Source of the DNA: Brochothrix campestris FSL F6-1037
GTDB taxonomy: Bacteria; Bacillota; Bacilli; Lactobacillales; Listeriaceae
DNA length: 64,000 bases
Assembly (NCBI RefSeq): GCF_000525915.1
Contig: NZ_AODH01000004.1
Coordinates: 1 to 64,000 of the forward strand
Direction of reading: 5' to 3'
Every line of letters starts with the position of its first letter. Positions within the stretch are counted from its first letter, which is position 1. This document shows positions 1-64,000 of this stretch, piece by piece. Made by a program: the position numbers and the translations under genes. Below the pieces are notes generated by a model, which saw nothing but the letters and a program-made list of their open reading frames with translations, did not search any database and was not told where the DNA came from.

Positions 1-320
1 TCTAAAAGGCAGCGACGGGAAATAGTCGCAGACCTTTTATCTTCCAATATCTTCGAAGTTGAACGAGCTGCTGTCACTTTTGTTCTTCCAGTTCCATCAG
101 CTAACTTCTGGGATATTTCAGCTAAAACGCAGCGACGGGAAATAGTCGCAGACCTTTTATCTTCCAATATCTTCGAAGTTGAACGAGCTGCTGTCACTTT
201 TGTTTCTTCCAGTTCCATCAGCTAACTTCTGGGATATTTCAGCTAAAAGGCAGCGACGGGAAATAGTCGCAGACCTTTTATCTTCCAATATCTTCGAAGT
301 TGAACGAGCTACTGTCACTT
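1..320. repeat. 120-bp tandem repeat array, about 2.7 copies
   Basis: The anchor AGCGACGGGAAATAGTCGCA recurs at 11, 131 and 252, giving unit lengths of 120 and 121 bp. The copies are nearly identical. The last copy stops next to the stop codon of the flanking leftward gene. Each unit carries a hairpin made from AAAAGG/CCTTTT and GCGAC/GTCGC arms (first copy about 4-38). Because 120 is divisible by 3, both strands stay open through much of the array. I do not believe the resulting repetitive peptides are genes. The array touches the left edge, so its full copy number is unknown. I do not recognise the family; an intergenic VNTR or a hairpin-bearing miniature repeat are both possible. Confidence 0.9.
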
Positions 321-872
321 TCAGTTCAACCGGCCATCATCATTCCACTGGCCATACATTTTATTTAAACGGGTATTCTCGATTAGTTTATCCAAGCGCT
401 TACTAAAGAGTGCTTGATCATGTTGATAACTTTGTATGGTATCGACACGAATACATTGATAAAGTGAGGGGAATTGACAAAAGTTAGCGTAGACGAGTGG
501 GTCAGCTTGTAGGGCAGCTGAAATAGTAGGGTGGATGACAAAGTCATTCATTGCAGGAAGAACGCGGCGTCCAGCATCAGTCATTAAACCTTCACGTTCA
601 AGCCGACGCACACGGGCTTTATTAAGTTCGGTCCAGTTGCTGCGTTTAGCACGTGGTGAAAGTCGTTGCATAAGCTGTCCTTCGGCGTTTTTCTTTTTTA
701 CGCCGTCAATCCACCCAAAACAGAGGGCTTCTTCGACAACATCGAGGTAAAAAAGAATATTAGGCTGAGGTTTGATAGTAATTGTGAGCCAACAAGCGCT
801 CTCAGTTTGATAATTACATTCGAACCAAGTGCGTAACTCCTTGCGATTTGTTAGTGATAAGGTGTTTATCAT
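321..872 (-). CDS. YdeI/OmpD-associated family protein
   Basis: This 183-aa protein resembles the YdeI / OmpD-associated (bacteriocin-protection) family of small cytosolic proteins. The supporting features are the central EEALCFGWIDG motif, the following RLSPRAKRSNW segment, and a basic C-terminal helical region with many Lys and Arg. Members are widespread in Bacilli and enterics; the biochemical role is poorly defined, although relatives were linked to peptide or bacteriocin tolerance. The ATG at 872 is preceded by an AAAGGAG ribosome binding site. The gene is monocistronic and divergent from the RND exporter. Its 3' end abuts the 120-bp repeat array, so the repeat may contribute its 3' UTR. 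Family assignment is confident, function is not. Confidence 0.8.
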   Translation of the reverse strand: MINTLSLTNRKELRTWFECNYQTESACWLTITIKPQPNILFYLDVVEEALCFGWIDGVKKKNAEGQLMQRLSPRAKRSNWTELNKARVRRLEREGLMTDAGRRVLPAMNDFVIHPTISAALQADPLVYANFCQFPSLYQCIRVDTIQSYQHDQALFSKRLDKLIENTRLNKMYGQWNDDGRLN

Positions 873-1092
873 TTAGATGCTCCTTTAGTAGTTTGTTAGT
901 TAGTTCGTTAGTTATAGAATAACAGAGACGGTCTCGCCGTTCAATTGAGCCATATACTGAACAGAAAACGTTATTTTGTTCATCATCGTCTGATTCGCTC
1001 CGTATGAGGTGCAATCGACAAGTTGGAATGCTATATTAAAGGTGAAGCGACGTTTTTTCGCGTGGAAGAATACATATAAAAGGGAGAAAATC
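873..1092. promoter_or_regulatory. Divergent intergenic region between ydeI-like gene and RND exporter
   Basis: These 220 bp separate two divergent genes and must hold both promoters. It contains GTTAGTTAGTTCGTTAGTTA short repeats near 893-914 and an AAGGTGAAG and AAGGGAGAA ribosome-binding-like stretch before 1093. I could not fix a convincing -35/-10 pair by eye, and no gene is supported here. Confidence 0.4.
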
Positions 1093-4000
1093 ATGAAAAG
1101 TATTGTAAACTTTGTGTTACGTAACAAACTAGCGATTTGGATAATGACAATTATTATCGCGAGTGCGGGAATTTATTCCGGCGTTAAAATGAAAATGGAG
1201 ACACTACCTGATATTTCTGTGCCAATTATTTCAGTGGCGACAACGTATCCAGGGGCAACGCCAGAACAGGTGGCCAATGATGTATCGATTCCGATTGAGA
1301 ATGCGGTGGAGTCACTCAAGAGTGTCAAAACGGTCACTTCAACTTCATATCAAAACATGTCATCATTACAGATTGAGTATAAGTATGGCATCGATATGAA
1401 AGTGGCGCAAGATAACGTCAAAGAAGTGATTGAAAAAATCACCTTCCCTGATACGGTCGACAAGCCGATCATCGATCGTGTCTCAATCAACGCTTTCCCG
1501 GTAATTGCCTTAAGTGTCTCGAACGACAAACAATCAATTGCAGAATTAACCGACACAGTCGAAAATAACATCGTGACGGATATTCAAGGGATTGATGGTG
1601 TTGGTTCAGCCGCAGCGAGTGGTCAACAAATTGATAAGGTGAAACTTACGTATGATGAAGCAAAACTGAAGTCATATGGTTTAACGGAAGAGGCGATTGC
1701 CCAAATCATTCAAGCAACCGATTTGAAAATGCCGCTTGGACTGTTCAACTTTGAAAAGTCACAAGAATCAGTCGCTGTTGATGGTAAAGCAACAACGGTT
1801 AAGGAACTAGAAAATCTGCTTATTCCACTTACGATTACGGATCCAGCACAAGCCGCAGCAGCTGCAGCGGCCGGTGTTCCAGCGAGCATTAAATTAAAAG
1901 ACGTTGCAACGATTGAAAAAGTCGGTGTTGTCGAATCTGTCTCACGCACAAATGGTAAAGAAGCGATAGCCATTCAAGTTGTTAAAGGCCAAGATGCCAA
2001 TACGGTGGATGTTGTTAACGCTGTTAAAGACAAGTTAAAAACATACGAAGACCGTTACGATGTCACAATCGATACAACCCTAGATCAAGGGCAACCGATT
2101 GAAGCATCAGTGAAAACAATGTTCGATAAAGCATTGTTCGGTGCACTATTCGCCGTCTTAATCATCTTACTATTCTTACGTAACTTCCGTTCAACGATTA
2201 TTTCAATTGTATCCATTCCGATGTCGTTATTAATGGGTATTATTGTCTTGAAACAAATGGATATTACCTTAAACATGATGACCTTAGGTGCCATGACCGT
2301 TGCGATTGGTCGCGTAATTGATGACTCGATTGTCGTGGTCGAAAACATCTATCGTCGGATGCATTTACCGGATGAGAAATTAAAAGGCAAGGCACTCATT
2401 CGCGAAGCAACACTTGAGATGTTCCGGCCAATTGTGTCTTCAACCTTAGTAACCGTAGCTGTCTTTGTACCGCTTGGTTTAGTCGGTGGCATGGTCGGAG
2501 AAATCTTCCTGCCATTTGCTTTAACGGTGGCATTTGCGTTAATTGGCTCGTTAATTATTGCGGTTACAATTGTACCGGTGTTATCACATTCACTATTTAA
2601 AAAACAAATTAATAACCCGACGAAGGTTATTAAGAAACAAACTGAAGAGCATGGTAAGATGGCAGTCGGTTATACCCGTATTTTAAAGTGGGTGCTTAAT
2701 CATAAATGGATTACATCGATGGCAACGCTCATCGTTTTAATTGGTAGCCTCTGTTTAACACCACTCGTTGGTTTTAGTTTCATGCCTGACGATGAACAAA
2801 AATTAATGTATGTGACATACACTCCAAAAGCGGGTCAAACCGAAAAAGACATCGCTAAAGATGTTGAAAAAGTTGAACAGTTATTTATGGAACGGAAAGA
2901 TGTTAAGATGACACAATTATCAACTGGTGGTGCTAACCCGATGATGGGTGGTTCGGGTAACGGTTCGTTAATGTATGTCACCTTTGACAGTGACACGAAA
3001 AACTTTGAAGCAGTGAAAGAAAAAGTTATGAACAAAATTATGGGCTTGAAACAAGCTGGCGAATGGAAATCTCAAGATTTCAGTATGACGTCGAACAGTG
3101 AATTAAGCTATTCTGTTTATGGAAACAGCGAAAAAGATTTGAAAGCAACTGTTAAAAAAAATAGAAGCGATCATGTCTAAACGTGATGATATGAACAATG
3201 TGTCATCGAGTTTAACTGAAACGTACGAAGAGCATACGTTGAAAATTGATGGCGAGAAAGTGGCAGCAGCCGGTTTATCAACCGCTCAAATTAGCCAAGC
3301 CATCAACCCGAATAAAAAAGCAACCGTCTTAACAACGATTAAAAAAGACGATAAAGATATCGATGTTGAGGTTCAAAGCAGCGTCAAAGCACCAAAAGAG
3401 TTTGACGATGTCTTGAAACAAACGATTAAGACACCGACTGGTGAAGCGATTGCTTTGTCGAAACTTGTGAAAGTCGAGAATGGCACAACAGCGAACTCAG
3501 TGAGCCGTAGTCAAGGTAAGGTGTATGCAACCGTGTCGGGTAAAGTGACCGATAAAGATATTTCGAAAGCATCATCAGCAGTACAAGCAAAAGTTGATAA
3601 AATTGACACACCTAAATCAGTTACAATTGATACTGGTGGTGTGACTGAGGATATGAATAGTGCCTTTAGTCAACTGGGCTTAGCGATGGTTGCGGCAATT
3701 GCGTTAGTCTATCTTATCCTTGTTATTACCTTCGGTGAGGGACTTGCGCCACTTGCAATCTTATTCTCGTTACCAGTGACAGTAATTGGTTCGATTATTG
3801 CCTTATTGATTGCGAATGAGCCGATTGATGTCTCAACAATGATTGGTTTACTGATGTTGATCGGAATCGTTGTAACAAATGCAATTGTACTTGTCGACCG
3901 GATTATTCATAAAGAGCATGAAGGATTAGAGATGCGCGAAGCCATCATTGAAGCGGGGGCAACACGTTTACGTCCAATCCTAATGACAGCTCTTGCAACC

Positions 4001-4186
4001 ATTGGTGCGTTGATCCCGTTAGCGATTGGTGCTGAAGGTAGTGGCTTGATCTCGAAAGGCTTAGGGATTACGGTTATTGGTGGATTGATTAGTTCAACTG
4101 CCTTAACATTAGTGATTGTTCCTCTGATGTATGAATTACTTTCCAAATTATTGAAGAAAAAACGTAATGTAATTGTTGATGATTAA
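1093..4186 (+). CDS. RND family exporter (AcrB/SwrC type), frameshifted
   Basis: This is a large inner-membrane resistance-nodulation-division transporter, close to Bacillus SwrC, which exports surfactants or drugs by proton antiport. Start ATG 1093 follows AAAGGGAGAAAA. N-terminal features are a first membrane helix (about residues 12-30) and the LPDISVPIISVATTYPGATPEQV segment spread over the first periplasmic loop. A second membrane block begins near residue 340, containing the GRVIDDSIVVVENIYRR helix-4 motif with the paired Asp residues used in proton relay. The reading frame breaks in a run of eight A at 3154-3161. Removing one A joins ...KATVKK to IEAIMSKRDDMNN and yields about 1030 aa, the normal family length. 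The second half carries the second helix block (residues about 860-1020). I read this as one gene with an indel, most likely an assembly error. It sits alone and is followed by a strong terminator. Confidence 0.9.
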
Positions 4187-4210
4187 AAACGACAGTTGAC
4201 ATTAAAAAGG

Positions 4211-4237
4211 CAGTCCTCAATAGAGGACTGTTTTTTT
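4211..4237 (+). terminator. Rho-independent terminator of the RND gene
   Basis: Perfect stem CAGTCCTC-AATA-GAGGACTG followed by seven T. It lies 25 bp after the RND stop codon. Confidence 0.9.
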
Positions 4238-4354
4238 ATATAAAAAACAAAAATAAGTATTTTTTATTAATGAAAAGGGTATTGACTAAAGACATGCAAT
4301 AAGAGGAAGCAAAAGACTGTCATTATGCACTTCAGGTAAAAAAGGGGAGATGAG

Positions 4355-5359
4355 ATGCCAACACGTGCAGATTATCATGAACAAAAGAAACAGCAGGCAA
4401 AAAAGCGAACGGTTAAAAAAAGTGTGATTGCAATTGGGATATTTGTAATAGCTCTGGGCATATATGTTGGTAGTTTACAGTATCAAGCACAGGTGGCAGC
4501 AAAGGAAGAACGGGCTGCTAAATTAGCTGAGGCAAACAGCACAACAGGTCGTGCACGTATTGCCCAAACGGCGGTTAAATCACTATATGTTGCTGAAAAT
4601 AGTTCGTTTTTAAACGAAGATATTTCGTTAGAAAAAATTAAAAGTGTTCAAAAAAAAGTGGCACGCGTACACCAAAAAGATTTACGTACGCAATTGAATG
4701 AAATTGTAACGGCCGTAACAAAAATGTACGCCCTACAAAGCGAGCTGAATGTTCAGTTTACGAATCCAGCTATAAGCGGTGATGAAGTGATTCCATCTGA
4801 TGAAATCGTTATTGCCCAATCTACAAAAATGAAGACACTAGTGAAATTGAATGAAACACTTGCTGACTTTACCAATACACAGTGGCATACAGAGATGATG
4901 ACGGTTGTCGGAGTCGGAATGAAACAAGCCCGTGCAACAGAACAACTAGAGGAAACACTTGAAAATGAAACGGAGTTAGTAAGTTTATCTGAGCGACGAA
5001 AAAACTATGAAGAGGCGTTAAATTTGTTAGAACAAATCAAAAATAAAGCCATCCGCCAAACCTATCATATAGAATTAGTTAAACTTAATAAACGACTAGT
5101 GATGGATGAAGAACAGGAACGTTTAAGAATTGCCGAGGAAGAACGTTTGGCAGCGGAAGAATCTGCTCGACAGGTAGCAATGGACAAGGCTGCGAGTGAG
5201 GCAGCCAAACAAGCAGCAGCAGAAAAAGCATCGAGTGAGGCAGCCAAACAAGCAGCAGCAGAAAAAGCGTCGAGTGAGGCAGCCAAACAAGCAGCAGAAA
5301 AAGCATCGAGTGAGGCCACCAAAAACGAGACGAAGGAAGCGTCCAAACCTAAACAATAA
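4355..5359 (+). CDS. Membrane-anchored protein with Ala/Lys-rich C-terminal repeats
   Basis: This 334-aa protein has a basic N-terminus (about residues 8-22), one hydrophobic helix (about 23-44, VIAIGIFVIALGIYVGSL) and a long, predicted helical, charged extracytoplasmic body. From about residue 255 a low-complexity tail repeats the 14-residue unit AEKASSEAAKQAAA about three times, and a variant copy ends near KASSEATKNETKEA. There is no LPxTG or choline-binding motif. The architecture suggests a type II-anchored cell-surface or wall-spanning coiled-coil protein; the repeats may act as a stalk. Start ATG 4355 follows AAAAGGGGAGATG. The matching DNA (about 5190-5320) is a tandem repeat prone to copy-number change. 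I do not recognise a family. Confidence 0.75.
   Translation: MPTRADYHEQKKQQAKKRTVKKSVIAIGIFVIALGIYVGSLQYQAQVAAKEERAAKLAEANSTTGRARIAQTAVKSLYVAENSSFLNEDISLEKIKSVQKKVARVHQKDLRTQLNEIVTAVTKMYALQSELNVQFTNPAISGDEVIPSDEIVIAQSTKMKTLVKLNETLADFTNTQWHTEMMTVVGVGMKQARATEQLEETLENETELVSLSERRKNYEEALNLLEQIKNKAIRQTYHIELVKLNKRLVMDEEQERLRIAEEERLAAEESARQVAMDKAASEAAKQAAAEKASSEAAKQAAAEKASSEAAKQAAEKASSEATKNETKEASKPKQ
5190..5325 (+). repeat. In-frame 42-bp coding repeats
   Basis: Tandem copies of a 39-42 bp unit (GAGGCAGCCAAACAAGCAGC then GCAGAAAAAGC) encode the Ala-rich tail of the surface-type protein. One copy is a codon shorter than its neighbour, as expected from slippage. Confidence 0.75.
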
Positions 5360-5421
5360 TTCGGATTAACTATATGTAAAGGATAGTGTATGATGAAAGT
5401 AAAGAAAAGAGGTGTGAAGCG

Positions 5422-6267
5422 GTGTTGAAAAACGGTGATACTATCGGTCTAATTGCTTGTTCAAATGGTCGTCCGCGTGCATCTGAAATAAAGCTAAAGC
5501 AAATCGAGCAGTTTCTGGCTGATTTGGGTATTCAAACAGTTAGAGCGGCAACACTTTTCGCTTGTGAAGGCCAGGCCAGCGGCACAGCGCATCAACGTGC
5601 GGTTGAACTTGCTAAATTATATCAGGATGACAAAATTAAACTGATTTTTGATATCTCAGGTGGCGATTTAGCGAATCAAGTGCTGCCCTTTATTGATTTT
5701 GACATTATAAAACAAACAAAAAAACCACTCGTTGGATTGAGTGATTTAACGACCTTGTTAAATGCGATTTGGCAAAAAACAGCTGTGGCAGGTTACTATT
5801 TCCAATTGATGACCTTAGCGGGTTCGTCCGCTGCCACTCAACAACAGCAGTTTATTAAACAGTTTATGTCTAATGGATCGTTGCCTAGCTATCATTTTGT
5901 TCGTAATGAACAAACTTTTTCGGGCATTGTTTATGGTGGCAACATCCGGTGTTTGCTGAAATTAGCAGGGACATCGTATTGGCCAAAGGTAAACAAAGGG
6001 GTGTTATTGTTAGAAGGGTTATCGGGTAATTATGAACGCAACGCGACCTATGTGGCTCAGTTGGCCCAGTTAAATGTGTTTAATAACTGTGTCGGTGTGG
6101 TATTAGGTACCTTTAGTGAGTTAGATAAGACTGGGAGTCAACAAATCGAGCAACTGCTAGCGGATGTATTACCACCGGGTATTCCACTAGTGCGTACGGC
6201 GGCAATCGGACATGGCGATGAGGCAGGCGTTTTGCCAATTGGTCATGAGGTCACCTTTAAAAGCTAG
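5422..6267 (+). CDS. LD-carboxypeptidase (peptidase S66, LdcA/MccF family)
   Basis: Serine peptidase of family S66, which cleaves the terminal D-Ala from murein tetrapeptides or, in MccF-type members, hydrolyses microcin-like acyl-adenylates. Diagnostic parts are the N-terminal GDTIGLIACS strand, the DISGGDLANQVLPFIDF segment, the GLSDLTTL nucleophile elbow that carries the catalytic Ser, the LLLEGLSGN segment with the catalytic Glu, and the C-terminal GHGDEAGVLPIG with the catalytic His. The length of about 281 aa fits. I prefer GTG 5422 (or TTG 5425) because AAAAGAGGTG lies 8 bp upstream, whereas the earlier in-frame ATG at 5386 has no such site. No signal peptide is visible, so it probably acts in the cytosol on recycled muropeptides. 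It converges on the next gene with an 11-bp overlap. Confidence 0.85.
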   Translation: MLKNGDTIGLIACSNGRPRASEIKLKQIEQFLADLGIQTVRAATLFACEGQASGTAHQRAVELAKLYQDDKIKLIFDISGGDLANQVLPFIDFDIIKQTKKPLVGLSDLTTLLNAIWQKTAVAGYYFQLMTLAGSSAATQQQQFIKQFMSNGSLPSYHFVRNEQTFSGIVYGGNIRCLLKLAGTSYWPKVNKGVLLLEGLSGNYERNATYVAQLAQLNVFNNCVGVVLGTFSELDKTGSQQIEQLLADVLPPGIPLVRTAAIGHGDEAGVLPIGHEVTFKS

Positions 6268-6550
6268 CGGAAATATGATGCGCTTCATCAGTAAATAGTT
6301 CGAGTTTAATGTAGGGATTCAAGTCGTATTCGACCATTAACCAAGAACGAATCGCCTGAATAATCATGACGTTATCTAGAAAACAAAGCAGTTTGTTTTG
6401 GAGGTATACACGAGCTTCAAATGACTGTGACTGTTTAGAGTGTTGCAGTTGTGTGGTTAATAATTGACTATTGAGTTGGCAATCGTATGAGATTGAAGCG
6501 TTAATCGCTTCAATGATCATCGCGGTTGTCATTTTTTGTTTATGTGGCAT
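6257..6550 (-). CDS. Small conserved-type protein of unknown function
   Basis: A 97-aa acidic/amphipathic protein that I do not recognise. It has no clear membrane segment or signal peptide; the middle (LLCFLDNVMIIQAIRSWLMV) is hydrophobic but reads as a buried helix. The start ATG 6550 has AAAGGAAG about 10 bp upstream on the minus strand, so I believe it is expressed. It lies directly downstream (same strand) of the Xre regulator at 6634-6957 with an 83-bp gap, so the two could be co-transcribed. Its 3' end overlaps the convergent LD-carboxypeptidase gene by 11 bp. Confidence 0.6.
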   Translation of the reverse strand: MPHKQKMTTAMIIEAINASISYDCQLNSQLLTTQLQHSKQSQSFEARVYLQNKLLCFLDNVMIIQAIRSWLMVEYDLNPYIKLELFTDEAHHISASF

Positions 6551-6633
6551 TATAAGGCACTTCCTTTATGTTAACTATAAAGTAATTATAGTTAAGGAAG
6601 ATGTGAAACAACTGAAAATAACGAGAAGATTAC

Positions 6634-6957
6634 TTAAGAATTTTCATCTTTTTTAATAATCTCCCAAATGTCTTTTAATTTTTGCAAATCCTCTGGTGCT
6701 GCTTCGGGCAGTTTTTTATACCAGTCGAGTAGACCTATTTCATTTAGCTGACTCATCTGTGGTGGAATACTGACATAACCAATTAAATAATCGACCGAAA
6801 CAGCAAAAAAGTCCGCTAATTTAATGAGCATTTCCTTATCAGGTGTTCTTTGACCTGATTCATACATTGCATAAGTTGTTCGTGCGATGCCAAGAGCAGT
6901 CGCAACATCGATTTGGCGGATGTTTTTTTGATGACGTAATTTCTTCAAAGTATCCAT
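6634..6957 (-). CDS. Xre-family HTH transcriptional regulator
   Basis: A 107-aa protein with an N-terminal Cro/CI-type helix-turn-helix (about residues 5-60; IRQIDVATALGIARTTYAMYE then SGQRTP and LADFFAVSVDYLIG). The C-terminal tail of about 45 residues is predicted helical (LPEAAPEDLQKLKDIWEIIKK) and may mediate dimerisation. It is divergent from the 62-aa Xre-like gene at 7124. The recognition helices of the two proteins are strikingly similar (ARTTYAMYESGQR versus SRTAYAMYEYGQR), which suggests they recognise similar DNA. Ribosome binding site GAAGGAGTG precedes ATG 6957. The target is unknown. Confidence 0.85.
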   Translation of the reverse strand: MDTLKKLRHQKNIRQIDVATALGIARTTYAMYESGQRTPDKEMLIKLADFFAVSVDYLIGYVSIPPQMSQLNEIGLLDWYKKLPEAAPEDLQKLKDIWEIIKKDENS

Positions 6958-7123
6958 GTTTCACTCCTTCAATTGACGTCACTAAATGTGTCGTTCTTCC
7001 TTTATTATAACGTCTTATAATAAGTTGGTAAAATAATCATCGTTATTTTCGTTATAGTTGACAGAGCTGTGTAAAAAAGGCTATAGTTTCAGTACACGTA
7101 ACGTGACTTTTTGGAGGTGCGAC
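6958..7123. promoter_or_regulatory. Divergent regulatory region of two Xre genes
   Basis: This region of about 165 bp holds both divergent promoters. TGACGTCACTAAATGTGTCG (6973-6992) resembles the ACGTAACGTGACTTTT element at 7096 and the ACGTAATGTGTCTTTT element at 7317. The three GTSAC/TGTGTC-type elements are candidate operators for the two related HTH proteins. The assignment is inferred. Confidence 0.4.
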
Positions 7124-7332
7124 ATGAGAAAATGGTTAGTCGTTATTCGTAAGGGAAAGAAATTGACACAAGAGAATGTTGCTCGCGAAACAGGGATTTC
7201 AAGGACGGCCTATGCAATGTATGAATACGGTCAGCGGAACCCGACTGTCAAGACCGCAAAAAAAGTAGCTACAATTTTAGGCTTTGATTGGACACGATTT
7301 TTTGATGATTGATGTTACGTAATGTGTCTTTT
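7096..7332 (+). repeat. Pair of 16-bp direct repeats flanking the small xre gene
   Basis: ACGTAACGTGACTTTT at 7096-7111 and ACGTAATGTGTCTTTT at 7317-7332 differ at two positions and lie just before the ribosome binding site and just after the stop codon of the 62-aa regulator. They could be autoregulatory operators or the scar of an insertion event. Confidence 0.5.
7124..7312 (+). CDS. Minimal Xre/Cro-like HTH protein
   Basis: A 62-aa protein consisting almost only of a helix-turn-helix: GKKLTQENVARETGISRTAY, then AMYEYGQRNPTVKTAKKVATILGFDW. The start is ATG 7124 with a strong GGAGGTG 6 bp upstream; the longer in-frame extension to 7058 has no ribosome binding site. It has no effector or oligomerisation domain, like many stand-alone Cro-type regulators. 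It is divergent from the 107-aa Xre regulator, with which it shares the recognition-helix sequence. Confidence 0.85.
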   Translation: MRKWLVVIRKGKKLTQENVARETGISRTAYAMYEYGQRNPTVKTAKKVATILGFDWTRFFDD

Positions 7333-7395
7333 GTGATTCAGAGTGAGCGTGTTGAAACAAGGTGAAAAGAAAACGCTTAGCACATGTCATTAACT

Positions 7396-7424
7396 AGCAT
7401 AGGTAGTCATTTCATGTTATACTA
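7396..7424 (+). promoter_or_regulatory. Probable promoter of secG
   Basis: An extended -10 TGTTATACT (about 7415-7423) lies 32 bp upstream of the secG start. A weak -35 (TAGCAT) sits at about 17-bp spacing. Good -10, poor -35. Confidence 0.45.
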
Positions 7425-7454
7425 AAGGCACATATATTGTTTTGGAGGATTATT

Positions 7455-7688
7455 ATGCATACTTTATTAATAGTGTTGTTAATTATTACCTGTGTATTAT
7501 TAGTTACTGCTGTTGTTTTGCAACCAAGTAAAGATGCCGGTTTATCAGGTGCACTTACGGGTGGCGCAGAGCAATTATTCGGTAAAAAGAAAGTGCGTGG
7601 TGTTGAACTTGTGTTACATCGTGCAACAGTAATCCTTTCTATCGTTTTCTTTGTATTAGTTATTTTACTAAGTTTTTTTGTGAAATAA
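7455..7688 (+). CDS. secG: SecG, protein translocase subunit
   Basis: A 77-aa, two-helix membrane protein: helix 1 at about residues 2-22 ([19 protein letters not shown]), a cytosolic loop with [15 protein letters not shown] and [11 protein letters not shown], then helix 2 at about 53-75. The Gly-rich loop followed by FGKKKxRG is diagnostic of SecG, the accessory subunit of the SecYEG channel. Start ATG 7455 has TTGGAGGAT upstream. In many Bacilli secG precedes an esterase gene, rnr, smpB and ssrA, exactly as here. Confidence 0.95.
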
Positions 7689-7824
7689 GTAACAAATTAA
7701 GGCTGTATGACAACTTCTTGTTTACAACAAGCGGGATGTATCATCTGGATAATTAGCAAAAAAAGATCATTCCAACGGTACGAGTGCGGCTGTTTAGAAA
7801 CAGAAACGAAGCGATAATCGCTTA

Positions 7825-7852
7825 AGCATCTGCATAAGGCAGATGCTTTTTG
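7825..7852 (+). terminator. Terminator after secG
   Basis: Stem AGCATCTGC-ATAAG-GCAGATGCT followed by TTTTTGTTT. A short second hairpin (AAGCGATAATCGCTT, 7809-7823) sits directly before it. It separates secG from the esterase-rnr unit and may only attenuate transcription. Confidence 0.8.
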
Positions 7853-7897
7853 TTTATCAACTTTTAAACTCACCACAGATAAGGACGTGAACACCAA

Positions 7898-8645
7898 ATG
7901 AAACTTCGTCAAGCAGAACCGTTTTATTTTAAAAAAAGGCCCGAAAGCCTGTTTGCTTTTACATGGTTTTACCGGTAATACAACCGATGTGCGGATGCTC
8001 GGTCGTTTTCTTGAAAATGAGAATATAACGAGCTATGCCCCGTTGTACAAAGGTCATGGACTGGAGCCGGAAATGTTACTTGAAACAACACCCGCTGATT
8101 GGTGGCAATCGGCCGTCGATGGCTATGATTTTTTAAAAAAAGAAGGATTTGACGAGATTGTTGTGATGGGCTTATCGCTCGGTGGGGCTTTTTCGTTGAA
8201 ACTAGGCTATAGCAAGCCTGTTAAAGGGATAGTGACCATGGCTGCACCAGCCAAAGTTGATGGTGATTCGCCAATTATTGCCGGTTTTAGTCGCTTTGCG
8301 GCTAACTATAAAAAGTATGAAGGCAAGGATGAGGCACAAATTGCCCGCGAAATGGCACGGTTTGACTCGGCGTCATTTGAAACAATTACAAAGTTAGCTG
8401 CTGAGATACAAACAATTCGTCAAAACATTGACATGATTTATGCGCCCATCTTAGTTACACAAGGGGAGCAAGATAAGATGGTTGCAGCTGAAAATGCCAA
8501 GTATATATATAACCACGTTGAATCGGTTCAAAAAGAACTCAAATGGTACCCACAGTCGGGCCATATTTTGACGCTGGATAAAGAAAGAAATCAATTACAT
8601 CAAGACATTCTTACTTTTATAGAAAGTTTGGACTGGAGTAATTAA
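7898..8645 (+). CDS. est: Carboxylesterase (Est/YvaK type), frameshifted near its start
   Basis: An alpha/beta-hydrolase of about 248 aa that cleaves short-chain esters and sits upstream of rnr in many Bacilli. ATG 7898 opens MKLRQAEPFYFKK. The frame then breaks at a run of seven A (7931-7937). Removing one A gives GPKACLLLHGFTGNTTDVRMLG, with the oxyanion-hole HGFTG motif. The nucleophile elbow is GLSLGG, the acid lies in GEQDKMV, and the catalytic His is in SGHILTLD. Start ATG 7898 has AAGGACG upstream. The indel is probably a sequencing error because all catalytic motifs are intact. The next gene, rnr, starts 25 bp downstream. Confidence 0.85.
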
Positions 8646-8670
8646 CAACAATGATAAGGAGGTGTTGTGC

Positions 8671-11037
8671 ATGTTATCACAATCACAATACAAAGATGAG
8701 GTAATCGCTTTTCTACAAGAACAAGAGGAAACAACAGTGACGTTAGAAGAGATTGAAAAAGGGCTACAATTAACAGAGGCAGATGAGTTTAAAGTACTTG
8801 TTAAAGCACTCGTACAACTCGAAGAAAAAGGCAAGGTTATTCGTAACAAACGCAATCGTTACGGCTTACCAGAAAAAATGAATCATATGACAGGTCGCTT
8901 CCAGGCGCATGAAAAAGGCTTTGGTTTCGTTATTCCTGAAGATAAAAGTTTAGATGATGTCTTTATTCCACCGCGGATGACAAACAATGCGATGAATGGT
9001 GACACCGTTATGGCTGAAATCATTCAATCAAAACGCAATGATTCACGTCAAGAAGGTATGGTTATTAAAATCATCGAACGTGGCACGGCGACGTTGGTCG
9101 GAACGTACAGTGAAAAAATGAATGGTGATGCGTTTGTGACACCAGATGATAAAAAATTGAACTTTCAAGTGGAAATTATTACTGAAGGCAGTGTACAAGC
9201 AGTGGAAGGCCATAAAGTTGTTGTGACGATTAAAGACTACCCACAGGCGAACCAACCAGCCAAAGGTTACATAACGAGCGTAATCGGTCATAAAAATGAT
9301 CCGGGGGTTGATATTTTATCAATCGTGCATGGCTTAGAAATTGATATCGAATTCCCAGAGGATGTGTTGGCAGAAGCTAACGACGTACCTGATGAAATCG
9401 AAGAATCGACAATTGGTACGCGTCGTGATTTGCGTGCTGAAATGTTAATTACAATTGATGGCGAGTCAGCGAAGGATTTAGATGATGCGGTTAGCGTGAA
9501 ACAATTACCGAATGGTAACTTTGAGTTAGGCGTGCATATTGCCGATGTTAGTCATTATGTGACTGAAGGTTCAGCGCTCGATCGCGAAGCCGCTGATCGA
9601 GGCACAAGCGTCTACTTGGTCGATCGTGTTATTCCAATGATTCCACACCGCTTATCAAATGGTATTTGTTCATTGAATCCGCGTCAAGATCGCTTTACGC
9701 TATCATGTACGATGGAGCTTGATGCCAATGGTGCGGTGGTTAGCCATGATATTTTTGAAAGTGTGATTAATACAACCGAACGAATGACCTACACGGGTGT
9801 TAACCAAATTTTAACCGATCATGATGTGGCTGTGCGCGAACAATTTGCGACCGTTGTGCCAATGGTTGAAATGATGGGAAAAGTGGCGCAATTATTACGT
9901 CACCGTCGTGATGTGCGTGGTGCCGTTGATTTTGATATTAGCGAAGCTGGTGTCTTGGTTGATGAGGCGGGGCATCCAACCGATGTGGTACTACGAACAC
10001 GTGGTGTTGGTGAAAAAATGATTGAAGAATTTATGTTGGCGGCCAACGAAACAGTGGCGGAACATTTCAATAACATGCACGTGCCATTTATTTATCGTGT
10101 GCATGAGGAACCGAAAGAAGACCGTTTACAAACATTCTTCGAATTTATTACCAACTTTGGTTTGACTGTAAAAAGCACGAAGGATGGTTTGAAACCGAGC
10201 ATGTTGCAAGAAATACTTGCAAAAGTGAAGGGGAAACCAGAAGAATTGGTTGTTTCAACTGTGATGTTACGTTCAATGCAACAAGCACGTTACGATACAC
10301 ATAGCCTCGGCCACTTTGGTTTATCGACTGACTTTTACACACATTTCACCTCGCCAATTCGTCGTTACCCCGATTTAATTGTGCATCGTTTAATTCGTTC
10401 GTATTTAATCAATCACAAAACAGATGAGGCAGCGCTAACGCACTGGAACACTGAATTACCTGAGATTGCGGATCATACATCGAAACGTGAACGTCGTGCG
10501 ATTCAAGCAGAACGTGCAACGGATGAATTGAAGAAAACCGAGTTTATGCTTGATAAAGTGGGCGAAACATTTAAAGGCGTTATCAGTTCAGCGACTAACT
10601 TTGGGTTGTTTGTTTCACTTGAAAACACAATTGAAGGCTTAGTTCATATCAGTGCCCTTAAAGGCGATTACTATAACTTTAATCCGCAACAATTCTCATT
10701 AATCGGTGAACGTACAGGTAAAACATACCGCATCGGTGATGAAATTATGGTTAAAGTTGAAAAAGTCGATGTCGATGCACGTAAAATCGACTTTTCAGTA
10801 GCGCAACCGGGTCCAGCAGTCGTGGTTGACCTTGAAGAACTGCCTAAAACAGAACGACGTGAATATACCAAAGGCAAAAAAGTGCCAAAAGCACTTAATA
10901 TGAAAGGTTATGCACCGAAAGGCTCTAAAGGGGATAAAGATAAACCCCAGTATGGTAAAGGCAAAGGTGGCGGCCAAAGCAACAATAATAATCATAAAAA
11001 AGCGAAAAAACCATTTTACCAAAAATATTCGAAGTAA
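8671..11037 (+). CDS. rnr: Ribonuclease R
   Basis: A 3'-to-5' exoribonuclease of 788 aa that degrades structured RNA and works with SmpB-tmRNA in trans-translation. Domain order: an N-terminal winged helix (residues about 1-65), two cold-shock domains (about 70-225), the RNB catalytic domain (about 250-580) with the Asp cluster GESAKDLDDAVSV near residue 265 and FTSPIRRYPDLIVHR near 560, then an S1 domain (about 630-715, GVISSATNFGLFVSL) and a Lys/Gly/Asn-rich tail. ATG 8671 is 6 bp after AAGGAGGTG, a better start than the in-frame GTG at 8662 that overlaps that site. Its position before smpB and ssrA matches its functional partnership. Confidence 0.97.
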   Translation: MLSQSQYKDEVIAFLQEQEETTVTLEEIEKGLQLTEADEFKVLVKALVQLEEKGKVIRNKRNRYGLPEKMNHMTGRFQAHEKGFGFVIPEDKSLDDVFIPPRMTNNAMNGDTVMAEIIQSKRNDSRQEGMVIKIIERGTATLVGTYSEKMNGDAFVTPDDKKLNFQVEIITEGSVQAVEGHKVVVTIKDYPQANQPAKGYITSVIGHKNDPGVDILSIVHGLEIDIEFPEDVLAEANDVPDEIEESTIGTRRDLRAEMLITIDGESAKDLDDAVSVKQLPNGNFELGVHIADVSHYVTEGSALDREAADRGTSVYLVDRVIPMIPHRLSNGICSLNPRQDRFTLSCTMELDANGAVVSHDIFESVINTTERMTYTGVNQILTDHDVAVREQFATVVPMVEMMGKVAQLLRHRRDVRGAVDFDISEAGVLVDEAGHPTDVVLRTRGVGEKMIEEFMLAANETVAEHFNNMHVPFIYRVHEEPKEDRLQTFFEFITNFGLTVKSTKDGLKPSMLQEILAKVKGKPEELVVSTVMLRSMQQARYDTHSLGHFGLSTDFYTHFTSPIRRYPDLIVHRLIRSYLINHKTDEAALTHWNTELPEIADHTSKRERRAIQAERATDELKKTEFMLDKVGETFKGVISSATNFGLFVSLENTIEGLVHISALKGDYYNFNPQQFSLIGERTGKTYRIGDEIMVKVEKVDVDARKIDFSVAQPGPAVVVDLEELPKTERREYTKGKKVPKALNMKGYAPKGSKGDKDKPQYGKGKGGGQSNNNNHKKAKKPFYQKYSK

Positions 11038-11180
11038 AAATAAAAGCGAAGACAACTGGTCAGCAGCGCAACACTTGGAAGGCGAGCACGCCGTGACGTG
11101 AGTCACAAGTGATTGCGTGAAAGAGTCAGCTGTTAGTTGAAAACAAAGAAACATTCATCAGAGTGAGAGGGTGACAACAG

Positions 11181-11648
11181 ATGCCAAAAGGTGCAGGTAA
11201 ACAAATTGCAGGCAATAAAAAAGCGTACCACGATTATTTTATCGAAGAAACGTATGAAGCAGGCATTGTTTTGCAAGGAACTGAAATTAAATCGGTTCGT
11301 AATGGCCGCATTAACTTAAAAGATGGCTATGCGCAAATTCGCAAGGGTGAAATTTTCTTGTACAACGTGCATATTAGTCCGTATGAACAAGGAAACCGCT
11401 ACAACCATGAACCGTTACGTGTGCGTAAATTATTACTTCATCGTAAGCAAATCGACCAATTAATTGGTGATACGAAGGAATCAGGTTACTCTTTGATCCC
11501 TGTGAAAATGTATCTTAAAAACGGCTTTTTAAAAGTTGTTATCGGTTTAGCACGCGGTAAAAAGAAGTATGATAAACGCCAAGACTTAAAACAAAAAGAA
11601 GCGAAGCGCGATATTCAACGTGCTTTCCGTGATAATCAAAAATACTAG
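11181..11648 (+). CDS. smpB: SmpB, tmRNA-binding protein
   Basis: A 155-aa protein that binds the tRNA-like domain of tmRNA and delivers it to stalled ribosomes. Family signatures are [18 protein letters not shown] near the N-terminus, the [18 protein letters not shown] core, [11 protein letters not shown], and the basic tail [19 protein letters not shown], which inserts into the empty mRNA channel. The ATG at 11181 has GAGAGGGTGAC upstream. The gene sits between rnr and ssrA in the standard Bacilli order, and its length is normal. Confidence 0.97.
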
Positions 11649-11677
11649 TTGATTTTTGATGGGTAACTTGTTATAAT
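11649..11677 (+). promoter_or_regulatory. ssrA promoter
   Basis: TTGATT (11649-11654), a 17-bp spacer, and TATAAT (11672-11677). A transcript would start near 11684 and be trimmed at its 5' end to mature tmRNA at about 11824. The -35 directly follows the smpB stop codon. Confidence 0.75.
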
Positions 11678-11823
11678 TAGCGTATTGGTGCCAAACCAAT
11701 TGTGATGACGTGCACGCAAAAACAACGTCAAGGGAGTATGTTGCCGGATTGTAACTGCTCCCACTTTTTATATCTACAATTAAGCTTTTTCGGCTTATTC
11801 CCGGAAGCTAACCTCTTTATAGA

Positions 11824-12187
11824 GGGGACGTTACGGATTCGACAGGCATAGTTCGAGCTTGGATGGCATGTCAGAGGGATCGTCTCTGTCAAAACGTCAC
11901 AGCCAATAATAACTGGCAAAACTAACAACAACTTTGCAGTAGCTGCGTAAGTAGTTAACTAGCAAGATCCTCCTTCCATCGCCCATGTGGTAAGATCAGG
12001 GTCTCAAATTAAGTGGGATACGCTCGATTGTTTCCGTCTGGAGCATGACAGAAGAGATTAATCAGACTAGCCTTTAGAAAGCCTGTTTACCGGCTGCCTA
12101 TTTGGCGAAATTCTAATAGGTAGACTAAGCGTGTAGAAATTCAAGTGCCGATATGTCTGGACGCGGGTTCGACTCCCGCCGTCTCCA
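11824..12187 (+). ncRNA. ssrA: Transfer-messenger RNA (tmRNA)
   Basis: The 5' end GGGGACGTTACGGATTCGAC and the 3' end GGTTCGACTCCCGCCGTCTCC form the tRNA-like domain: the acceptor arm GGGGACG pairs with CGTCTCC, and GGTTCGA is the T-loop. The tag reading frame runs from GGC at 11915 to TAA at 11948-11950 and encodes GKTNNNFAVAA, added after the charged Ala. A Gly resume codon is also found in Bacillus tmRNA. CCA is not encoded. The last bases are the prophage attachment site: integration restores the 3' end exactly, so the gene stays functional. RNase R and SmpB, encoded just upstream, are its partners. Confidence 0.97.
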
Positions 12188-12189
12188 TT
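12177..12189 (+). repeat. attL core in the 3' end of ssrA
   Basis: CGCCGTCTCCATT spans the acceptor-stem 3' strand of tmRNA and recurs at 47165-47177. Identity ends immediately on both sides (CC before it here, GT before it at attR). Confidence 0.9.
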
Positions 12190-12227
12190 TCAGTGTTAAA
12201 CCTGTATGGAAATGCACAATAAAAAAA

Positions 12228-12268
12228 GAGCTTAAACGTTGATATAATAGCGTTTAAGTTCTTTTTTT
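12228..12268. terminator. Bidirectional terminator between ssrA and integrase
   Basis: Stem GAGCTTAAACG with CGTTTAAGTTC, preceded by seven A and followed by seven T, so it can work on both strands. It now ends ssrA transcription from the left and integrase transcription from the right; the original ssrA terminator lies beyond attR. Confidence 0.85.
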
Positions 12269-12292
12269 GTTCTTGAGAGATTAACTTGTAAA

Positions 12293-13465
12293 TCATTGTT
12301 TTATTATTTTTGGTACATTATCGGTACACTCTAATTCGCGTGTTTGTTGATAGAGATTATCCATGACTTGGTCAACTTTAGATGATTCACGTTGCTCAAG
12401 TTCATCAAGAATATGACCATAAGTTTGTAATGTAGTAACAATATCGGTGTGACCTAATCTTCGTGAAACATACTTGATGTTTATTTCACGATACAACAGA
12501 ATGGAAGCGTGAGTGTGACGTAATGCATGGAAAGTAATCGAATTTATTTTTAGTTCAGCGCAGGCTGCTCTTAGAACTTTGTTGACAGCAGTGTTTGAAT
12601 TTATGGTTGCATTTGCATCTATAAACACCAGGTTCTTGCTGTTTTTTCTTTTTTTAGTTTTGTTTGTTGGTAAACAAGTAGCTCTTTTAAAAAAGAGAGA
12701 GTGAAAGGATCTACAGAAATAGTTCTCATTGAACCATCATTTTTTGTTGGCAAAAAATCAAGCGTTCGTTGATAATCAAAGGTTTTATTGATTTTAATCG
12801 TTTGTTGTTTAAAGTCAACACAATCCCAGGTAAGACCCACCACTTCTGAAAAACGACAACCAGTGGCGATACCGAATAAAATCATATACCGCGAAGGATA
12901 ACGTGGATTAAGATTATCTTGCATATTGTTAGATAATTTTAGGAGTTCATTCTCGTGTAAAAATTTAAGACTTTCGTCTTTGTTTTTAACTTGGCCAACA
13001 ACCTTAACACGATAGGTAGGGTCTTTAAAGATAACACCGTCATTTAATGCATCCTGTAAACAGGCGCGTGTATAGGTGTGGATTTTTTTTTACAGTAGCA
13101 GTTGCATGTGTTGCTCCATAATCATTTAAAAATTCTTGATAGAGATGACGATCGATATCTTTTAACTTTGTGGCCTTAAAAAAACGTTCCGCTGTATTGA
13201 TACTAATTTCAATGTCGCGATCATTCTTCCAACTTAATTTTCCTTTACGGAAAAGCGTGTACCAATTAGTGAAATATTGAACGAAAGGAATTTCACCAGC
13301 TGTTAAAGAATTACCTCGACTTAATTGTTGTTCTAATTCAGTGGCAGCGATTTGTGCTTCTGACTTTGTTCTAAACCCATTGACACTTTTTGTTTTACGA
13401 ACGCCTCCTATATAAAAAGAAATCCGGAATTGCCATCCGGATTTTAATTTTTTGTAACTAGCCAT
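12293..13465 (-). CDS. int: Phage tyrosine integrase, two frameshifts
   Basis: Tyrosine recombinase of about 390 aa. The N-terminus (KSGWQFRISFYIGGVRKTKS) is an AP2-like arm-binding domain and is followed by a SAM-like core-binding domain. The catalytic Arg lies in FGIATGCRFSEVVGL. The HALRHTHAS box carries His and Arg, RRLGHTDIVTT carries the last His, and LQTYGHI carries the nucleophile Tyr. The frame breaks twice: at a nine-base T run (13083-13091 on the plus strand), where one base is extra, and at 12642-12647, where one base appears missing (EKNSKNLVFIDANA is restored). All catalytic residues are present, so I expect a functional enzyme if the indels are artefacts. It targets the adjacent ssrA attachment site. 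Confidence 0.92.
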
Positions 13466-13502
13466 ATTCAGCCTCCTATTTAAATGTTAAGTGAAAAGTA
13501 AA

Positions 13503-14861
13503 TTATAAAGTGGATTCTTTTATTAAACTTTCTCTATATTCTTGCGCTTCAGCCATCTTTTCAAAATCAATAGTCAAATTTTTATGAGAAACTAAAACTT
13601 CTTCTATATCTTCAATAGAAACTTTAAAGAATTCTTTTCTATTATTAACCTTGTTAATTCTATGTGCTGAGAAATGTTGATGTAGTTGTGATTCTAATGT
13701 ATAGGCGTCATAACTAAATATTAGTGCGTGAACATCAAATTTAAATGGAACTGATGCACTGCTCAATTCATTGATTCGCTCAAGTGGTTCGAGTCGTCGA
13801 GTTACACCTATTTTTACAACATCATTTCCGAAGGAACCAATATTACTTATAATGTAGACGTATCCAGCTCTAGCATTAGATTCTCTATAATCCAAATCTT
13901 CTTTTTCTTCTTGATATTTATCTACCTTTTTTTGTAAAATATCTATTTCAATTGTTAAGGCATTACGTTCTTCCTCAGTAGATGAAGTTGTGATTTTTTC
14001 TTTCAACTCATTAATCATATTTTCAAAATGTGATATTTCTTTATTTAACACTTTTCTTTTTGATGCTATCTCCTTTTGAAGTGCTTTTTCCTCACGTTCA
14101 ACTTCTCTTTGTGCTCGCAACTCTTCTTTTTCCTCTTGCTTTTTTTTGTTCATACTCGTATGCTAACTGAAGTTCTTCAGTTTTTAAATGTAAATAGTAT
14201 TCAGTAAGTTCTATTTGATTATAACTATTCATTTTATTTAATTGCTCAAATGATTTTATGATTCTTTTTTTTATTTGTATGAAATTTGAATACCTAACTT
14301 TATTTATAGCTGCTTCGCATTCATTGTTAAAGGCTCTTATTAAAAATTTAATTTGTTTTTTTGTCATTGCTTGTCCCTTAGAAAGACTATTATTCAATAA
14401 CATTTGATGGATAATAACTACAGCTTCATTATTTTTAACTGTTAATTTCTGTTTGTTTCTTAATTGTAATAAGCGATTTTTATAGGAAATTGAACTTGCT
14501 AAATTATATTGAGGTGTATAAAAACCAAAACTTTCAGCTTGGATTTGTTCTCCAATGGAAACAATTTCTTTTTGAAGTTCAATTTTTTTTTACATTTAGT
14601 TCGTCGACAATTGCGGTTAAATCTTGCTCTTTTTTTTCAGCATCTTCTATTATCTTTTTTCGAATCATTTCATTTTCAGCAACTATCTCATTTTTGATTT
14701 CTAGAATAAGATCGTTTTTATTATTAAGTTTTTTTTTCAGCAATGCCCAATAAATCATTTTTTTTAGATATATCATGTTTGAGAGATTCCAAAGATTCTT
14801 TATCACGAGTTATTGTTTTCTTTAAGTTCATATAATCTTTAATATCACTAAAAAAACTCAT
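13503..14861 (-). CDS. DUF4041 / T5orf172 domain protein, three frameshifts
   Basis: Restoring one base at each of three homopolymers (14140-14147, 14583-14591, 14729-14737) gives one protein of about 452 aa starting at ATG 14861 (GGAGGC upstream). The N-terminal third is charged coiled coil. The middle contains the IGEQIQAESFGFYTPQY segment typical of DUF4041. A second coiled coil precedes a C-terminal T5orf172 domain, related to GIY-YIG nucleases (GYVYIISN, then VVKIGVTRR and the ESQLHQHFSAHR region). Such proteins occur in lysogeny modules between integrase and repressor; their role is unknown, and a host-interaction or anti-phage function is possible. It is expressed with the repressor operon from the minus strand. 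Confidence 0.85.
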
Positions 14862-14877
14862 TTAATAGCCTCCAATT

Positions 14878-15330
14878 TTAACTATATATTTTTTCAATAT
14901 ACCCAATCATTTCATTGGGTATACCATAACTTGAAAATAATTCGTAAGGGTCTGAATAGGAATTCAGATCTTTTTTGTATAACAAAAAATAAGTGGCAAA
15001 TAAATTAGCTTCCAATTCGAATTTACCCGGAGCATTGAACGTTTCTTTTTCAATAAACATTCGGCTTATTCCCTCGTGCAATAAGCAATGCCCTAATTCA
15101 TGTGCGCAAATGAATTTCAATGAATCGGTATCGGTATTGGCATCAAGTAAAATAGTTGTTTCAGTGAGGTTACTATTATCAATTGCCAGTCGCATCCCTT
15201 TTATAGTTCCAGGTAATGGAACATATTCAACTTTCACACCTAAAAAATCACAGACATCGAATGGATCGGTACTGATATTATCAGCAATATCATAGACGAT
15301 GTCTAATATTCTTTCATTTACCCAAGCCAT
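14878..15330 (-). CDS. ImmA/IrrE-type metallopeptidase
   Basis: A 150-aa zinc peptidase with the HExxH motif in FICAHELGHCLLHEG (about residues 75-90). A YDIADNISTDPFDVCDFLGV helical region near the N-terminus is typical of DUF955/ImmA proteins, which cleave or modulate cognate Xre repressors after DNA damage. The gene follows the CI-like repressor by 9 bp, so it is co-transcribed with its probable substrate. This pairing suggests protease-dependent prophage induction, as described for ICEBs1 ImmR/ImmA; that mechanism is inferred here. Confidence 0.9.
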   Translation of the reverse strand: MAWVNERILDIVYDIADNISTDPFDVCDFLGVKVEYVPLPGTIKGMRLAIDNSNLTETTILLDANTDTDSLKFICAHELGHCLLHEGISRMFIEKETFNAPGKFELEANLFATYFLLYKKDLNSYSDPYELFSSYGIPNEMIGYIEKIYS

Positions 15331-15339
15331 AGATCACGC

Positions 15340-15733
15340 TCATTTCTTTTCGATTTGATTGTCTTTAGCTTCTTTCATGCGTTTCCAAAATACGCCAATT
15401 ACAATGTCGTTTAACTGTTTCTTTTCTTCTTCAGTAAGTTTGATGTCGCCATAGTACATTTCTTGCTGATTATCCAAAAACTTTTTTAAATCTAATTTAT
15501 CTTGTTCATTAGCCCAGTCAGGAACAGAAAGATTACTCAAACCTAAAAGGTGGTCTACTGAAACGTCATAGAGAACTGCAATATCGGAAATCATATCTGT
15601 ATCAGGTTTCCGATAGTTACGTTCATATCCGGACAAAGCACCGGCAGTAATGCCTAGTTTTTCAGCAGCATCTTTTTGAGTTAAATTTGTACGTTCTCTA
15701 GCTTTTTTTTAATTCTCTTCCTAAATCGCTCAT
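15340..15733 (-). CDS. CI-like Xre repressor, frameshifted
   Basis: ATG 15733 (MSDLGRELKK) is followed by a break in an eight-base T run (15703-15710 on the plus strand). Removing one base gives ARERTNLTQKDAAEKLGITAGALSGYERNYRKPDT, a classic Cro/CI helix-turn-helix, and a total of about 130 aa. The C-terminal half is acidic and helical with no S24 peptidase motif, which fits regulation by the adjacent ImmA-like peptidase rather than RecA autocleavage. GAGGTG precedes the start. Its probable operators are the palindromes TAAACGAATCGTTTA in the adjoining intergenic region. Confidence 0.88.
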
Positions 15734-15776
15734 TGTAAGCACCTCGTTAACTTGATACTAAAATAGTAACATGATA

Positions 15777-15883
15777 TAAACAATATGTTTAGTTTTATTA
15801 ACGAATCGTTTACTTTTGCCCTAAAAAACCTTGACTAAACGAATCGTTTATTTTATAGTGTAATTAAGTAAACGAATTGTTTA
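15777..15883. promoter_or_regulatory. Lysogeny switch: PR promoter and repressor operators
   Basis: Four related palindromes lie between cI and cro: TAAACAATATGTTTA (15777-15791), TTAACGAATCGTTTA (about 15798-15812), TAAACGAATCGTTTA (15836-15850, perfect) and TAAACGAATTGTTTA (15869-15883). PR reads TTGACT (15831-15836), a 17-bp spacer, and TATAGT (15854-15859). The perfect operator occupies the spacer, so repressor binding would block RNA polymerase. A fifth site, TAAGCGAATCGTTTA, is at 16097-16111. Confidence 0.88.
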
Positions 15884-15899
15884 TTAATAGGAGGCCAAA

Positions 15900-16099
15900 A
15901 TGAAGATTTATGAAAAGATAGAAATGATTAGAATAGAAAAAAGAATTTCTAAAAAAAAGTATTGCAGAAGCATTTGGATTCACAGCACCATGGTATTCAA
16001 AGATATCTAACGGAGAAATAAATATTAAAGCGGACGATATACAAAAGTTTGCTGAGATATTAGAAGTTGAAAGTAATATTTTTTTTTGATCAAAGATAA
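15900..16099 (+). CDS. Cro-like HTH protein, frameshifted
   Basis: ATG 15900, 5 bp after TAGGAGG. An eight-A run (15951-15958) breaks the frame; with one A less the protein reads ...KRISKKSIAEAFGFTAPWYSKISNGEINIKADDIQKFAEIL..., a small Cro-type helix-turn-helix. A nine-T run (16079-16087) then creates an early stop; one T less gives the ending NIFFDQR and a total of about 65 aa. Being the first rightward gene after the operators, it is the expected lytic-switch Cro protein. Confidence 0.8.
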
Positions 16100-16111
16100 G
16101 CGAATCGTTTA
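16097..16111. promoter_or_regulatory. Additional repressor operator downstream of cro
   Basis: TAAGCGAATCGTTTA matches the cI-cro intergenic operators with one change. It overlaps the cro stop codon and precedes the DUF771 gene, so it could act as a roadblock to the early transcript. Confidence 0.7.
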
Positions 16112-16141
16112 CAAAAGTGGGTTGGAATAGGAGGAGTTAGT

Positions 16142-16477
16142 TTGATAGATACATATAAAAGCTTAGAAGTGAAATCTGTGTTTCAGATTCCAGATGGGAT
16201 GGTGTTGGTTGCTGAAGCTGAACTTTATCAGTTAGAAGAAAGTAGTTTGTTAGGGAAAACCTGGACCATGAAAGATTTAGAAAAACGTGTTCAAAGACAA
16301 TCCAAATGGATAAAAGAAAACATTTTGGAAAAACCTTTGTTTAAAAAATATCTCGATGTTGAAAATGGCGGGTGTGTATTTTATCCGACACCTGGAACAG
16401 GTGAAAAATGGTCGTTTCAAGCAAAAGGGATGGCTGATTTTTTAGATCAGCATTTTTCGGAAATCTATTCCAGATAA
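16142..16477 (+). CDS. DUF771 family phage protein
   Basis: A 111-aa protein of the DUF771 type found in early regions of Firmicute phages. It shows the WTMKDLEKRVQRQSKWIKEN helix-turn-helix-like segment (about residues 41-60) and the C-terminal FQAKGMADFLDQHF segment typical of the family. The function is unknown; DNA binding or excision control has been suggested by position. Start TTG 16142 has AGGAGG 9 bp upstream. Confidence 0.8.
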   Translation: MIDTYKSLEVKSVFQIPDGMVLVAEAELYQLEESSLLGKTWTMKDLEKRVQRQSKWIKENILEKPLFKKYLDVENGGCVFYPTPGTGEKWSFQAKGMADFLDQHFSEIYSR

Positions 16478-16495
16478 TAAAAGGAGGTGAGGACA

Positions 16496-16669
16496 ATGCC
16501 TATTATTTGGTATGCAGGATTATACACATTAGGAGCAATGATAGTAGCTCGTATGATTTATATCATAGTTATTCAAGATTTGATTGAGAATAAAGGGTCG
16601 AAAGTACGTTTCGAGAGGATTATGCAAGAGATTGAACTAGAAAGAACTTATCTTAAAAAAAGACAATAA
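16496..16669 (+). CDS. Small phage membrane protein
   Basis: A 57-aa protein with one transmembrane helix (about residues 2-28, IIWYAGLYTLGAMIVARMIYIIVI) and a charged helical tail. ATG 16496 is preceded by AAAGGAGGTGAGG. Function unknown; it sits in the early operon. Confidence 0.65.
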   Translation: MPIIWYAGLYTLGAMIVARMIYIIVIQDLIENKGSKVRFERIMQEIELERTYLKKRQ

Positions 16670-16673
16670 AAAA

Positions 16674-16694
16674 CGCCGCTTTACGAGAGCGGCG
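16674..16694. terminator. GC-rich hairpin in the early operon
   Basis: CGCCGCT-TTACGAG-AGCGGCG. The T tract lies on the minus-strand side (TTTTTTATT after the stem when read leftward), so it could stop leftward transcription; rightward it is only a hairpin or attenuator. Confidence 0.55.
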
Positions 16695-16749
16695 CTGAAC
16701 AAAATAACTATAGTTAGTATAACACAAATGGCGAAAAGAGGTTTCTAAT

Positions 16750-17638
16750 TTGGCAGAAAAAAAAGAATTAAATGGAGTTTTATCAGAAGGATTTGGTTTT
16801 GCACCTAAGCAGGTCTTTAAAGACGATCGATTGAGTATAGAAGCCAAAGCTATCTATGGCTTTATCGCTTCTTATGCTGGCGCTGGAGCAACGGCTTATC
16901 CAAGTGTGTCATATATTTGTGCGAAATTAAAAATAGGCGAAAAAAGATTTTATAAATATCGAAAAGAACTTGTGGCCTGCGGTTATTTAAAAGTGAGTAA
17001 ACGTTTTAATAACAACAGAAATAAATCAAACATGTATGAAATTGTACTAGGTAATATTCTTTTAGCCGATGTCGAAAAAAAGGAAGAAGATAATTCTCAA
17101 AATCAAACTGATAGCAACGATATTGATAACGGTCAATTTGATAGTGGTCAATCTGACCCCGGTCATTTTGAACACAGTCAAAACAGAGGAACTAATAGTA
17201 ACAGTATTAATAGTAACAGTATTAATAATAACAGTAATAAAAAAGAAAAGAGAAAAAAGAAGTCAGTGAATAAATTCACTAACGACTCCAGCGAATTACA
17301 ATCAGCAGAATTACTTCTGACGATGATTCGAAAAATTAATCCGAAATATAAAAAACCCTGACCTACAAAAATGGGCTGATGTCATACGACTGATGATTGA
17401 ACGAGACGGACGTAATCTGGAGGATATTAGAAAAGTTATTATTTTTGCACAGACTAATAAGTTTTGGCAGGTCAATATTTTAAGCACACAAAAACTTCGA
17501 GATAAATTCGACATACTCATGACTCAAATGTTAACCGCAAAACGACAAACAGGAGGGCAATACAATGCAAATAATCAACGAAACAAGCCTCAGCAAGCTA
17601 AGCAGAGCAATTTCCAACCGGGCACGCCCGATTGGTGA
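16750..17638 (+). CDS. Phage replisome organizer (DnaD-like), frameshifted
   Basis: Replication initiation protein of about 295 aa. An N-terminal winged helix (SEGFGFAPKQVFKDDRLSIE, then KAIYGFIASYAGAG and CAKLKIGEKRFYKYRKELV) is typical of phage replication organizers. A low-complexity Asn/Ser-rich linker is followed by a C-terminal DnaD-like region. The frame breaks at a six-A run (17350-17355); one A less restores PKYKNPDLQKWADVIRLMIERDGR. Start TTG 16750 has AAAGAGG 8 bp upstream. The linker DNA carries reiterated AT-rich repeats and may include the phage origin. The gene overlaps the helicase-loader gene by 74 bp. Confidence 0.82.
17186..17245 (+). other. Candidate phage replication origin (AT-rich reiterations)
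   Basis: Inside the replisome organizer gene, the motif AGTAACAGTATTAAT is repeated three times with slight variation (AATAGTAACAGTATTAATAG, then AATAATAACAGTAATAA). Theta-type phages commonly place iterons inside the initiator gene, so this is a reasonable origin candidate. The encoded Asn/Ser linker is otherwise low complexity. Confidence 0.45.
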
Positions 17639-18428
17639 ACACTGTGATGAACATCCGCATGTACACAAATGGGAGCTGGATAACGAAGATGGCTCGAAAT
17701 TTATTTACTGCCCAATTTGTGATCGCGACAAGAGAAATAGGGAACAGCAAATGGAAGTTATGGAAAGGCTGTTGGTGAACAGTAGAGGACGTTTAGAGCC
17801 TAAACAACATAACTACAGCATGCTACGTAAAAAATCGCTTGTAGGAGATGTCAGTACGTATAGAGCGAGTATTTCAAGCTATGTTACAAAACAACATGAA
17901 CAAGAACAGGCAATTGAAACGTCAAAAGAAGTTATTAAACGAGCGATTAAGGGTGAAGCCTTCAGTTACTGGCTTATCGGTAATGCTGGTGTTGGTAAGT
18001 CTCACATTGCTTGGGGCATCCTCAACACGATTAATGAATATACAAAGGCTAATAAAAAGTGCTTGTACCTCAATGTTCCAAAAATGTTTGATAAAATCTA
18101 TCACTCGTTCAATAACAAAGAATCAAATACAACACAATCGTATTTTATTGAGTTAGTGACAGAGGCTGATGTTGTCGTACTCGACGATTTAGGTGCTGAA
18201 ACAGGTACCGTCAATTCTAACAACGCAGCATCGAACTTTACGACAACGGTTTTAAATAAAATTACGTCAGAACTACAGACAAAACCATCGATTATCACAA
18301 CTAATTTATCAAAGGATGAACTGGTGAATATGTATGATGCTAGAACGGTTTCTCGGTTGATGGCTAACATCAAAATTACAACATTTAAAAACACACTCGA
18401 TTATCGAGTAAAGGCGGTTGATTGGTAA
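17565..18428 (+). CDS. DnaC/IstB-like helicase loader ATPase
   Basis: A 287-aa AAA+ protein that loads the replicative helicase. An N-terminal zinc-binding segment (HCDEHPHVHKW...CPICDRDK) is followed by the ATPase core: Walker A GNAGVGKSH (about residue 140), Walker B VVVLDDLGAE (about 202), and the sensor-like IITTNLS near 242. ATG 17565 lies inside the 3' end of the organizer gene and is preceded by GGAGGGC. It forms a two-gene initiation module with the organizer. The phage encodes no helicase of its own in this window, so host DnaB-type helicase is presumably recruited. Confidence 0.92.
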   Translation: MQIINETSLSKLSRAISNRARPIGEHCDEHPHVHKWELDNEDGSKFIYCPICDRDKRNREQQMEVMERLLVNSRGRLEPKQHNYSMLRKKSLVGDVSTYRASISSYVTKQHEQEQAIETSKEVIKRAIKGEAFSYWLIGNAGVGKSHIAWGILNTINEYTKANKKCLYLNVPKMFDKIYHSFNNKESNTTQSYFIELVTEADVVVLDDLGAETGTVNSNNAASNFTTTVLNKITSELQTKPSIITTNLSKDELVNMYDARTVSRLMANIKITTFKNTLDYRVKAVDW

Positions 18429-18616
18429 TGAACAAATCATATGGAACGGTAACTGTTAATAATCAAGTAACAGCAAATTGTATCAGTAAAGCAGCGATGT
18501 TTGATTTAATTACAGAGTTTATTCATTCAGACACGCAAAGAGAGATTAGTTTTCAAAGAAAAAATGACGAACCGTTGTTTATCCAAAAAGGCATTAGAAA
18601 GGGTGGTTTGAAATGA
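18428..18616 (+). CDS. Hypothetical phage protein (62 aa)
   Basis: Starts at ATG 18428 overlapping the helicase-loader stop (TAATG). Small, moderately charged, no recognisable domain; the C-terminus contains RKNDEPLFIQKGIRKGGLK. Translational coupling and tight packing support expression. Confidence 0.6.
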   Translation: MNKSYGTVTVNNQVTANCISKAAMFDLITEFIHSDTQREISFQRKNDEPLFIQKGIRKGGLK

Positions 18617-18813
18617 TAAAGCCTCAATTTATTGGTTATGATAATGAACCATTTTCAATCATTAATTGGTTGGTGGATGGTGTAGCAACTTTTAAGACCG
18701 TTTGTTATTCCGCTGCAGAGGAGACAGAGGCAATTAAAAATTATAACAATGGAACGAGCGGTTTTTGTGAACTAGCAAACGACTGTGATATAGAAAGGGT
18801 GTACATATCATGA
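18613..18813 (+). CDS. Hypothetical phage protein (66 aa)
   Basis: ATG overlaps the previous stop (ATGA). Acidic protein with no recognisable domain. GGTGG upstream serves as ribosome binding site. Unknown function in the early operon. Confidence 0.6.
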   Translation: MIKPQFIGYDNEPFSIINWLVDGVATFKTVCYSAAEETEAIKNYNNGTSGFCELANDCDIERVYIS

Positions 18814-19004
18814 GAAATGATTTAATCAAAAATGTAAGGAATCGTGTGGAGTCATTGCTAGGTGAAAAAGTAACGTATTTGACGATTAGAGCCTATCATA
18901 CTGAATATGATCGCTATTTAATAGAAACCGTCAATGGTGTATATACCTTGCAAGGCAAGCGTTTAAGAAAAACGAAAATAGCTGGAACGATGTCCGATTC
19001 ATAA
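18810..19004 (+). CDS. Hypothetical phage protein (64 aa)
   Basis: ATGA overlap with the preceding gene and an AAAGGGTG ribosome binding site. Basic protein with a predicted beta-rich C-terminus (YDRYLIETVNGVYTLQGKRL). Not recognised. Confidence 0.6.
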   Translation: MRNDLIKNVRNRVESLLGEKVTYLTIRAYHTEYDRYLIETVNGVYTLQGKRLRKTKIAGTMSDS

Positions 19005-19090
19005 GACATGAAAAATGAAGTGGAACATGAGAGTCCGAGAAATTATAAATGTTTAGTGTAATTGGATAATATTGAAAAGGATGGTGACTA

Positions 19091-19276
19091 ATGAAAAATG
19101 AAAAAAAGAAAGTAGTAGTTGAATCAGACGGAGTCTATGTGAAGTTGAATGGAGAGTTAACTAAGGTGTGTCCAGTGCCTTCCACAGGTTTTGGACAAAC
19201 AGATATTAAATGGATTAATTACGAACCAACAACAATGACAATGGCGACAACTTATAAAGTTAAGGAGATGAAATAG
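19091..19276 (+). CDS. Hypothetical phage protein (61 aa)
   Basis: ATG 19091 after AAAGGATGGTGA. Lys-rich N-terminus and a short beta-type body. No family recognised; the gene is in the string of small early ORFs. Confidence 0.55.
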   Translation: MKNEKKKVVVESDGVYVKLNGELTKVCPVPSTGFGQTDIKWINYEPTTMTMATTYKVKEMK

Positions 19277-19278
19277 AC

Positions 19279-19444
19279 TTGGAAAATAAAAGATGCTGTA
19301 GTGAGTCAGGTAATCGGTATTTTAGTGAATAGTAATATGAATGCTAAGGAAGCCATCGAAGTATTGGAAAAAGCGAATGCTCTGTTTCTAGAAAGAAGTT
19401 GGCACACAGCATCTGAGGGCTATGTGCCAAAAAAAGTTAATTGA
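19279..19444 (+). CDS. Possible small phage ORF, frameshifted
   Basis: A frame encoding KDAVVSQVIGILVNSNMNAK and EAIEVLEKANALFLERSW ends at TGA 19442. It looks like a real helical small phage protein but has no good start in frame. TTG 19279 would reach it if one A were removed from the AAAA at 19283-19286; GTG 19301 is an alternative without a ribosome binding site. Its end overlaps the convergent gene by 8 bp. Confidence 0.4.
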
Positions 19445-19751
19445 TCATATCAATAATTGTCGTTATTGATTGAGTAGGAAGAATAAACGGTGTATTTTTC
19501 GAAGTAATTGTATTTTCAAATGTAAAGGAATGGTCCTTGTACTCCAATCGATCACTCATATAACAACGTGTAATTCGAATGAAATTGAAATGAATTAAGT
19601 TATTTAACACATTTGGGTACTCTTTTTGAATGTTATAAGCAGAAGAATCTATTTCAAAAGTTGTTGCATCATTTGAAAAAGAAATAGTATCGAATCCATC
19701 AATAATTATATCAGAACCATCATTTATACAAATTTTCAATACTGCATCCAT
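19437..19751 (-). CDS. Antisense moron-like gene of unknown function (104 aa)
   Basis: This gene lies opposite to the surrounding early operon. I choose ATG 19751 (MDAVLKICINDGSDI) because GTGAGGTG lies 8 bp upstream; the longer open frame to 19793 lacks a site. The product is acidic and predicted mostly beta strand (SDIIIDGFDTISFSNDATTF, then FIRITRCYMSDRLEYKDHSF), with no membrane helix. Family not recognised. Its own orientation and promoter region (TAGTATAACAAAA about 19776-19790) suggest expression in the lysogen, as for morons. Confidence 0.65.
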   Translation of the reverse strand: MDAVLKICINDGSDIIIDGFDTISFSNDATTFEIDSSAYNIQKEYPNVLNNLIHFNFIRITRCYMSDRLEYKDHSFTFENTITSKNTPFILPTQSITTIIDMIN

Positions 19752-19891
19752 GTTAATCACCTCACTTTCTCTAGTTAGTATAACAAAAAACACTTATCTC
19801 GGATTTAAACCATTGAAATATATTATGGTTAGTTCTGAAATGTTAACAACGAAAATGGTTGGAATTTATAAAGTTAGGGAGTTGAAATGTA

Positions 19892-20092
19892 ATGAAAACA
19901 GCAATGGAAGTGGAAGTGAGTAACGAAAAAAGAATAGTTGAAGCTTTAGAGAGCATAGAAAAGCACCTTAGCACTTTGGCGAAAGATACTAAGGCAAATA
20001 AAGAGTTGCGCATAGAAAATAGGGATTTATTTGCTGACTTAGAGAAGAAAATAGAAGATCTAGCAAAGAATCCTTTTAACTTGAGTGATTAG
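19892..20092 (+). CDS. Small coiled-coil phage protein (66 aa)
   Basis: ATG 19892, with TAGGGAGTTG upstream. Entirely helical and charged (ESIEKHLSTLAKDTKANKEL, then ADLEKKIEDLAKN), a predicted coiled coil. Unknown function. Confidence 0.6.
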   Translation: MKTAMEVEVSNEKRIVEALESIEKHLSTLAKDTKANKELRIENRDLFADLEKKIEDLAKNPFNLSD

Positions 20093-20114
20093 ATAAAAGA
20101 AAGGGGAAAGTTAA

Positions 20115-20300
20115 ATGTCTTATCAAGCAGTTTACTTTGTGAACAATATTTTCAGAAAAAAAATAGTAAGCATTGTTGAATCTAACGACATAAAAATGCT
20201 ATTGGATGAGAATGAAATTAAAGAAATAAGACATACAGCTGGAATACCTAAGTATAAAAAGTTATATATATTATTAGAAAAAAATGTATTTGAAGTGTAA
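20115..20300 (+). CDS. Hypothetical phage protein (61 aa)
   Basis: ATG 20115 after AAAGGGGAAAG. No domain recognised. It ends exactly at the stop codon of the convergent DUF2513 gene. Confidence 0.55.
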   Translation: MSYQAVYFVNNIFRKKIVSIVESNDIKMLLDENEIKEIRHTAGIPKYKKLYILLEKNVFEV

Positions 20301-20669
20301 TTAGTTAGTTCCTGAAAGTAGTTTTACAACGATTTCACTCCCGATAGAAGAAAGCATGTTTAACGATACACTAGTTAATTTTTCAGTTGCTGATTTTGTT
20401 TTAGCCCAGACAGTATCATCTCTAATCGTATCCAAAAAAGCATGTCCATCCCAGGTTAGCGAGGATATACGGCATGAATATAGTTTGTTGCTCGCATATT
20501 TGAACGTGACATTTACGAAGTTTGCTTCTTTTAATTTTTCTAAGGTGTATATAATTTCATTTTCAGTATAAACTGTAGGGAAATTTAAACTCTGCAACGA
20601 TAGAGTAGTGTTGGCTTGTTCTTCAATAGCCATTAAAACATCTCTTACACACTCATGATTAAGTTTCAT
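20301..20669 (-). CDS. DUF2513 family protein, antisense in the early region
   Basis: 122 aa from ATG 20669 (MKLNHECVRDVLMAIEEQA), preceded by GAGGGTGG. The start motif and the pattern of a winged-helix-like core (YTENEIIYTLEKLKEANFV) followed by ISSLTWDGHAFLDTIRDD are characteristic of DUF2513, common in prophages of Firmicutes. The ending TSVSLNMLSSIGSEIVVKLL is amphipathic. Function unknown; expression from the minus strand inside a plus-strand operon suggests a lysogenic-conversion gene. A leftward promoter may lie at about 20690-20720. Confidence 0.82.
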   Translation of the reverse strand: MKLNHECVRDVLMAIEEQANTTLSLQSLNFPTVYTENEIIYTLEKLKEANFVNVTFKYASNKLYSCRISSLTWDGHAFLDTIRDDTVWAKTKSATEKLTSVSLNMLSSIGSEIVVKLLSGTN

Positions 20670-20731
20670 TTTTTCACCACCCTCTAATAGAATTATAACA
20701 AAAATACGTATATCTGGTCGAAACACTCGAA

Positions 20732-20778
20732 GGATATTAAAGGATAATCATTATGGTTATCCTTTAATATCCTTTTTT
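20732..20778 (+). terminator. Very strong terminator upstream of the ArpU-like gene
   Basis: A 19-bp near-perfect stem (20732-20750 with 20754-20772; one G-T pair) and a 3-base loop, followed by TTTTTT. It would stop rightward early transcripts before the regulator gene, or stop antisense reading of DUF2513. Read-through or a dedicated promoter is needed for the downstream genes. Confidence 0.88.
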
Positions 20779-20801
20779 ATTTTATGAAAGGAGGAATAAT
20801 T

Positions 20802-21302
20802 ATGAGTAGAAAAGAACAATTTAGCGATTTGCTTTTTGAATATGCTGTTTGTAAAAGGTACGTCAATAGAGAAGCAAACAAAAGAACGGAATCAACCGAG
20901 AAAACGTTGTTGAATAGTATGGCTCGTGATTTAGGCGAAGCGATGGAATACATGGAGACAGGTATCGATCCGTGGAATTATAAAAGCGAAGCGAGTGCAC
21001 CTAAAAGAAGGATTACATTAATTGCGGATGAACATTTGCTATCGGTATTAAAAAGTCAACAAGCTCCAATAGAGGAAGAATTGGAAGCCAATACGTTTGA
21101 TGAAGCATTATTGAACGACTTACTAAAAAATTTGAGCGCACGTGAAAAAGAATGTTATCTATTAATTAAACAAAGTTTATTTTCATATAACGCAACAGCT
21201 GATTTGCTGAATATTAGTGTAGGTGCTGTTGAGAGATTTGTCATTCGCGCGACTGCGAAGATAGAAAAAAAAATAAACAAAATAATCCATTTGTTGAATT
21301 AA
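20802..21302 (+). CDS. ArpU-like late transcriptional regulator
   Basis: 166 aa from ATG 20802 (GAAAGGAGG upstream). The C-terminal third contains a sigma-70 region-4-like helix-turn-helix: LSAREKECYLLIKQSLFSYN then ATADLLNISVGAVERFVIRA. ArpU/RinA-type proteins at this position control late gene expression in Firmicute phages; that role is inferred. It follows the strong terminator at 20732-20778 and precedes the second recombinase by 13 bp. Confidence 0.82.
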   Translation: MSRKEQFSDLLFEYAVCKRYVNREANKRTESTEKTLLNSMARDLGEAMEYMETGIDPWNYKSEASAPKRRITLIADEHLLSVLKSQQAPIEEELEANTFDEALLNDLLKNLSAREKECYLLIKQSLFSYNATADLLNISVGAVERFVIRATAKIEKKINKIIHLLN

Positions 21303-21315
21303 AGGAGTGGTAAGT

Positions 21316-21861
21316 GTGAATTTTGTTGAACCAATACGAGATAAGAATGTTATACGTGAAATCAAAAAATATTTATTAATTAAAGATAGCGGTGGACGTA
21401 ATTATACGTTATTTGTACTAGGCATTAACGTTGGATTACGTATTAGTGATCTTTTACTTTTAAAAGTAAAGGATGTTAGAGGCGATTATATTAATATTCG
21501 AGAAAAAAAGACCGGAAAACATAAGAAGATAAAATTAAATAAAGAAGCAAGAAAAGCTGTCAGCCGCTTTATCTATAATAAAAGCGATGATGATTGGTTA
21601 TTTGCCAGTAGAAAAGGTTATGCTGCAATATCAAGAATTACAGCTTATCGTATTTTAGTTGATATCCAAGAGACCTTTAAACTAGGAAACCTCGGGACAC
21701 ATAGTTTACGTAAAACATTTGGTTACCACTTCTACAAGGAATATAAAGATGTAGCTGCCTTGCAAATTATTTTTAATCATGCGGACCCTAAAATAACGCT
21801 AAGGTACATTGGTATTGAACAAGATGGATTAGATACGATGATGGAAGGATTCGGTTTATAA
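21316..21861 (+). CDS. Small tyrosine recombinase (second integrase-like protein)
   Basis: 181 aa from GTG 21316 (AAAGGAG 8 bp upstream). It consists only of the catalytic domain: LGINVGLRISDLLLLK with the first Arg, the GTHSLRKTFGYH box with His and Arg, FNHADPKITLRYIG with the second His and nucleophile Tyr. The N-terminal arm- and core-binding domains of the main integrase are absent. Such short recombinases accompany ArpU-like genes in several Firmicute phages; the substrate is unknown (possibly multimer resolution or late DNA processing). Confidence 0.9.
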   Translation: MNFVEPIRDKNVIREIKKYLLIKDSGGRNYTLFVLGINVGLRISDLLLLKVKDVRGDYINIREKKTGKHKKIKLNKEARKAVSRFIYNKSDDDWLFASRKGYAAISRITAYRILVDIQETFKLGNLGTHSLRKTFGYHFYKEYKDVAALQIIFNHADPKITLRYIGIEQDGLDTMMEGFGL

Positions 21862-21925
21862 ATATAAATATAAGTATAAATTTATATTTGAATATGGGTA
21901 TAATTGGTATAAGGGGGAGTTTATA

Positions 21926-22779
21926 CTGAAAAATTTAAAGTTAAAAATAATACGAATTGTTTGTATTCTAATGCTCGTGGGAGTGTTAGGAGTAGAATTG
22001 TACAATCACAAAGATATATTTTTCAATAAAGAAAACGAATTTCAATGGCAAGGAATTACTGCGATTTCAGCATTTTTCGCATTTGTAGCTAGTTTATGGT
22101 CTAATTATAAAACGCGTGAATTAAATAGAAAAACAATTAAGGGGAATTATCTATATAATAATAGATTGAAAATTATAGGAGATATACAAAGCGACTTTGC
22201 TCAATATGTTTTAACTTCAAACGAAATAATAAAGAAAAAAAGAAACGATGCAGGAGAACAATAATGAAATAATACAAATAAATAAAATAATCACAGAGAT
22301 AAATTCTTTTGAATACGAGTACAGAGACAGACAAGATGAAATTATTCATGAGGGATATGAATCAAATTATATTAATGAATATGGAGATGAAACATTGGGT
22401 TATAGTCCTGAAGTGACAGCTGGGGAAGTAATAAACGTGAATCGTGATGATTATAATATTAAACACAACGAACTCAATATCTTAAAAAAGGGCTTAGAAA
22501 CATTCGATTCTGAAGTTAAAGAACTATTGAAAAATTTAAGAGGAATTAAAATCCAATTATCACTAAAATTGATTAAAGACGAAGAAATAGTAGTGTTAAA
22601 AAAATTAGAAAAACATTGTGTATTTATTTCAGCGGAGAATAATTGTGAAATGCAATTAATCGAATTAGAAGCACTTATTGAGACATTCAAGAAATTTTTC
22701 AAAAAAGAATGGGATTTTGCAGAAAGCATTACTTGAAAATGAATCGGAAGTATACGCACGTTTATTAAAAGGAGATTAA
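21926..22779 (+). CDS. Two-helix membrane protein with coiled coil, frameshifted
   Basis: I restore one protein of about 284 aa. It begins at CTG 21926, seven bases after AAGGGGGAG, and reads KNLKLKIIRIVCILMLVGVL; the first ATG in frame (21971) would cut into helix 1. Helix 1 is about residues 7-26 and helix 2 about 42-60 (ITAISAFFAFVASLWS). A long charged, acidic, coiled-coil C-terminus follows. Indels at a seven-A run (22235-22241) and a six-A run (22701-22706) split the frame; removing one A at each gives KKKETMQENNNEII and FKKNGILQKALLENESEVYARLL. The stop then abuts the next start. No family recognised. With the next gene it forms a two-gene membrane cassette. Confidence 0.65.
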
Positions 22780-23431
22780 ATGATGGAGAGAGCGGCATTT
22801 GTAATATCGATATGTGCCTTTGTTACAGGACTTATTACCACAATTATTAATTTGATGAATTACAAGGTGAATAATAGTCCGAGTTTGAATTGGAGCTCGT
22901 GTTTAAAGGCTGTGGATAGTAATTTATCTATAAACTATAATGCCGAGGTTAACTTGACTATAGAAATGGAAAATCCAGAAAAAATTCAAATGCTAATATT
23001 TATATATCAGCAAGATAACGAAGTGCATACAAGTAAATTGTTAGTAAATAACAAAGAAACAAGTATTGAATTGAAAATTCCGTTTAATCATTGCGGTAAA
23101 TATAAACATACGAGGTTATCAGTTTTTGGTAAAAGTTATTCAAATGTGTATTTTATAATAAGAAAAAATTGGTGGGGATGATGAATTCGCTTGGTTCAAA
23201 GGGAAAACAACTTATTGTTTTTATTTTGAACCTAAGGCGCTAAAGTACAAAAGATTATTGAGAAAAGCAACGGATAATAATAATACATATATAAAAAGGA
23301 AAGGTAAAACTAACGAAGAAATAAGAGTGAAAACAGAAGAAGTTGCTCTCTCTGATGATATAAACAAAAAACAAGTATTAATGGATGAAATAGATAAACT
23401 CAGCATAAGTAGAGATGAAGTACGGTATTAA
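22780..23431 (+). CDS. Membrane-anchored beta-rich protein, frameshifted
   Basis: ATG 22780 with AAAGGAG upstream. One N-terminal membrane helix (about residues 5-27, FVISICAFVTGLITTIINLM) is followed by a beta-sandwich-like domain (NYNAEVNLTIEMENPEKIQM, then TSIELKIPFNHCGKYKHTRL) and a charged C-terminus. A GGGG at 23174-23177 gives an early stop after KNWWG; with GGG the frame continues as KNWWDDEFAWFKGKTTYCFY and on to RDEVRY at 23431, about 217 aa. Unrecognised family. The gene starts immediately after its partner's restored stop and is followed by a terminator. Confidence 0.65.
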
Positions 23432-23460
23432 AAAAAGCACCTATGTGGTGTTTTTTTTTA
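23432..23460. terminator. Terminator closing the membrane-protein cassette
   Basis: AAAAAAGCACC-TATG-TGGTGTTTTTTTTT, usable on both strands. It isolates the cassette from the packaging module. Confidence 0.85.
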
Positions 23461-23711
23461 TGCTCAGATACTTTAATCCTTAAAACCAAATAGTCACTCA
23501 AATGAACAACGTTACATTCAAAAAGAAAAACGACGCTAACTATTGGGACAGAAAGGGTTTGATGATTTGGCGAAAGTGTACAGTTTATAAGATATGTTAC
23601 ATTCGCAGAGCACTTTTGTCATATGAATGCGCCATATAGTGTAAGGGCAATTTAAAAGCATTGTCCCAAATGTGATAAAAAATTCAATTTGAAATATTGA
23701 GGAGTGAGCGT
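23461..23711 (+). other. Gap with a possible degenerate zinc-ribbon ORF
   Basis: No intact gene. ATG 23502 opens a 45-codon frame (MNNVTFKKKNDANYWDRKG). Shortly before 23700, another frame encodes KHCPKCDKKFNLKY, a CxxC half zinc ribbon. The two could belong to one small zinc protein broken by indels, or to separate remnants. Confidence 0.3.
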
Positions 23712-24011
23712 GTGAATGAAGTAGATGATATTCAAAAAGAAATCGTTAAGATGATGTCGACGAGTGGGCTGGATGTAAAGGAACGCGCTGCAGTTCTTAC
23801 ATCAGTCATGTACGTTCATCTCAACTTTGAAAGTAGCAAGGCAATACTTAATCCGTTGGGAATCAAAACGAATACGCTGACAGTTGAAGCCGTCACATCC
23901 ATTCAACAACTCTTAACGCTTCAGTACATGGAGACAGAGCATTCAAAGCAACAAGTAGATAAGGTCATTGCTGAATCAGAAGATGCAATAGCAAACAGTG
24001 AAAGATTATAA
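23712..24011 (+). CDS. Hypothetical phage protein upstream of HNH
   Basis: 99 aa from GTG 23712 (GAGGAGTGAG upstream). Acidic, helical throughout (VDDIQKEIVKMMSTSGLDVK, KQQVDKVIAESEDAIANSE). Not recognised; position between the early and packaging modules. Confidence 0.6.
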   Translation: MNEVDDIQKEIVKMMSTSGLDVKERAAVLTSVMYVHLNFESSKAILNPLGIKTNTLTVEAVTSIQQLLTLQYMETEHSKQQVDKVIAESEDAIANSERL

Positions 24012-24025
24012 GGGTGTGATAGAGA

Positions 24026-24346
24026 GTGTCCAAAGAGTATGCAGAATCGTTCTATCAATCAATGGCATGGAAGAAGTGCCGCAGAGGTTACATCGATTCA
24101 GTCGGTGGACTGTGCGAACGATGTCTTAGACGAAAGAAGTTTAAACCAGGAAAGATAGTTCATCATATTAAATACATCACAGAGGAGAACATAGATGATG
24201 TATATATCACGTTGAACTGGAGTAATCTTGAATATCTTTGTCAAGACTGTCATAACCAAGAACATCATGCGAATGTAATGGTTGATAAAGGCTTAACCTT
24301 TGATAAAGAAGGCAACCTTATTCAACTAAGCCCCCCTTCAAATTGA
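24026..24346 (+). CDS. HNH endonuclease
   Basis: 106-aa HNH nuclease: CERCLRRKKF, then GKIVHHIKYI with the catalytic His pair, and NLEYLCQDCHNQEHH with Asn, the second Cys pair and final His. In HK97-like phages an HNH nuclease encoded next to the terminase is required for efficient genome cleavage at the packaging site. GTG 24026 is the likely start. Confidence 0.92.
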   Translation: MSKEYAESFYQSMAWKKCRRGYIDSVGGLCERCLRRKKFKPGKIVHHIKYITEENIDDVYITLNWSNLEYLCQDCHNQEHHANVMVDKGLTFDKEGNLIQLSPPSN

Positions 24347-24510
24347 TTTTTAGTTTTTGGATAAACACCGGAGGGTAAACTTTTTTGTAACGCGCAGGGC
24401 GTTTTCTACATGAGGGGGGGTGTAGGACGAGTGACAACGCTCGTGTGCGGTTTTTAAAAGGAATACGCGTAATTAATCGTGAAAAAACAGAATTGATTAG
24501 GGGGGCATAT
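24347..24510 (+). other. HNH-terS intergenic region, candidate packaging site
   Basis: About 165 bp without a gene. It contains homopurine/pyrimidine blocks (CCCCCC near 24332, GGGGGGG at 24415-24421) and inverted GCGC and ACGAGTG/CGCTCGT segments. In phages with this gene order cos or pac sites lie here. No exact site can be assigned from one sequence. Confidence 0.35.
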
Positions 24511-24960
24511 ATGGCTGTTTTTAAAGTGGTGTCTGGTTTTCCCGCAAGTGGAAAATCAACGTACGTAAAAGCGAATAAAGGGAAGGAGGATGTCGTTTTC
24601 GATTACGACGAAATCATGTTGGCTTTAACAAATGGTGAACGGTGGCATTCGTATGAATCAGTTCACGAATATGTGTTGGGCATATTAGATAGTATTATTA
24701 CAACTGCAAAATTAGACAAAAGCGATCGCGTGGTTTGGTTAATACGCAGTGTTCCTGATGCAGCATTTTGTGAGAAGTTGAAAAGCGAAGCTGTCAGATA
24801 CTATTATATGAACGAAACGGCAGCGACATGTTTCGAACGTATTAACAAAGATCCTGTTCGTAACTTATCAGAGAAAAATTACGGAAGCATTATGTTATCT
24901 ATTCAGCAAAGTGCTAAAAAAGGAGTGTTTTCAAAATGTGAATTTATTAATAACGAGTGA
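24511..24960 (+). CDS. P-loop ATPase/kinase-like protein
   Basis: 149 aa from ATG 24511 (GATTAGGGGGG upstream). Walker A is GFPASGKSTY at residues 9-18; VVFDYDEI follows as an acidic motif and VVWLIRS resembles a Walker B strand. Similar zeta-toxin or polynucleotide-kinase-like P-loop proteins are found near phage terminases. No substrate can be proposed. It lies 10 bp before terS and could assist packaging or modify nucleic acid. Confidence 0.8.
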   Translation: MAVFKVVSGFPASGKSTYVKANKGKEDVVFDYDEIMLALTNGERWHSYESVHEYVLGILDSIITTAKLDKSDRVVWLIRSVPDAAFCEKLKSEAVRYYYMNETAATCFERINKDPVRNLSEKNYGSIMLSIQQSAKKGVFSKCEFINNE

Positions 24961-24970
24961 GGTGTCCTGA

Positions 24971-25324
24971 ATGAAAAATAAAACGAAAATCAAGCGGCGC
25001 TATGATAATCTAGTTAAAATATTCGATGAAATTCCAGAAGAAAAAGTCAGAGTGGCCAAACCACTTATGCAGCGACTGGCATTCATGCAGGTGACATTAG
25101 AAAAACTGGAAGAAGAAGTTAATGAGTACGGCCCTATCATTTTAATGGAGAACGGCAAACAAGTGATGAACATTGAGAATCCAGCCCAGAAGTCATACAA
25201 CGCAATGATTAATCGCTACAATGCGATGTATTCGAAAGTATTAGACTTATTACCTAAAAACGAACTGACATCCATTGAAACGGATGATGGGTTCGATGCT
25301 TTTGTAGGTGAACGTGGTGAGTAA
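24971..25324 (+). CDS. terS: Terminase small subunit
   Basis: 117-aa helical protein preceding terL with an overlap. The pattern LMQRLAFMQVTLEKLEEEVN, then GKQVMNIENPAQKSYNAMIN resembles P27-type small terminases, which bind the packaging site and recruit TerL. AATGAAA start with GAGGTGTCC upstream. Confidence 0.8.
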   Translation: MKNKTKIKRRYDNLVKIFDEIPEEKVRVAKPLMQRLAFMQVTLEKLEEEVNEYGPIILMENGKQVMNIENPAQKSYNAMINRYNAMYSKVLDLLPKNELTSIETDDGFDAFVGERGE

Positions 25325-27024
25325 GCAAGATCACTCTTTGCGGCTAGATGAAAGTTCGATTTACTTGTATTGGAAAACGTTCAAGCAAAATGGTGGCACT
25401 GAAATTGTGAGTAAAAAGATTTACCGTACGTACCGAAAACTAGTGAAAGATTTACATGATGTCGAAGGTGAATATTATTATAGCCATGATCGTGCGCAGC
25501 ATGTTATTGACTTTATCGAAAAGTATTGCAAACACTCCAAAGGTAAAATGGGTGGAAAACCAATTGTTTTGGAATTATGGGAAAAAGCGATGTTGGCTTC
25601 TATCTTTGGTTTTATAGATATCGAAGGCAATCGGAAATACCAAAGAGCCATTTTGATTATTGGAAAAAAGAATGGTAAATCGTTAATCGCATCTGCAGTT
25701 GCACTTTATTTACAAGTTGCAGATGGTGAACCTGGTGCCGAAATATATGCGGTGGCCACAAAAAAAGACCAAGCAAAAATCATTTGGAATGAGTCGCGCA
25801 GCATGGTGCGTAAATCGCCGGCACTGCGTAAGCGAATCAAAACAAAAGTCGCTGAAATATCGAGTGAAGAATTTAATGATGGCGTTTATAAGCCGTTAGC
25901 CAGTGACAGTGATACGCTCGATGGTTTAAATGTTCATGGCGCATTGATGGATGAATTTCACCAGTGGAAACACGGCCGACCTCTTTATGACATTATTGTT
26001 GATGGTATAGCTGCCAGAGAGCAGCCACTTATTTTTATGACATCAACTGCAGGTGTTATTCGTGAAGATATTTACGATGAGATTTATGATGAAGCCGAGA
26101 TGACCATTTCAGGATATGACTTAGACGATGGATACTCCGATGAGAGGTCTATTTTTTTTTGTGTATGAATTGGATAAGCGAGAGGAATGGAAGGACGAGG
26201 ATTGTTGGAAAAAGGCAAATCCTGGACTGGGAACAATTAAAAACCTCCGAACCTTACGTGAAAAAGTAGGGAAAGCGAAACAAAACCTCCGGCTTGTTAA
26301 AAACTTAGTGTGTAAAGAGTTTAATATTCGTGAAACAGCCACAGAAAGTTGGCTAACCTTTAACGAGTTGAACAATGAAGCAACGTATGACCTCGCTAAA
26401 TTAAAGCCTCGTTATGGTGTGGGTGGTGTCGATTTATCTCGCACGACCGATTTAACGTGCGCCACAGTTATTTTTAGAGTTGCGGGGGATCCAACGATTT
26501 ATGTTAAACAAATGTATTGGCTCCCAGAAGATATTTTTCAAGAACGTATTCAAGACGATAGAATACCCTACGACAAGTGGAAAGATGCCGGACACTTAAG
26601 GTTGAGTCAAGGTAATAAAATTGACTATCGCGACATTACGGAGTGGTTTTTAGAAATACAAAACACGTATGACATCTATTTATTCAAAACGGGTTATGAC
26701 AATTGGAGCTCTACTTACTTTATTAAAGATATGGAGTCCAATTTTGGTAAAAACTCGATGGACCAAGTTATGCAAGGTAAACGAACGCTTTCAGGTCCAA
26801 TGCACAACTTAGGCGCAGATTTAGCCTCTAAAGTAATTAATTACAACAACAACCCTGTTCTGAAGTGGTGTATGTCGAATACAACGATTGAAGTGGATAG
26901 GAACGGAAACATTCAACCAGATAAAGGTAAAAATAAGAAACGTCGTATCGATGGATTAGCAAGTCTTTTAGACGCGTATGTTATTTACGAACGCTATCTG
27001 GAAGAATATGAGTCTGTCATTTGA
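25314..27024 (+). CDS. terL: Terminase large subunit, frameshifted
   Basis: DNA-packaging motor of about 569 aa. ATPase domain: Walker A GKKNGKSLIA (about residue 122), Walker B ALMDEFHQW (about 213), coupling motif FMTSTAG. The frame breaks at a nine-T run (26152-26160); one T less gives RSIFFVYELDKREEWKDE. The nuclease domain then begins with GVGGVDLSRTTDLTCATVIF, whose Asp is the first metal ligand; DNWSSTYF and the KGKNKKRRIDGLASLLDA segment complete it. GTG 25314 or 25317 is the start, overlapping terS by about 10 bp. Confidence 0.93.
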
Positions 27025-27043
27025 TGTGAAGGGCGGTGAGAAA

Positions 27044-28236
27044 TTGGGTTTGTTTAATTTTAAGAAGAAAACAAAAGAGAAAACGACAGAAGTCAGTTCA
27101 TATCAAATGATGAGTGACACCGGGACTGGTTATTATTCATGGAACGGTGACATTTACAAGTCTGATATTGTTCGGTCAGCAATGCGGCCTAAAGCACAGA
27201 CCATTGGTAAAGCCGTTGCTAAACATATGAAAAAAGATGCTGATGGTAAATTAATGGTGAACGACGATCCTTATATGCGCTTTTTATTGGAAGAACCGAA
27301 TGAGATGATGACCATGCAACTGCTACTTGAAAAATTAGCGAATCAACTTGAACTGAATGGGAATGCTTTTGCGTTAATCGATAGAGATGAGAATGGTTAT
27401 CCGGTTAGATTATATCCGCTAGTAGGTACGCAGTTCCGATTGTTACAAGGCGAACAAGGGACCTTATACTTAAACTGCTTTTTACTAACTGGCAAACAAT
27501 ACACGTTTAGATACGCTGATATCATCCATTTAAGAAAAGATTTTAATGATAATGATTACTTTGGCGATAGTTTAGCACCCGCATTGGCACCTTTGATGGA
27601 AATCGTTAGCACGACGGACCAGGGAATTGTTAAGGCCATCAAAAATTCTAATGTCATTCGTTGGCTATTGAAATTTAACCAGGTACTTCGTCCAGAAGAT
27701 ATTGAAGAAAATACAAAGGCATTCACAAAAAAGTTTTTTTATCGGAAGAAGCTGAATCTGGAGGAGCTGCCGGTGTAGATACAAAAGCAGAAGCTATTCA
27801 GATAGAGCCAAAAGATTATGTGCCGAATGAACGTCAAATGGCTGTGACTAAAGAGCGTATTTATTCATTGTTTAATTCAAATGAAAAGATAGTGCAATCT
27901 AAGTACACAGAAAACGAATGGATTAGTTACTATGAAAGCCAAATCGAACCGGTCTTGATGCAGTTATCCGGACAATTTTCAGTGAAGCTATTTAGTCGAC
28001 GTGATCGTTTTGACGGCAATTCAATTATTTTTGAATCATCAGCACTTACATTCGCGAGCATGAAAACAAAACTCGGATTAGCAGCATTAGTTGATCGCGG
28101 TGTTTTAACGCGTAACGAAATGAGGAGTTACTTTAACTTGTCACCTGTTGAAGGTGGTGATGTGATGGTCCTTCGATTAGATACAGCTACTTTGAGAGAA
28201 GGTAAAGGAGGTGATGAAGAAGATGCCGAAGATTAA
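27044..28236 (+). CDS. HK97-family portal protein, frameshifted
   Basis: Portal of about 398 aa forming the dodecameric head vertex. Start TTG 27044 (MGLFNFKKKTKEK) follows GGGCGGTGAG; the ORF reaches further left but with no support. Family hallmarks: DTGTGYYSWNGDIYKSDIVRSA, LEEPNEMMTMQLLLEKLANQ and the LNGNAFALIDRDENGYPVRLYPL region. At a seven-T run (27734-27740) a base appears missing; adding one gives KKFFLSEEAESGGAAGVDTK and joins the C-terminal half. Its end overlaps the protease gene. Confidence 0.92.
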
Positions 28237-28927
28237 AATTTCAGGTGTAATTATCCCTAATGATTATCAAGAATTGTATGACTGGCTTGAAATTGAAGGA
28301 ACAAGTCCACGAAAAGTGGCCGAAGCACTTGAAAGTAATGCGAATGAAGATGTTGACGTTGAAATAAACTCGCCGGGTGGCGATGTTTGGAGCGGGTCAG
28401 CTATTTACACAATGCTGAAGCAACATGAAAAAACAGTAACCGTTTCAATTGTTGGCTTGGCCGCAAGTGCCGCATCGGTTATTGCAATGGCTGGTGACGT
28501 TGTTAAGATGTCACCTACCGCACAATTCATGTGTCACAACGCTTCTGGTACGCTATCAGGCGACAAGAACGATATAGAGTCGGGCTTACAAAAGTTAAAG
28601 TCCGCTGACACGGCTATAAAAAATGCGTATATCATTAAAACAGGTTTATCAGACGTCGAGGTCCATGAAATGATGAATAAAACGACTTGGTTATCGGCGA
28701 ATGAAGCAAAAGAAAAAGGCTTTGTTGATCAGGTTATGTTTGAAGAAAAACAAGATTATGCATTTACTGCCAATTATGGCAATCTACCTTTCTCTGCCGA
28801 TAAAATAACTGAATTAAAATCCTTAATGGATAAAGAAAAAGGAGCAATTGCCAACGGCGGCGATGCTTCTTTTTTAGTGGCACAAAGTCGATTGAACCTA
28901 CTAAAAATTAGAAAAGAGGAGAAATAA
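28223..28927 (+). CDS. ClpP-like prohead maturation protease
   Basis: 234 aa from ATG 28223 (AAAGGAGG upstream; GTG 28211 and ATG 28214 overlap that site). ClpP fold: INSPGGDVWSGSAIYTML carries the oxyanion glycines, GLAASAASVIAMAG holds the catalytic Ser, and FMCHNASG the catalytic His; Asp follows near KSADTAIK. It processes the capsid delta domain. The gene lies between portal and capsid, as in other HK97-type phages. Confidence 0.95.
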   Translation: MPKIKISGVIIPNDYQELYDWLEIEGTSPRKVAEALESNANEDVDVEINSPGGDVWSGSAIYTMLKQHEKTVTVSIVGLAASAASVIAMAGDVVKMSPTAQFMCHNASGTLSGDKNDIESGLQKLKSADTAIKNAYIIKTGLSDVEVHEMMNKTTWLSANEAKEKGFVDQVMFEEKQDYAFTANYGNLPFSADKITELKSLMDKEKGAIANGGDASFLVAQSRLNLLKIRKEEK

Positions 28928-28929
28928 TT

Positions 28930-30162
28930 ATGACTAAACAAGAATATTTAGCAAAACGAACTGCAATGGTGAATGAAGCGCAAGGGCTTTTAGATGCATC
29001 TAATCCAGAAGACGCTAATCTTAAAATGAAAGAAATTGAAGTGTTGGATGCTCAATTTGAAGAATCTGCAAAAATGGCAGCGAACTTAGCGGCATTAGAT
29101 AACAAGGTGCAAAGTCATAATCCGATTAATGGTCTAGAAAACGTGAGCCAAATCGGTCAGGCAGATTTGTCTACCGCAGTGGGTCCAGCTTTAGGTAATG
29201 CGTCTTATGAAGAAGTGTTTGCAAAGGTTTTGATGGGTCGCGATTTAACAAATTTAGAAATTGAAGAATACGAGCGAATGAACAATACAACATACGTACA
29301 TCAAGCAAAAGACCAAGAAATTCTTGTTCCAGAAACAGTTGTAGGTAACATTATTGGTTTGATTAGCGCGCGTCATCCGTTCTTTGGCGAAGTTCAAAAA
29401 TTGAACATTCCTGGTAAAATCTCAGTAAAAAAACATACTGAAATTACTGAAGGTGATGCTGCTTTTGTAGATGAAGGCGAAGAAGGAAATGACGAAAAGA
29501 ACAAATTCGAAGAAATTGTCTTGAGCGGATTTGAAGTTGTTAAAAATGTAACAATCTCATTTAAATTAGAAGCCATGAGCATCAAAGAATTTACAGCTTA
29601 CATTCAAAGAGAAATTGCGACACGAATCGGCCATACCTTAGGAAAAGGCATTTTCACCGGGACCGGAGTTAAACAACCGAAAGGTGTATTAGTAGAACTC
29701 GCAGGCACCTCTCAGACGATGGAAACAAGCGAAGGTGGAAAAGTTAGTTATACAGATTTAACAAGCATGCGTTCGAAAATTGCGTCTGATTTTTCAGATG
29801 GATTAAAGTATTATGCGAAATCAGAGACGATTTGGAATCAATTAGCAAATGTCGTTGATCAAACGGGACGTGCCATTTTCATTCCAGTGCCATCTGCCGG
29901 CGGAGTCGGTACAATCTTCGGTGTTCCAGTTGTTGAAGATGATGGCGTTCCAACAGATGAAATCGTTCTAGGGAACCCAGCTAACGGTATTATCTGCAAC
30001 ACCAATAAACCACTCTCAATCGAAACAGAACGTCATCTTAAAAAACGCGAGACCTTGTATCAAGGCCATACCATTATTGACTGGTCAGTAACACAAGAAA
30101 AAGCCTTCGCACATCTTACATTAAAAGCTGTAGAAGAACCAACACCGCCGTCGGGGGAGTAA
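28930..30162 (+). CDS. HK97-type major capsid protein
   Basis: 410 aa. Residues about 1-95 are a helical scaffold-like delta domain (EYLAKRTAMVNEAQGLLDAS) removed by the upstream protease; from about 120 the HK97 fold begins (VPETVVGNIIGLISARHPFF). RTAMVNEAQ and ETLYQGHTIIDWSVTQEKAF are conserved-type segments. ATG 28930 follows GAGGAGAAATAAT. A -1 shift at GGGGG (30153-30157), just before the stop, would add 49 residues with an HeH/LEM-like helix, as described separately. Confidence 0.95.
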   Translation: MTKQEYLAKRTAMVNEAQGLLDASNPEDANLKMKEIEVLDAQFEESAKMAANLAALDNKVQSHNPINGLENVSQIGQADLSTAVGPALGNASYEEVFAKVLMGRDLTNLEIEEYERMNNTTYVHQAKDQEILVPETVVGNIIGLISARHPFFGEVQKLNIPGKISVKKHTEITEGDAAFVDEGEEGNDEKNKFEEIVLSGFEVVKNVTISFKLEAMSIKEFTAYIQREIATRIGHTLGKGIFTGTGVKQPKGVLVELAGTSQTMETSEGGKVSYTDLTSMRSKIASDFSDGLKYYAKSETIWNQLANVVDQTGRAIFIPVPSAGGVGTIFGVPVVEDDGVPTDEIVLGNPANGIICNTNKPLSIETERHLKKRETLYQGHTIIDWSVTQEKAFAHLTLKAVEEPTPPSGE

Positions 30163-30311
30163 CACCCCCTCTTGAAAAAGAGGTGATTACCCCTAACGAA
30201 AGTTGGACGGTCGCACAAATTAAAACGTGGTTAGATGAGCGAGAGATTGAATACGTTCCAAGCGATAATAAAGCAACGTTGTTATCGAAGGTGGGCGTTG
30301 AAAATGTCTGA
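30151..30311 (+). CDS. Capsid C-terminal extension by -1 frameshift (HeH domain)
   Basis: In the -1 frame the sequence after GGGGG reads GVTPPLEKEVITPNESWTVA, then QIKTWLDEREIEYVPSDNKA and TLLSKVGVENV: a HeH/LEM-like helix-extension-helix motif found in phage structural proteins. It has no good start of its own. Six bases of GC-rich stem (CCTCTT-GAAA-AAGAGG, 30168-30183) lie 10 nt after the slip site, a standard arrangement for -1 frameshifting. A single missing base (assembly error) would give the same fusion. Confidence 0.65.
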
Positions 30312-30570
30312 TGATTTAATAGCAAAACTGAAAGGCCACATTCAACTAGAAGGGGACATGGACGAATCCATGCTCCCTTTTTATGTTGAGGCCGCTACAA
30401 ACTATGTGAATAAATCTACAGGTTCTGATGAGCCTTATTTAATTGTGATGATTGCGGCTTTGATGTTTGAATATCGTGTGTCAGAAGATGGCTTAAAGAA
30501 AGCGCTAAAAGCAGTCGAGCCATTATTAATTTTGGAGGTGTTAGCCGGTGGCAAAACGTCTGACAAATAG
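30304..30570 (+). CDS. Head-tail connector protein (HK97 gp6-like)
   Basis: 88 aa from ATG 30304. Helical protein (DDLIAKLKGHIQLEGDMDES, then EAATNYVNKSTGSDEPYLIV) matching the pattern of gp6-like connectors that attach to the portal ring. It overlaps the end of the capsid extension frame and the start of the next gene. Confidence 0.8.
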   Translation: MSDDLIAKLKGHIQLEGDMDESMLPFYVEAATNYVNKSTGSDEPYLIVMIAALMFEYRVSEDGLKKALKAVEPLLILEVLAGGKTSDK

Positions 30571-30874
30571 GTTGAAGTGGCGTGCAGCGTTGATGGAAAT
30601 TATAGCTGATAAAGATGCCAACGATCGTCCAACACAGACGTATCGAAAGAAACGTGATTTGTTGTATGAAGAACTTGGTATTTTAGCAGAAGAAAAATAT
30701 CTATCACAACAAGCTAAAACAAATGTTGTTTTACGTATAAAAGTACGATGGGACCCCTTGATCACTGAAAAAAAGTCAGCCGTATGTATCAATGATGTCA
30801 ATTACAACATTACACGTATCTTTACAAACAGGACATTGCGAGAAATGGAGTTGAGTTTGGCTTATGTCGATTAG
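30548..30874 (+). CDS. Head closure / head-tail adaptor protein
   Basis: 108 aa from GTG 30548 (GGAGGTG upstream). Beta-rich with the TNRLKWRAALMEI N-terminus and VLRIKVRWDPLITEKKSAVC/INDVNYNITRIF of SPP1 gp16-type head completion proteins. Position after the connector is as expected. Confidence 0.8.
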   Translation: MAKRLTNRLKWRAALMEIIADKDANDRPTQTYRKKRDLLYEELGILAEEKYLSQQAKTNVVLRIKVRWDPLITEKKSAVCINDVNYNITRIFTNRTLREMELSLAYVD

Positions 30875-31202
30875 CAGTAAAGAATTTGTCATGTTACTAA
30901 AAAAGACACCTTTTCCAGTGTTTCGAGATAAAGCGCCCAGCAACACCGCTTATCCGTATATCGTTTACACGTATATTAATCAAGACTACAAGCGCGCATC
31001 AGGGTCAATATACAGGGTGTTTCCTAAGTACCAAGTGTCATTGTTTACGACTGGAGTCGAAGATGAATTTAAAGCGATTAGAGATGCTCTGAACGAAAGA
31101 AAGGTCCTTTTTTCACCGATGAATAGTATTCAAGGTGATGAAAACGATGAGACGGTGACTAATTTCTATATAACGGTTGGATGTGTTGAAGATGTCGTCT
31201 GA
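30864..31202 (+). CDS. Tail completion / tail terminator-like protein
   Basis: 112 aa overlapping the adaptor gene by 11 bp. FRDKAPSNTAYPYIVYTYIN and SIYRVFPKYQVSLFTTG, then FKAIRDALNERKV resemble DUF3168-like or gp10/tail-terminator folds that cap the tail tube. Exact subfamily is uncertain because order of these two genes varies. Confidence 0.65.
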   Translation: MSISSKEFVMLLKKTPFPVFRDKAPSNTAYPYIVYTYINQDYKRASGSIYRVFPKYQVSLFTTGVEDEFKAIRDALNERKVLFSPMNSIQGDENDETVTNFYITVGCVEDVV

Positions 31203-31567
31203 TGGCAATGGTTTTGCAGGAATGGCCGATTATTTAGGCAAGTTATCTGATGTGGCCGAAAGTGACATTACATTGAAATCGCTAGAAGAAGCCGCGACCT
31301 ACTATGTCGAACAAATGATACCACGAATTCCAAAAAGTCTTAAGACAAAAAAAACACATGCGTGATCACGTGAAAGTCATCATCGAAAATGAACAAATTA
31401 GAGTCGTATTTGAAGATACGGCTTTTTATTGGCGTTTTGTTGAAAACGGTACGGTCAATCAACGTGCACAAAGTTTCGCTTCAGGAACCTATGCGCAAAA
31501 CAAAACAAAAATTGAAAGTTTAATGAGTAAACAACTATTAAAGGAGATGAGTAATTATGGCCGCTAA
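31192..31567 (+). CDS. HK97 gp10-like protein, frameshifted
   Basis: ATG 31192; an eight-A run (31347-31354) breaks the frame. With one A less it reads PKSLKTKKHMRDHVKVIIEN, total about 125 aa. The AFYWRFVENGTVNQRAQSFA segment near the C-terminus is typical of HK97-gp10 family tail components. It overlaps the tail terminator gene and the major tail gene. Confidence 0.85.
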
Positions 31568-32189
31568 TCAAAAAGTGTATTTTGAAGGCATTGATGACAT
31601 CATGATTGTCATGATGAAAGAAGAAGATACGATTGCAACACCACCGGTTTATGACGAGCAACTGTATCGTTTACCGATTGCTACTAAGTTAGGTGTTAAA
31701 GGGAACGGTTCAACTAAAGTGAAGTATGCCTCTAGTAAGGTTTTTCGTCGTGTTAGTCGCGAAACCGAACATGAATTATCACTGGAGCATGTCGGTATTC
31801 CAATCGAAGTGCTCGATAAGATACAAAATGTCATTTCAAATAAAGGTGTCGTATTTAAACGTGCGATGGCCACTGAGTTACCTTATTTTGCCTTCGGTTT
31901 TATCGGCCGAATTAGTGATGGTGAGCGAATGGCTGTTTGGTATCCAAAAGTTCAAATGGTTAATGCGACGGAGTCTGAATACGTCACTGCTGAAGAAGAT
32001 GACGAGATTAAAGATGTTAAAGCGACATTTACTGCGGGCGCTTTATTATTTAATGATGTCTTGAATTCAGCGTATGACAGCACTCGCATGGATACAGATA
32101 TGATTGATCTCGCAACGTTTATTGAAGAACCAATCTACGAAGAAAAACAATTAAATATTCCAGAACCACCTGCTGGAGGTGATGAATAA
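31557..32189 (+). CDS. Major tail (tube) protein
   Basis: 210-aa protein resembling phi13-type major tail proteins. Beta-rich N-terminal two thirds (VYFEGIDDIMIVMMKEEDT, YRLPIATKLGVKGNGSTKVK) and an acidic C-terminus (FIEEPIYEEKQLNIPEPP). Strong AAAGGAGATG site upstream. It forms the hexameric tube rings. Confidence 0.88.
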   Translation: MAANQKVYFEGIDDIMIVMMKEEDTIATPPVYDEQLYRLPIATKLGVKGNGSTKVKYASSKVFRRVSRETEHELSLEHVGIPIEVLDKIQNVISNKGVVFKRAMATELPYFAFGFIGRISDGERMAVWYPKVQMVNATESEYVTAEEDDEIKDVKATFTAGALLFNDVLNSAYDSTRMDTDMIDLATFIEEPIYEEKQLNIPEPPAGGDE

Positions 32190-32554
32190 TGGCCAAACTA
32201 TCAGATTTAGTTAACGTCAGTCATAACAGTGACGTAGTTACCATTCAAAAGGCTGAAATTCCTATTTCATTTGGGATGGAGTCAATGGAGTATATCGGTG
32301 ATGTATACGGTGAATATGCCCAGTTTGAGCGGGACATTAATGAATTTCTGAAAGAAGGAACCATTACTTTTAAAAGTTCAACATTGAAAATTATACGTGC
32401 ATTGATTTACGGAATGGTGCGCTCCGGTGGAACAGAATGTACACCGGAAGAATTAAATGCGTCTATGCCATTTAATACGCTACCAGCTATTTTTGAAACA
32501 TGTCTGGATGTATTTACGCGCCAGAATTTTCAGGAGTCTGACTTAAAAAAATAA
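32189..32554 (+). CDS. Tail assembly chaperone G
   Basis: 121-aa helical protein. ATG overlaps the major tail stop by one base. It ends DLKK-stop at a slippery A AAA AAA. In lambda-type tails the G protein and a longer G-T fusion chaperone the tape measure. Its place between major tail and tape measure, and the slip site, support the role. Confidence 0.85.
   Translation: MAKLSDLVNVSHNSDVVTIQKAEIPISFGMESMEYIGDVYGEYAQFERDINEFLKEGTITFKSSTLKIIRALIYGMVRSGGTECTPEELNASMPFNTLPAIFETCLDVFTRQNFQESDLKK
32546..32554 (+). other. Programmed -1 frameshift site (G to GT)
   Basis: The 0-frame codons TTA AAA AAA TAA contain the canonical heptamer A AAA AAA. A -1 slip yields LKKIMKVTNEQQKKTDATSE and bypasses the stop, producing the G-GT fusion. 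The run has seven A. Confidence 0.8.
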
Positions 32555-32790
32555 TGAAAGTCACGAACGAACAACAGAAGAAAACAGATGCAACGTCCGA
32601 GGAATTAGTTACCCCCTGGGACGTTTATTTGCATGTTGCGGTGTCCCTCCTACATTGGGATATCGCTTTTTTTCTTAAAGCATCTCCTCGTTTTTGGCTT
32701 GTTTCATACATTAAATATTTGGAAATGCAAAATGGTGAACTTTTTGAAGAAGAACAGGTACTCACTATTGATAAAGGCTCGTTTTGGTAG
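32554..32790 (+). CDS. Tail assembly chaperone T part (expressed as GT fusion)
   Basis: 78 codons in the -1 frame. The apparent ATG directly at the slip site lacks a ribosome binding site, so it is probably only translated by frameshifting. Hydrophobic middle (LHVAVSLLHWDIAFFLKASP) and the short acidic tail are typical of the T segment. Confidence 0.8.
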   Translation: MKVTNEQQKKTDATSEELVTPWDVYLHVAVSLLHWDIAFFLKASPRFWLVSYIKYLEMQNGELFEEEQVLTIDKGSFW

Positions 32791-32802
32791 GAGGTGAAAA
32801 AA

Positions 32803-35208
32803 GTGGGGACAAAAGAAGAAAACGTCGTACTTAATTTCAAGCAGACCGGTCAAGTAGAGTTTGCACAAAATGCGAAACAACTAAATAAAATCATGAACGA
32901 AGCCGCGCAAAAATACAGAATGCAAACGAATGCGATGGGCACTGATGCCACCGCCACCGATCGATTGAAAGCGACGAAAGAAAAGTTAACACGACAAATC
33001 GAAGCAGGAACCAAGCGAACTGAAAAATTACGCCAAGAATACGAAAAATCAGTTAAAGAAACAGGCGCCTACTCTGATAAATCACTTAAATTACATGGGC
33101 AGTTAGCCAAGTCTGACAGCGCTGAAAAAGTATTAAAAGACTCGCTCGCAAAGACAAACCAAGAGTTAAAGAAGCAAGCGATTTACAGCGATGAACTAAA
33201 AGAAAAATTAAACAAAATGACTGAAGTTGGCAATAAAATGAAAAGTGTCGGGAAAACGATGTCGATGTATGTCACTGCGCCAATCGTTGCAGGTGTCGGT
33301 CTATCAATTAAGGCAGCTTCTGACTTCGAAAGTTCGTTCGCTGGTGTAAAGAAAACGGTGGATGAGGTTGTTGATAAGAACGGTAAAGTAACACTTTCTT
33401 ATAAAGACCTTGAAGATGGTATTCGTAAAATGGCATTAGAAATACCTGCAGCAACGACTGAAATAAATGCAGTTGCTGAATCGGCTGGCCAATTAGGTAT
33501 TAAAACGGAGAACGTTCTTTCGTTCACTCGGACGATGATTGATATGGGGCAAGCGACAAACATGAGTTCTGAGGATGCGGCCACCGCATTAGCAAAATTA
33601 GCGAATATCACGCAAATGCCACAAGAGAACTTTGATAAGTTAGGCTCGTCAATTGTTAATTTAGGGAACAACATGGCAACGACAGAGTCTGATATTGTCG
33701 AAATGTCTTTGCGACTGGCTGGTAGTTCTAAACAGGCAGGCATGAGCGAGGACCAAATATTAGCATTGGCTGCGGCCATGTCGTCAGTTGGTATTAATGC
33801 TGAAGCCGGTGGTGGTTCTATGTCGCGCATCATGCAGAAAATCAATAGCGACGTGATGAGTGGTGCTGGAAACCTCGAAAACTTTGCAAGTGTTGCGAAC
33901 ATGAGTGCTTCTGACTTTCAGAAAGCGTGGAAAGAGGATGCATCGAGTGCACTTGTTTCATTTGTTGAAGGACTGGACTCGGCCGGTAAATCAGGCGAGG
34001 ATGTATCTGGCATTTTAAAAGACATGGGTATCCGTTCAACACAAGAAGTTGATACGATGCTACGTCTAGCTGGTGCCGGTGATGTACTAAGTGGCGCATT
34101 AGATACGTCGGCTGAAGGTTGGCGCGAAAACACAGCTCTCACTAAAGAAGCCGAGACACGCTATGCTACATTTGAGTCGAAACTTCAGATGGTTAAAAAT
34201 AAATTTTCTGACATTATGATTACTGTCGGAGGACCTTTTATGGATGCTGTTGCGGGAATGTTGGATGGATTAACACCGATACTGAATGTTATTTCTTCAA
34301 TCGCTACCAAGTTTGGTGAGGCTGACAAAAACACGCAACAAATGATTATGACGTTCGTTGGTATTGTAGCTGCTATTGGGCCGACCTTAATTATATTAGG
34401 TCAACTGGTAACTAGCGTTAGTGCGATTGTTCGAGTGGTTAAATCGCTACAGGTCGCTTTAGCATTAATGTCATTTAACCCGGTTGTTTTAGGAATTGGG
34501 TTATTAATTGCTGCGTTTGTTTTGTGTTACACAAAAATAGGCTGGTTCCGGGACGGCGTCAATATGTACATGAAAGGTGTTAAAGATATATTTGTCACGA
34601 TTCTCAAGTTTATATCCGGCTTTTTCAAGTCGTCTTTTGGCGGAATATTAACTACTGTCAGTGATGTTTTTTCTGCAATGAAACGCTATTTTAATGGAAT
34701 TATTGATTTTGTTGCGGGTGTCTTTACAGGTGACTGGTCCCGCGCTTGGGAAGGTCTCGTTAACATTTTCGGAGGCATCATGGACGGTTTAAGCGCGGTA
34801 TTCAAAGCGCCACTCAATGCTGTGATTGGTATGATTAATGGGTTTATTGGTGGTTTAAATCATATCAAGATACCGGACTGGGTGCCTAAATTTGGTGGGA
34901 ATAGCTTCTCAATCTCTCCAATTCCTTACCTTGCTAAAGGTGGTCATTTCTTAAATGGCCAAGCGATTGTAGGTGAAGCTGGACCGGAACTTGTTTCGAG
35001 TACAAATGGTAGAACTACCGTTACACCTCTATCTAATGATGAAAAAAGCAAAGGGATTGGTGGCAACCTTAAAGGAACAACCGTCGAACAACATGTTCAT
35101 ATTAACAGTATTAATACAGGTAGCATGAATGAGCTTGATCGTATGAATCGTGGCATTGCAAAAGCGGCACGTTTAAATAACTTCGGAGTAGGGAGGACGA
35201 ATGCGTGA
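32803..35208 (+). CDS. Tail tape measure protein
   Basis: 801 aa from GTG 32803 (AGGAGGTG 8 bp upstream). N-terminal coiled coil (residues about 10-150), then the PhageMin_Tail/TP901 core (SVGKTMSMYVTAPIVAGVGL, SFAGVKKTVDEV, GQLGIKTENVLSF), two hydrophobic membrane-penetration segments (about 510-545 and 555-580) and a C-terminal region ending LNNFGVGRTNA. Length predicts a short tail of about 120 nm. No peptidase domain was seen. Confidence 0.93.
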   Translation: MGTKEENVVLNFKQTGQVEFAQNAKQLNKIMNEAAQKYRMQTNAMGTDATATDRLKATKEKLTRQIEAGTKRTEKLRQEYEKSVKETGAYSDKSLKLHGQLAKSDSAEKVLKDSLAKTNQELKKQAIYSDELKEKLNKMTEVGNKMKSVGKTMSMYVTAPIVAGVGLSIKAASDFESSFAGVKKTVDEVVDKNGKVTLSYKDLEDGIRKMALEIPAATTEINAVAESAGQLGIKTENVLSFTRTMIDMGQATNMSSEDAATALAKLANITQMPQENFDKLGSSIVNLGNNMATTESDIVEMSLRLAGSSKQAGMSEDQILALAAAMSSVGINAEAGGGSMSRIMQKINSDVMSGAGNLENFASVANMSASDFQKAWKEDASSALVSFVEGLDSAGKSGEDVSGILKDMGIRSTQEVDTMLRLAGAGDVLSGALDTSAEGWRENTALTKEAETRYATFESKLQMVKNKFSDIMITVGGPFMDAVAGMLDGLTPILNVISSIATKFGEADKNTQQMIMTFVGIVAAIGPTLIILGQLVTSVSAIVRVVKSLQVALALMSFNPVVLGIGLLIAAFVLCYTKIGWFRDGVNMYMKGVKDIFVTILKFISGFFKSSFGGILTTVSDVFSAMKRYFNGIIDFVAGVFTGDWSRAWEGLVNIFGGIMDGLSAVFKAPLNAVIGMINGFIGGLNHIKIPDWVPKFGGNSFSISPIPYLAKGGHFLNGQAIVGEAGPELVSSTNGRTTVTPLSNDEKSKGIGGNLKGTTVEQHVHINSINTGSMNELDRMNRGIAKAARLNNFGVGRTNA

Positions 35209-35903
35209 GTGTTCCTTATTTTATTTTTAACAATCAACACAGTTTGATTGATTATGACTGCATCATTGAAAATGAACTTCATGAAGTGTCTGCCGAAGAA
35301 CGTGTTGAAGTTATCAAAATAACTGGACGAAACGGGTCCTTACATCGTTCATATGGCGATTATGATTCTTTCACCTATGAAATCAAAGATATAACCATTC
35401 CCTGCGACCGGTTGGACGATGTTCGAGGTTGGCTAAGGGGCTCTGGTGATTTAATTTTGCATACAGATAAAGACAAGTGTCGAAAAGCTCGTGTACTAAT
35501 GGGCGCGCCTTTTCAGTACGAAAACGAGTGGGGTGTTTTCTATACGTTCAGTGTGAGCTTCGAATGTCAGCCCTTTAGATACAAGGTTGTGGACCCTGTG
35601 ATTGACTTAGAAACAGGGGTCAATCGTCTATTCGATGCAGGCACAGAAAGTGCCAAACCAGTTTTTTATATTGAGTCGTTGGGTGGTGACTTAGTGTTCG
35701 TCATTAATGGTGACACGTTCTCATTAATGAACACAAAAGCGGGCTTCATTACATTAGATAGTGAGCTCGGACAAGCTATATTTGATGGTGCAATCGTTAA
35801 ATCTAAAGGGAAATACCCACAACTGCAACCAGGTCTGAACGAAATAGAGGTGAACGGTGCTTTCAAGCGCGTGTCACTGCAAAAAAGGAGTGTTTGGTAT
35901 TAA
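35205..35903 (+). CDS. Distal tail protein (Dit)
   Basis: 232 aa overlapping the tape measure stop. The ITGRNGSLHRSYGDYDSFTY motif and the galectin-like RVLMGAPFQYENEWGVFYTF region match siphovirus Dit proteins, the hub of the baseplate. The ending EVNGAFKRVSLQKRSVWY is typical. The start is likely GTG 35205. Confidence 0.85.
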   Translation: MSVPYFIFNNQHSLIDYDCIIENELHEVSAEERVEVIKITGRNGSLHRSYGDYDSFTYEIKDITIPCDRLDDVRGWLRGSGDLILHTDKDKCRKARVLMGAPFQYENEWGVFYTFSVSFECQPFRYKVVDPVIDLETGVNRLFDAGTESAKPVFYIESLGGDLVFVINGDTFSLMNTKAGFITLDSELGQAIFDGAIVKSKGKYPQLQPGLNEIEVNGAFKRVSLQKRSVWY

Positions 35904-38620
35904 CGATATTAGTTTATACGACGCAAATGAAGTTGATTTTACACACAATGGCTTAATAATGAAAGATTTTGAGGATGAACCAGAGGTTAAACGTGTTTTA
36001 AATGGCGCGTTTAGTTTCTTTGGTGTGTATGCGATGCATGGCCAACATTCCGAACAGCTGAAAGAAAACTGTATTTTAAAAGTTCTTTGTCCTGATCGAA
36101 CGTGGCAGCTGTTTCGTATTCAAATCAAAGAAAAAAGTTTGAATACCATTGAACTTTCTGGGTTTCATATTTGTTATGATGCGAATCGAAACTTCATTTC
36201 TAATTTTTTTGAGTCTAATGGAAGTGGTGCTAAAATCATGGCCGGTCTGGAACAGTCGTTGGCTTTTAAACAACGGTTTTCATACGCGTCTAATGTCACA
36301 AGTACGCATCAGTTCACCGCGAAGCAAGGTTCACCGATAGACATTCTGATTGGAAGTAACAATGGTGGTCAGAACTTAACTGGCGTGACAGGTGGCGAGC
36401 TAGATATGGACCAGTTCAAGATTACGTTGAAAGACCGGCTCGGACAAGACCGCGGCTTTCGTGTCGATTTTGGCATTAACTTAGATAGTATCACCGAAAC
36501 TGTCGATGTCACGACAATGGCCAACTCACTTTTTCTAGTCGGAGCAACACCTGAAGGCGATTATGATGTTGAACAGGACCCTATAACCTTCAGTTATTTA
36601 GAAGTTAAGGGCGTGACCGACGAAACTCGCATTATAAAAAAAACGTGAAAACGGAGACTGTAAAACCATTGAAGATTTGAAAAAATGGGGACAGTCTCTT
36701 TTTGATAAAGATAAAATTCATTTACCGAAAGTCACACATGAACTTTCAATTATTGATTTAGCTGGGACTGACGAGTACAAAGAATTTATTCGTTTAGTCG
36801 AATTACAGTTAGGCGATACTGTTCATTGTCAGCTACAGGAAATTGATATCGAAGTCGAAGAACGTTTGATCGAATACACTTGGTTACCGCGTACGGGAAA
36901 CTATAAATCATTAGTTTTGGGCAATGATTTAGAAATGTACTCAAATACCTTCAACAATACGGTAGATAGCGTGCGAAAAGAGCTGAAACTGCAAAGTGAG
37001 GTGCTCTCAGAGAAGATTCTAAGCGCCTCAAATCTAATTACCGGTACAGTTGGTGGTTACGTTCGTTTCAGACCGAAGAATAAACCGTCTGAAATTTTGA
37101 TTATGGACACTGACAACGTTAATACGGCCAAAGAAGTGTGGCGCTGGAACTTAGGCGGTCTTGGCCACTCATCAAATGGAGTGGATGGCCCTTTTAATGC
37201 GGCCATGACTGCAGACGGACAAATTGTGGCAGATGTAATTACTGCCGGCACATTTAACGCTGAAATGTTACGCGTTGGCTTTAATGGCATTGGTGATACA
37301 TTGCAACTCGTGAATAATGCATTGGTGATTTACAATGCTAAAAATAAAATTATGGAACTGACAAAAACAGGTCTCGAATTTTGGAACGACGACATCCAAC
37401 TCGCTCGAATTGGGACAGCAGGGAAAGTGGCCATTGCTGGAACGGCTGATTTTGGAAAAGATAAGACAGGCAAAGGAGCCTTTATTTCATTAGATACCGC
37501 GGCTGAACTTTTCCAAATTGATGATGGGAAAGGATATGGCATCGGTATATACAAAGGTGGACAAATTAACAGTGCGGTTGATCCAGATAATCCTGCAGGT
37601 TGGGTACACATGGGAAACATGGGAATTGACGGAACGTTAAACGTTAATAAACTGTTCGTTAACGGAAAAGAAGTCACTGGCGGAGGCTCAGGCGGTGGTG
37701 GAGGCGGTGGTACACCACCAAGCCTAACAACCGAACAAGAAAAAAACGCTTGGGCGATTTGGTCTTATCTCAAAGACAGAGATTGGTCCGAACAAGCAGT
37801 GGCCGGCGTATTGGGAAACATGGAACAAGAGTCGTACATTATACCCGACACTGAAGAAGGTAGCGGTGGCCCTGGTTATGGATTAGTGCAATGGACGTCT
37901 CCGAACGCTGGCGAAACCGGTCGAGCATACGTGCAACGTAAGCTGAAAGAAGCTGGTATTTCTGGCGACTATCGCACGATTAACGTGCAGCTCCAGTTAT
38001 TGGAATGGGATATGTTAAACGGACAGTACATTCAAACATCCGATTATCCTTATAGCCCCACGCAATTTAAAAAATTAACGGATATCACGACGGCAACGGT
38101 TGCCTTCGAACGAAACTTTGAACGACCTGCGGTAACTCATCCAGAGCGTATTCCAATGGCGAAGGCTTGGTATGAAAAACTACATGGCTTAGTGGCCGCA
38201 GGAAAATATGGCATGCCTGTACCGGCCGGTTATCAAATCACGTCGTGGTTCGGCGATCGTGATGATCCAATGAATCCCGGTAATTTAGAAACGCATAAAG
38301 GGATGGACTTTGCAGATTCATTAGGAACAGCGATTTTTGCAGTAGAAGATGGCGAAGTTATTGCCAGCTTACCAACAGCTGAAAGTGGCGGGTTTGGTGA
38401 GTACGTCGTTATTAAGCACGCAGACGGCAATTTTACAGGATACGGCCATCTGAATGCTCGTTCAGTATCTACAGGCGCTAAAGTCAGCAAAGGGTCACAA
38501 ATAGGCAACATGGGGACGACAGGGAACTCAACAGGTGTTCATCTACATTTCAGTGTTGGGACTGCACTGTGGGGACCGTATCAAGACCCCGCTCCGTTTC
38601 TTGGGCTAATACGACCGTAA
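35857..38620 (+). CDS. Tail-associated lysin: prophage endopeptidase, tail lysozyme and M23 peptidase, frameshifted
   Basis: About 920 aa. The start is uncertain: GTG 35857 has AGAGGTG upstream; the tail GVFGINDISLYDANEV is also close to an AAAAAAGGAG site. The frame breaks at an eight-A run (36636-36643); one A less joins IIKK to RENGDCKTIEDLKKWGQSLF. Residues about 1-400 are the tail endopeptidase/hub domain. After a glycine-rich hinge (SGGGGGGG near 610) comes a phage tail lysozyme domain (about 626-775, WSEQAVAGVLGNMEQES) and an M23 endopeptidase (about 793-920) with HKGMDFA and GVHLHFS zinc ligands. It digests the wall during DNA injection. Confidence 0.92.
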
Positions 38621-38639
38621 ATTATAAGGAGTGTGACAC

Positions 38640-41043
38640 ATGACAATCTACCAATTCAACTTAAGCACGACAGAGCCTAACAACTCTATCGGGCTTATTC
38701 GTGTACGACAAGACGATGATGAATCGCAAATTTTCAAAGTAACAATCTATGAAAACGGCTCACCTAAAAATTTAACCGGTGTTTTTGCGGAATTTAATAT
38801 GGTTGATGCAAAGGACCACGTTATTGTTGATGAAGCTTATATCACAGATGGACCAAATGGTTTGGTTGAATACCATTTAAATAAAGCTGCGATGCAGTCA
38901 GTCGGTCGTTGTAAAGCTTACTTTAGCTTTAAAAATGAAGATGATGTTCTATTTAGCACAAAAGACTTTAGTTATAACGTTATTTGGTCCGCACTGAGCC
39001 ACCCGTTACATCATGGGTGCGACTATGTTTGGACGATTGCAGATTTGATAGAGAATCTGAAAGACTACATTGAACACGCGATGGGTGATTTTGATGATTG
39101 GTTTGAATCTGTCAAAGATATTTTAGCCTCGATTGATCCTGGTGGCGTTATTTTAAAAGAACTACTCGATGCACGTCATTCAACACCGTTTGATATGAAA
39201 CACAGTACATTAAAAGAACGTTTGGACTATACTGATGCCTTAGTTAAAAGGTTAGAGGAGTTAGAAAATAGCTTTGATTTAGCTACGCTAGAGCCTATGT
39301 TCGTTTCTAATTTAGCCACTCGAAGAAATGCTGTGCTGCAGGCATTTTGTATTGATACTAAAACTTCACAGTATTATGCAGCACAATCAGATAGTCAAAC
39401 GCCTGAAGGGTTTGTTATTTCTCAGATATCGCCTGCAGGCAGCAAGTTATTATCTACCATGAACTTTCCAAATTCTGGACATGGGACGACATTTGGCATG
39501 GAACGTGAAAAAGACACTATTTATATCTGGACGATTACTAACAATTGTGCGGATGAACAACGTCTAATTCGTGTTCCTTATGTAAAAAACAGCACACTCG
39601 ACTATTCAACGGACTTGAAAGATTATACACCAGCAAGTCTGAAAAACATCTATTTCACTCCAGTCGTTGACATGCTTCATAACACCATGCTAATTCGCCG
39701 TGGTGATGGTTTATGTGAATTACGTCATTTAGATGACATTAAGAACGGCATAGATAAGGTGTTATATAGCGTACAGGTGCCTATCACTGAAAATAATGAC
39801 GACCGTCCAATGCAAGGCGCTGTTTCACACGGCACTACTTTGTACTGGTACTCCGGTTGGTCAACCAATGCAGTGAAAGTTTTTAAGTATGATATGGTCT
39901 CAAAAAAATTACTGATCACACGTGAGTTTGAATTTCCAAATGAGACAGGTAATGGATTTACTGATGATTATCGGGAGCCTGAAGGTTTGGCTTACTATAT
40001 CAACCCTTATACAGGTAAAGAGTCATTATTGATGGGAATTACGAGTGGGGACTCAATTAAACGTTATCAAATGATTTATGCTATCCACCAACGAGGTGCA
40101 CAAGAACATTTTGACAGCCTCAGAGCGTTAGAATCTCAAAATTACGCCTATTTTAGAGGTGATGGACGCGCACATGGCATTCCAACTGGACTTACTAAAC
40201 TGTCTGATTTACGACGAACAGGTGTTTATTATTTAACAGCTGAAATGGGTGCTTTATTGACTGATTTACCTTCCCCACAATTTAAAAAATGCTGGAATCT
40301 TTGTAGAAAATAAACCTGGTGAACAACATGATAATTTACGACAAATTGTGACACGGTCCTCTTATAGTCGGAAAAATTTAAGTGTTGAACGAATGTTGGA
40401 CTACGATGGTAGCGCCGGCATTTGGTCCACTCGCTCGTCAGTAAGTTCACAACAGGAATATATCGCAGCTGCAGATTACGATTATCAGTTATCTAATGTT
40501 ATTTTGCCAGACACCTATTACATTACAACACCTCAAGCAAAACTATTTAAAGACCATCCTGAAAAAGATGGCGAGTCGGGCTGGTTCTTTGAAGTGTTAT
40601 CAGGTGATAGCGCTGGAAATTCATTGCAAAGATTAACAAAAAACAGCAGTACGCGCGGACACATTCACCAACGGATGAACAATGGCATAAGTTCGTGGAT
40701 AGCTACACGAGCCGGTCAATTAGATTATGTAAAGATACCTTTAGTGCCTGCAATCGCTAGTGAAGTAGAAGAACTTCGTGTGGCTAATCAAGGGAATTAT
40801 TTAATCATTCGAGGGAAAACAAAAATAAATTTCAAAGATAATGACGGTGCTATTTTTGCTAACTTACCTGAAGGCTATCGTCCTAATTTTTACTGGGAGC
40901 AAATATGCGCATTAGGAGGGACAACTGGTTATACGAAGGTGACCGTTAATGCGGATGGCCGCATGAATTTTTATGGATTAGATGCAGTTAATGAACCGGC
41001 AATTACATCTGTTTATATGTATCTAACAATACCTATCTTTTGA
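38640..41043 (+). CDS. Baseplate/receptor-binding protein with BppU and TagC-like domains, frameshifted
   Basis: About 800 aa. The N-terminus (NSIGLIRVRQDDDESQIFKV, NLTGVFAEFNMVD) is a BppU/DUF2479-type baseplate attachment domain. A helical stalk leads to a region resembling the P68 RBP/TagC-like beta propeller (AFCIDTKTSQYYAAQSD, GHGTTFGMEREKDTIYIWTI, DYREPEGLAYYINPYTGKES). The C-terminal part (about 690-800) is a beta-rich head domain. A six-A run (40284-40289) breaks the frame; one A less gives PQFKNAGIFVENKPGEQHDN. It probably binds wall teichoic acid or another surface polymer. Confidence 0.85.
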
Positions 41044-41062
41044 TTAGAAAGGAGTCTCGATG

Positions 41063-42785
41063 ATGAAAATAAAAAAAAGTAAATCACTCTCGCATGGAAC
41101 TAGGGTCTAGCATTAAACCGCTATCCGATTTGAATGTTGAATTTTACGATCAAGATATTAACACGTCAGTTTTGCACTTTATACTGACACGATGCGGAAA
41201 GCCAATCAATTTATCAAAAGAAAAAGCGAAAAGCAATATTGTCTTGATTGCTCAAGATGGCAGTAAAATATACGATTTACCTATTGTATTTGATGAAGAA
41301 AAAGGAGAGATAAGTTATACAATTCCGACTTGGTTTTTAAAACATACTGGACCTGTTATTGGTCAGATATACGTGTATCAAAATGACAATATTCTTGTGA
41401 CTCGTATGTTTAGTTTCACGCTAAAAGACAGTCTTACAAGTAGTTACAGTGCTCAAACTAAACTTGAATATATAAAAACATTTCATGACTTAGAAACGGT
41501 TATTACTGAACGTGTTCAGCTTATCGAAGAAGCTCTTGCAAACGGAGAGGATTATGTATCTTTGATGAATACGACTTTAGCATCTGGAAAGTCCGAGATA
41601 GAAAAAATAGTCAATCAATCTATGTCAGATTTAAAGGATACAGCAACTGATGCTCAAGCAGATGTTTCGGCTGCGGCAACAACAGCTGTAATATCTATTA
41701 ACGCTGCGGTTACCAGCGGTCAAAAAAACATTGAAACGACTTCGACTACAGCAATGAACGCTGTTGATAAAAAAAGTGAAGAAGTGTTAGCTGCAATTAA
41801 AGACGGCGACTTTTGGAAAAAAAGCGAGTTATTCCAAAGATGGAACGCAAATGGAACACAAAAGGCTATCAGCAATATAGATATTGACACGTTTTTTACC
41901 GTAGGTGATTTTTATTGTCTAAGTCCTAAAAATGGGCCTACAACAGGAAATGGTTATTTAACGGTCCTTGCCGGTAATATAGACATTACAACCAATTCTG
42001 GATACTACCTACAGATTTTTAGAAGCTACAGTACCAATAAAGTATATTCACGCCAACGTAAACAGGGAGCAACCGCTTGGTTGCCTTGGCTTCAAAATAT
42101 GACAGATGAAGATGTTAGTACTTTTCAAAAAGATCAGATATGGAAAGACGATGGAACTATAAAAATAGAAAGCAACTACGACATGTTAAATGTGACAGAA
42201 CTAAAAAGTAAAAATATTTATGTAACAACCCCTTTAAACGGTCCTGATACAACTAATTCGTCAGGATATTACAAGCGTAACGTACGTGACGGTGGGTACA
42301 TGGAAGTGTACTTTTCCGCCTTTGGTAAAAATGAAATTTATCGAAATGCTTATAATGCAGGAACAAGTACATGGCTTGGCTGGATTAAGTTGGCAACAAA
42401 TACTGATATTTCAACACTACAATCGTCCATTACGACTTTGAAACCAGTTGTTTTATGGTCTGGTTCAGCAAAGGGTGTCGCAAACACCATTTATAAGCTG
42501 ACACGTGCGATTAATCTTGCTCGTAAGATACGGATTACTTATGATTATCCCGGTGCAAGTGGAAAAGTAGCTGTCATTGATTTAACAAACACTAAGAAGT
42601 TTATTATTCACGACTTGAATTTAATTGATGCTGGAAGTGGTGGTGGTGTTTATGAAGCACAAGTTGATTTTTCAACGCTTACAGGATTTCAAATTATTTT
42701 TGATGCGGTCTATGACTTGACGACAAGTAAAACAACCCTTGATAAAAATACATTTACTCTAAGAAAAGTAGAGGAGGTAGACTAA
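41063..42785 (+). CDS. Second BppU-type baseplate protein with two pyocin-knob-like domains, frameshifted
   Basis: About 573 aa. ATG 41063 (or 41060) follows AAAGGAG; an eight-A run (41071-41078) breaks the frame, and one A less gives KIKKVNHSRMELGSSIKPLS. BppU-like N-terminus (about 20-125), an Ala-rich coiled stalk (about 140-265), then two knob-like repeats (about 272-345 and 372-445), each ending in TxWLxW (TAWLPW, STWLGW), and a C-terminal beta domain. The duplication of a knob suggests a fibre with modular receptor contacts. Confidence 0.85.
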
Positions 42786-43120
42786 TGCAGCTTGTTTTAA
42801 ATGAATCAAATGAAATTGTAGCCTATGCATTAATCGGAGAAATTGAAGGCGCGGTATCCTATGAACTACTGTTGCCGCGGCAGTTTGACAGACTCCGAAG
42901 TGACGATGGACGAGATGATGAATATCTGTATGGGTTACCACCGAATTTTGAGGCTGATTTTAAGCCTCTTTATTTTTCTTTAATAGATGATCGCATCATT
43001 CTAAATCAAAACTATATCGAACCAATCGAAGAACAAAATAATGAGGCTTTAACTCTTGCTGAATTGACTGAAATGGTGGCTGAAATGTATTTGGCCACAA
43101 ATCTGAATGGAGGAGAATGA
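42785..43120 (+). CDS. Tail-fibre-adjacent hypothetical protein
   Basis: 111 aa, overlapping the upstream stop by one base. The pattern of LVLNESNEIVAYALIGEIEG and a C-terminal acidic helix resembles DUF2977-type proteins after tail-fibre genes. Function unknown. Confidence 0.65.
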   Translation: MQLVLNESNEIVAYALIGEIEGAVSYELLLPRQFDRLRSDDGRDDEYLYGLPPNFEADFKPLYFSLIDDRIILNQNYIEPIEEQNNEALTLAELTEMVAEMYLATNLNGGE

Positions 43121-43121
43121 C

Positions 43122-43277
43122 ATGACAAGCATTATCGCTTTGAAGCTAGTAATAATGTCTTATAGCAACGGAACATATACATTAGACGATATGAAACAGC
43201 TTGTGCTGAATAACCGATTAACTGCCAAAGAATACAAAGACATTACTGGATTTGATTACATCTTAGAGGAGGTATAA
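43122..43277 (+). CDS. XkdX-like small protein
   Basis: 51 aa starting ATG 43122 with GGAGGAGAATG upstream. The C-terminal VLNNRLTAKEYKDITGFDYI is the XkdX signature. Such proteins lie between baseplate and lysis genes in Bacillus-type phages and have no known role. Confidence 0.75.
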   Translation: MTSIIALKLVIMSYSNGTYTLDDMKQLVLNNRLTAKEYKDITGFDYILEEV

Positions 43278-43278
43278 C

Positions 43279-43557
43279 ATGCACGGAATTGGTGATTACT
43301 CATTTGCGGATATTGGTGCAATTGTCGGTTTATTAACATCAGCATTTAGTTTTGTTATTTGGATGCTTAAAAAGCTTGTAATGGATAGACTAAGTTTTGA
43401 TATGCAAACGTTCAAACGAAGCATTGATATTTTAGCACAAACATTAGATGCAACGACCAAACGATTAGATTCAGCAGAGAAAAAATTACAAGAGCATACG
43501 GTTTTATTAGCGAAACATGACGTACGAATAACAGACTTAAGAAAAGAGGAGAATTAA
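43279..43557 (+). CDS. Small membrane protein of the lysis module (XhlA-like)
   Basis: 92 aa. N-terminal hydrophobic segment (about 10-32, IGAIVGLLTSAFSFVIWML) and a C-terminal coiled coil (DILAQTLDATTKRLDSAEKK) with a heptad pattern. Similar proteins precede the holin in Firmicute phages. AGAGGAGG upstream. Confidence 0.7.
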   Translation: MHGIGDYSFADIGAIVGLLTSAFSFVIWMLKKLVMDRLSFDMQTFKRSIDILAQTLDATTKRLDSAEKKLQEHTVLLAKHDVRITDLRKEEN

Positions 43558-43558
43558 T

Positions 43559-43834
43559 ATGAAGAATTTTTTAGGCATTAACTGGCAAGTTCGAATCAAA
43601 TCAAAAATGTTTTGGGTGGCCATTATCCCGGCTATCCTTTTTTTATGCTCAAAATTATTAATTGTTGTGGGAATTGACTTCAACTTCACGCAACTACAAT
43701 CGCAGTTATTAGACATTGTAGGTGCGGTATTCAGCGTTTTAGTTCTGTTAGGTGTCGTTATTGACCCAACGACCGAAGGTGCTACAGACAGCTCACAAGC
43801 CCAAAAATACGATAATCCAAAAGGAGATAAATAA
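43559..43834 (+). CDS. Phage holin (phi-LC3 family)
   Basis: 91 aa. INWQVRIKSKMFWVAIIPAI is the hallmark start of phi-LC3/holin-1 proteins. Two membrane helices (about 15-40 and 57-72) are followed by the charged VVIDPTTEGATDSSQA tail. The next start overlaps its stop. It makes membrane lesions at the end of the lytic cycle. Confidence 0.92.
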   Translation: MKNFLGINWQVRIKSKMFWVAIIPAILFLCSKLLIVVGIDFNFTQLQSQLLDIVGAVFSVLVLLGVVIDPTTEGATDSSQAQKYDNPKGDK

Positions 43835-45150
43835 TGAATAAAACAATTAAATTATTAACAGCAGGTGTATTAGCAACAGGGCTATTTTTAGGTAGTGCAT
43901 TAACAGTATCAGCAAATGATATTAAAAATCCCAAGATTGCTGATGTTTCAGAGTGGCAAGGCAACATCAATTGGTCATTAGCAAAAGATGATTTAAACAT
44001 GGCAATTATTCGTGCACAGTACGGAACAAACTATAAAGATAAGTATCTTGACCGTAATCAGTCAGAAGCAATTAAGCATGATGTGCCGTTTGGGACTTAT
44101 GCATACGCACGTTATATCAATGCTGCTGATGCAAAAACAGAAGCACGAGCATTATACAATCGCACAAGTAAAAGTGCTAAGTTTTACGTTATAGATGTGG
44201 AAGAATTTACTGTCACATCAGGAACAATGCGTGAGGCAACAAATGCATTCGTTAAAGAGTTGCGATCATTAACTGATAAAAAAATCGGTTTATATGTAGG
44301 GAATCATACGTACACGCAGTTCAACTTAGATACTTCTAAGTTTGACTTTGTATGGATTCCAGCTTACCGAACAGCCGCACCCGACCACAAGCATGATATT
44401 TGGCAATATACGGACGGTGGACAAGTAAAAGGTATCACAGGTGGTGTTGATTTAAACAAGCTCACAAACGATGCTAAGCCGTTATCTTACTATGTGGGTA
44501 AAACAGAGGCAAACGAACAAGCAAATGATTACACAGAGGGTGGCTACTCTGTCGGGCAATCAGTGAAGTTGCTTAATAAAGCTACTCACTACCACACCGG
44601 GCAAAAAATCGATGCATCAGTTAAAAACAAAAACTACAAAGTATTAGAAACAAAAGTGATTGCGCAGTCACACTCAAAACAAGCTGTATTACTTAGCGGC
44701 ATTAATTCATGGGTGTTGGCACAGGACGTTGCGAAAGTAACAGCTGCTGCGAATGATAACTATTACAACACAAATCCGAAACGTGTCACCTTGAAGAAGG
44801 CATCTACACTTCGCAAGAAAAACGCGCAAAACGGAGCTGACTGGGATAAGCAATCTAACCAGGTAGCAAGTTTCAAAAAAGGCACTGAATTTGTCATCAC
44901 AGGCATTAAAAAATCAAGTGGTGGCACACCTCGATTAGTAACGCAATCAGGTCACTTACTCACTGCGAACAAGACATACGTTCAACAAACAACCACAACA
45001 GTTGCTAAGCAGTACTACACTGTTAAATCAGGCGACAACGTCGAGTTCATTGCTAAAAAACACGCAACAACAACCGCTAAAATCAAGAGCTTGAACAAGC
45101 TTTCAGACGTGAATAAAATTTACGTTGATCAAAAACTACAAGTGAAATAA
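43834..45150 (+). CDS. Endolysin: signal peptide, GH25 muramidase and LysM
   Basis: 438 aa. An N-terminal Sec signal peptide (about 1-27, LLTAGVLATGLFLGSALTVSA) with an AxA-type cleavage site, then a GH25 lysozyme domain (about 32-215: KIADVSEWQGNINW with catalytic Asp, VIDVEEF with catalytic Asp/Glu, IWQYTDGGQVKGI), an SH3-like middle with repeated KKASTLRKKNAQ-type motifs, and a C-terminal LysM (YYTVKSGDNVEFIAKKHATT). Export by host Sec makes it a secreted endolysin that would be activated by holin-mediated collapse of membrane potential. TAATG overlap with the holin. Confidence 0.93.
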   Translation: MNKTIKLLTAGVLATGLFLGSALTVSANDIKNPKIADVSEWQGNINWSLAKDDLNMAIIRAQYGTNYKDKYLDRNQSEAIKHDVPFGTYAYARYINAADAKTEARALYNRTSKSAKFYVIDVEEFTVTSGTMREATNAFVKELRSLTDKKIGLYVGNHTYTQFNLDTSKFDFVWIPAYRTAAPDHKHDIWQYTDGGQVKGITGGVDLNKLTNDAKPLSYYVGKTEANEQANDYTEGGYSVGQSVKLLNKATHYHTGQKIDASVKNKNYKVLETKVIAQSHSKQAVLLSGINSWVLAQDVAKVTAAANDNYYNTNPKRVTLKKASTLRKKNAQNGADWDKQSNQVASFKKGTEFVITGIKKSSGGTPRLVTQSGHLLTANKTYVQQTTTTVAKQYYTVKSGDNVEFIAKKHATTTAKIKSLNKLSDVNKIYVDQKLQVK

Positions 45151-45304
45151 AACTAAGCTCCGCCTCTTATTTGAGATAGGGCTATATAGAGTATATATAC
45201 ATGAAAGTGAAATTAAATTCATATCGCACTGAAAAATATTAGTATATTCGTTTTAAATGTTCTGAATACTAAACATTTATGAATGTTGTAATATATATTT
45301 TTCG
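45151..45304 (+). other. Non-coding stretch after the endolysin
   Basis: About 150 AT-rich bases with no supported gene. A weak inverted pair around 45160-45190 (CTCTTATTTGAGATAGGGC) might stop lysis transcripts but lacks a T run. Confidence 0.4.
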
Positions 45305-45333
45305 TTGACGTTATGTTCAATAACAGGTAAGAT
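45305..45333 (+). promoter_or_regulatory. Promoter of the Panacea gene pair
   Basis: TTGACG (45305-45310), a 17-bp spacer and TAAGAT (45328-45333), a good sigma-A promoter. It provides lysogenic expression independent of the lytic operon. Confidence 0.7.
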
Positions 45334-45348
45334 AGGGTTAACTAATAG

Positions 45349-45398
45349 AACAGTCTCTCGCACCGCTTGTCTAAAGTGTACTAAGAGGGGCTGTTTTT
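45349..45398 (+). terminator. Leader hairpin / terminator before the Panacea gene
   Basis: AACAG-T-CTCT pairs with AGAG-GGG-CTGTT and is followed by TTTTT. It lies between the promoter at 45305 and the gene start at 45436, so it can terminate both lysis read-through and the pair's own transcript. That makes it a potential attenuator. Confidence 0.65.
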
Positions 45399-45435
45399 CT
45401 GGTATGAGATAATAATGTAGAAGGGGTTGTGGAAT

Positions 45436-45927
45436 ATGATGGGAAAAACATATGATGCACTCGATATAGCAAAATATATAATAGGTAAATCAGAAGGAGG
45501 AATTAGTAATCTAAGACTACAAAAAACTATGTATTTTTTACAAGGAGAGTATCTTGCGGAATATGGTAAGCCTTTATTTGATGATATTATTGAAAAATGG
45601 AGACTAGGACCTGTAACACCAAGTGTTTATTATAATTACAATCAATTTGGTAGTAACCCTATAACTGAAGAAAAAGAATTATATGTTACTAAGTCAAATG
45701 TGGTATGGAAATCATTTGATTCTGCTAAATTAGAGGATGTCAAAAATTTTATAGATAAGGTTATTAAAGAATTGTCTAAATATGGAGATTTCGATTTAGT
45801 CGAATTAACTCACGCACACCCTATGTGGAGTAATGATGAAAAAGATATTCTTTCAGGTGTAAGACATTTGCAATATAAAAATGACGAAATCGAAAAATAT
45901 TTTAAAAAAAATAGTATTGTTAAATAA
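45436..45927 (+). CDS. Panacea-domain (DUF4065) protein
   Basis: 163 aa from ATG 45436 with AAGGGG 9 bp upstream. The SNLRLQKTMYFLQGEYLAEY motif, FDDIIEKWRLGPVTPSVYYN and LVELTHAHPMWS are diagnostic of the Panacea/SocA-like family. Panacea proteins act as antitoxins for varied toxins or as protease adaptors. The gene stands at the attR end, is followed after 15 bp by a membrane protein, and is controlled by its own promoter, a layout expected for a toxin-antitoxin pair. That the partner is a toxin is inferred. Confidence 0.88.
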   Translation: MMGKTYDALDIAKYIIGKSEGGISNLRLQKTMYFLQGEYLAEYGKPLFDDIIEKWRLGPVTPSVYYNYNQFGSNPITEEKELYVTKSNVVWKSFDSAKLEDVKNFIDKVIKELSKYGDFDLVELTHAHPMWSNDEKDILSGVRHLQYKNDEIEKYFKKNSIVK

Positions 45928-45942
45928 GAGGTGGTAAGAATA

Positions 45943-46896
45943 GTGCCTAGTAAAGATGTACAGACTATATTAGATATTGTAGAAACTAATGATGAAGGTA
46001 AAATTGTAAATTTAAATCCGGTCATAGAAAAAATAATTAACCTCTCTAGTAACCGTTTTTTAGAATCTGATGAAATAAAAATTGTCTCAATATATCTACA
46101 AGAGTATATTACAAAAAAGAACATTCCATACCCTATTATAACTAGTAGTGTTTATTCTATTAGCAGTAAAAGTATTGAAATTGATGTGTTTGACACAAAT
46201 TTCGATAGAATAGTAGAGGCAGTTTGTGGTGAAATTGATACAGAGACTGAAAAATTCAAAAGCAAAGTAAAAACACATTATAACCTTGCATGTGTTCAAA
46301 AAAGTTATATAGATAAAAATATGGTAGATGCAAATAAAAATAGTTTACAGGCGAAGAAAATTATAGAAGACATACAAGATATAAAAGGGAAAATATATAC
46401 AGACTTTGTTGCAATTATGGGGATATTTTCCGCTTTGATATTTGGTTTGTTTGGAGGGTTTTCAGCTATAGGAGACATAGTAACTGCTACGTTTAATAAA
46501 TCTATTAATTTACCTAATATAATGATAGCGATTTCTTTGACACTAGGATCACTAAGTTTATTATTATTTGCTTTAATGCAAGGCATTAAAATACTATCTA
46601 AATCAACTTTAAAGAGTTGTGGATGCGACAATAAAACGAAATGTTATCATTCTGTTTTTCAACGACATCCAGTTATGAGTCTTAATCTTATTGCTTTATC
46701 ATCAATTTTCATTATTAGTGTGTTAGTTAAAATAATCCCAAAAACTGTTTTTGAATGCATATATGTGAAAGAAACGTACTTATATTATGGATTAGTTATG
46801 ATAGGAATAGTTTTGATTATTGGAATGATTGTAAGTCTCAATTGGTCAGTAAATAAAAAATGGCGTATATTTGGAGAAAAAACAAACAAAAAATAA
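45943..46896 (+). CDS. Four-helix membrane protein paired with Panacea
   Basis: 317 aa from GTG 45943, with GAGGTGG upstream. A cytosolic N-terminal domain (about 1-155: VIEKIINLSSNRFLESDEIK, SIEIDVFDTNFDRIVEAVCG) is followed by four membrane helices (about 157-182, 190-215, 243-263, 280-303). Between helices 2 and 3 is a Cys motif, SCGCDNKTKCYHS. The C-terminus is basic. I recognise no family. The 15-bp spacing suggests co-translation with the Panacea gene. A membrane-acting toxin or abortive-infection effector is possible, but the sequence shows only the topology. Confidence 0.75.
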   Translation: MPSKDVQTILDIVETNDEGKIVNLNPVIEKIINLSSNRFLESDEIKIVSIYLQEYITKKNIPYPIITSSVYSISSKSIEIDVFDTNFDRIVEAVCGEIDTETEKFKSKVKTHYNLACVQKSYIDKNMVDANKNSLQAKKIIEDIQDIKGKIYTDFVAIMGIFSALIFGLFGGFSAIGDIVTATFNKSINLPNIMIAISLTLGSLSLLLFALMQGIKILSKSTLKSCGCDNKTKCYHSVFQRHPVMSLNLIALSSIFIISVLVKIIPKTVFECIYVKETYLYYGLVMIGIVLIIGMIVSLNWSVNKKWRIFGEKTNKK

Positions 46897-47164
46897 AAGC
46901 GTACTTAGTAATTACAGTTTTTTTAAAATAGAAAGATACCAATTCATTTACCACTATAGAATGTATGTTTTTTTGAATTCGACTAATTAAATAAAGGTAT
47001 ATTTATCTTGTTTGGATTTTAATGTCACTATATATATTAACAGATATTTTTGGAAAAGCCATTTGTGATTCCAAAGATAGTGTACACTAATGGTACATTA
47101 TTTGATGGGTAAACATCTTGTAATCATTATTATATCAAGTGTTTATAGATAATTAAACAATGGT
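46897..47164. other. AT-rich gap before attR
   Basis: About 270 bp with no supported gene. It contains a TGTACACTAATGGTACA inverted repeat near 47078-47096 and may hold recombinase arm-binding sites. Confidence 0.4.
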
Positions 47165-47177
47165 CGCCGTCTCCATT
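47165..47177 (+). repeat. attR core
   Basis: CGCCGTCTCCATT, identical to the core at 12177-12189 in the end of ssrA. Confidence 0.9.
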
Positions 47178-47193
47178 AATTTGGAACGCTAAA

Positions 47194-47247
47194 AGAGGAT
47201 AATACTCACTGCCCCAATGGGTTTCGTGAGTATTGTCCTCTTTTTTT
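47194..47247 (+). terminator. Displaced native ssrA terminator
   Basis: A 16-bp stem (AGAGGATAATACTCAC with GTGAGTATTGTCCTCT) and a T7 tract lie 17 bp after attR, exactly where the ssrA terminator would be without the prophage. Insertion moved it 35 kb from its gene. Confidence 0.9.
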
Positions 47248-47337
47248 GTCCACTTCTTCCGTAATGTCTTCCGCTTTGTTTAAAAACTGACATATTGAAT
47301 GGATTTATCGGCTGTTTGTTCTTTTTATTTTATGTCA

Positions 47338-47595
47338 TTATCGGCCGTATTCCATATATTCATACTGAATTTCGCCAGACATTTTCATATCACGAGGTGT
47401 AGAGCGAAATGCTTCATCTTCAGACATACCTTGCTGTATTTTATAAGAAACAGGGGTCATTCCATATTTATTCAAAAAGCCTGTTAATGTCGTTTCATCT
47501 ATACTATAACCTTGTTCGTTGGTCTGCTCGGTAGGTTGCTTTTCTGAGTCAGAATCTTGATATTCAGTGGCTGCTTGTGAAATAATCAAGCTCAT
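47338..47595 (-). CDS. Small acidic protein of unknown function
   Basis: 85 aa, starting with ATGA overlap to the preceding membrane gene. A low-complexity polar N-terminus (YQDSDSEKQPTEQTNEQGYS) is followed by a helical part (LNKYGMTPVSYKIQQGMSED). No recognised domain. Coupled translation supports it. Confidence 0.55.
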   Translation of the reverse strand: MSLIISQAATEYQDSDSEKQPTEQTNEQGYSIDETTLTGFLNKYGMTPVSYKIQQGMSEDEAFRSTPRDMKMSGEIQYEYMEYGR

Positions 47596-47768
47596 TCCTC
47601 TTCATTTGATTTAAACACTTTTGCGATTGCTAAGGCAATCAGTATCACAGCAAGGGCATAGAGAAACGTTACGATGAGGTAATTAGGTTGAGTTGCAACC
47701 ATTGTGTAGGTGACACCGCCAAGGGCGATTAAGAGACCAAGTACAATTTGGATGATAAAAGATGACAT
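47592..47768 (-). CDS. Small membrane protein (58 aa)
   Basis: ATG 47768, too short for many gene finders. Two hydrophobic helices (about 3-25, FIIQIVLGLLIALGGVTYTM, and 30-50, LIVTFLYALAVILIALAIA) with an acidic end KVFKSNEEE. AAAGAGCTTACATC upstream is a weak site. Overlaps the next gene by 4 bp. Confidence 0.6.
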   Translation of the reverse strand: MSSFIIQIVLGLLIALGGVTYTMVATQPNYLIVTFLYALAVILIALAIAKVFKSNEEE

Positions 47769-47828
47769 GATGTAAGCTCTTTTCTTTTAGATACGACTAG
47801 TTCGTTGTGGAATAATGTAGGTAACAAG

Positions 47829-50252
47829 TTATTCATTTAATTTCACCCGTTGTAGTCGCAGTGCATTAAGCACAACCGACACTGAGCTAAAGGCCATCGC
47901 GGCACCTGCGACCCACGGTGCGAGGAGGCCGGATGCAGCAATCGTAATGCCGATGATGTTGTAAGCAAACGCCCAAAAAAGGTTTTGTTTAATGTTACGC
48001 ATCGTTTTACGACTGATGATGATGGCATCAACGATAGCGTTAAGGTCACCACCGATTAAGGTAATATCAGCGGCAGCGATTGCCACGTCGGTGCCGGTGC
48101 CAATCGCCATCCCGATTTGAGCGCTCGCAAGGGCAGGGGCATCATTAATACCATCGCCTACCATTGCTACGATTTTTCCTTCGTGTTGTAACTGCTCAAT
48201 CGCCCGCGCTTTATCGACAGGGAGCACCTCAGCAATGACGGTATCAATGCCGACTTTAGCACCAATTGCTGCTGCTGTTCGGGCATTGTCGCCGGTCATC
48301 ATCATCACGGCGATGCCCATTTTTTGTAAGGTGCCGACAGCAGCTGCCGACGTCGGTTTGAGCGTATCCGCTACAGCCACTAAGCCGGCATAGCGGCCGT
48401 TAATACCTACAATCATGGTCGTTTTTCCTTCGTGTTCGAGGCGGGTCATCGTTGCTTCAAGCGCCGCAGTCGCGATGCCATTTTGGTGCATCAAGGCACG
48501 CGTGCCAATCACGATGGTATCGTTAGCAACCGTTGCATTTACACCGTAACCAGGCACTGCCTCAAACGCCTCGGCGTTATCGATAGCAATCCACTCGGCT
48601 GACACCGCATCAACAATGGCTTGAGCGAGTGGATGTTCCGATTGTTTTTCAGCAGCGGCCACAACTGCTAAAAAGGCCGTTCTCGTCTGTTGAGGAGCGA
48701 GGATAACGTCAGTTAAAACCGGTTGACCATGTGTGAGTGTGCCGGTCTTATCGACAACAACGGTGTCAATCTGCCCAGTTTGTTCAAGGTATTCGCCACC
48801 TTTGAACAAAACACCCATTTCAGCAGCACGACCGGATCCTGCCATAATCGAGGTCGGGGTTGCCAAGCCTAGCGCACAGGGGCAAGCGATTACAAGGACG
48901 GCGATAAAGACTTCAAAGGCAGTCGTAAAGTCACCTGGAGCAAACAAGAAAAACCAACTGAGCCCACTAATAAGAGCAAAGCCAACAACAATCGGCACAA
49001 AAACACCGGCAATCGTGTCAGCTAAGCGTTGAATCGGTGCCTTTGAGGATTGGGCATCTTCGACAATCTTAATAATTTGACCTAAAGCCGTATCGCTGCC
49101 GATTTTTGTGGCCCTCATGGTGATGAAACCAGTTTTATTAAGGGTTGCCCCATAGACGCTATCGCCACTCTGTTTAGAAATGGGTATGCTTTCGCCGGTT
49201 AACAGCGCTTCATCGACGACGGATGAACCGTTAATGACCTCACCATCGACCGGGATTTTGGCACCAGGCTTAATCGCAATTAAATCATTGAGCTGAACGT
49301 CGGCAAGTGGCACTGCACGTTCGTGACCATCACGAATGACGAGAGCGGTTGCTGGTTGCAGTTCAATTAATTTTTTGATGGCATCCGCCGAGCGACCTTT
49401 GGTCTTAGCTTCGATTAGCTTGCCTAATAACACTAAGGTGATTAGGAGTGCGCTTGTTTCAAAGTAGAGTTGGGGCGCTTGTGAGCTGCCGCTTGTGGCA
49501 ATGGTTTGATAGAGACTGTATACGTAAGCCGCAGAAGTGCCCAACGCAACGAGTACATCCATGTTAGCACTCCAATGTCGGAGCGCTTTGTAGGCGCCAA
49601 CATAAAAGCGACCACCAATTAAAAATTGCACCGGAGTGGCTAATAACAGCTGAAACCAAGGATTCATCAAAAGGGCGGGCACATAGATAAAAGCCGTGAA
49701 TGAAAAATGCGCCACCATGCTCCAAAGCAAGGGCAAGGTTAACACTGCGGCAATGAGCAGTTGGCGTGTTTGCGCTTGTAAGTCGCGCGCACGGTAATCA
49801 GCTGCGGGTTCCTCAGCTTGTAAATGATGGGCGTGATAGCCGAGCTTTTCAACCGTTGACACCATGCGAGCAACGTCAATCGTGTGGGGAAGATAGCCAA
49901 TGTGCGCCTGTTCCCGAGTGAAGTTGACAGTGGCCTGTGTCACACCATCTAATTGTTGCAAGCCGTGTTCGATTCGCGCGGCACAAACCGCACACGACAT
50001 GCCAGTAAGCGCGAAGTCAGCTGTTGCGGTGACGATATCGAATCCGAGTTCTTTAATCGTTGCGGCAATCGCAGCTTCGTCAAGTTGAGCGCCATCATAG
50101 GTGAGAACGGCTTGTTCTCGAGTGAAGTTAACTGAGGCCTGTGTCACACCGTCTAATTGCTTGAGTCCTTTTTCAATCCGTGTGGCACAGACGGCACACG
50201 ACATGCCAGTGATTTGCAACTGGGTGTTTTTTAAGACAGCGGTTGTTGTCAT
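47829..50252 (-). CDS. copA: Copper-exporting P1B-type ATPase CopA
   Basis: 807-aa copper pump. Two N-terminal heavy-metal domains (each GMSCAVC; about 15-75 and 80-145), eight membrane helices including the VIACPCALGLATPTS Cu-binding CPC helix, TGES in the actuator domain, the phosphorylation motif DKTGTLTHG, SEHPLAQA and GDGINDAP. ATG 50252 lies 9 bp after AAAGGAG; TTG 50261 overlaps this site. It follows csoR by 22 bp in one operon controlled by the CsoR operator. Confidence 0.96.
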   Translation of the reverse strand: MTTTAVLKNTQLQITGMSCAVCATRIEKGLKQLDGVTQASVNFTREQAVLTYDGAQLDEAAIAATIKELGFDIVTATADFALTGMSCAVCAARIEHGLQQLDGVTQATVNFTREQAHIGYLPHTIDVARMVSTVEKLGYHAHHLQAEEPAADYRARDLQAQTRQLLIAAVLTLPLLWSMVAHFSFTAFIYVPALLMNPWFQLLLATPVQFLIGGRFYVGAYKALRHWSANMDVLVALGTSAAYVYSLYQTIATSGSSQAPQLYFETSALLITLVLLGKLIEAKTKGRSADAIKKLIELQPATALVIRDGHERAVPLADVQLNDLIAIKPGAKIPVDGEVINGSSVVDEALLTGESIPISKQSGDSVYGATLNKTGFITMRATKIGSDTALGQIIKIVEDAQSSKAPIQRLADTIAGVFVPIVVGFALISGLSWFFLFAPGDFTTAFEVFIAVLVIACPCALGLATPTSIMAGSGRAAEMGVLFKGGEYLEQTGQIDTVVVDKTGTLTHGQPVLTDVILAPQQTRTAFLAVVAAAEKQSEHPLAQAIVDAVSAEWIAIDNAEAFEAVPGYGVNATVANDTIVIGTRALMHQNGIATAALEATMTRLEHEGKTTMIVGINGRYAGLVAVADTLKPTSAAAVGTLQKMGIAVMMMTGDNARTAAAIGAKVGIDTVIAEVLPVDKARAIEQLQHEGKIVAMVGDGINDAPALASAQIGMAIGTGTDVAIAAADITLIGGDLNAIVDAIIISRKTMRNIKQNLFWAFAYNIIGITIAASGLLAPWVAGAAMAFSSVSVVLNALRLQRVKLNE

Positions 50253-50274
50253 CGTAACCAACTCCTTTCGGTCG

Positions 50275-50586
50275 TTATTTTTTCATGAGTTTATGGATGG
50301 TTAAAACAAGTTCATCAAGCACGTCGTCATCGCCAGCCGCGAGTCGATCTACGACACAGCCTTTTAAATGGCCCTCGAGCAACAGCTTGGCGACGCTGTT
50401 TAAAGCGGCTTGACTGGCCGCCAGTTGGGTAATAACGTCATCGCAGTAGACATCATCCGCAATCATTGTTTTGATACCACGGATTTGACCTTCGATACGG
50501 TTCAACCGCGTCGTTAAGTTTTGTTTGACTGCCTCAGGATGGTGGCTTTTGCGACAGTTTGGGGTGGTTTTGTTGGGGGTCGTCAT
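50275..50586 (-). CDS. csoR: CsoR-type copper-sensing repressor
   Basis: 103 aa from ATG 50586 (MTTPNKTTPN; AAGGAGCTG upstream). Helical bundle with the family pattern RLNRIEGQIRGIKTMI and the Cu(I) ligands Cys (DDVYCDDV), His and Cys (GHLKGCVV). Copper binding releases DNA and derepresses copA. A matching operator lies upstream. Confidence 0.93.
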   Translation of the reverse strand: MTTPNKTTPNCRKSHHPEAVKQNLTTRLNRIEGQIRGIKTMIADDVYCDDVITQLAASQAALNSVAKLLLEGHLKGCVVDRLAAGDDDVLDELVLTIHKLMKK

Positions 50587-50616
50587 TAAAATCAGCTCCT
50601 TATAGGAGTAGTATAA

Positions 50617-50636
50617 CATACCTACAGGGGGTATGT
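50617..50636. promoter_or_regulatory. CsoR operator and csoR-copA promoter
   Basis: ATACCTACAGGGGGTATGT (50618-50636) is a typical CsoR box (pseudo-palindrome around TACAGGGGGTA). A leftward -10 TATACT lies at about 50609-50614, so the box sits over the core promoter. Confidence 0.85.
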
Positions 50637-50640
50637 AGGA

Positions 50641-50956
50641 GCCGCATTTTAAAGGGAGATACTAGTTGCATCGAATATAAAGCGGCAACAATCAGCGACA
50701 ATAATTGTGACAAAGTTATAAAAATAACGAAAATTATCGTTTTGAGGCTTTTCTCTTCCCCCCCGATTATCCGATAAAAGCCACTACTGCTGCAATTATT
50801 TGTGACGCGTGAGTATTTTAAATTCAAATTAAAGGAGTTTCTTTTATTTGAATTAGCACAAAGGAGCTATCCCTCAGAGAACAGCTCCTCAGATTGAAGG
50901 TAAACGGAGAGCAAGGCATCAATGTGTACATTATCGAAAGTGATGTCCATTTACAC
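50641..50956. other. Gap between csoR promoter and RpiR gene
   Basis: About 315 bp without a supported gene. It contains an AGGAGCT/AGCTCCT inverted repeat (about 50862-50889) near the end of the leftward RpiR gene, without a T tract. A small open frame on the minus strand near 50600-50827 has no site and is rejected. Confidence 0.45.
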
Positions 50957-51697
50957 TTAGTATTCAGCGTGCAGGGCCTTTGCTAAATGTTCTAAAATAA
51001 ATAAAATCGGTAATTTAGAGGTGACGTCCTGTCCGTTAAAACTTTCGGAGGGAATGAAATAAGAAATGTTCGCATCGGATAACATCGCCACGGTTGACGA
51101 TGGCGAGTTTGTAATTGAGATAATCGAGGCATTTCTAAATGGTGGAGAACTTAAATAATTAACAATATCGGTTGTTTCCCCTGAAACGCTAATCGCGATA
51201 ACGCAAGACTGCTCCATAATTTGATTAGAGACAAAGTTTTGTGGATTGGTAATGGGTTGTTCAATGCGTAAAGCCATTTTTGATAATGACGAAAAATAAA
51301 TAGCCCCATAGTTAGCGAGAATATCAGATGTTCCAACACCTAAAAAAAGAACGAACTCTCTGTCTTTCAGCAACGAAACGGCCGCTTTTATTTGATCTTG
51401 AAACTCTTTTTCATTGCTACGATTCAAAAAATTACTATAGACGTAGGAATCGAAATTCAACGTATTTTTTTTTGATTGTTGTTCTTCAAGGTAGATTTTC
51501 ATACGGATTTTGAATTCATTAAAACCATCACATTGGAACTTTTTACAAAAGCGTTGTATAGTTGCGACACTCGTATGTTTTTTTTTGGCTAAGTCTCTAA
51601 TATTAATATGTGGCATTATCTCTAAATTGTTAGAAATAAAGCGGTAAATTTCGTAATCAATTTCCCCCAAGGTAGGGGTGTGTTCTAAAAATAACAT
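50957..51697 (-). CDS. RpiR-family transcriptional regulator
   Basis: 246 aa. N-terminal HTH_6 (about 1-75, HINIRDLAKKKHTSVATIQR then FCKKFQCDGFNEFK) and a C-terminal sugar isomerase SIS domain (about 100-240; LFLGVGTSDILANYG, IAISVSGETTDIVNYL). RpiR proteins sense phosphosugars. It is divergent from the EIIC-TIM barrel operon, which it probably controls. It includes an in-frame nine-T run that is intact. Confidence 0.9.
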   Translation of the reverse strand: MLFLEHTPTLGEIDYEIYRFISNNLEIMPHINIRDLAKKKHTSVATIQRFCKKFQCDGFNEFKIRMKIYLEEQQSKKNTLNFDSYVYSNFLNRSNEKEFQDQIKAAVSLLKDREFVLFLGVGTSDILANYGAIYFSSLSKMALRIEQPITNPQNFVSNQIMEQSCVIAISVSGETTDIVNYLSSPPFRNASIISITNSPSSTVAMLSDANISYFIPSESFNGQDVTSKLPILFILEHLAKALHAEY

Positions 51698-51840
51698 TTA
51701 ACAGCCTCCCGTTGATACGCAGTGTATCTAGTTAGATAATTGTACCGAGTATACCGTTTGGGAGTCTTTATGACTAGGATGTGTTATTAGTGAGCTTTGT
51801 TTATGGTAAATTAGAATTAAGTTATTAGCTAATAGCATTA

Positions 51841-51856
51841 ATGTAAACGAATACAT
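51841..51856 (+). promoter_or_regulatory. Catabolite-responsive element (cre)
   Basis: ATGTAAACGAATACAT is a perfect match to WTGNAARCGNWWWCAW. It lies 25 bp before the EIIC start, so CcpA-P-Ser-HPr should repress the operon on preferred sugar. Confidence 0.85.
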
Positions 51857-51880
51857 TTTTAGATGTAGGAGGAGAAAAAA

Positions 51881-53173
51881 GTGAATAAGTACGTTGGTTT
51901 TTTAGCAAGTAAGTTAGCACCTTTAGGTATAAAACTAGGAACACAAAAACACTTAGTTGCTATCCGTGATGGGATTGTCTATTCGATGCCGTTAGTAATG
52001 ATTGGGTCACTGTTCTTAATTATTTCCAATTTACCGATTCCTGGATACAGCGAGTTTTTAAACAATACAAGTGATTTGATGGTATGGTTTAATAAAATTG
52101 TAGATGGCTCATTTGGTGCGATGGGACTAGTCGCCAGTTTTTCGATAGCCTATAGTCTTGCGCATCAGTACAAAATTGATGGGATTTCAACGGGGATTAT
52201 TTCATTATCCTCATTTTTAATTGTGACACCTAATATACTAGACAGCACTGATGCCGCGGGTGTACCGCTCCTGTTTTTGGGAAGCCGTGGATTGTTTATC
52301 GCAATGTTGATTGGTCTATTATCAGCGGAAATATTTAGATGGTTTGTTAAAAAGAACATCCGAATTAAAATGCCCGATTCTGTACCACCGGCAGTATCTC
52401 AATCGTTCTCTGCCTTAATTCCTGGTTTTGCGATTATTTTGTTTTTTGCATTGATTTATCAAGCATTGAATATGTTTGATATTACAAATATTCACGATTT
52501 AATTTTAATTATTTTTAATAAGCCGCTAACCTTTTTGGGTGGCACGTTATTTGGCACGATGATTGCTGTGAGTTTAAATTCTATCTTTTGGTTTATTGGC
52601 CTTCATGGTGGAAACATTGTTGGTTCGGTCATGGGACCTATTTGGTTAATGAATACTGATGATAACAGAATAGCGTTTCAAGCAGGCAAAGAAATGCCGC
52701 ATATTTTCACATCGACCTTTACGGATGCATTTGTTTATATCGGTGGGGGAGGGGCTATATTTGCTTTAGTATTCTTGCTCTTTTTCTTCTCGAAAAGTAA
52801 AGAAGGTAAGACGATGGGGAAATTGAGTTTCTTCCCAGATATTTTCAATGTTGGAGAACCAGCAATGTTTGGGATTCCAATTGTTATGAAGCCAATTTTA
52901 TTCTTACCCTTTGTGCTTGCACCGATGGCGAATACAGTGATTGCCTATATCGCAATGTCCTCTGGACTGGTTGCTAAAACAGTCGGGATAGCCATTCCAT
53001 GGACAACACCACCATTAATCAGCGGTTATCTTGCTACAGGCGGAGATATAACGGGATCGATTTTACAAGTAGTCATAATTGTAATTGATATCTTAATTTA
53101 CTTCCCGTTCTTTAAGATGTTAGATAATGAAAAAATGAAAATTGAGAGTTTCTCGAAAGGAATGGACAAATGA
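51881..53173 (+). CDS. PTS EIIC permease (cellobiose/lichenan type)
   Basis: 430 aa from GTG 51881 (GGAGGAG upstream). EIIC of the Lac family: LVAIRDGIVYSMPLVMIGSL start, PDSVPPAVSQSFSALIPG, HGGNIVGSVMGPIW, NVGEPAMFGIPIVMKP with the conserved GEP sugar-site Glu, and PWTTPPLISGYLATGGD. About 10 membrane helices. No EIIA or EIIB is nearby, so it must borrow them. Confidence 0.93.
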   Translation: MNKYVGFLASKLAPLGIKLGTQKHLVAIRDGIVYSMPLVMIGSLFLIISNLPIPGYSEFLNNTSDLMVWFNKIVDGSFGAMGLVASFSIAYSLAHQYKIDGISTGIISLSSFLIVTPNILDSTDAAGVPLLFLGSRGLFIAMLIGLLSAEIFRWFVKKNIRIKMPDSVPPAVSQSFSALIPGFAIILFFALIYQALNMFDITNIHDLILIIFNKPLTFLGGTLFGTMIAVSLNSIFWFIGLHGGNIVGSVMGPIWLMNTDDNRIAFQAGKEMPHIFTSTFTDAFVYIGGGGAIFALVFLLFFFSKSKEGKTMGKLSFFPDIFNVGEPAMFGIPIVMKPILFLPFVLAPMANTVIAYIAMSSGLVAKTVGIAIPWTTPPLISGYLATGGDITGSILQVVIIVIDILIYFPFFKMLDNEKMKIESFSKGMDK

Positions 53174-54069
53174 AAAGACTATTGAATTGTCAGGCAAGTG
53201 ACTTTAAGAAGATGAAGGGAGCCGATTTGAAACGAGCAATTTTAGCGAGTGAAGGTCGGACAGTCTGTTCTGAAAATGTGGTTATGAGTCAACCTTATGA
53301 TTCGAATATTACAAATGCTGAAGTTGCAAAAAGTTTTGGAGCGGATTTGATTCTATTAAATGCATTTGATTGTATTCATCCTATTGTAAATGGTCTAGGG
53401 GAAAACACTACCAATCCAGTGCAACAATTAAAGGATTTAACGGGACGTCCAATCGGAATTAACTTAGAGCCTGTAGATGAAACAGCGGAACTGTTAGAAT
53501 ATAAAACAGAGCTGGAATCAGGGCGGATATGCTCAGTTGCAACGATTCAGAAAGCACAGGCATTAGGTGTTGATTTCATTTGCTTAACAGGGAATCCAGG
53601 AACGGGTGTAACTAATAAAGAAATTAAACGAGCGATTAAGACTGTAAAAGAACATTTTGATGGTTTAGTCATTGCTGGTAAGATGCATGGTGCAGGTGTT
53701 AATGAATCGGTTTTACCAGATGATGAAACAATTGATGCTTTTATTGCGAGTGGTGCGGATGTTATTTTAGTACCAGCTTTAGGTACAGTTGCAGGTGTGA
53801 CAGAACAAGAATTTCATGTGGTTGTTAAAAAAATTAGAGCAGCAGGAGCTTTAGTGATGTCGGCGATAGGTACGAGTCAAGAATCATCGTCGCAACATGT
53901 GATAGAAGAGATTGCATTGAAAAATAAAATGGCAGGAGTCGACATTCAACATATTGGTGATGCAGGTGTTGGTGGAATGGCACCACCGCAAAACATCTTT
54001 GCACTATCTGTTGCAATTCGAGGATTACGCCATACAGTGAGTATGATGGCACGTTCGATAAAACGTTAG
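53170..54069 (+). CDS. TIM-barrel protein (DUF7916-like)
   Basis: 299 aa, ATGA overlap with the EIIC stop. Motifs: GRTVCSENVVMSQPYDSNIT, GADLILLNAFDC, PIGINLEPVD, DFICLTGNPGTGVTNKE, AGKMHGAGVN and GVDIQHIGDAGVGG, consistent with a (beta/alpha)8 barrel of the PEP phosphonomutase/DUF7916 type. Coupling to the EIIC gene suggests it processes a metabolite of the imported sugar; the reaction is not known. Confidence 0.75.
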   Translation: MKRLLNCQASDFKKMKGADLKRAILASEGRTVCSENVVMSQPYDSNITNAEVAKSFGADLILLNAFDCIHPIVNGLGENTTNPVQQLKDLTGRPIGINLEPVDETAELLEYKTELESGRICSVATIQKAQALGVDFICLTGNPGTGVTNKEIKRAIKTVKEHFDGLVIAGKMHGAGVNESVLPDDETIDAFIASGADVILVPALGTVAGVTEQEFHVVVKKIRAAGALVMSAIGTSQESSSQHVIEEIALKNKMAGVDIQHIGDAGVGGMAPPQNIFALSVAIRGLRHTVSMMARSIKR

Positions 54070-54091
54070 AAGTAATACGTGTAAGACAGAA

Positions 54092-54132
54092 GACAGGCGA
54101 GTAGTTGCATTCAACTACTCGCCTGTCTTTTG
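54092..54132 (+). terminator. Terminator of the EIIC-TIM barrel operon
   Basis: 16-bp perfect stem (GACAGGCGAGTAGTTG with CAACTACTCGCCTGTC) with a four-base loop and TTTTG. It separates converging transcripts. Confidence 0.88.
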
Positions 54133-54133
54133 C

Positions 54134-55129
54134 TTATTTATCTTCACCAATCTCTTCAATCGGTTGTTGCAGTGCTTCATTCACTAAGGCGCGAACAGCA
54201 TCAGTTGACTTGGTGTTCATCAAAGCATTGCGTAGTTCGGCTGCGCCTTTGAAGCCGCGTACATAAATTTTAAAGAAACGGTGCATATGTGTAAAGGGAC
54301 GAGGTTCGGTTATTTTTGCATAGTGATCATAAAGGTCAACTTGCAACAACAATAAGTTTAAAAAGTCAGCAGCTGAATGTGCTTGTGGCTCGATCTCGAA
54401 AGCATAAGGGTTTGTGAAAACACCACGGCCAATCATCACACCATCCACACCATATTTTTCGACGAGTGCTAAACCATCGGCACGATTCGCAATGTCGCCA
54501 TTAATCGTTAGCAATGTTTGTGGTGCAATTTCATCACGCAGCTGCTTAATTGCTGGAATCAGTTCGTAATGCGCATCGACCTTACTCATTTCTTTACGCG
54601 TCCGCAAATGAATCGTTAAGTTAGCAATGTCTTGTTTTAACACATGAGTTAGCCAGTCACGCCATTCATCGATTTGGGTAAAGCCAAGACGTGTTTTGAC
54701 ACTAACAGGCAGCCCACCTGTTTTAGCAGCCTGAATAATTTCAGCCGCATTTTCAGGGTAATTGATTAAGCCGGAGCCGCGTCCTTTTGAAACCACGTTT
54801 TGAACGGGGCAGCCCATGTTTAAGTCAACGCCTTTAAAGCCCATTTCTTTCATGCCTATACTCATCTGTGCAAACAATTCGGGTTTGTTACCCCAAATGT
54901 GTGCAACTAACGGCTGCTCATCCTCAGTAAAGGTTAAACGACCACGCACGCTTTCTTTGCCTTTAGGGTGGCAGTAACTTTCCGTATTAGTGAACTCGGT
55001 AAAAAAGACATCGGGTTTGGCAGCTTCACTAATGACGTGTCGAAAGACAACATCGGTCACATCTTCCATTGGTGCTAATATAAAAAACGGCTTTGGTAAA
55101 TCAAGCCAAAAATTGTCTTGCTTAGTCAT
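54134..55129 (-). CDS. dus: tRNA-dihydrouridine synthase
   Basis: 331-aa FMN enzyme that reduces uridines in tRNA D-loops. [13 protein letters not shown] start, [18 protein letters not shown] with the catalytic Cys, TVKTRLGF-like [22 protein letters not shown] and [15 protein letters not shown] at the FMN phosphate site. Single-gene unit, no nearby partner. Confidence 0.94.
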
Positions 55130-55215
55130 TTCATCTTCTCCTTAGTCATTATCTTCTAAATTATACATGCTCATAAATAGTATCATTTTTCGGCGGAACT
55201 TGCACAGACTTTCGC

Positions 55216-55812
55216 TCATGATGGTCTTATTTTTTTTTGAATAAAAGCGATGATATTAATGTAGAGAGTCGTTAGTTCCATCGGTGTTTGATCGAGGTCA
55301 TTTTGGAGCCACTGTTCAATCAAGCCTAAAAAGGCCGATGTGATAAAGGCGATAAAATAATCAAGTGGTACATTGAGGTTTTGCTGGTAATAGTCGTTTT
55401 TGCTGAGATTAATTTGCACTTTTTCTGCAAAAGCTGCCTTAAAACGAAGGTGAAAACCAGCCCGACCATGGTCACTTAAAAAAATCTTCAGCAAGGGTGA
55501 TTGGGTGGCGATAGATCGAAATAAACTGGCCGCTAACAGTTCCTGCTCTTTGGCAAAGGTAGCAGGAGTGGCATAGCGCGCCTGTAACTCGTCAAGATGA
55601 TTGCCGATATCAGTAAACAGTTGCTGTTCGACCTTATCGAGGAGGTCGAACTTATCCAGATAATGTAAATAGAACGTGCCGCGGTTAATCTTTGCTGCCG
55701 CGGTAATGTCACCAATCGTAATCGTATCAAATGTTTTCTTACTCATAATGTTAATAAATGCTTCGGTAATAAGTGCTTTCGTGCGCTTATTTTTTTCGAT
55801 ATAACGACTCAT
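55216..55812 (-). CDS. TetR-family regulator
   Basis: 198 aa from ATG 55812 (GAAAGAGGTG upstream). N-terminal HTH (about 10-55, TFDTITIGDITAAAKINRGT then FYLHYLDKFDLL) and a helical ligand/dimer domain (about 80-190). It faces the exporter gene across two identical palindromes and probably represses both. Confidence 0.93.
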   Translation of the reverse strand: MSRYIEKNKRTKALITEAFINIMSKKTFDTITIGDITAAAKINRGTFYLHYLDKFDLLDKVEQQLFTDIGNHLDELQARYATPATFAKEQELLAASLFRSIATQSPLLKIFLSDHGRAGFHLRFKAAFAEKVQINLSKNDYYQQNLNVPLDYFIAFITSAFLGLIEQWLQNDLDQTPMELTTLYINIIAFIQKKIRPS

Positions 55813-55831
55813 AAACACCTCTTTCTCAAAA

Positions 55832-55914
55832 ATGAACAAGTTGTTCACTTTTGTTGATTGCTTTGGTTTGTTGCTCATTATATGATAATAACATAAAAAT
55901 AAACAAGTTGTTCA
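55832..55914. promoter_or_regulatory. Two TetR operators in the divergent promoter
   Basis: TGAACAAGTTGTTCA (55833-55847) and AAACAAGTTGTTCA (55901-55914) share the palindrome GAACAAGTTGTTC-type core. They lie 68 bp apart, one near each gene start. Confidence 0.82.
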
Positions 55915-55936
55915 AATTTGGAAGGGGATAGTTAAC

Positions 55937-57070
55937 GTGCGATTATTTAAAGAAAAATTAGCCTGGGCGGCACCGATTGCGGTTATTTTAATCATTGCTT
56001 TATTTTCGGTCAACCTCTTTGTGCAAGGGGATCCACAAATTAAAAATTTACCGGTTGCATTGATTGTGAATGATGAAGGTAAAAACGTCGATGCGGTTAA
56101 AACAGCCGTGAAAAACATGAGCCAAGGCGTCGATGGTGCAGAGCCAGTGATTGCTTTTACAACTGAAAAAGAGGCTGATATTGACACGCTCTTTAATGAC
56201 AAAACCTATTATGCGGCCTTAGTTGTTCCAAAAGGCTATCATGATGCACTGACAGATGCGGTTAAAAATAAGCAACCAGCAACCTTAAAAGTGTATGTGA
56301 ACCAAGGATACAATGCGACGGGGGCCAATGCGGCAAAAACGGCCTTAACAGCACTCGTTAATCAAATGAGTCAACAGTATTCAACAACCTTTATTAAACA
56401 ACTAGGGGATAAACAAATTGATGCGGCTGATGCAACCGTGCTGGCGAATCCAATTGTGGCACAAGATAAAGTCTTTAATGCTGTGACAGCAAAAACAGCC
56501 AATGGGAGTGCACCGTTATTAATGGCGATGCCAGCTTGGGTCGGTGCTTTAATCGGTGGCTTCATCGTCTTTTTAGCAACCGCAAGCATTGTAAAAAAAG
56601 AACGCTTGAACCGGTCACAAGTGCTACGCTTAATGAGCAATCAACTGCTGTTTGGGATTATCATCGCCTTATTCTCAGGCTTTACAGTCGCAACCATCGG
56701 CACAATTGCGGATATTGCGATGCCGAGCTATTTATTAGTGGCGCTATTCGTGTCATTTGCTGCTTTCTGTTTCTACTTACTCGTTTCAGCGGTAACCGCG
56801 TGGATCGGCAAACCAGCCATTACGCTTTTCATGGTGGTAATGTTATTAGGCATGGGTGTCATTATGATGCCACCTGAAATGCTTCCTGATTTCTTCGTCA
56901 ACTTTGTTCGTCCATGGATTCCCATCCGCTTTGCTGCTGAAGGCTTACGTGATATTTTCTACTTCGGTAGCGGCTTCTATACTGGTCATTCATTTAATGT
57001 GATTGCCGGCATTGGAATCGTTGGTTTAATCGTCTTTGTGTTATCAGGATTTAAACGACAAAATCGTTAA
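55937..57070 (+). CDS. YhgE/Pip-like ABC-2 type membrane protein
   Basis: 377 aa from GTG 55937 (GGAAGGGG upstream). N-terminal helix (about 10-30), an extracytoplasmic domain (about 35-190; LPVALIVNDEGKN, YYAALVVPKGYHDAL) and five or six C-terminal helices. The layout matches the YhgE/ABC-2 group of exporters. It is controlled by the divergent TetR gene, as for drug or phage-receptor-linked exporters. Confidence 0.85.
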   Translation: MRLFKEKLAWAAPIAVILIIALFSVNLFVQGDPQIKNLPVALIVNDEGKNVDAVKTAVKNMSQGVDGAEPVIAFTTEKEADIDTLFNDKTYYAALVVPKGYHDALTDAVKNKQPATLKVYVNQGYNATGANAAKTALTALVNQMSQQYSTTFIKQLGDKQIDAADATVLANPIVAQDKVFNAVTAKTANGSAPLLMAMPAWVGALIGGFIVFLATASIVKKERLNRSQVLRLMSNQLLFGIIIALFSGFTVATIGTIADIAMPSYLLVALFVSFAAFCFYLLVSAVTAWIGKPAITLFMVVMLLGMGVIMMPPEMLPDFFVNFVRPWIPIRFAAEGLRDIFYFGSGFYTGHSFNVIAGIGIVGLIVFVLSGFKRQNR

Positions 57071-57077
57071 ATAAAAT

Positions 57078-57112
57078 GCCCCCGTAACGTTTTGGTTACG
57101 GGGGCGTTTTAT
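57078..57112. terminator. Bidirectional terminator
   Basis: GCCCCCGTAAC-GTTTTG-GTTACGGGGGC followed by GTTTTAT on the plus and ATTTTATTT on the minus strand. It ends both the exporter and the converging GH1 operon. Confidence 0.88.
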
Positions 57113-57126
57113 GTCTAAAAAGCTAT

Positions 57127-58501
57127 TTAAAAACCATTGTTCTCACTGACTGTTTTAAACCAGAGACCACTTTTTTTGAGCGAACGCTCATACGGAGCGT
57201 TTAAAGCCATCCGATAAAAACCATAGCGATTAGTATAGCCGTTAAGCCATGACCAACAGTCAACAAAGGTCCACGTATGATAGCCAAAACAGTTGCTGCC
57301 AGCAGCAATGCCACGATGTAATTGTCGCAAATGATCCTGCATAAAAGTAATGCGGTAATCATCTTCAATCATGCCAGCAGCGTTCATGAAGCGGTCCTCA
57401 TCGGCCACGCCCATCCCATTTTCAGCCACGTACCACGGAATGTTGTGATACTCATCTTTAATCATCACAGCCATGTCATAGAGTGCTTCGGGGTATATTT
57501 CCCACCCACGGTAATGGTTCATTTTTTTGGCAGGCCAATCATAAGGACTGTAAAAATCTGCCGGCATTTGCGCAGGGGATTTTGGCTGTGTCGGCGCTTG
57601 CACCCGGCGTGGTTGGTAATAGTTAAGGCCGAGAAAATCAACGGGATTAGCAGCGATGCGAGCTGCATCACCATCTTCGGTTAGTGGCATGAGCTGATGT
57701 TCGCTCAATAAGGCAATCAAGGCTGGCGGAAAGTGTCCAAGCACACAAGGGTCGAGAAAACTTTTGCTATTAAGGAGATCGGCCGCATCTTTTGCGCGTT
57801 GATCGGCCGCTGATTCACTGCGAGCATAGGTTGGTGAAATGTTAAGAATTATTCCAATTGAGCCTTTGAAACCACCGGTTTTAAAGGCTTCAACAGCGGC
57901 AATATGGGCCATTAGCGTATGGTAGCCGACTTGGACAGCTTTTTTTTAAATCGACCACTGCTGGATAATGATAACCGAATAAGTAGCCACATTCAACATG
58001 AACAATCGGTTCATTAAAAGTCGTCCATTGTGGCACGAGATCGCCAAAAAGGTCAAAGGCAGTCTGTGCATAAAAGGCGAAGGCATTAACCGATTCACGA
58101 GTTTCCCATCCACCTTTTTCCATCAACCACCATGGCATATCGAAATGAAAGAGGTTAATAATGGGGTGGATGTGAGCCTTATTAAGGGCTTTAAAATAGT
58201 CGCGGTAATAAGAAACAGCTTCTTCATTGATGTTTTTTCCGTCAGGCAATAAGCGAGTCCATGAGATGGATGTGCGATAAGAAGTCAGGCCAATTGCTTG
58301 CATCCGCTTAATATCATCAGCATAGCATTCATAGACATTAGAGGTGATAGCGGGGCCTTGATTCGGTTGGAAGTTAGCTGGTGCAAGCTCATACCATTTA
58401 TCCCAAGTTGAGGGGCTTTTTCCGTTTAAGAGGGCATGTCCTTCGGTTTGGGGAGCAGAGGCGGCAGCGCCCCATAAAAAATTAGTTGGAAACTGGTACA
58501 T
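57127..58501 (-). CDS. GH1 beta-glycosidase, frameshifted
   Basis: GH1 family enzyme of about 457 aa, hydrolysing beta-glucosides/galactosides or their 6-phosphates. ATG 58501 (MYQFPTNFLWGAAASAPQTE; GTGAGGTC upstream). TFNEP holds the acid/base Glu and VAENGMG the nucleophile Glu; C-terminal WTFVDCWSWLNGY is typical. An eight-T run (57940-57947) breaks the frame; one base less restores LKKAVQVGYHTLMAHIAAVE. The start overlaps the fucosidase stop by 20 bp. The frame indel is likely a sequencing error. Confidence 0.9.
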
Positions 58502-59828
58502 AAGAGACCTCACTTTCTAATAGTAGTGTTAAAGCAGTAATTGATGTGGCAGCTGGAAGAGTAACTTGTCCTTTTATAATGCAGAGACTTTCACCTGTAT
58601 CAGTTACCAGACATTGGCTTAGCGGACTGTTGAGTTGCAAATCAGCTAATGTCAAGCTAGTAGCTGTTGGCTGTGGTAATAAAAAGGCGAACACTTTGTT
58701 CTCCTTTTGAGTGAAATACCAAGGGTCAAGGGCCTTGATGTTAAAGGGACGGGTGCCATAAATACCGTCACCAAATCGTTTGAGCCACGCGCCAAATTCG
58801 CTCAGAAGCTGCTGCGCCTCCAAAGGTAAAGAGCCATCTGGTTTAGGACCGATGCCAAAAATCACATTGCCACCCAGTGCTACGATTTTTACGAGCGTTT
58901 CCAGCAATTCAGCGAAGGATTTATAGGTGTCATTCGGCACGTACCCCCAATTTTTGGCAAAGGGAATATTGCTTTCCCAAGCTTTAAGCGGTAATTCAGT
59001 CGGAATCTGACGTTCCGGCGTAACGTAGTTTTCAAAGGCACCGCCAATCGTACGGTCAACAACGAGCAGATTCGGTTGCAATTGCCGTAATTGTGGCACG
59101 AGTGTTGTCATATCAAGCTGTTCGTTGTTGGCACGATTCACCCAACCACCATCAAGCCACAGAATGTCTAATTCGCCGTAGTTTTGGCACAGTTCAGTCA
59201 ATTGCGCAGCAACAAAGTCGTTAAACTTTTGCCAGAGTGCGGGTTGTTTGAGCGGGTCATAGCTTGCATAACGGCCACGTGGCTCAGAACCGGGCACCCA
59301 ATAAGCAGGATGGTGCCAATCGGCTTTAGAGTAATAAGCACCAACGGCCAGCTGTTCCTTTTTAAAGGCGGTTGCAAGCGCTTTGAAAACATCAGCTGTT
59401 GGTTGGACAGCATAAGGACAGTCAGATGCCGTCATTTTATAGTCAGTCTGCTGTGTATCGTACATTGTAAAGCCATCGTGATGTTTCGTCGTAAACAGCA
59501 TATAGTTAAAACCAGCTGCCTTAATTTGCTGTGCCCAAGCTGTTGCATCAAATTGGAGGGGATTGAACTGCTGATTGAGTCGCCAATAATCTTGACGCAA
59601 CACGTCTAAATCATCACGCCACGGTTTTTTACGGGCCCACTCATCTTCAGCCGATAGTTGCCATGATTCAACAATGCCGGCTTCGCTATAGAGACCCCAA
59701 TGAAAAATGACACCGATTTTTTGATCTTTAAACCAGTCAATTTTTTTGGCTAAGCCAGGTGTGAGCGCTTGATACCGTTCTAGCGCTGTATCATCATTTG
59801 ATTCAATATCTGCACGGTTAATCGCCAT
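58482..59828 (-). CDS. GH29 alpha-L-fucosidase
   Basis: 448 aa, without signal peptide, so intracellular. GVIFHWGLYSEAGIVESWQL, MLFTTKHHDGFTMYDT and ILWLDGGW with the nucleophile Asp are GH29 signatures. Length fits. It lies 4 bp after the LacI gene and before GH1 in one operon, which suggests the operon handles a fucosylated or otherwise decorated oligosaccharide imported by the PTS. Confidence 0.93.
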   Translation of the reverse strand: MAINRADIESNDDTALERYQALTPGLAKKIDWFKDQKIGVIFHWGLYSEAGIVESWQLSAEDEWARKKPWRDDLDVLRQDYWRLNQQFNPLQFDATAWAQQIKAAGFNYMLFTTKHHDGFTMYDTQQTDYKMTASDCPYAVQPTADVFKALATAFKKEQLAVGAYYSKADWHHPAYWVPGSEPRGRYASYDPLKQPALWQKFNDFVAAQLTELCQNYGELDILWLDGGWVNRANNEQLDMTTLVPQLRQLQPNLLVVDRTIGGAFENYVTPERQIPTELPLKAWESNIPFAKNWGYVPNDTYKSFAELLETLVKIVALGGNVIFGIGPKPDGSLPLEAQQLLSEFGAWLKRFGDGIYGTRPFNIKALDPWYFTQKENKVFAFLLPQPTATSLTLADLQLNSPLSQCLVTDTGESLCIIKGQVTLPAATSITALTLLLESEVSYVPVSN

Positions 59829-59832
59829 CTAA

Positions 59833-60842
59833 TCACTCGCTTTTTAGGTTATTTTTAACAATGGAGTCACGCCATAAAATCGTATTGGTGAGTGTAAAGG
59901 TTTCACTTTTTAAGTGGTCTTGATTGCGAATCTTTTCAAGCAGTCGTTCGACCGCTAATTGACCAATTAGCGGAATCGGTTGTTTGATGACCGTAAGCTG
60001 TGGATAAAAGATATCACTGGCATCAAAATAATCGTAACTGGCAAACGAAAGAGCACTGCCAATGTGGATTTGTTGTGTATGAATTGTCTGCAACGCCCCC
60101 AGTGACATGTTGTAGTTACAGACGAACACGGCAGTGACTTTTTGTGTGAGCAAATGGGCCATGCCACGGGCACCACTTTCTTTAGAATAATCACCGTAAT
60201 AAATCAGCTCTTCTGCTAACAGCTGTTGCTGTGCTTCAAACGCATCAAGAATGCCTAGAAAACGTTCACGTGCAACATAGTCGGTTTGTGGTGCAACAAT
60301 TACACCAATCCGCTCGTGTCCGAGCTCAAGCATCTTGGCGAGTACCTTTGTTGTGCTGGCACGATTATCGACGACAATCGAATCGATTTGGGAATTATCG
60401 AGTGGTGTAATCAATGATACGATGGGAAATGGTAAGTGTTTCAACATGTCTAGCTGCGGCCACTGTTGCTCGGCACCGACAATAATTAAGCCATCGATTG
60501 CACGAGAGGCAAAATAGTTGAGCTTTTTGGGAATCAGTTGTGGATCATCACGGTAATTCGATAATAACAGTGAATAGCCGAGTGGTTCTAATACATCATC
60601 AATTTTGGCGACAAGAGCAGCACTGAAATTACTTTGCATGTTATTCATTAATAAGCCAATTGTGTGCGTTTCGCTACTTTTTAATCCTTTGGCAAAAAAA
60701 GTTTTTCTTTGTAATCCAAGGCTTCAATCGCAGCAGCAATTTTTTTGGCGTTTTGAGGTCGCAGTTTATGACCGTTTAAGTAGCCAGAGACACTACCGAC
60801 AGAAACACCGGCCTGTTTGGCGACTTCTTGAATCGTTGCCAT
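59833..60842 (-). CDS. LacI-family regulator, frameshifted
   Basis: About 336 aa. ATG 60842: MATIQEVAKQAGVSVGSVSG then YLNGHKLRPQNAKKIAAAIE is the HTH and hinge. The frame breaks around 60694-60706 (seven-A and five-T runs); one extra base restores YKEKTFFAKGLKSSETHTIG, then the periplasmic-binding-type ligand domain follows (GLLMNNMQSNFSAALVAKID). It sits inside the operon and presumably binds the palindrome upstream of EIIC. Confidence 0.9.
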
Positions 60843-60857
60843 TGAGATTCCACCTTT

Positions 60858-62192
60858 CTATTGTGTTTGATTAAGTTTTTTTATTAATTGATTGCTTGCA
60901 AGTACAAAAGGTAAATAGATGAAAATATCGAGGATGAAAAGCGCTGCCGCCAGTAAGGTAGCAGGAATGTCACCTGCTGTTGTTACCCAAGCAGTAATAA
61001 TCGGTGGAAGTGTCCATGGTGGAATGACGACACTTTTAGCAACGAGTCCCATCACAGTGAGCGGATAGGCAATCGCGAGGTTGATGAGTGGCACGCAGAT
61101 AAAAGGAATCACAAAGAACGGATTCATCACAACGGGTAAACTAAACATAATTGGTTCAGAGATGTTGAATAAGCTCGGTAGTAGGCCAATTTTTCCGACC
61201 TGACGGTAGTTTTTTTGTTTTGAACCAATAAAGATGGCAATTAAGAAGGGCAAAATCGCACCTGTTCCACCAAAGAGGGTGTACATGCCAATCCAAGGAT
61301 TCGTGACAATGTTTGGAATCGGTAAGCCAGCTGCAAAAGCATCCATGTTTTGTTGAATCGCAATTAACATCGGCGGTGAGGTCACCGACGAGACGATGTT
61401 TTGTCCATGCAGGCCAAAGAACCAAAAAATTTGGGTTAACAACTCAACACTGAACAAGCCAATCGGTGATTGCATTGCAAATTGAAGCGGGCTCGAAATA
61501 ACCTTCGTTACCACATCAGGAATGGTCATCCCTGTTAATGAGACGAAGCTAAACGTACCAACCGCAAAAATGATAATGACGATGGCCTCGGGAATGAGCG
61601 AGTTAAAGGAATCACTAACTGCCGGTGGAACCCCGTCGGGCATACTGATACGTAGTTTTTTATTTTGTGAAATACGCAGTAATAATTCGGTGCCAAGCAG
61701 TGCAGCAATAATACCAACAAACATCCCTCCTGAAGAAGTTAGTGATTGCATGTAGGCACCTGCAATTTCAACCGATTGTTCGGCACCAAGTGGTATTACG
61801 TCATTCATGAGTGGAAACATAATTAATGCAAGCGCAAGGCTTAAAATACCAGCATGTATCGGATTGAAATACTTCGCTTCGATTTTCGAAACGCTCACAT
61901 AATGTGTTGCAAGGCGATAGCCGATTAAAAAGGTTAAATAAATTGTCATGAAACCCATCGTACCATTGTTAACCATCGTCGCTAAATTCGAAAGTGGTCG
62001 TAAATCGAGCCAACTTTGATTGATTTTGACGTTGGTAAAGACGAGGGCGTTTAATAAAATAAAGAGCGAGTTGACCATAATGATGGGCATAATATCAATA
62101 AAACTATCACGAATCGCTACTAAATGACGCTGATTAGCCATTTTAGCAGCCAAGGGCATTAAGCGCGTGCTTAACTTATCAGAAAAAGACAT
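60858..62192 (-). CDS. PTS EIIC permease (cellobiose type)
   Basis: 444 aa from ATG 62192 (MSFSDKLSTRLM; AAGGAAC upstream); a longer open frame to 62300 has no start signal and would overlap the operators. Lac-family EIIC: HLVAIRDSFIDIMPIIMVNS, PDGVPPAVSDSFNSLIPEAI, FGLHGQNIVSSVTSPP, NISEPIMFSLPVVMNPF with the sugar-binding Glu, and PWTLPPIITAWVTTAGD. First gene of the EIIC-LacI-GH29-GH1 operon. No EIIA/EIIB in the window. Confidence 0.93.
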   Translation of the reverse strand: MSFSDKLSTRLMPLAAKMANQRHLVAIRDSFIDIMPIIMVNSLFILLNALVFTNVKINQSWLDLRPLSNLATMVNNGTMGFMTIYLTFLIGYRLATHYVSVSKIEAKYFNPIHAGILSLALALIMFPLMNDVIPLGAEQSVEIAGAYMQSLTSSGGMFVGIIAALLGTELLLRISQNKKLRISMPDGVPPAVSDSFNSLIPEAIVIIIFAVGTFSFVSLTGMTIPDVVTKVISSPLQFAMQSPIGLFSVELLTQIFWFFGLHGQNIVSSVTSPPMLIAIQQNMDAFAAGLPIPNIVTNPWIGMYTLFGGTGAILPFLIAIFIGSKQKNYRQVGKIGLLPSLFNISEPIMFSLPVVMNPFFVIPFICVPLINLAIAYPLTVMGLVAKSVVIPPWTLPPIITAWVTTAGDIPATLLAAALFILDIFIYLPFVLASNQLIKKLNQTQ

Positions 62193-62223
62193 AAATGTTC
62201 CTTCTTTCATCAGTTTATCGTAA

Positions 62224-62270
62224 AACTTGAATCGATTCAAGTTCATCGTAAAACAAAATGTAAACGATTG
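62224..62270. promoter_or_regulatory. LacI operator and cre-like site upstream of EIIC
   Basis: AACTTGAATCGATTCAAGTT (62224-62243) is a perfect 20-bp palindrome with a central CG, as bound by LacI-family regulators. ATGTAAACGATTGCA (about 62257-62271) matches cre at all but one position. Both lie just upstream of the leftward EIIC start. Confidence 0.8.
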
Positions 62271-62302
62271 CAAATACTGTTTTTGAGAGGAACTAATCAT
62301 TA

Positions 62303-62328
62303 GTATTTATAAGATGCAATAAATACTG
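62303..62328. repeat. Inverted repeat of unknown role
   Basis: AGTATTTA-TAAGATGCAA-TAAATACT upstream of the EIIC operon. AT-only arms and no T run; a regulator site rather than a terminator. Confidence 0.5.
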
Positions 62329-62549
62329 TAGCCAAATCAGGGAGAGTTAAACGGAGACCAAGAGAGTGAGGGGATGAAACGATATGATAATTCTCGAAAA
62401 AATAATTTTTGGCGGATGAGTTCTTGCAAGCATCTTTTGAAAGTAGATGATAGAGGGTCTAAAAGTAATTTTTTGCATTAACTTTGTCTGCTCGCTATAC
62501 TTAAGAGGTAAGCGCTTTATTTAAGAGCAAGGATGAATGGAGTGAGAAG
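62329..62549 (+). promoter_or_regulatory. Promoter region of the acetyltransferase operon
   Basis: TTGCAT (62473-62478), 17-bp spacer, TATACT (62496-62501): a good sigma-A promoter. The downstream GGTAAGCGCTTTAT (62507-62520) is a partial cre-like box. The rest of this gap shows no gene. Confidence 0.7.
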
Positions 62550-63170
62550 ATGACAACCGAAAAAGAAAAGATGATAGCAGCACAATTGTATCGTTCGAAT
62601 GATGCCGTACTGAAGGCGGAGATGAAACGGGGACGACAATTGACACGTCTATTTAATACAAGCACAGAAGAACAGCTTGATTATCGTACGACCTTACTGA
62701 AACAGCTGTTTGCAAAGACAGGTGAACAGCTGTACATCGAGCCGAACCTCCGTTGTGATTACGGCACGAATATTACGGTTGGAGAGTCCTTTTATGCCAA
62801 TTATGACTGCGTGCTACTTGATGTAGCGCCGATTACAATCGGTGATAACGTGATGTTTGGCCCGCGTGTTAGCTTGTTAACAGCCAGTCATCCATTGGAT
62901 GCTACGGTTAGAAATAGCGGCTTAGAATATGGAGAAGCAATTACGATTGGCGACAATGTGTGGCTAGGCGGTAGCGTTACGGTTAATCCAGGTGTGACAA
63001 TTGGTGTCAATACAATTATTGGTTCGGGGTCAGTGGTGACGAAAACAATGCCTGCAAATGTTATTGCAGCAGGTAACCCTTGCCGTGTCATTCGCGAACT
63101 AACCACTGCTGATAAGCAGTTATGGGAAGAAAAACAAGCAGCTTATTGGGCTGACTACGAAAACGACTAG
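62550..63170 (+). CDS. Maltose/galactoside O-acetyltransferase (left-handed beta helix)
   Basis: 206 aa. N-terminal Mac domain (EKEKMIAAQLYRSNDAVLKA, KRGRQLTRLFN) and a hexapeptide left-handed beta helix (LRCDYGTNITVGESFYANYD, ITIGDNVMFGPRVSLLTASH with the catalytic His, VTIGVNTIIGSGSVVTKTMP, IAAGNPCRVIREL). It acetylates sugars with acetyl-CoA. GTGAGAAG upstream. A HAD gene follows after 12 bp. Confidence 0.93.
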   Translation: MTTEKEKMIAAQLYRSNDAVLKAEMKRGRQLTRLFNTSTEEQLDYRTTLLKQLFAKTGEQLYIEPNLRCDYGTNITVGESFYANYDCVLLDVAPITIGDNVMFGPRVSLLTASHPLDATVRNSGLEYGEAITIGDNVWLGGSVTVNPGVTIGVNTIIGSGSVVTKTMPANVIAAGNPCRVIRELTTADKQLWEEKQAAYWADYEND

Positions 63171-63182
63171 AGGAGCAATTAG

Positions 63183-63980
63183 ATGGTGAAAATGATCGCA
63201 GTAGATATGGATGGAACTTTTTTAAGTTCAGCGAAAGACTATAATAGAGCACGTTTTCAGAGGTTGTATCAAAAAATGCAGGAGCAAGATGTTAAATTTG
63301 TTGTTGCCAGTGGTAATCAGTACTACCAATTGACCTCTTTTTTTGCGGACATTGCGGCTGACATTTCGTTTGTTGCCGAGAATGGGGCATTAGTTATTAG
63401 TGAAGGTGATGAACTGCTCTGTGGCAAGTTGAAACCAGCGCTGATTACAGAGGTTTTAGCCTTTTTAGATAGCCAGCAAGAGGTGCGTGTTATCTTATGC
63501 GGACGTCATAGCGCATACGTACGTGTGAGTGAACCCGCAAGCTTTATCACACAAGCGAGTCAGTATTATCATCGCTTGGCGACCGTTGCTGATTTTAAGA
63601 CCTTACCGGCTGATGTGTTATTTAAGTTTGCCTTACATGTACCAATCGCAGAGACGGAACAACGGATGGCTGCCATCAACGAGCGTTTTAGTGGTAGGAT
63701 TAAAGCAGTCACCAGTGGTCATGGCGATATTGACTTAATCATTCCTGGCTTACATAAGGCGAATGGGTTACGCGTATTACAAGAAAAATGGCAGATTCGT
63801 GCAGAGGATATTGCGGCCTTTGGTGATGGTGGCAATGACCTCGAAATGCTCAGCCATGTTGGTCAGAGCTATGCGATGGAAAATGGGAGTGCGATTGTAC
63901 GTGCGACTGCTAAATACATTGCCCCCCGAAATGATGCTGAAGGCGTACTGACGGTTATGGAAGAATTACTGGAGAAATAA
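63183..63980 (+). CDS. Cof-type HAD phosphatase
   Basis: 265 aa. HAD motif I AVDMDGTFLSS with both Asp, motif II VVASGNQYYQ, motif III Lys (HKANGLRVLQEKW) and motif IV FGDGGNDLEML. The Cof-type cap lies between about residues 85 and 190. It dephosphorylates sugar or cofactor phosphates. Adjacent to the acetyltransferase in one operon; complete before the right edge. Confidence 0.93.
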   Translation: MVKMIAVDMDGTFLSSAKDYNRARFQRLYQKMQEQDVKFVVASGNQYYQLTSFFADIAADISFVAENGALVISEGDELLCGKLKPALITEVLAFLDSQQEVRVILCGRHSAYVRVSEPASFITQASQYYHRLATVADFKTLPADVLFKFALHVPIAETEQRMAAINERFSGRIKAVTSGHGDIDLIIPGLHKANGLRVLQEKWQIRAEDIAAFGDGGNDLEMLSHVGQSYAMENGSAIVRATAKYIAPRNDAEGVLTVMEELLEK

Positions 63981-64000
63981 AAGCGAAATCATCTCGTAAA

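Follow-up and report, generated by a model that had tools for sequence, protein, structure and literature searches.

The ribonucleic antiterminator of the BglG/LicT type is a short imperfect hairpin, the 3' side of which coincides in part with the 5' arm of the intrinsic terminator behind it. Phage genes that lie antisense within an operon are called noncontiguous operons in passages of PMC11087260, where RNA-seq of phage 80alpha is described as giving a clear transcription switch around orf11 and orf19 after induction; for orf72, which is also antisense, the same passages report neither an antisense transcript nor a switch. In phage phi13 an antisense transcript adjoins the antirepressor gene (described in part of PMC9694928), and this transcript probably represents phi13_06. 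The gene for Abi-alpha (ef2833) is expressed in the lysogen from its own, mapped start site, and its product aborts infection (PMC6356687, section 3.2.1), and a passage of PMC7067206 has STnc6030 of prophage BTP1 act as an antisense RNA. With respect to late transcription, the passages on Ltr in PMC13123087 present the control of Ltr itself as little studied and describe no leader switch.

The window (the whole stretch of 64,000 nucleotides of Brochothrix campestris DNA that was analysed) contains a prophage, in which small plus-strand genes and two minus-strand genes are situated between a DnaC-like gene and a sigma/ArpU-like late regulator (Table 1). We consider, with a probability of roughly 0.7, that this site combines two devices: antisense cassettes that are expressed in the lysogen, and an attenuator that gates the late regulator; the activity of the promoters, the lysogenic/lytic switch and the function in defence are the elements of this reading that we infer. 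In the same prophage the genes for the integrase (int), the repressor cI, the large terminase (ATPase and nuclease halves) and the portal are split over frames (12293-13465, 15340-15800, 25308-27024 and 26978-28236), which reflects either decay of the prophage or sequencing errors (the assembly is 85% complete and consists of 127 contigs). The search for phage DNA close to the early region yielded a match of 1% only, and the search of viral contigs for neighbouring ArpU and DnaC-like genes recovered the same prophage only.

Table 1. Positions of the relevant features within the window
Feature	Position	Strand	Details
Prophage DnaC-like gene	17565-18428		
Antisense gene 1, 104 aa	19437-19751	-	ATG 19751, stop 19437; Shine-Dalgarno GAGGTG
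Extended -10 of antisense gene 1	19777-19785	-	TGTTATACT; matches 7/8
Antisense gene 2, DUF2513, 122 aa	20301-20669	-	ATG 20669, stop 20301
Extended -10 of antisense gene 2	20692-20700	-	TGTTATAAT; matches 8/8
Antiterminator-like hairpin	20712-20735	+	ATCT-GG-TCGA-AACAC-TCGA-A-GGAT; covariation over 20 leaders
Terminator hairpin and T-tract	20730-20783	+	arms 20730-20751 / 20753-20774, 22 nt, 95% complementary
Sigma/ArpU-like late regulator, 166 aa	20802-21302	+	ATG after Shine-Dalgarno; phrog_1190, E 3.8e-24 (obtained with the longer start at 20784)
Integrase-like gene 3' of regulator	21307-21861	+	Pfam Phage_integrase, 79 bits

The initial annotation had described two antisense genes with ribosome binding sites of their own and had taken them for moron-like cassettes. 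Both genes indeed have a Shine-Dalgarno sequence and an extended -10, and both are flanked by plus-strand early genes, so that each is antisense to both neighbours inside the operon, the arrangement by which noncontiguous operons are recognised. The 104-aa gene shares 8 bases with a 47-aa plus-strand ORF, and the end of the other gene adjoins the stop of the plus-strand gene ending at 20300. The second gene encodes a member of Pfam DUF2513 (PF10711; 93.1 bits versus a curated cut-off of 29.6), a term for which the literature search found no papers; for the 104-aa protein the profile searches returned neither a Pfam family above cut-off nor a PHROG, and its predicted structure (pLDDT 48.5) was discarded. 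No PADLOC model matched either protein (P0001, P0002). Just past the end of the 104-aa gene, a 12-bp hairpin on the minus strand (19399-19430; -20.7 kcal/mol, z -4.3) with a weak T-rich tail is a possible terminator of that gene. The gene is also flanked by an 80% direct repeat (19231-19274 versus 19845-19888), in which the end of a DUF3954-like gene is copied beyond it, perhaps as a scar of cassette insertion.

We compared the orientation of the two families across phages. DUF2513 was surveyed in 80 viral loci (56 distinct proteins, mechanical gene call): within the low-GC loci (34 distinct) the gene was antisense to both neighbours in 23, in line in 6, mixed in 4 and at an edge in 1, versus 0, 13, 8 and 1 within the 22 high-GC loci. 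Of 19 annotated records of Bacillota and Fusobacteria that were read, 12 showed the gene antisense to both neighbours, and in none of the 19 did it share a strand with the displayed early or lytic genes; the two proteobacterial records that were read differ, the gene being in line in Pasteurella Pmp2 and running with the tail genes in Pseudomonas Cruim01. Low-GC phages habitually carry DUF2513 in antisense orientation. The 104-aa family was recovered from 25 loci (8 distinct proteins), which comprise viral contigs, a Listeria wastewater contig and contigs named Enterococcus pseudoavium, E. durans and Atopobacter phocae. In all 25 the upstream neighbour diverges on the other strand and the -10 element matches at least 7 of 8 positions; in 3 the downstream neighbour is on the same strand. 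Five of the viral contigs (L085-L089, positions 4001-4070) carry an allele with a stop after codon 23 behind an intact promoter and Shine-Dalgarno sequence.

Comparison of the locus between related phages had been suggested as a check on the cassettes, and it turned out that the genes do not universally accompany the replication module: both are absent from L187, the nearest relative with synteny, which belongs to the same family. The order of the DnaC-like, small, ArpU-like and integrase-like genes is the same there, including the succession of regulator and integrase-like gene, and a different antisense ORF is found elsewhere in this relative. The 104-aa gene occurs in 2 and DUF2513 (above cut-off) in 4 of 148 relatives, the window's own genome included in both counts.

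The promoters were counted in 136 low-GC loci with 127 antisense singletons, after removal of identical upstream stretches. The extended -10 TGNTATAAT was matched at 7 or more of 8 positions by 71/127 antisense singletons (perfectly by 39/127), compared to 17/566 co-directional followers (perfect in 1/566) and 18/174 first genes of divergent pairs (perfect in 4/174), which are descriptive counts because the rows are related; the other 56/127 singletons are without a 7-of-8 match. Likewise, gp11 and gp19 of 80alpha lie antisense in the early operon, with GTGTATAAT and TGCTATAAT beside the neighbour's Shine-Dalgarno sequence, and the promoters of PVL orf36 (DUF2513) and phi13_06 are almost identical to each other. 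The singletons comprise 71 protein clusters, and the ten representatives that were scanned included an Abi_alpha (180.8 bits), a DUF4145 protein matching PADLOC PD-T7-4 (225.3 bits) and a YozE-like protein. That the repressor controls the antisense genes was rejected: the presumed operator AAACGAATCGTTT is found at 15799-16110 and not at the antisense promoters. A special promoter common to both window genes was rejected as well (flank similarity 0.42, inside the between-phage range with its 95th percentile of 0.54); when two families occur in one phage their flanks are on average more alike (0.44 versus 0.34), but the window pair does not stand out. In phi13 (L176, 5381-6600) we encountered an unannotated minus-strand open frame of 215 codons, antisense between early genes and with a hydrophobic stretch at its end.

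The comparative evidence, which consists of the promoters, the patchy distribution, the defence genes of sister cassettes and the 80alpha RNA-seq of like-arranged genes, makes the two window genes probable moron-like antisense cassettes. They would be accessory genes lying antisense in the lytic early operon, with promoters of their own that lack the repressor operator. In the lysogen, where the early operon would be silent, they would be transcribed; after induction the early transcript would cross them head-on and shut them down. Expression that is on in the lysogen and off in the lytic phase is well founded for like-arranged genes, because of the published data on 80alpha, phi13 and Abi-alpha, and would apply to the window phage by analogy. 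The likely role of both genes would be protection of the lysogen against other phages, with regulation as an alternative for DUF2513. This alternative, in which the protein would have no defence function and would regulate the lytic programme or its own promoter through a winged helix, is a serious though minority possibility: the model is confident and winged-helix-like (pLDDT 90.3), its fold matches to MarR/PadR-like chains are weak (best E 0.0046), a PadR chain was matched weakly by profile as well, and database records annotate relatives as regulators, whereas the patchy distribution among the 148 relatives, the occurrence in unrelated hosts and the fact that no operator was identified speak against it. 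The family alignment (A3) comprised P0002 and 50 of the 54 distinct DUF2513 sequences.

The initial annotation had further placed a terminator with a 19-bp stem to the right of the second gene, and had suggested that it insulates the antisense genes or gates late regulation by the ArpU-like gene. The terminator is real and slightly longer (21-22 bp). Its arms measure 21 bp when one mismatch is allowed; in simulated 12-kb sequences a single one of 15 had any such repeat with arms of at least 14 bp, and that one measured 14 bp. The predicted RNA fold has an energy of -27.8 kcal/mol (z -8.1; 0/200 shuffles as good), and the T-tract TTTTTTATTTT (20773-20783) follows only on the plus side; the sequence on the minus side is CGAGTGTTTCG. 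Since the T-tract is on that side only, we take the element, a stable hairpin with a U-tract directly after it, for an intrinsic terminator of the plus strand. Insulation was rejected on orientation and on the relatives, because plus-strand transcripts cross the DUF2513 gene before they reach the terminator, because the hairpin has no U-tract on the minus strand and because a hairpin is retained at this place in relatives that lack the antisense genes (in L187, too, it stands just before the ArpU-like gene). Gating of the ArpU-like gene, conversely, is strongly supported at the level of conserved structure, namely by the terminator counts, the covariation and the covariance model given below. 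Only 18 bases separate the end of the T-tract from the ATG of the regulator, so that no promoter fits between them. Further long inverted repeats with arms of 18-21 bp lie outside the early region (54087-54132, 57071-57112 and 12221-12268).

The 5' arm of the window terminator shares GGAT with a small antiterminator-like hairpin. We aligned 20 leaders that were picked for having a terminator (the window copy is L207; L198 was omitted from this alignment, A7, as near-identical to L197, and L195, absent from the first gene call, was later recovered). The aligned leaders have in common: GTCY, a 4-bp stem, an A-rich loop of 4-5 bases, GGAC and then the terminator, the 5' arm of which begins with the same GGAC that pairs with GTCY in the small hairpin. 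As GGAC belongs to both, the two folds are exclusive. The antiterminator fold is paired in 86.9% of the cells, with changes on both sides in 6 of 8 pairs, and its covariation (0.419) exceeds that of slid controls (0.109-0.139) and was reached in 0/500 shuffles, a count that is not a probability because the leaders were chosen beforehand for a terminator and the rows are related. For the terminator stem the figures are: 93.6% paired, both-side changes in 4 of 7 pairs and a covariation of 0.362 (slid controls 0.029-0.225). In the window, L199 and L204 the first pair has changed from G-C to A-U, by which the small hairpin is kept and the terminator still forms. Two mutually exclusive folds that both covary are the marks of an attenuator, and the leader has them. 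The Rfam scan of the window gave 12 matches up to E 5, all below the gathering threshold, that of 14 loci nothing but a tRNA, and bglG-cis-reg scored 16.1 bits against a threshold of 80.

To what extent the element accompanies the regulator was established by a phrog_1190 search in 246 relatives, which provided 17 loci (L192-L208). A terminator of -18 kcal/mol or stronger ends 18-34 bases before the regulator start in 16 of these, and precedes only 1/71 co-directional control genes of the same loci (1/30 when the gap is 50 bases or longer); in G012 (L203) and G019 (L208), relatives of the same family, the antiterminator or a strong terminator is missing. In loci from other Bacilli the terminator is directly at the regulator in only 5/38; in several of them the element is located one small gene upstream, this small gene encoding 42 or 70 aa in Bacillus-type loci. 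Seven regulator loci of other Bacilli without the hairpin (L223, L232, L234, L238, L245, L246 and L277) have a TATTATA-/ATTATAA-like motif directly before the regulator's Shine-Dalgarno sequence, perhaps a promoter that replaces the attenuator.

A covariance model (R1, with rough E-values) was built from the 20 leaders and confronted with 20 further regulator loci fetched afterwards. It matched 14 of these at E <= 1.7e-5, not all of them independent since L286/L287/L288 and L290/L291 each derive from one genome, and with L283 and L284 taken from genomes that also gave a training leader; L285, L293, L294, L295, L299 and L301 were not matched, and none of 13 weak sigma-like loci (L209-L221) came below E 0.25. 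In another set, 15 of 31 non-training loci of this family were matched at E < 0.01, compared to 0/25 named phage stretches (most without this regulator gene). Over 119 whole genomes the model gave 18 matches in 14 genomes, 13 preceding a phrog_1190 ORF and 5 preceding other, non-sigma/ArpU genes (L311, L313, L314, L315 and L318), which include a possible membrane protein and a small HTH-like phage protein.

The hairpin is therefore best read, as far as conserved structure can suggest, as one half of an attenuator that would gate the late-gene regulator. It could instead be a mere end-of-operon terminator with an incidental small hairpin, the regulator being fed by leaky readthrough; terminators as such are not rare (in the loci at large, -10 kcal/mol or lower is scored by 31 of the 121 control genes whose gap measures at least 50 bases) and L203 does without the small hairpin, but with so strong a terminator in a single one of the 71 control genes of related loci, and with a small hairpin that covaries at both sides of most of its pairs, we regard this as unlikely. 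Equally doubtful is an attenuator worked by translation, in which the ribosome ending the upstream gene covers GTCY and gives the terminator, or fails to do so and gives the antiterminator: the distance from the end of the upstream gene to the regulator is about 83-103 bases in many loci, which places this end near GTCY, but it is about 300-500 bases for the upstream gene called in the window, L192, L194, L195, L196 and L200.

In the attenuator that we favour, the nascent leader would fold either into the small antiterminator (GTCY, stem, A-rich loop, stem, GGAC) or into the terminator. By default early transcription would stop before the regulator, and a signal that stabilises the small hairpin, which we infer to exist, would let the polymerase pass and open late gene expression; the stabiliser may be a protein of the host, an early protein of the phage or the regulator itself, or the hairpin may be stabilised through translation of the upstream gene. 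The upstream part of the DUF2513 promoter overlies the antiterminator DNA, and antisense transcription starting there could therefore, as a speculation, affect the antiterminator. Whether the leader represents an undescribed RNA switch that acts as an early/late lytic checkpoint before the sigma/ArpU/Xpf-type regulator of many Bacilli prophages is, in our estimate, evenly balanced. If it does, an RNA-binding factor of phage or host would decide whether an induced prophage makes particles, and the switch could explain early-only induction; for the question of how the late regulator is restrained in Gram-positive temperate phages, the conserved leader switch would offer a concrete and testable answer.

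That the antisense transcripts act as RNA, excluding superinfection by related phages through pairing with their early mRNA while the proteins matter little, is improbable, in spite of the precedent of STnc6030 and of the five contigs that retain promoter and Shine-Dalgarno sequence over the truncated allele, since the protein families are kept, Shine-Dalgarno sites included, across distant phages at 23-55% identity, and since the defence systems found in sister cassettes are proteins. The cassette reading comes with a practical rule: a gene that stands alone on the lysogenic strand within the early operon, and has an extended -10 next to the Shine-Dalgarno sequence of its neighbour, would be a lysogen gene, a rule that yields candidate defence genes such as DUF2513 and the 104-aa family.

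The architecture of the window antisense genes is that of the noncontiguous operons (80alpha orf11, orf19 and ith/tha; phi80 tai/ati; phi13), but the genes and the host are different, and no cognate inhibitor was identified for the window genes. With the lysogenic defence gene of Abi-alpha (ef2833; PMC6356687) they share that they are small, single and accessory prophage genes, and they have a predicted promoter of their own; the two window proteins match no PADLOC model. The known class nearest to the window regulator is that of the Ltr/ArpU/Xpf-type late transcription regulators. Its leader differs in sequence from the BglG/LicT-type antiterminator, and the likeness lies in the layout: in both, a short hairpin overlaps the terminator.
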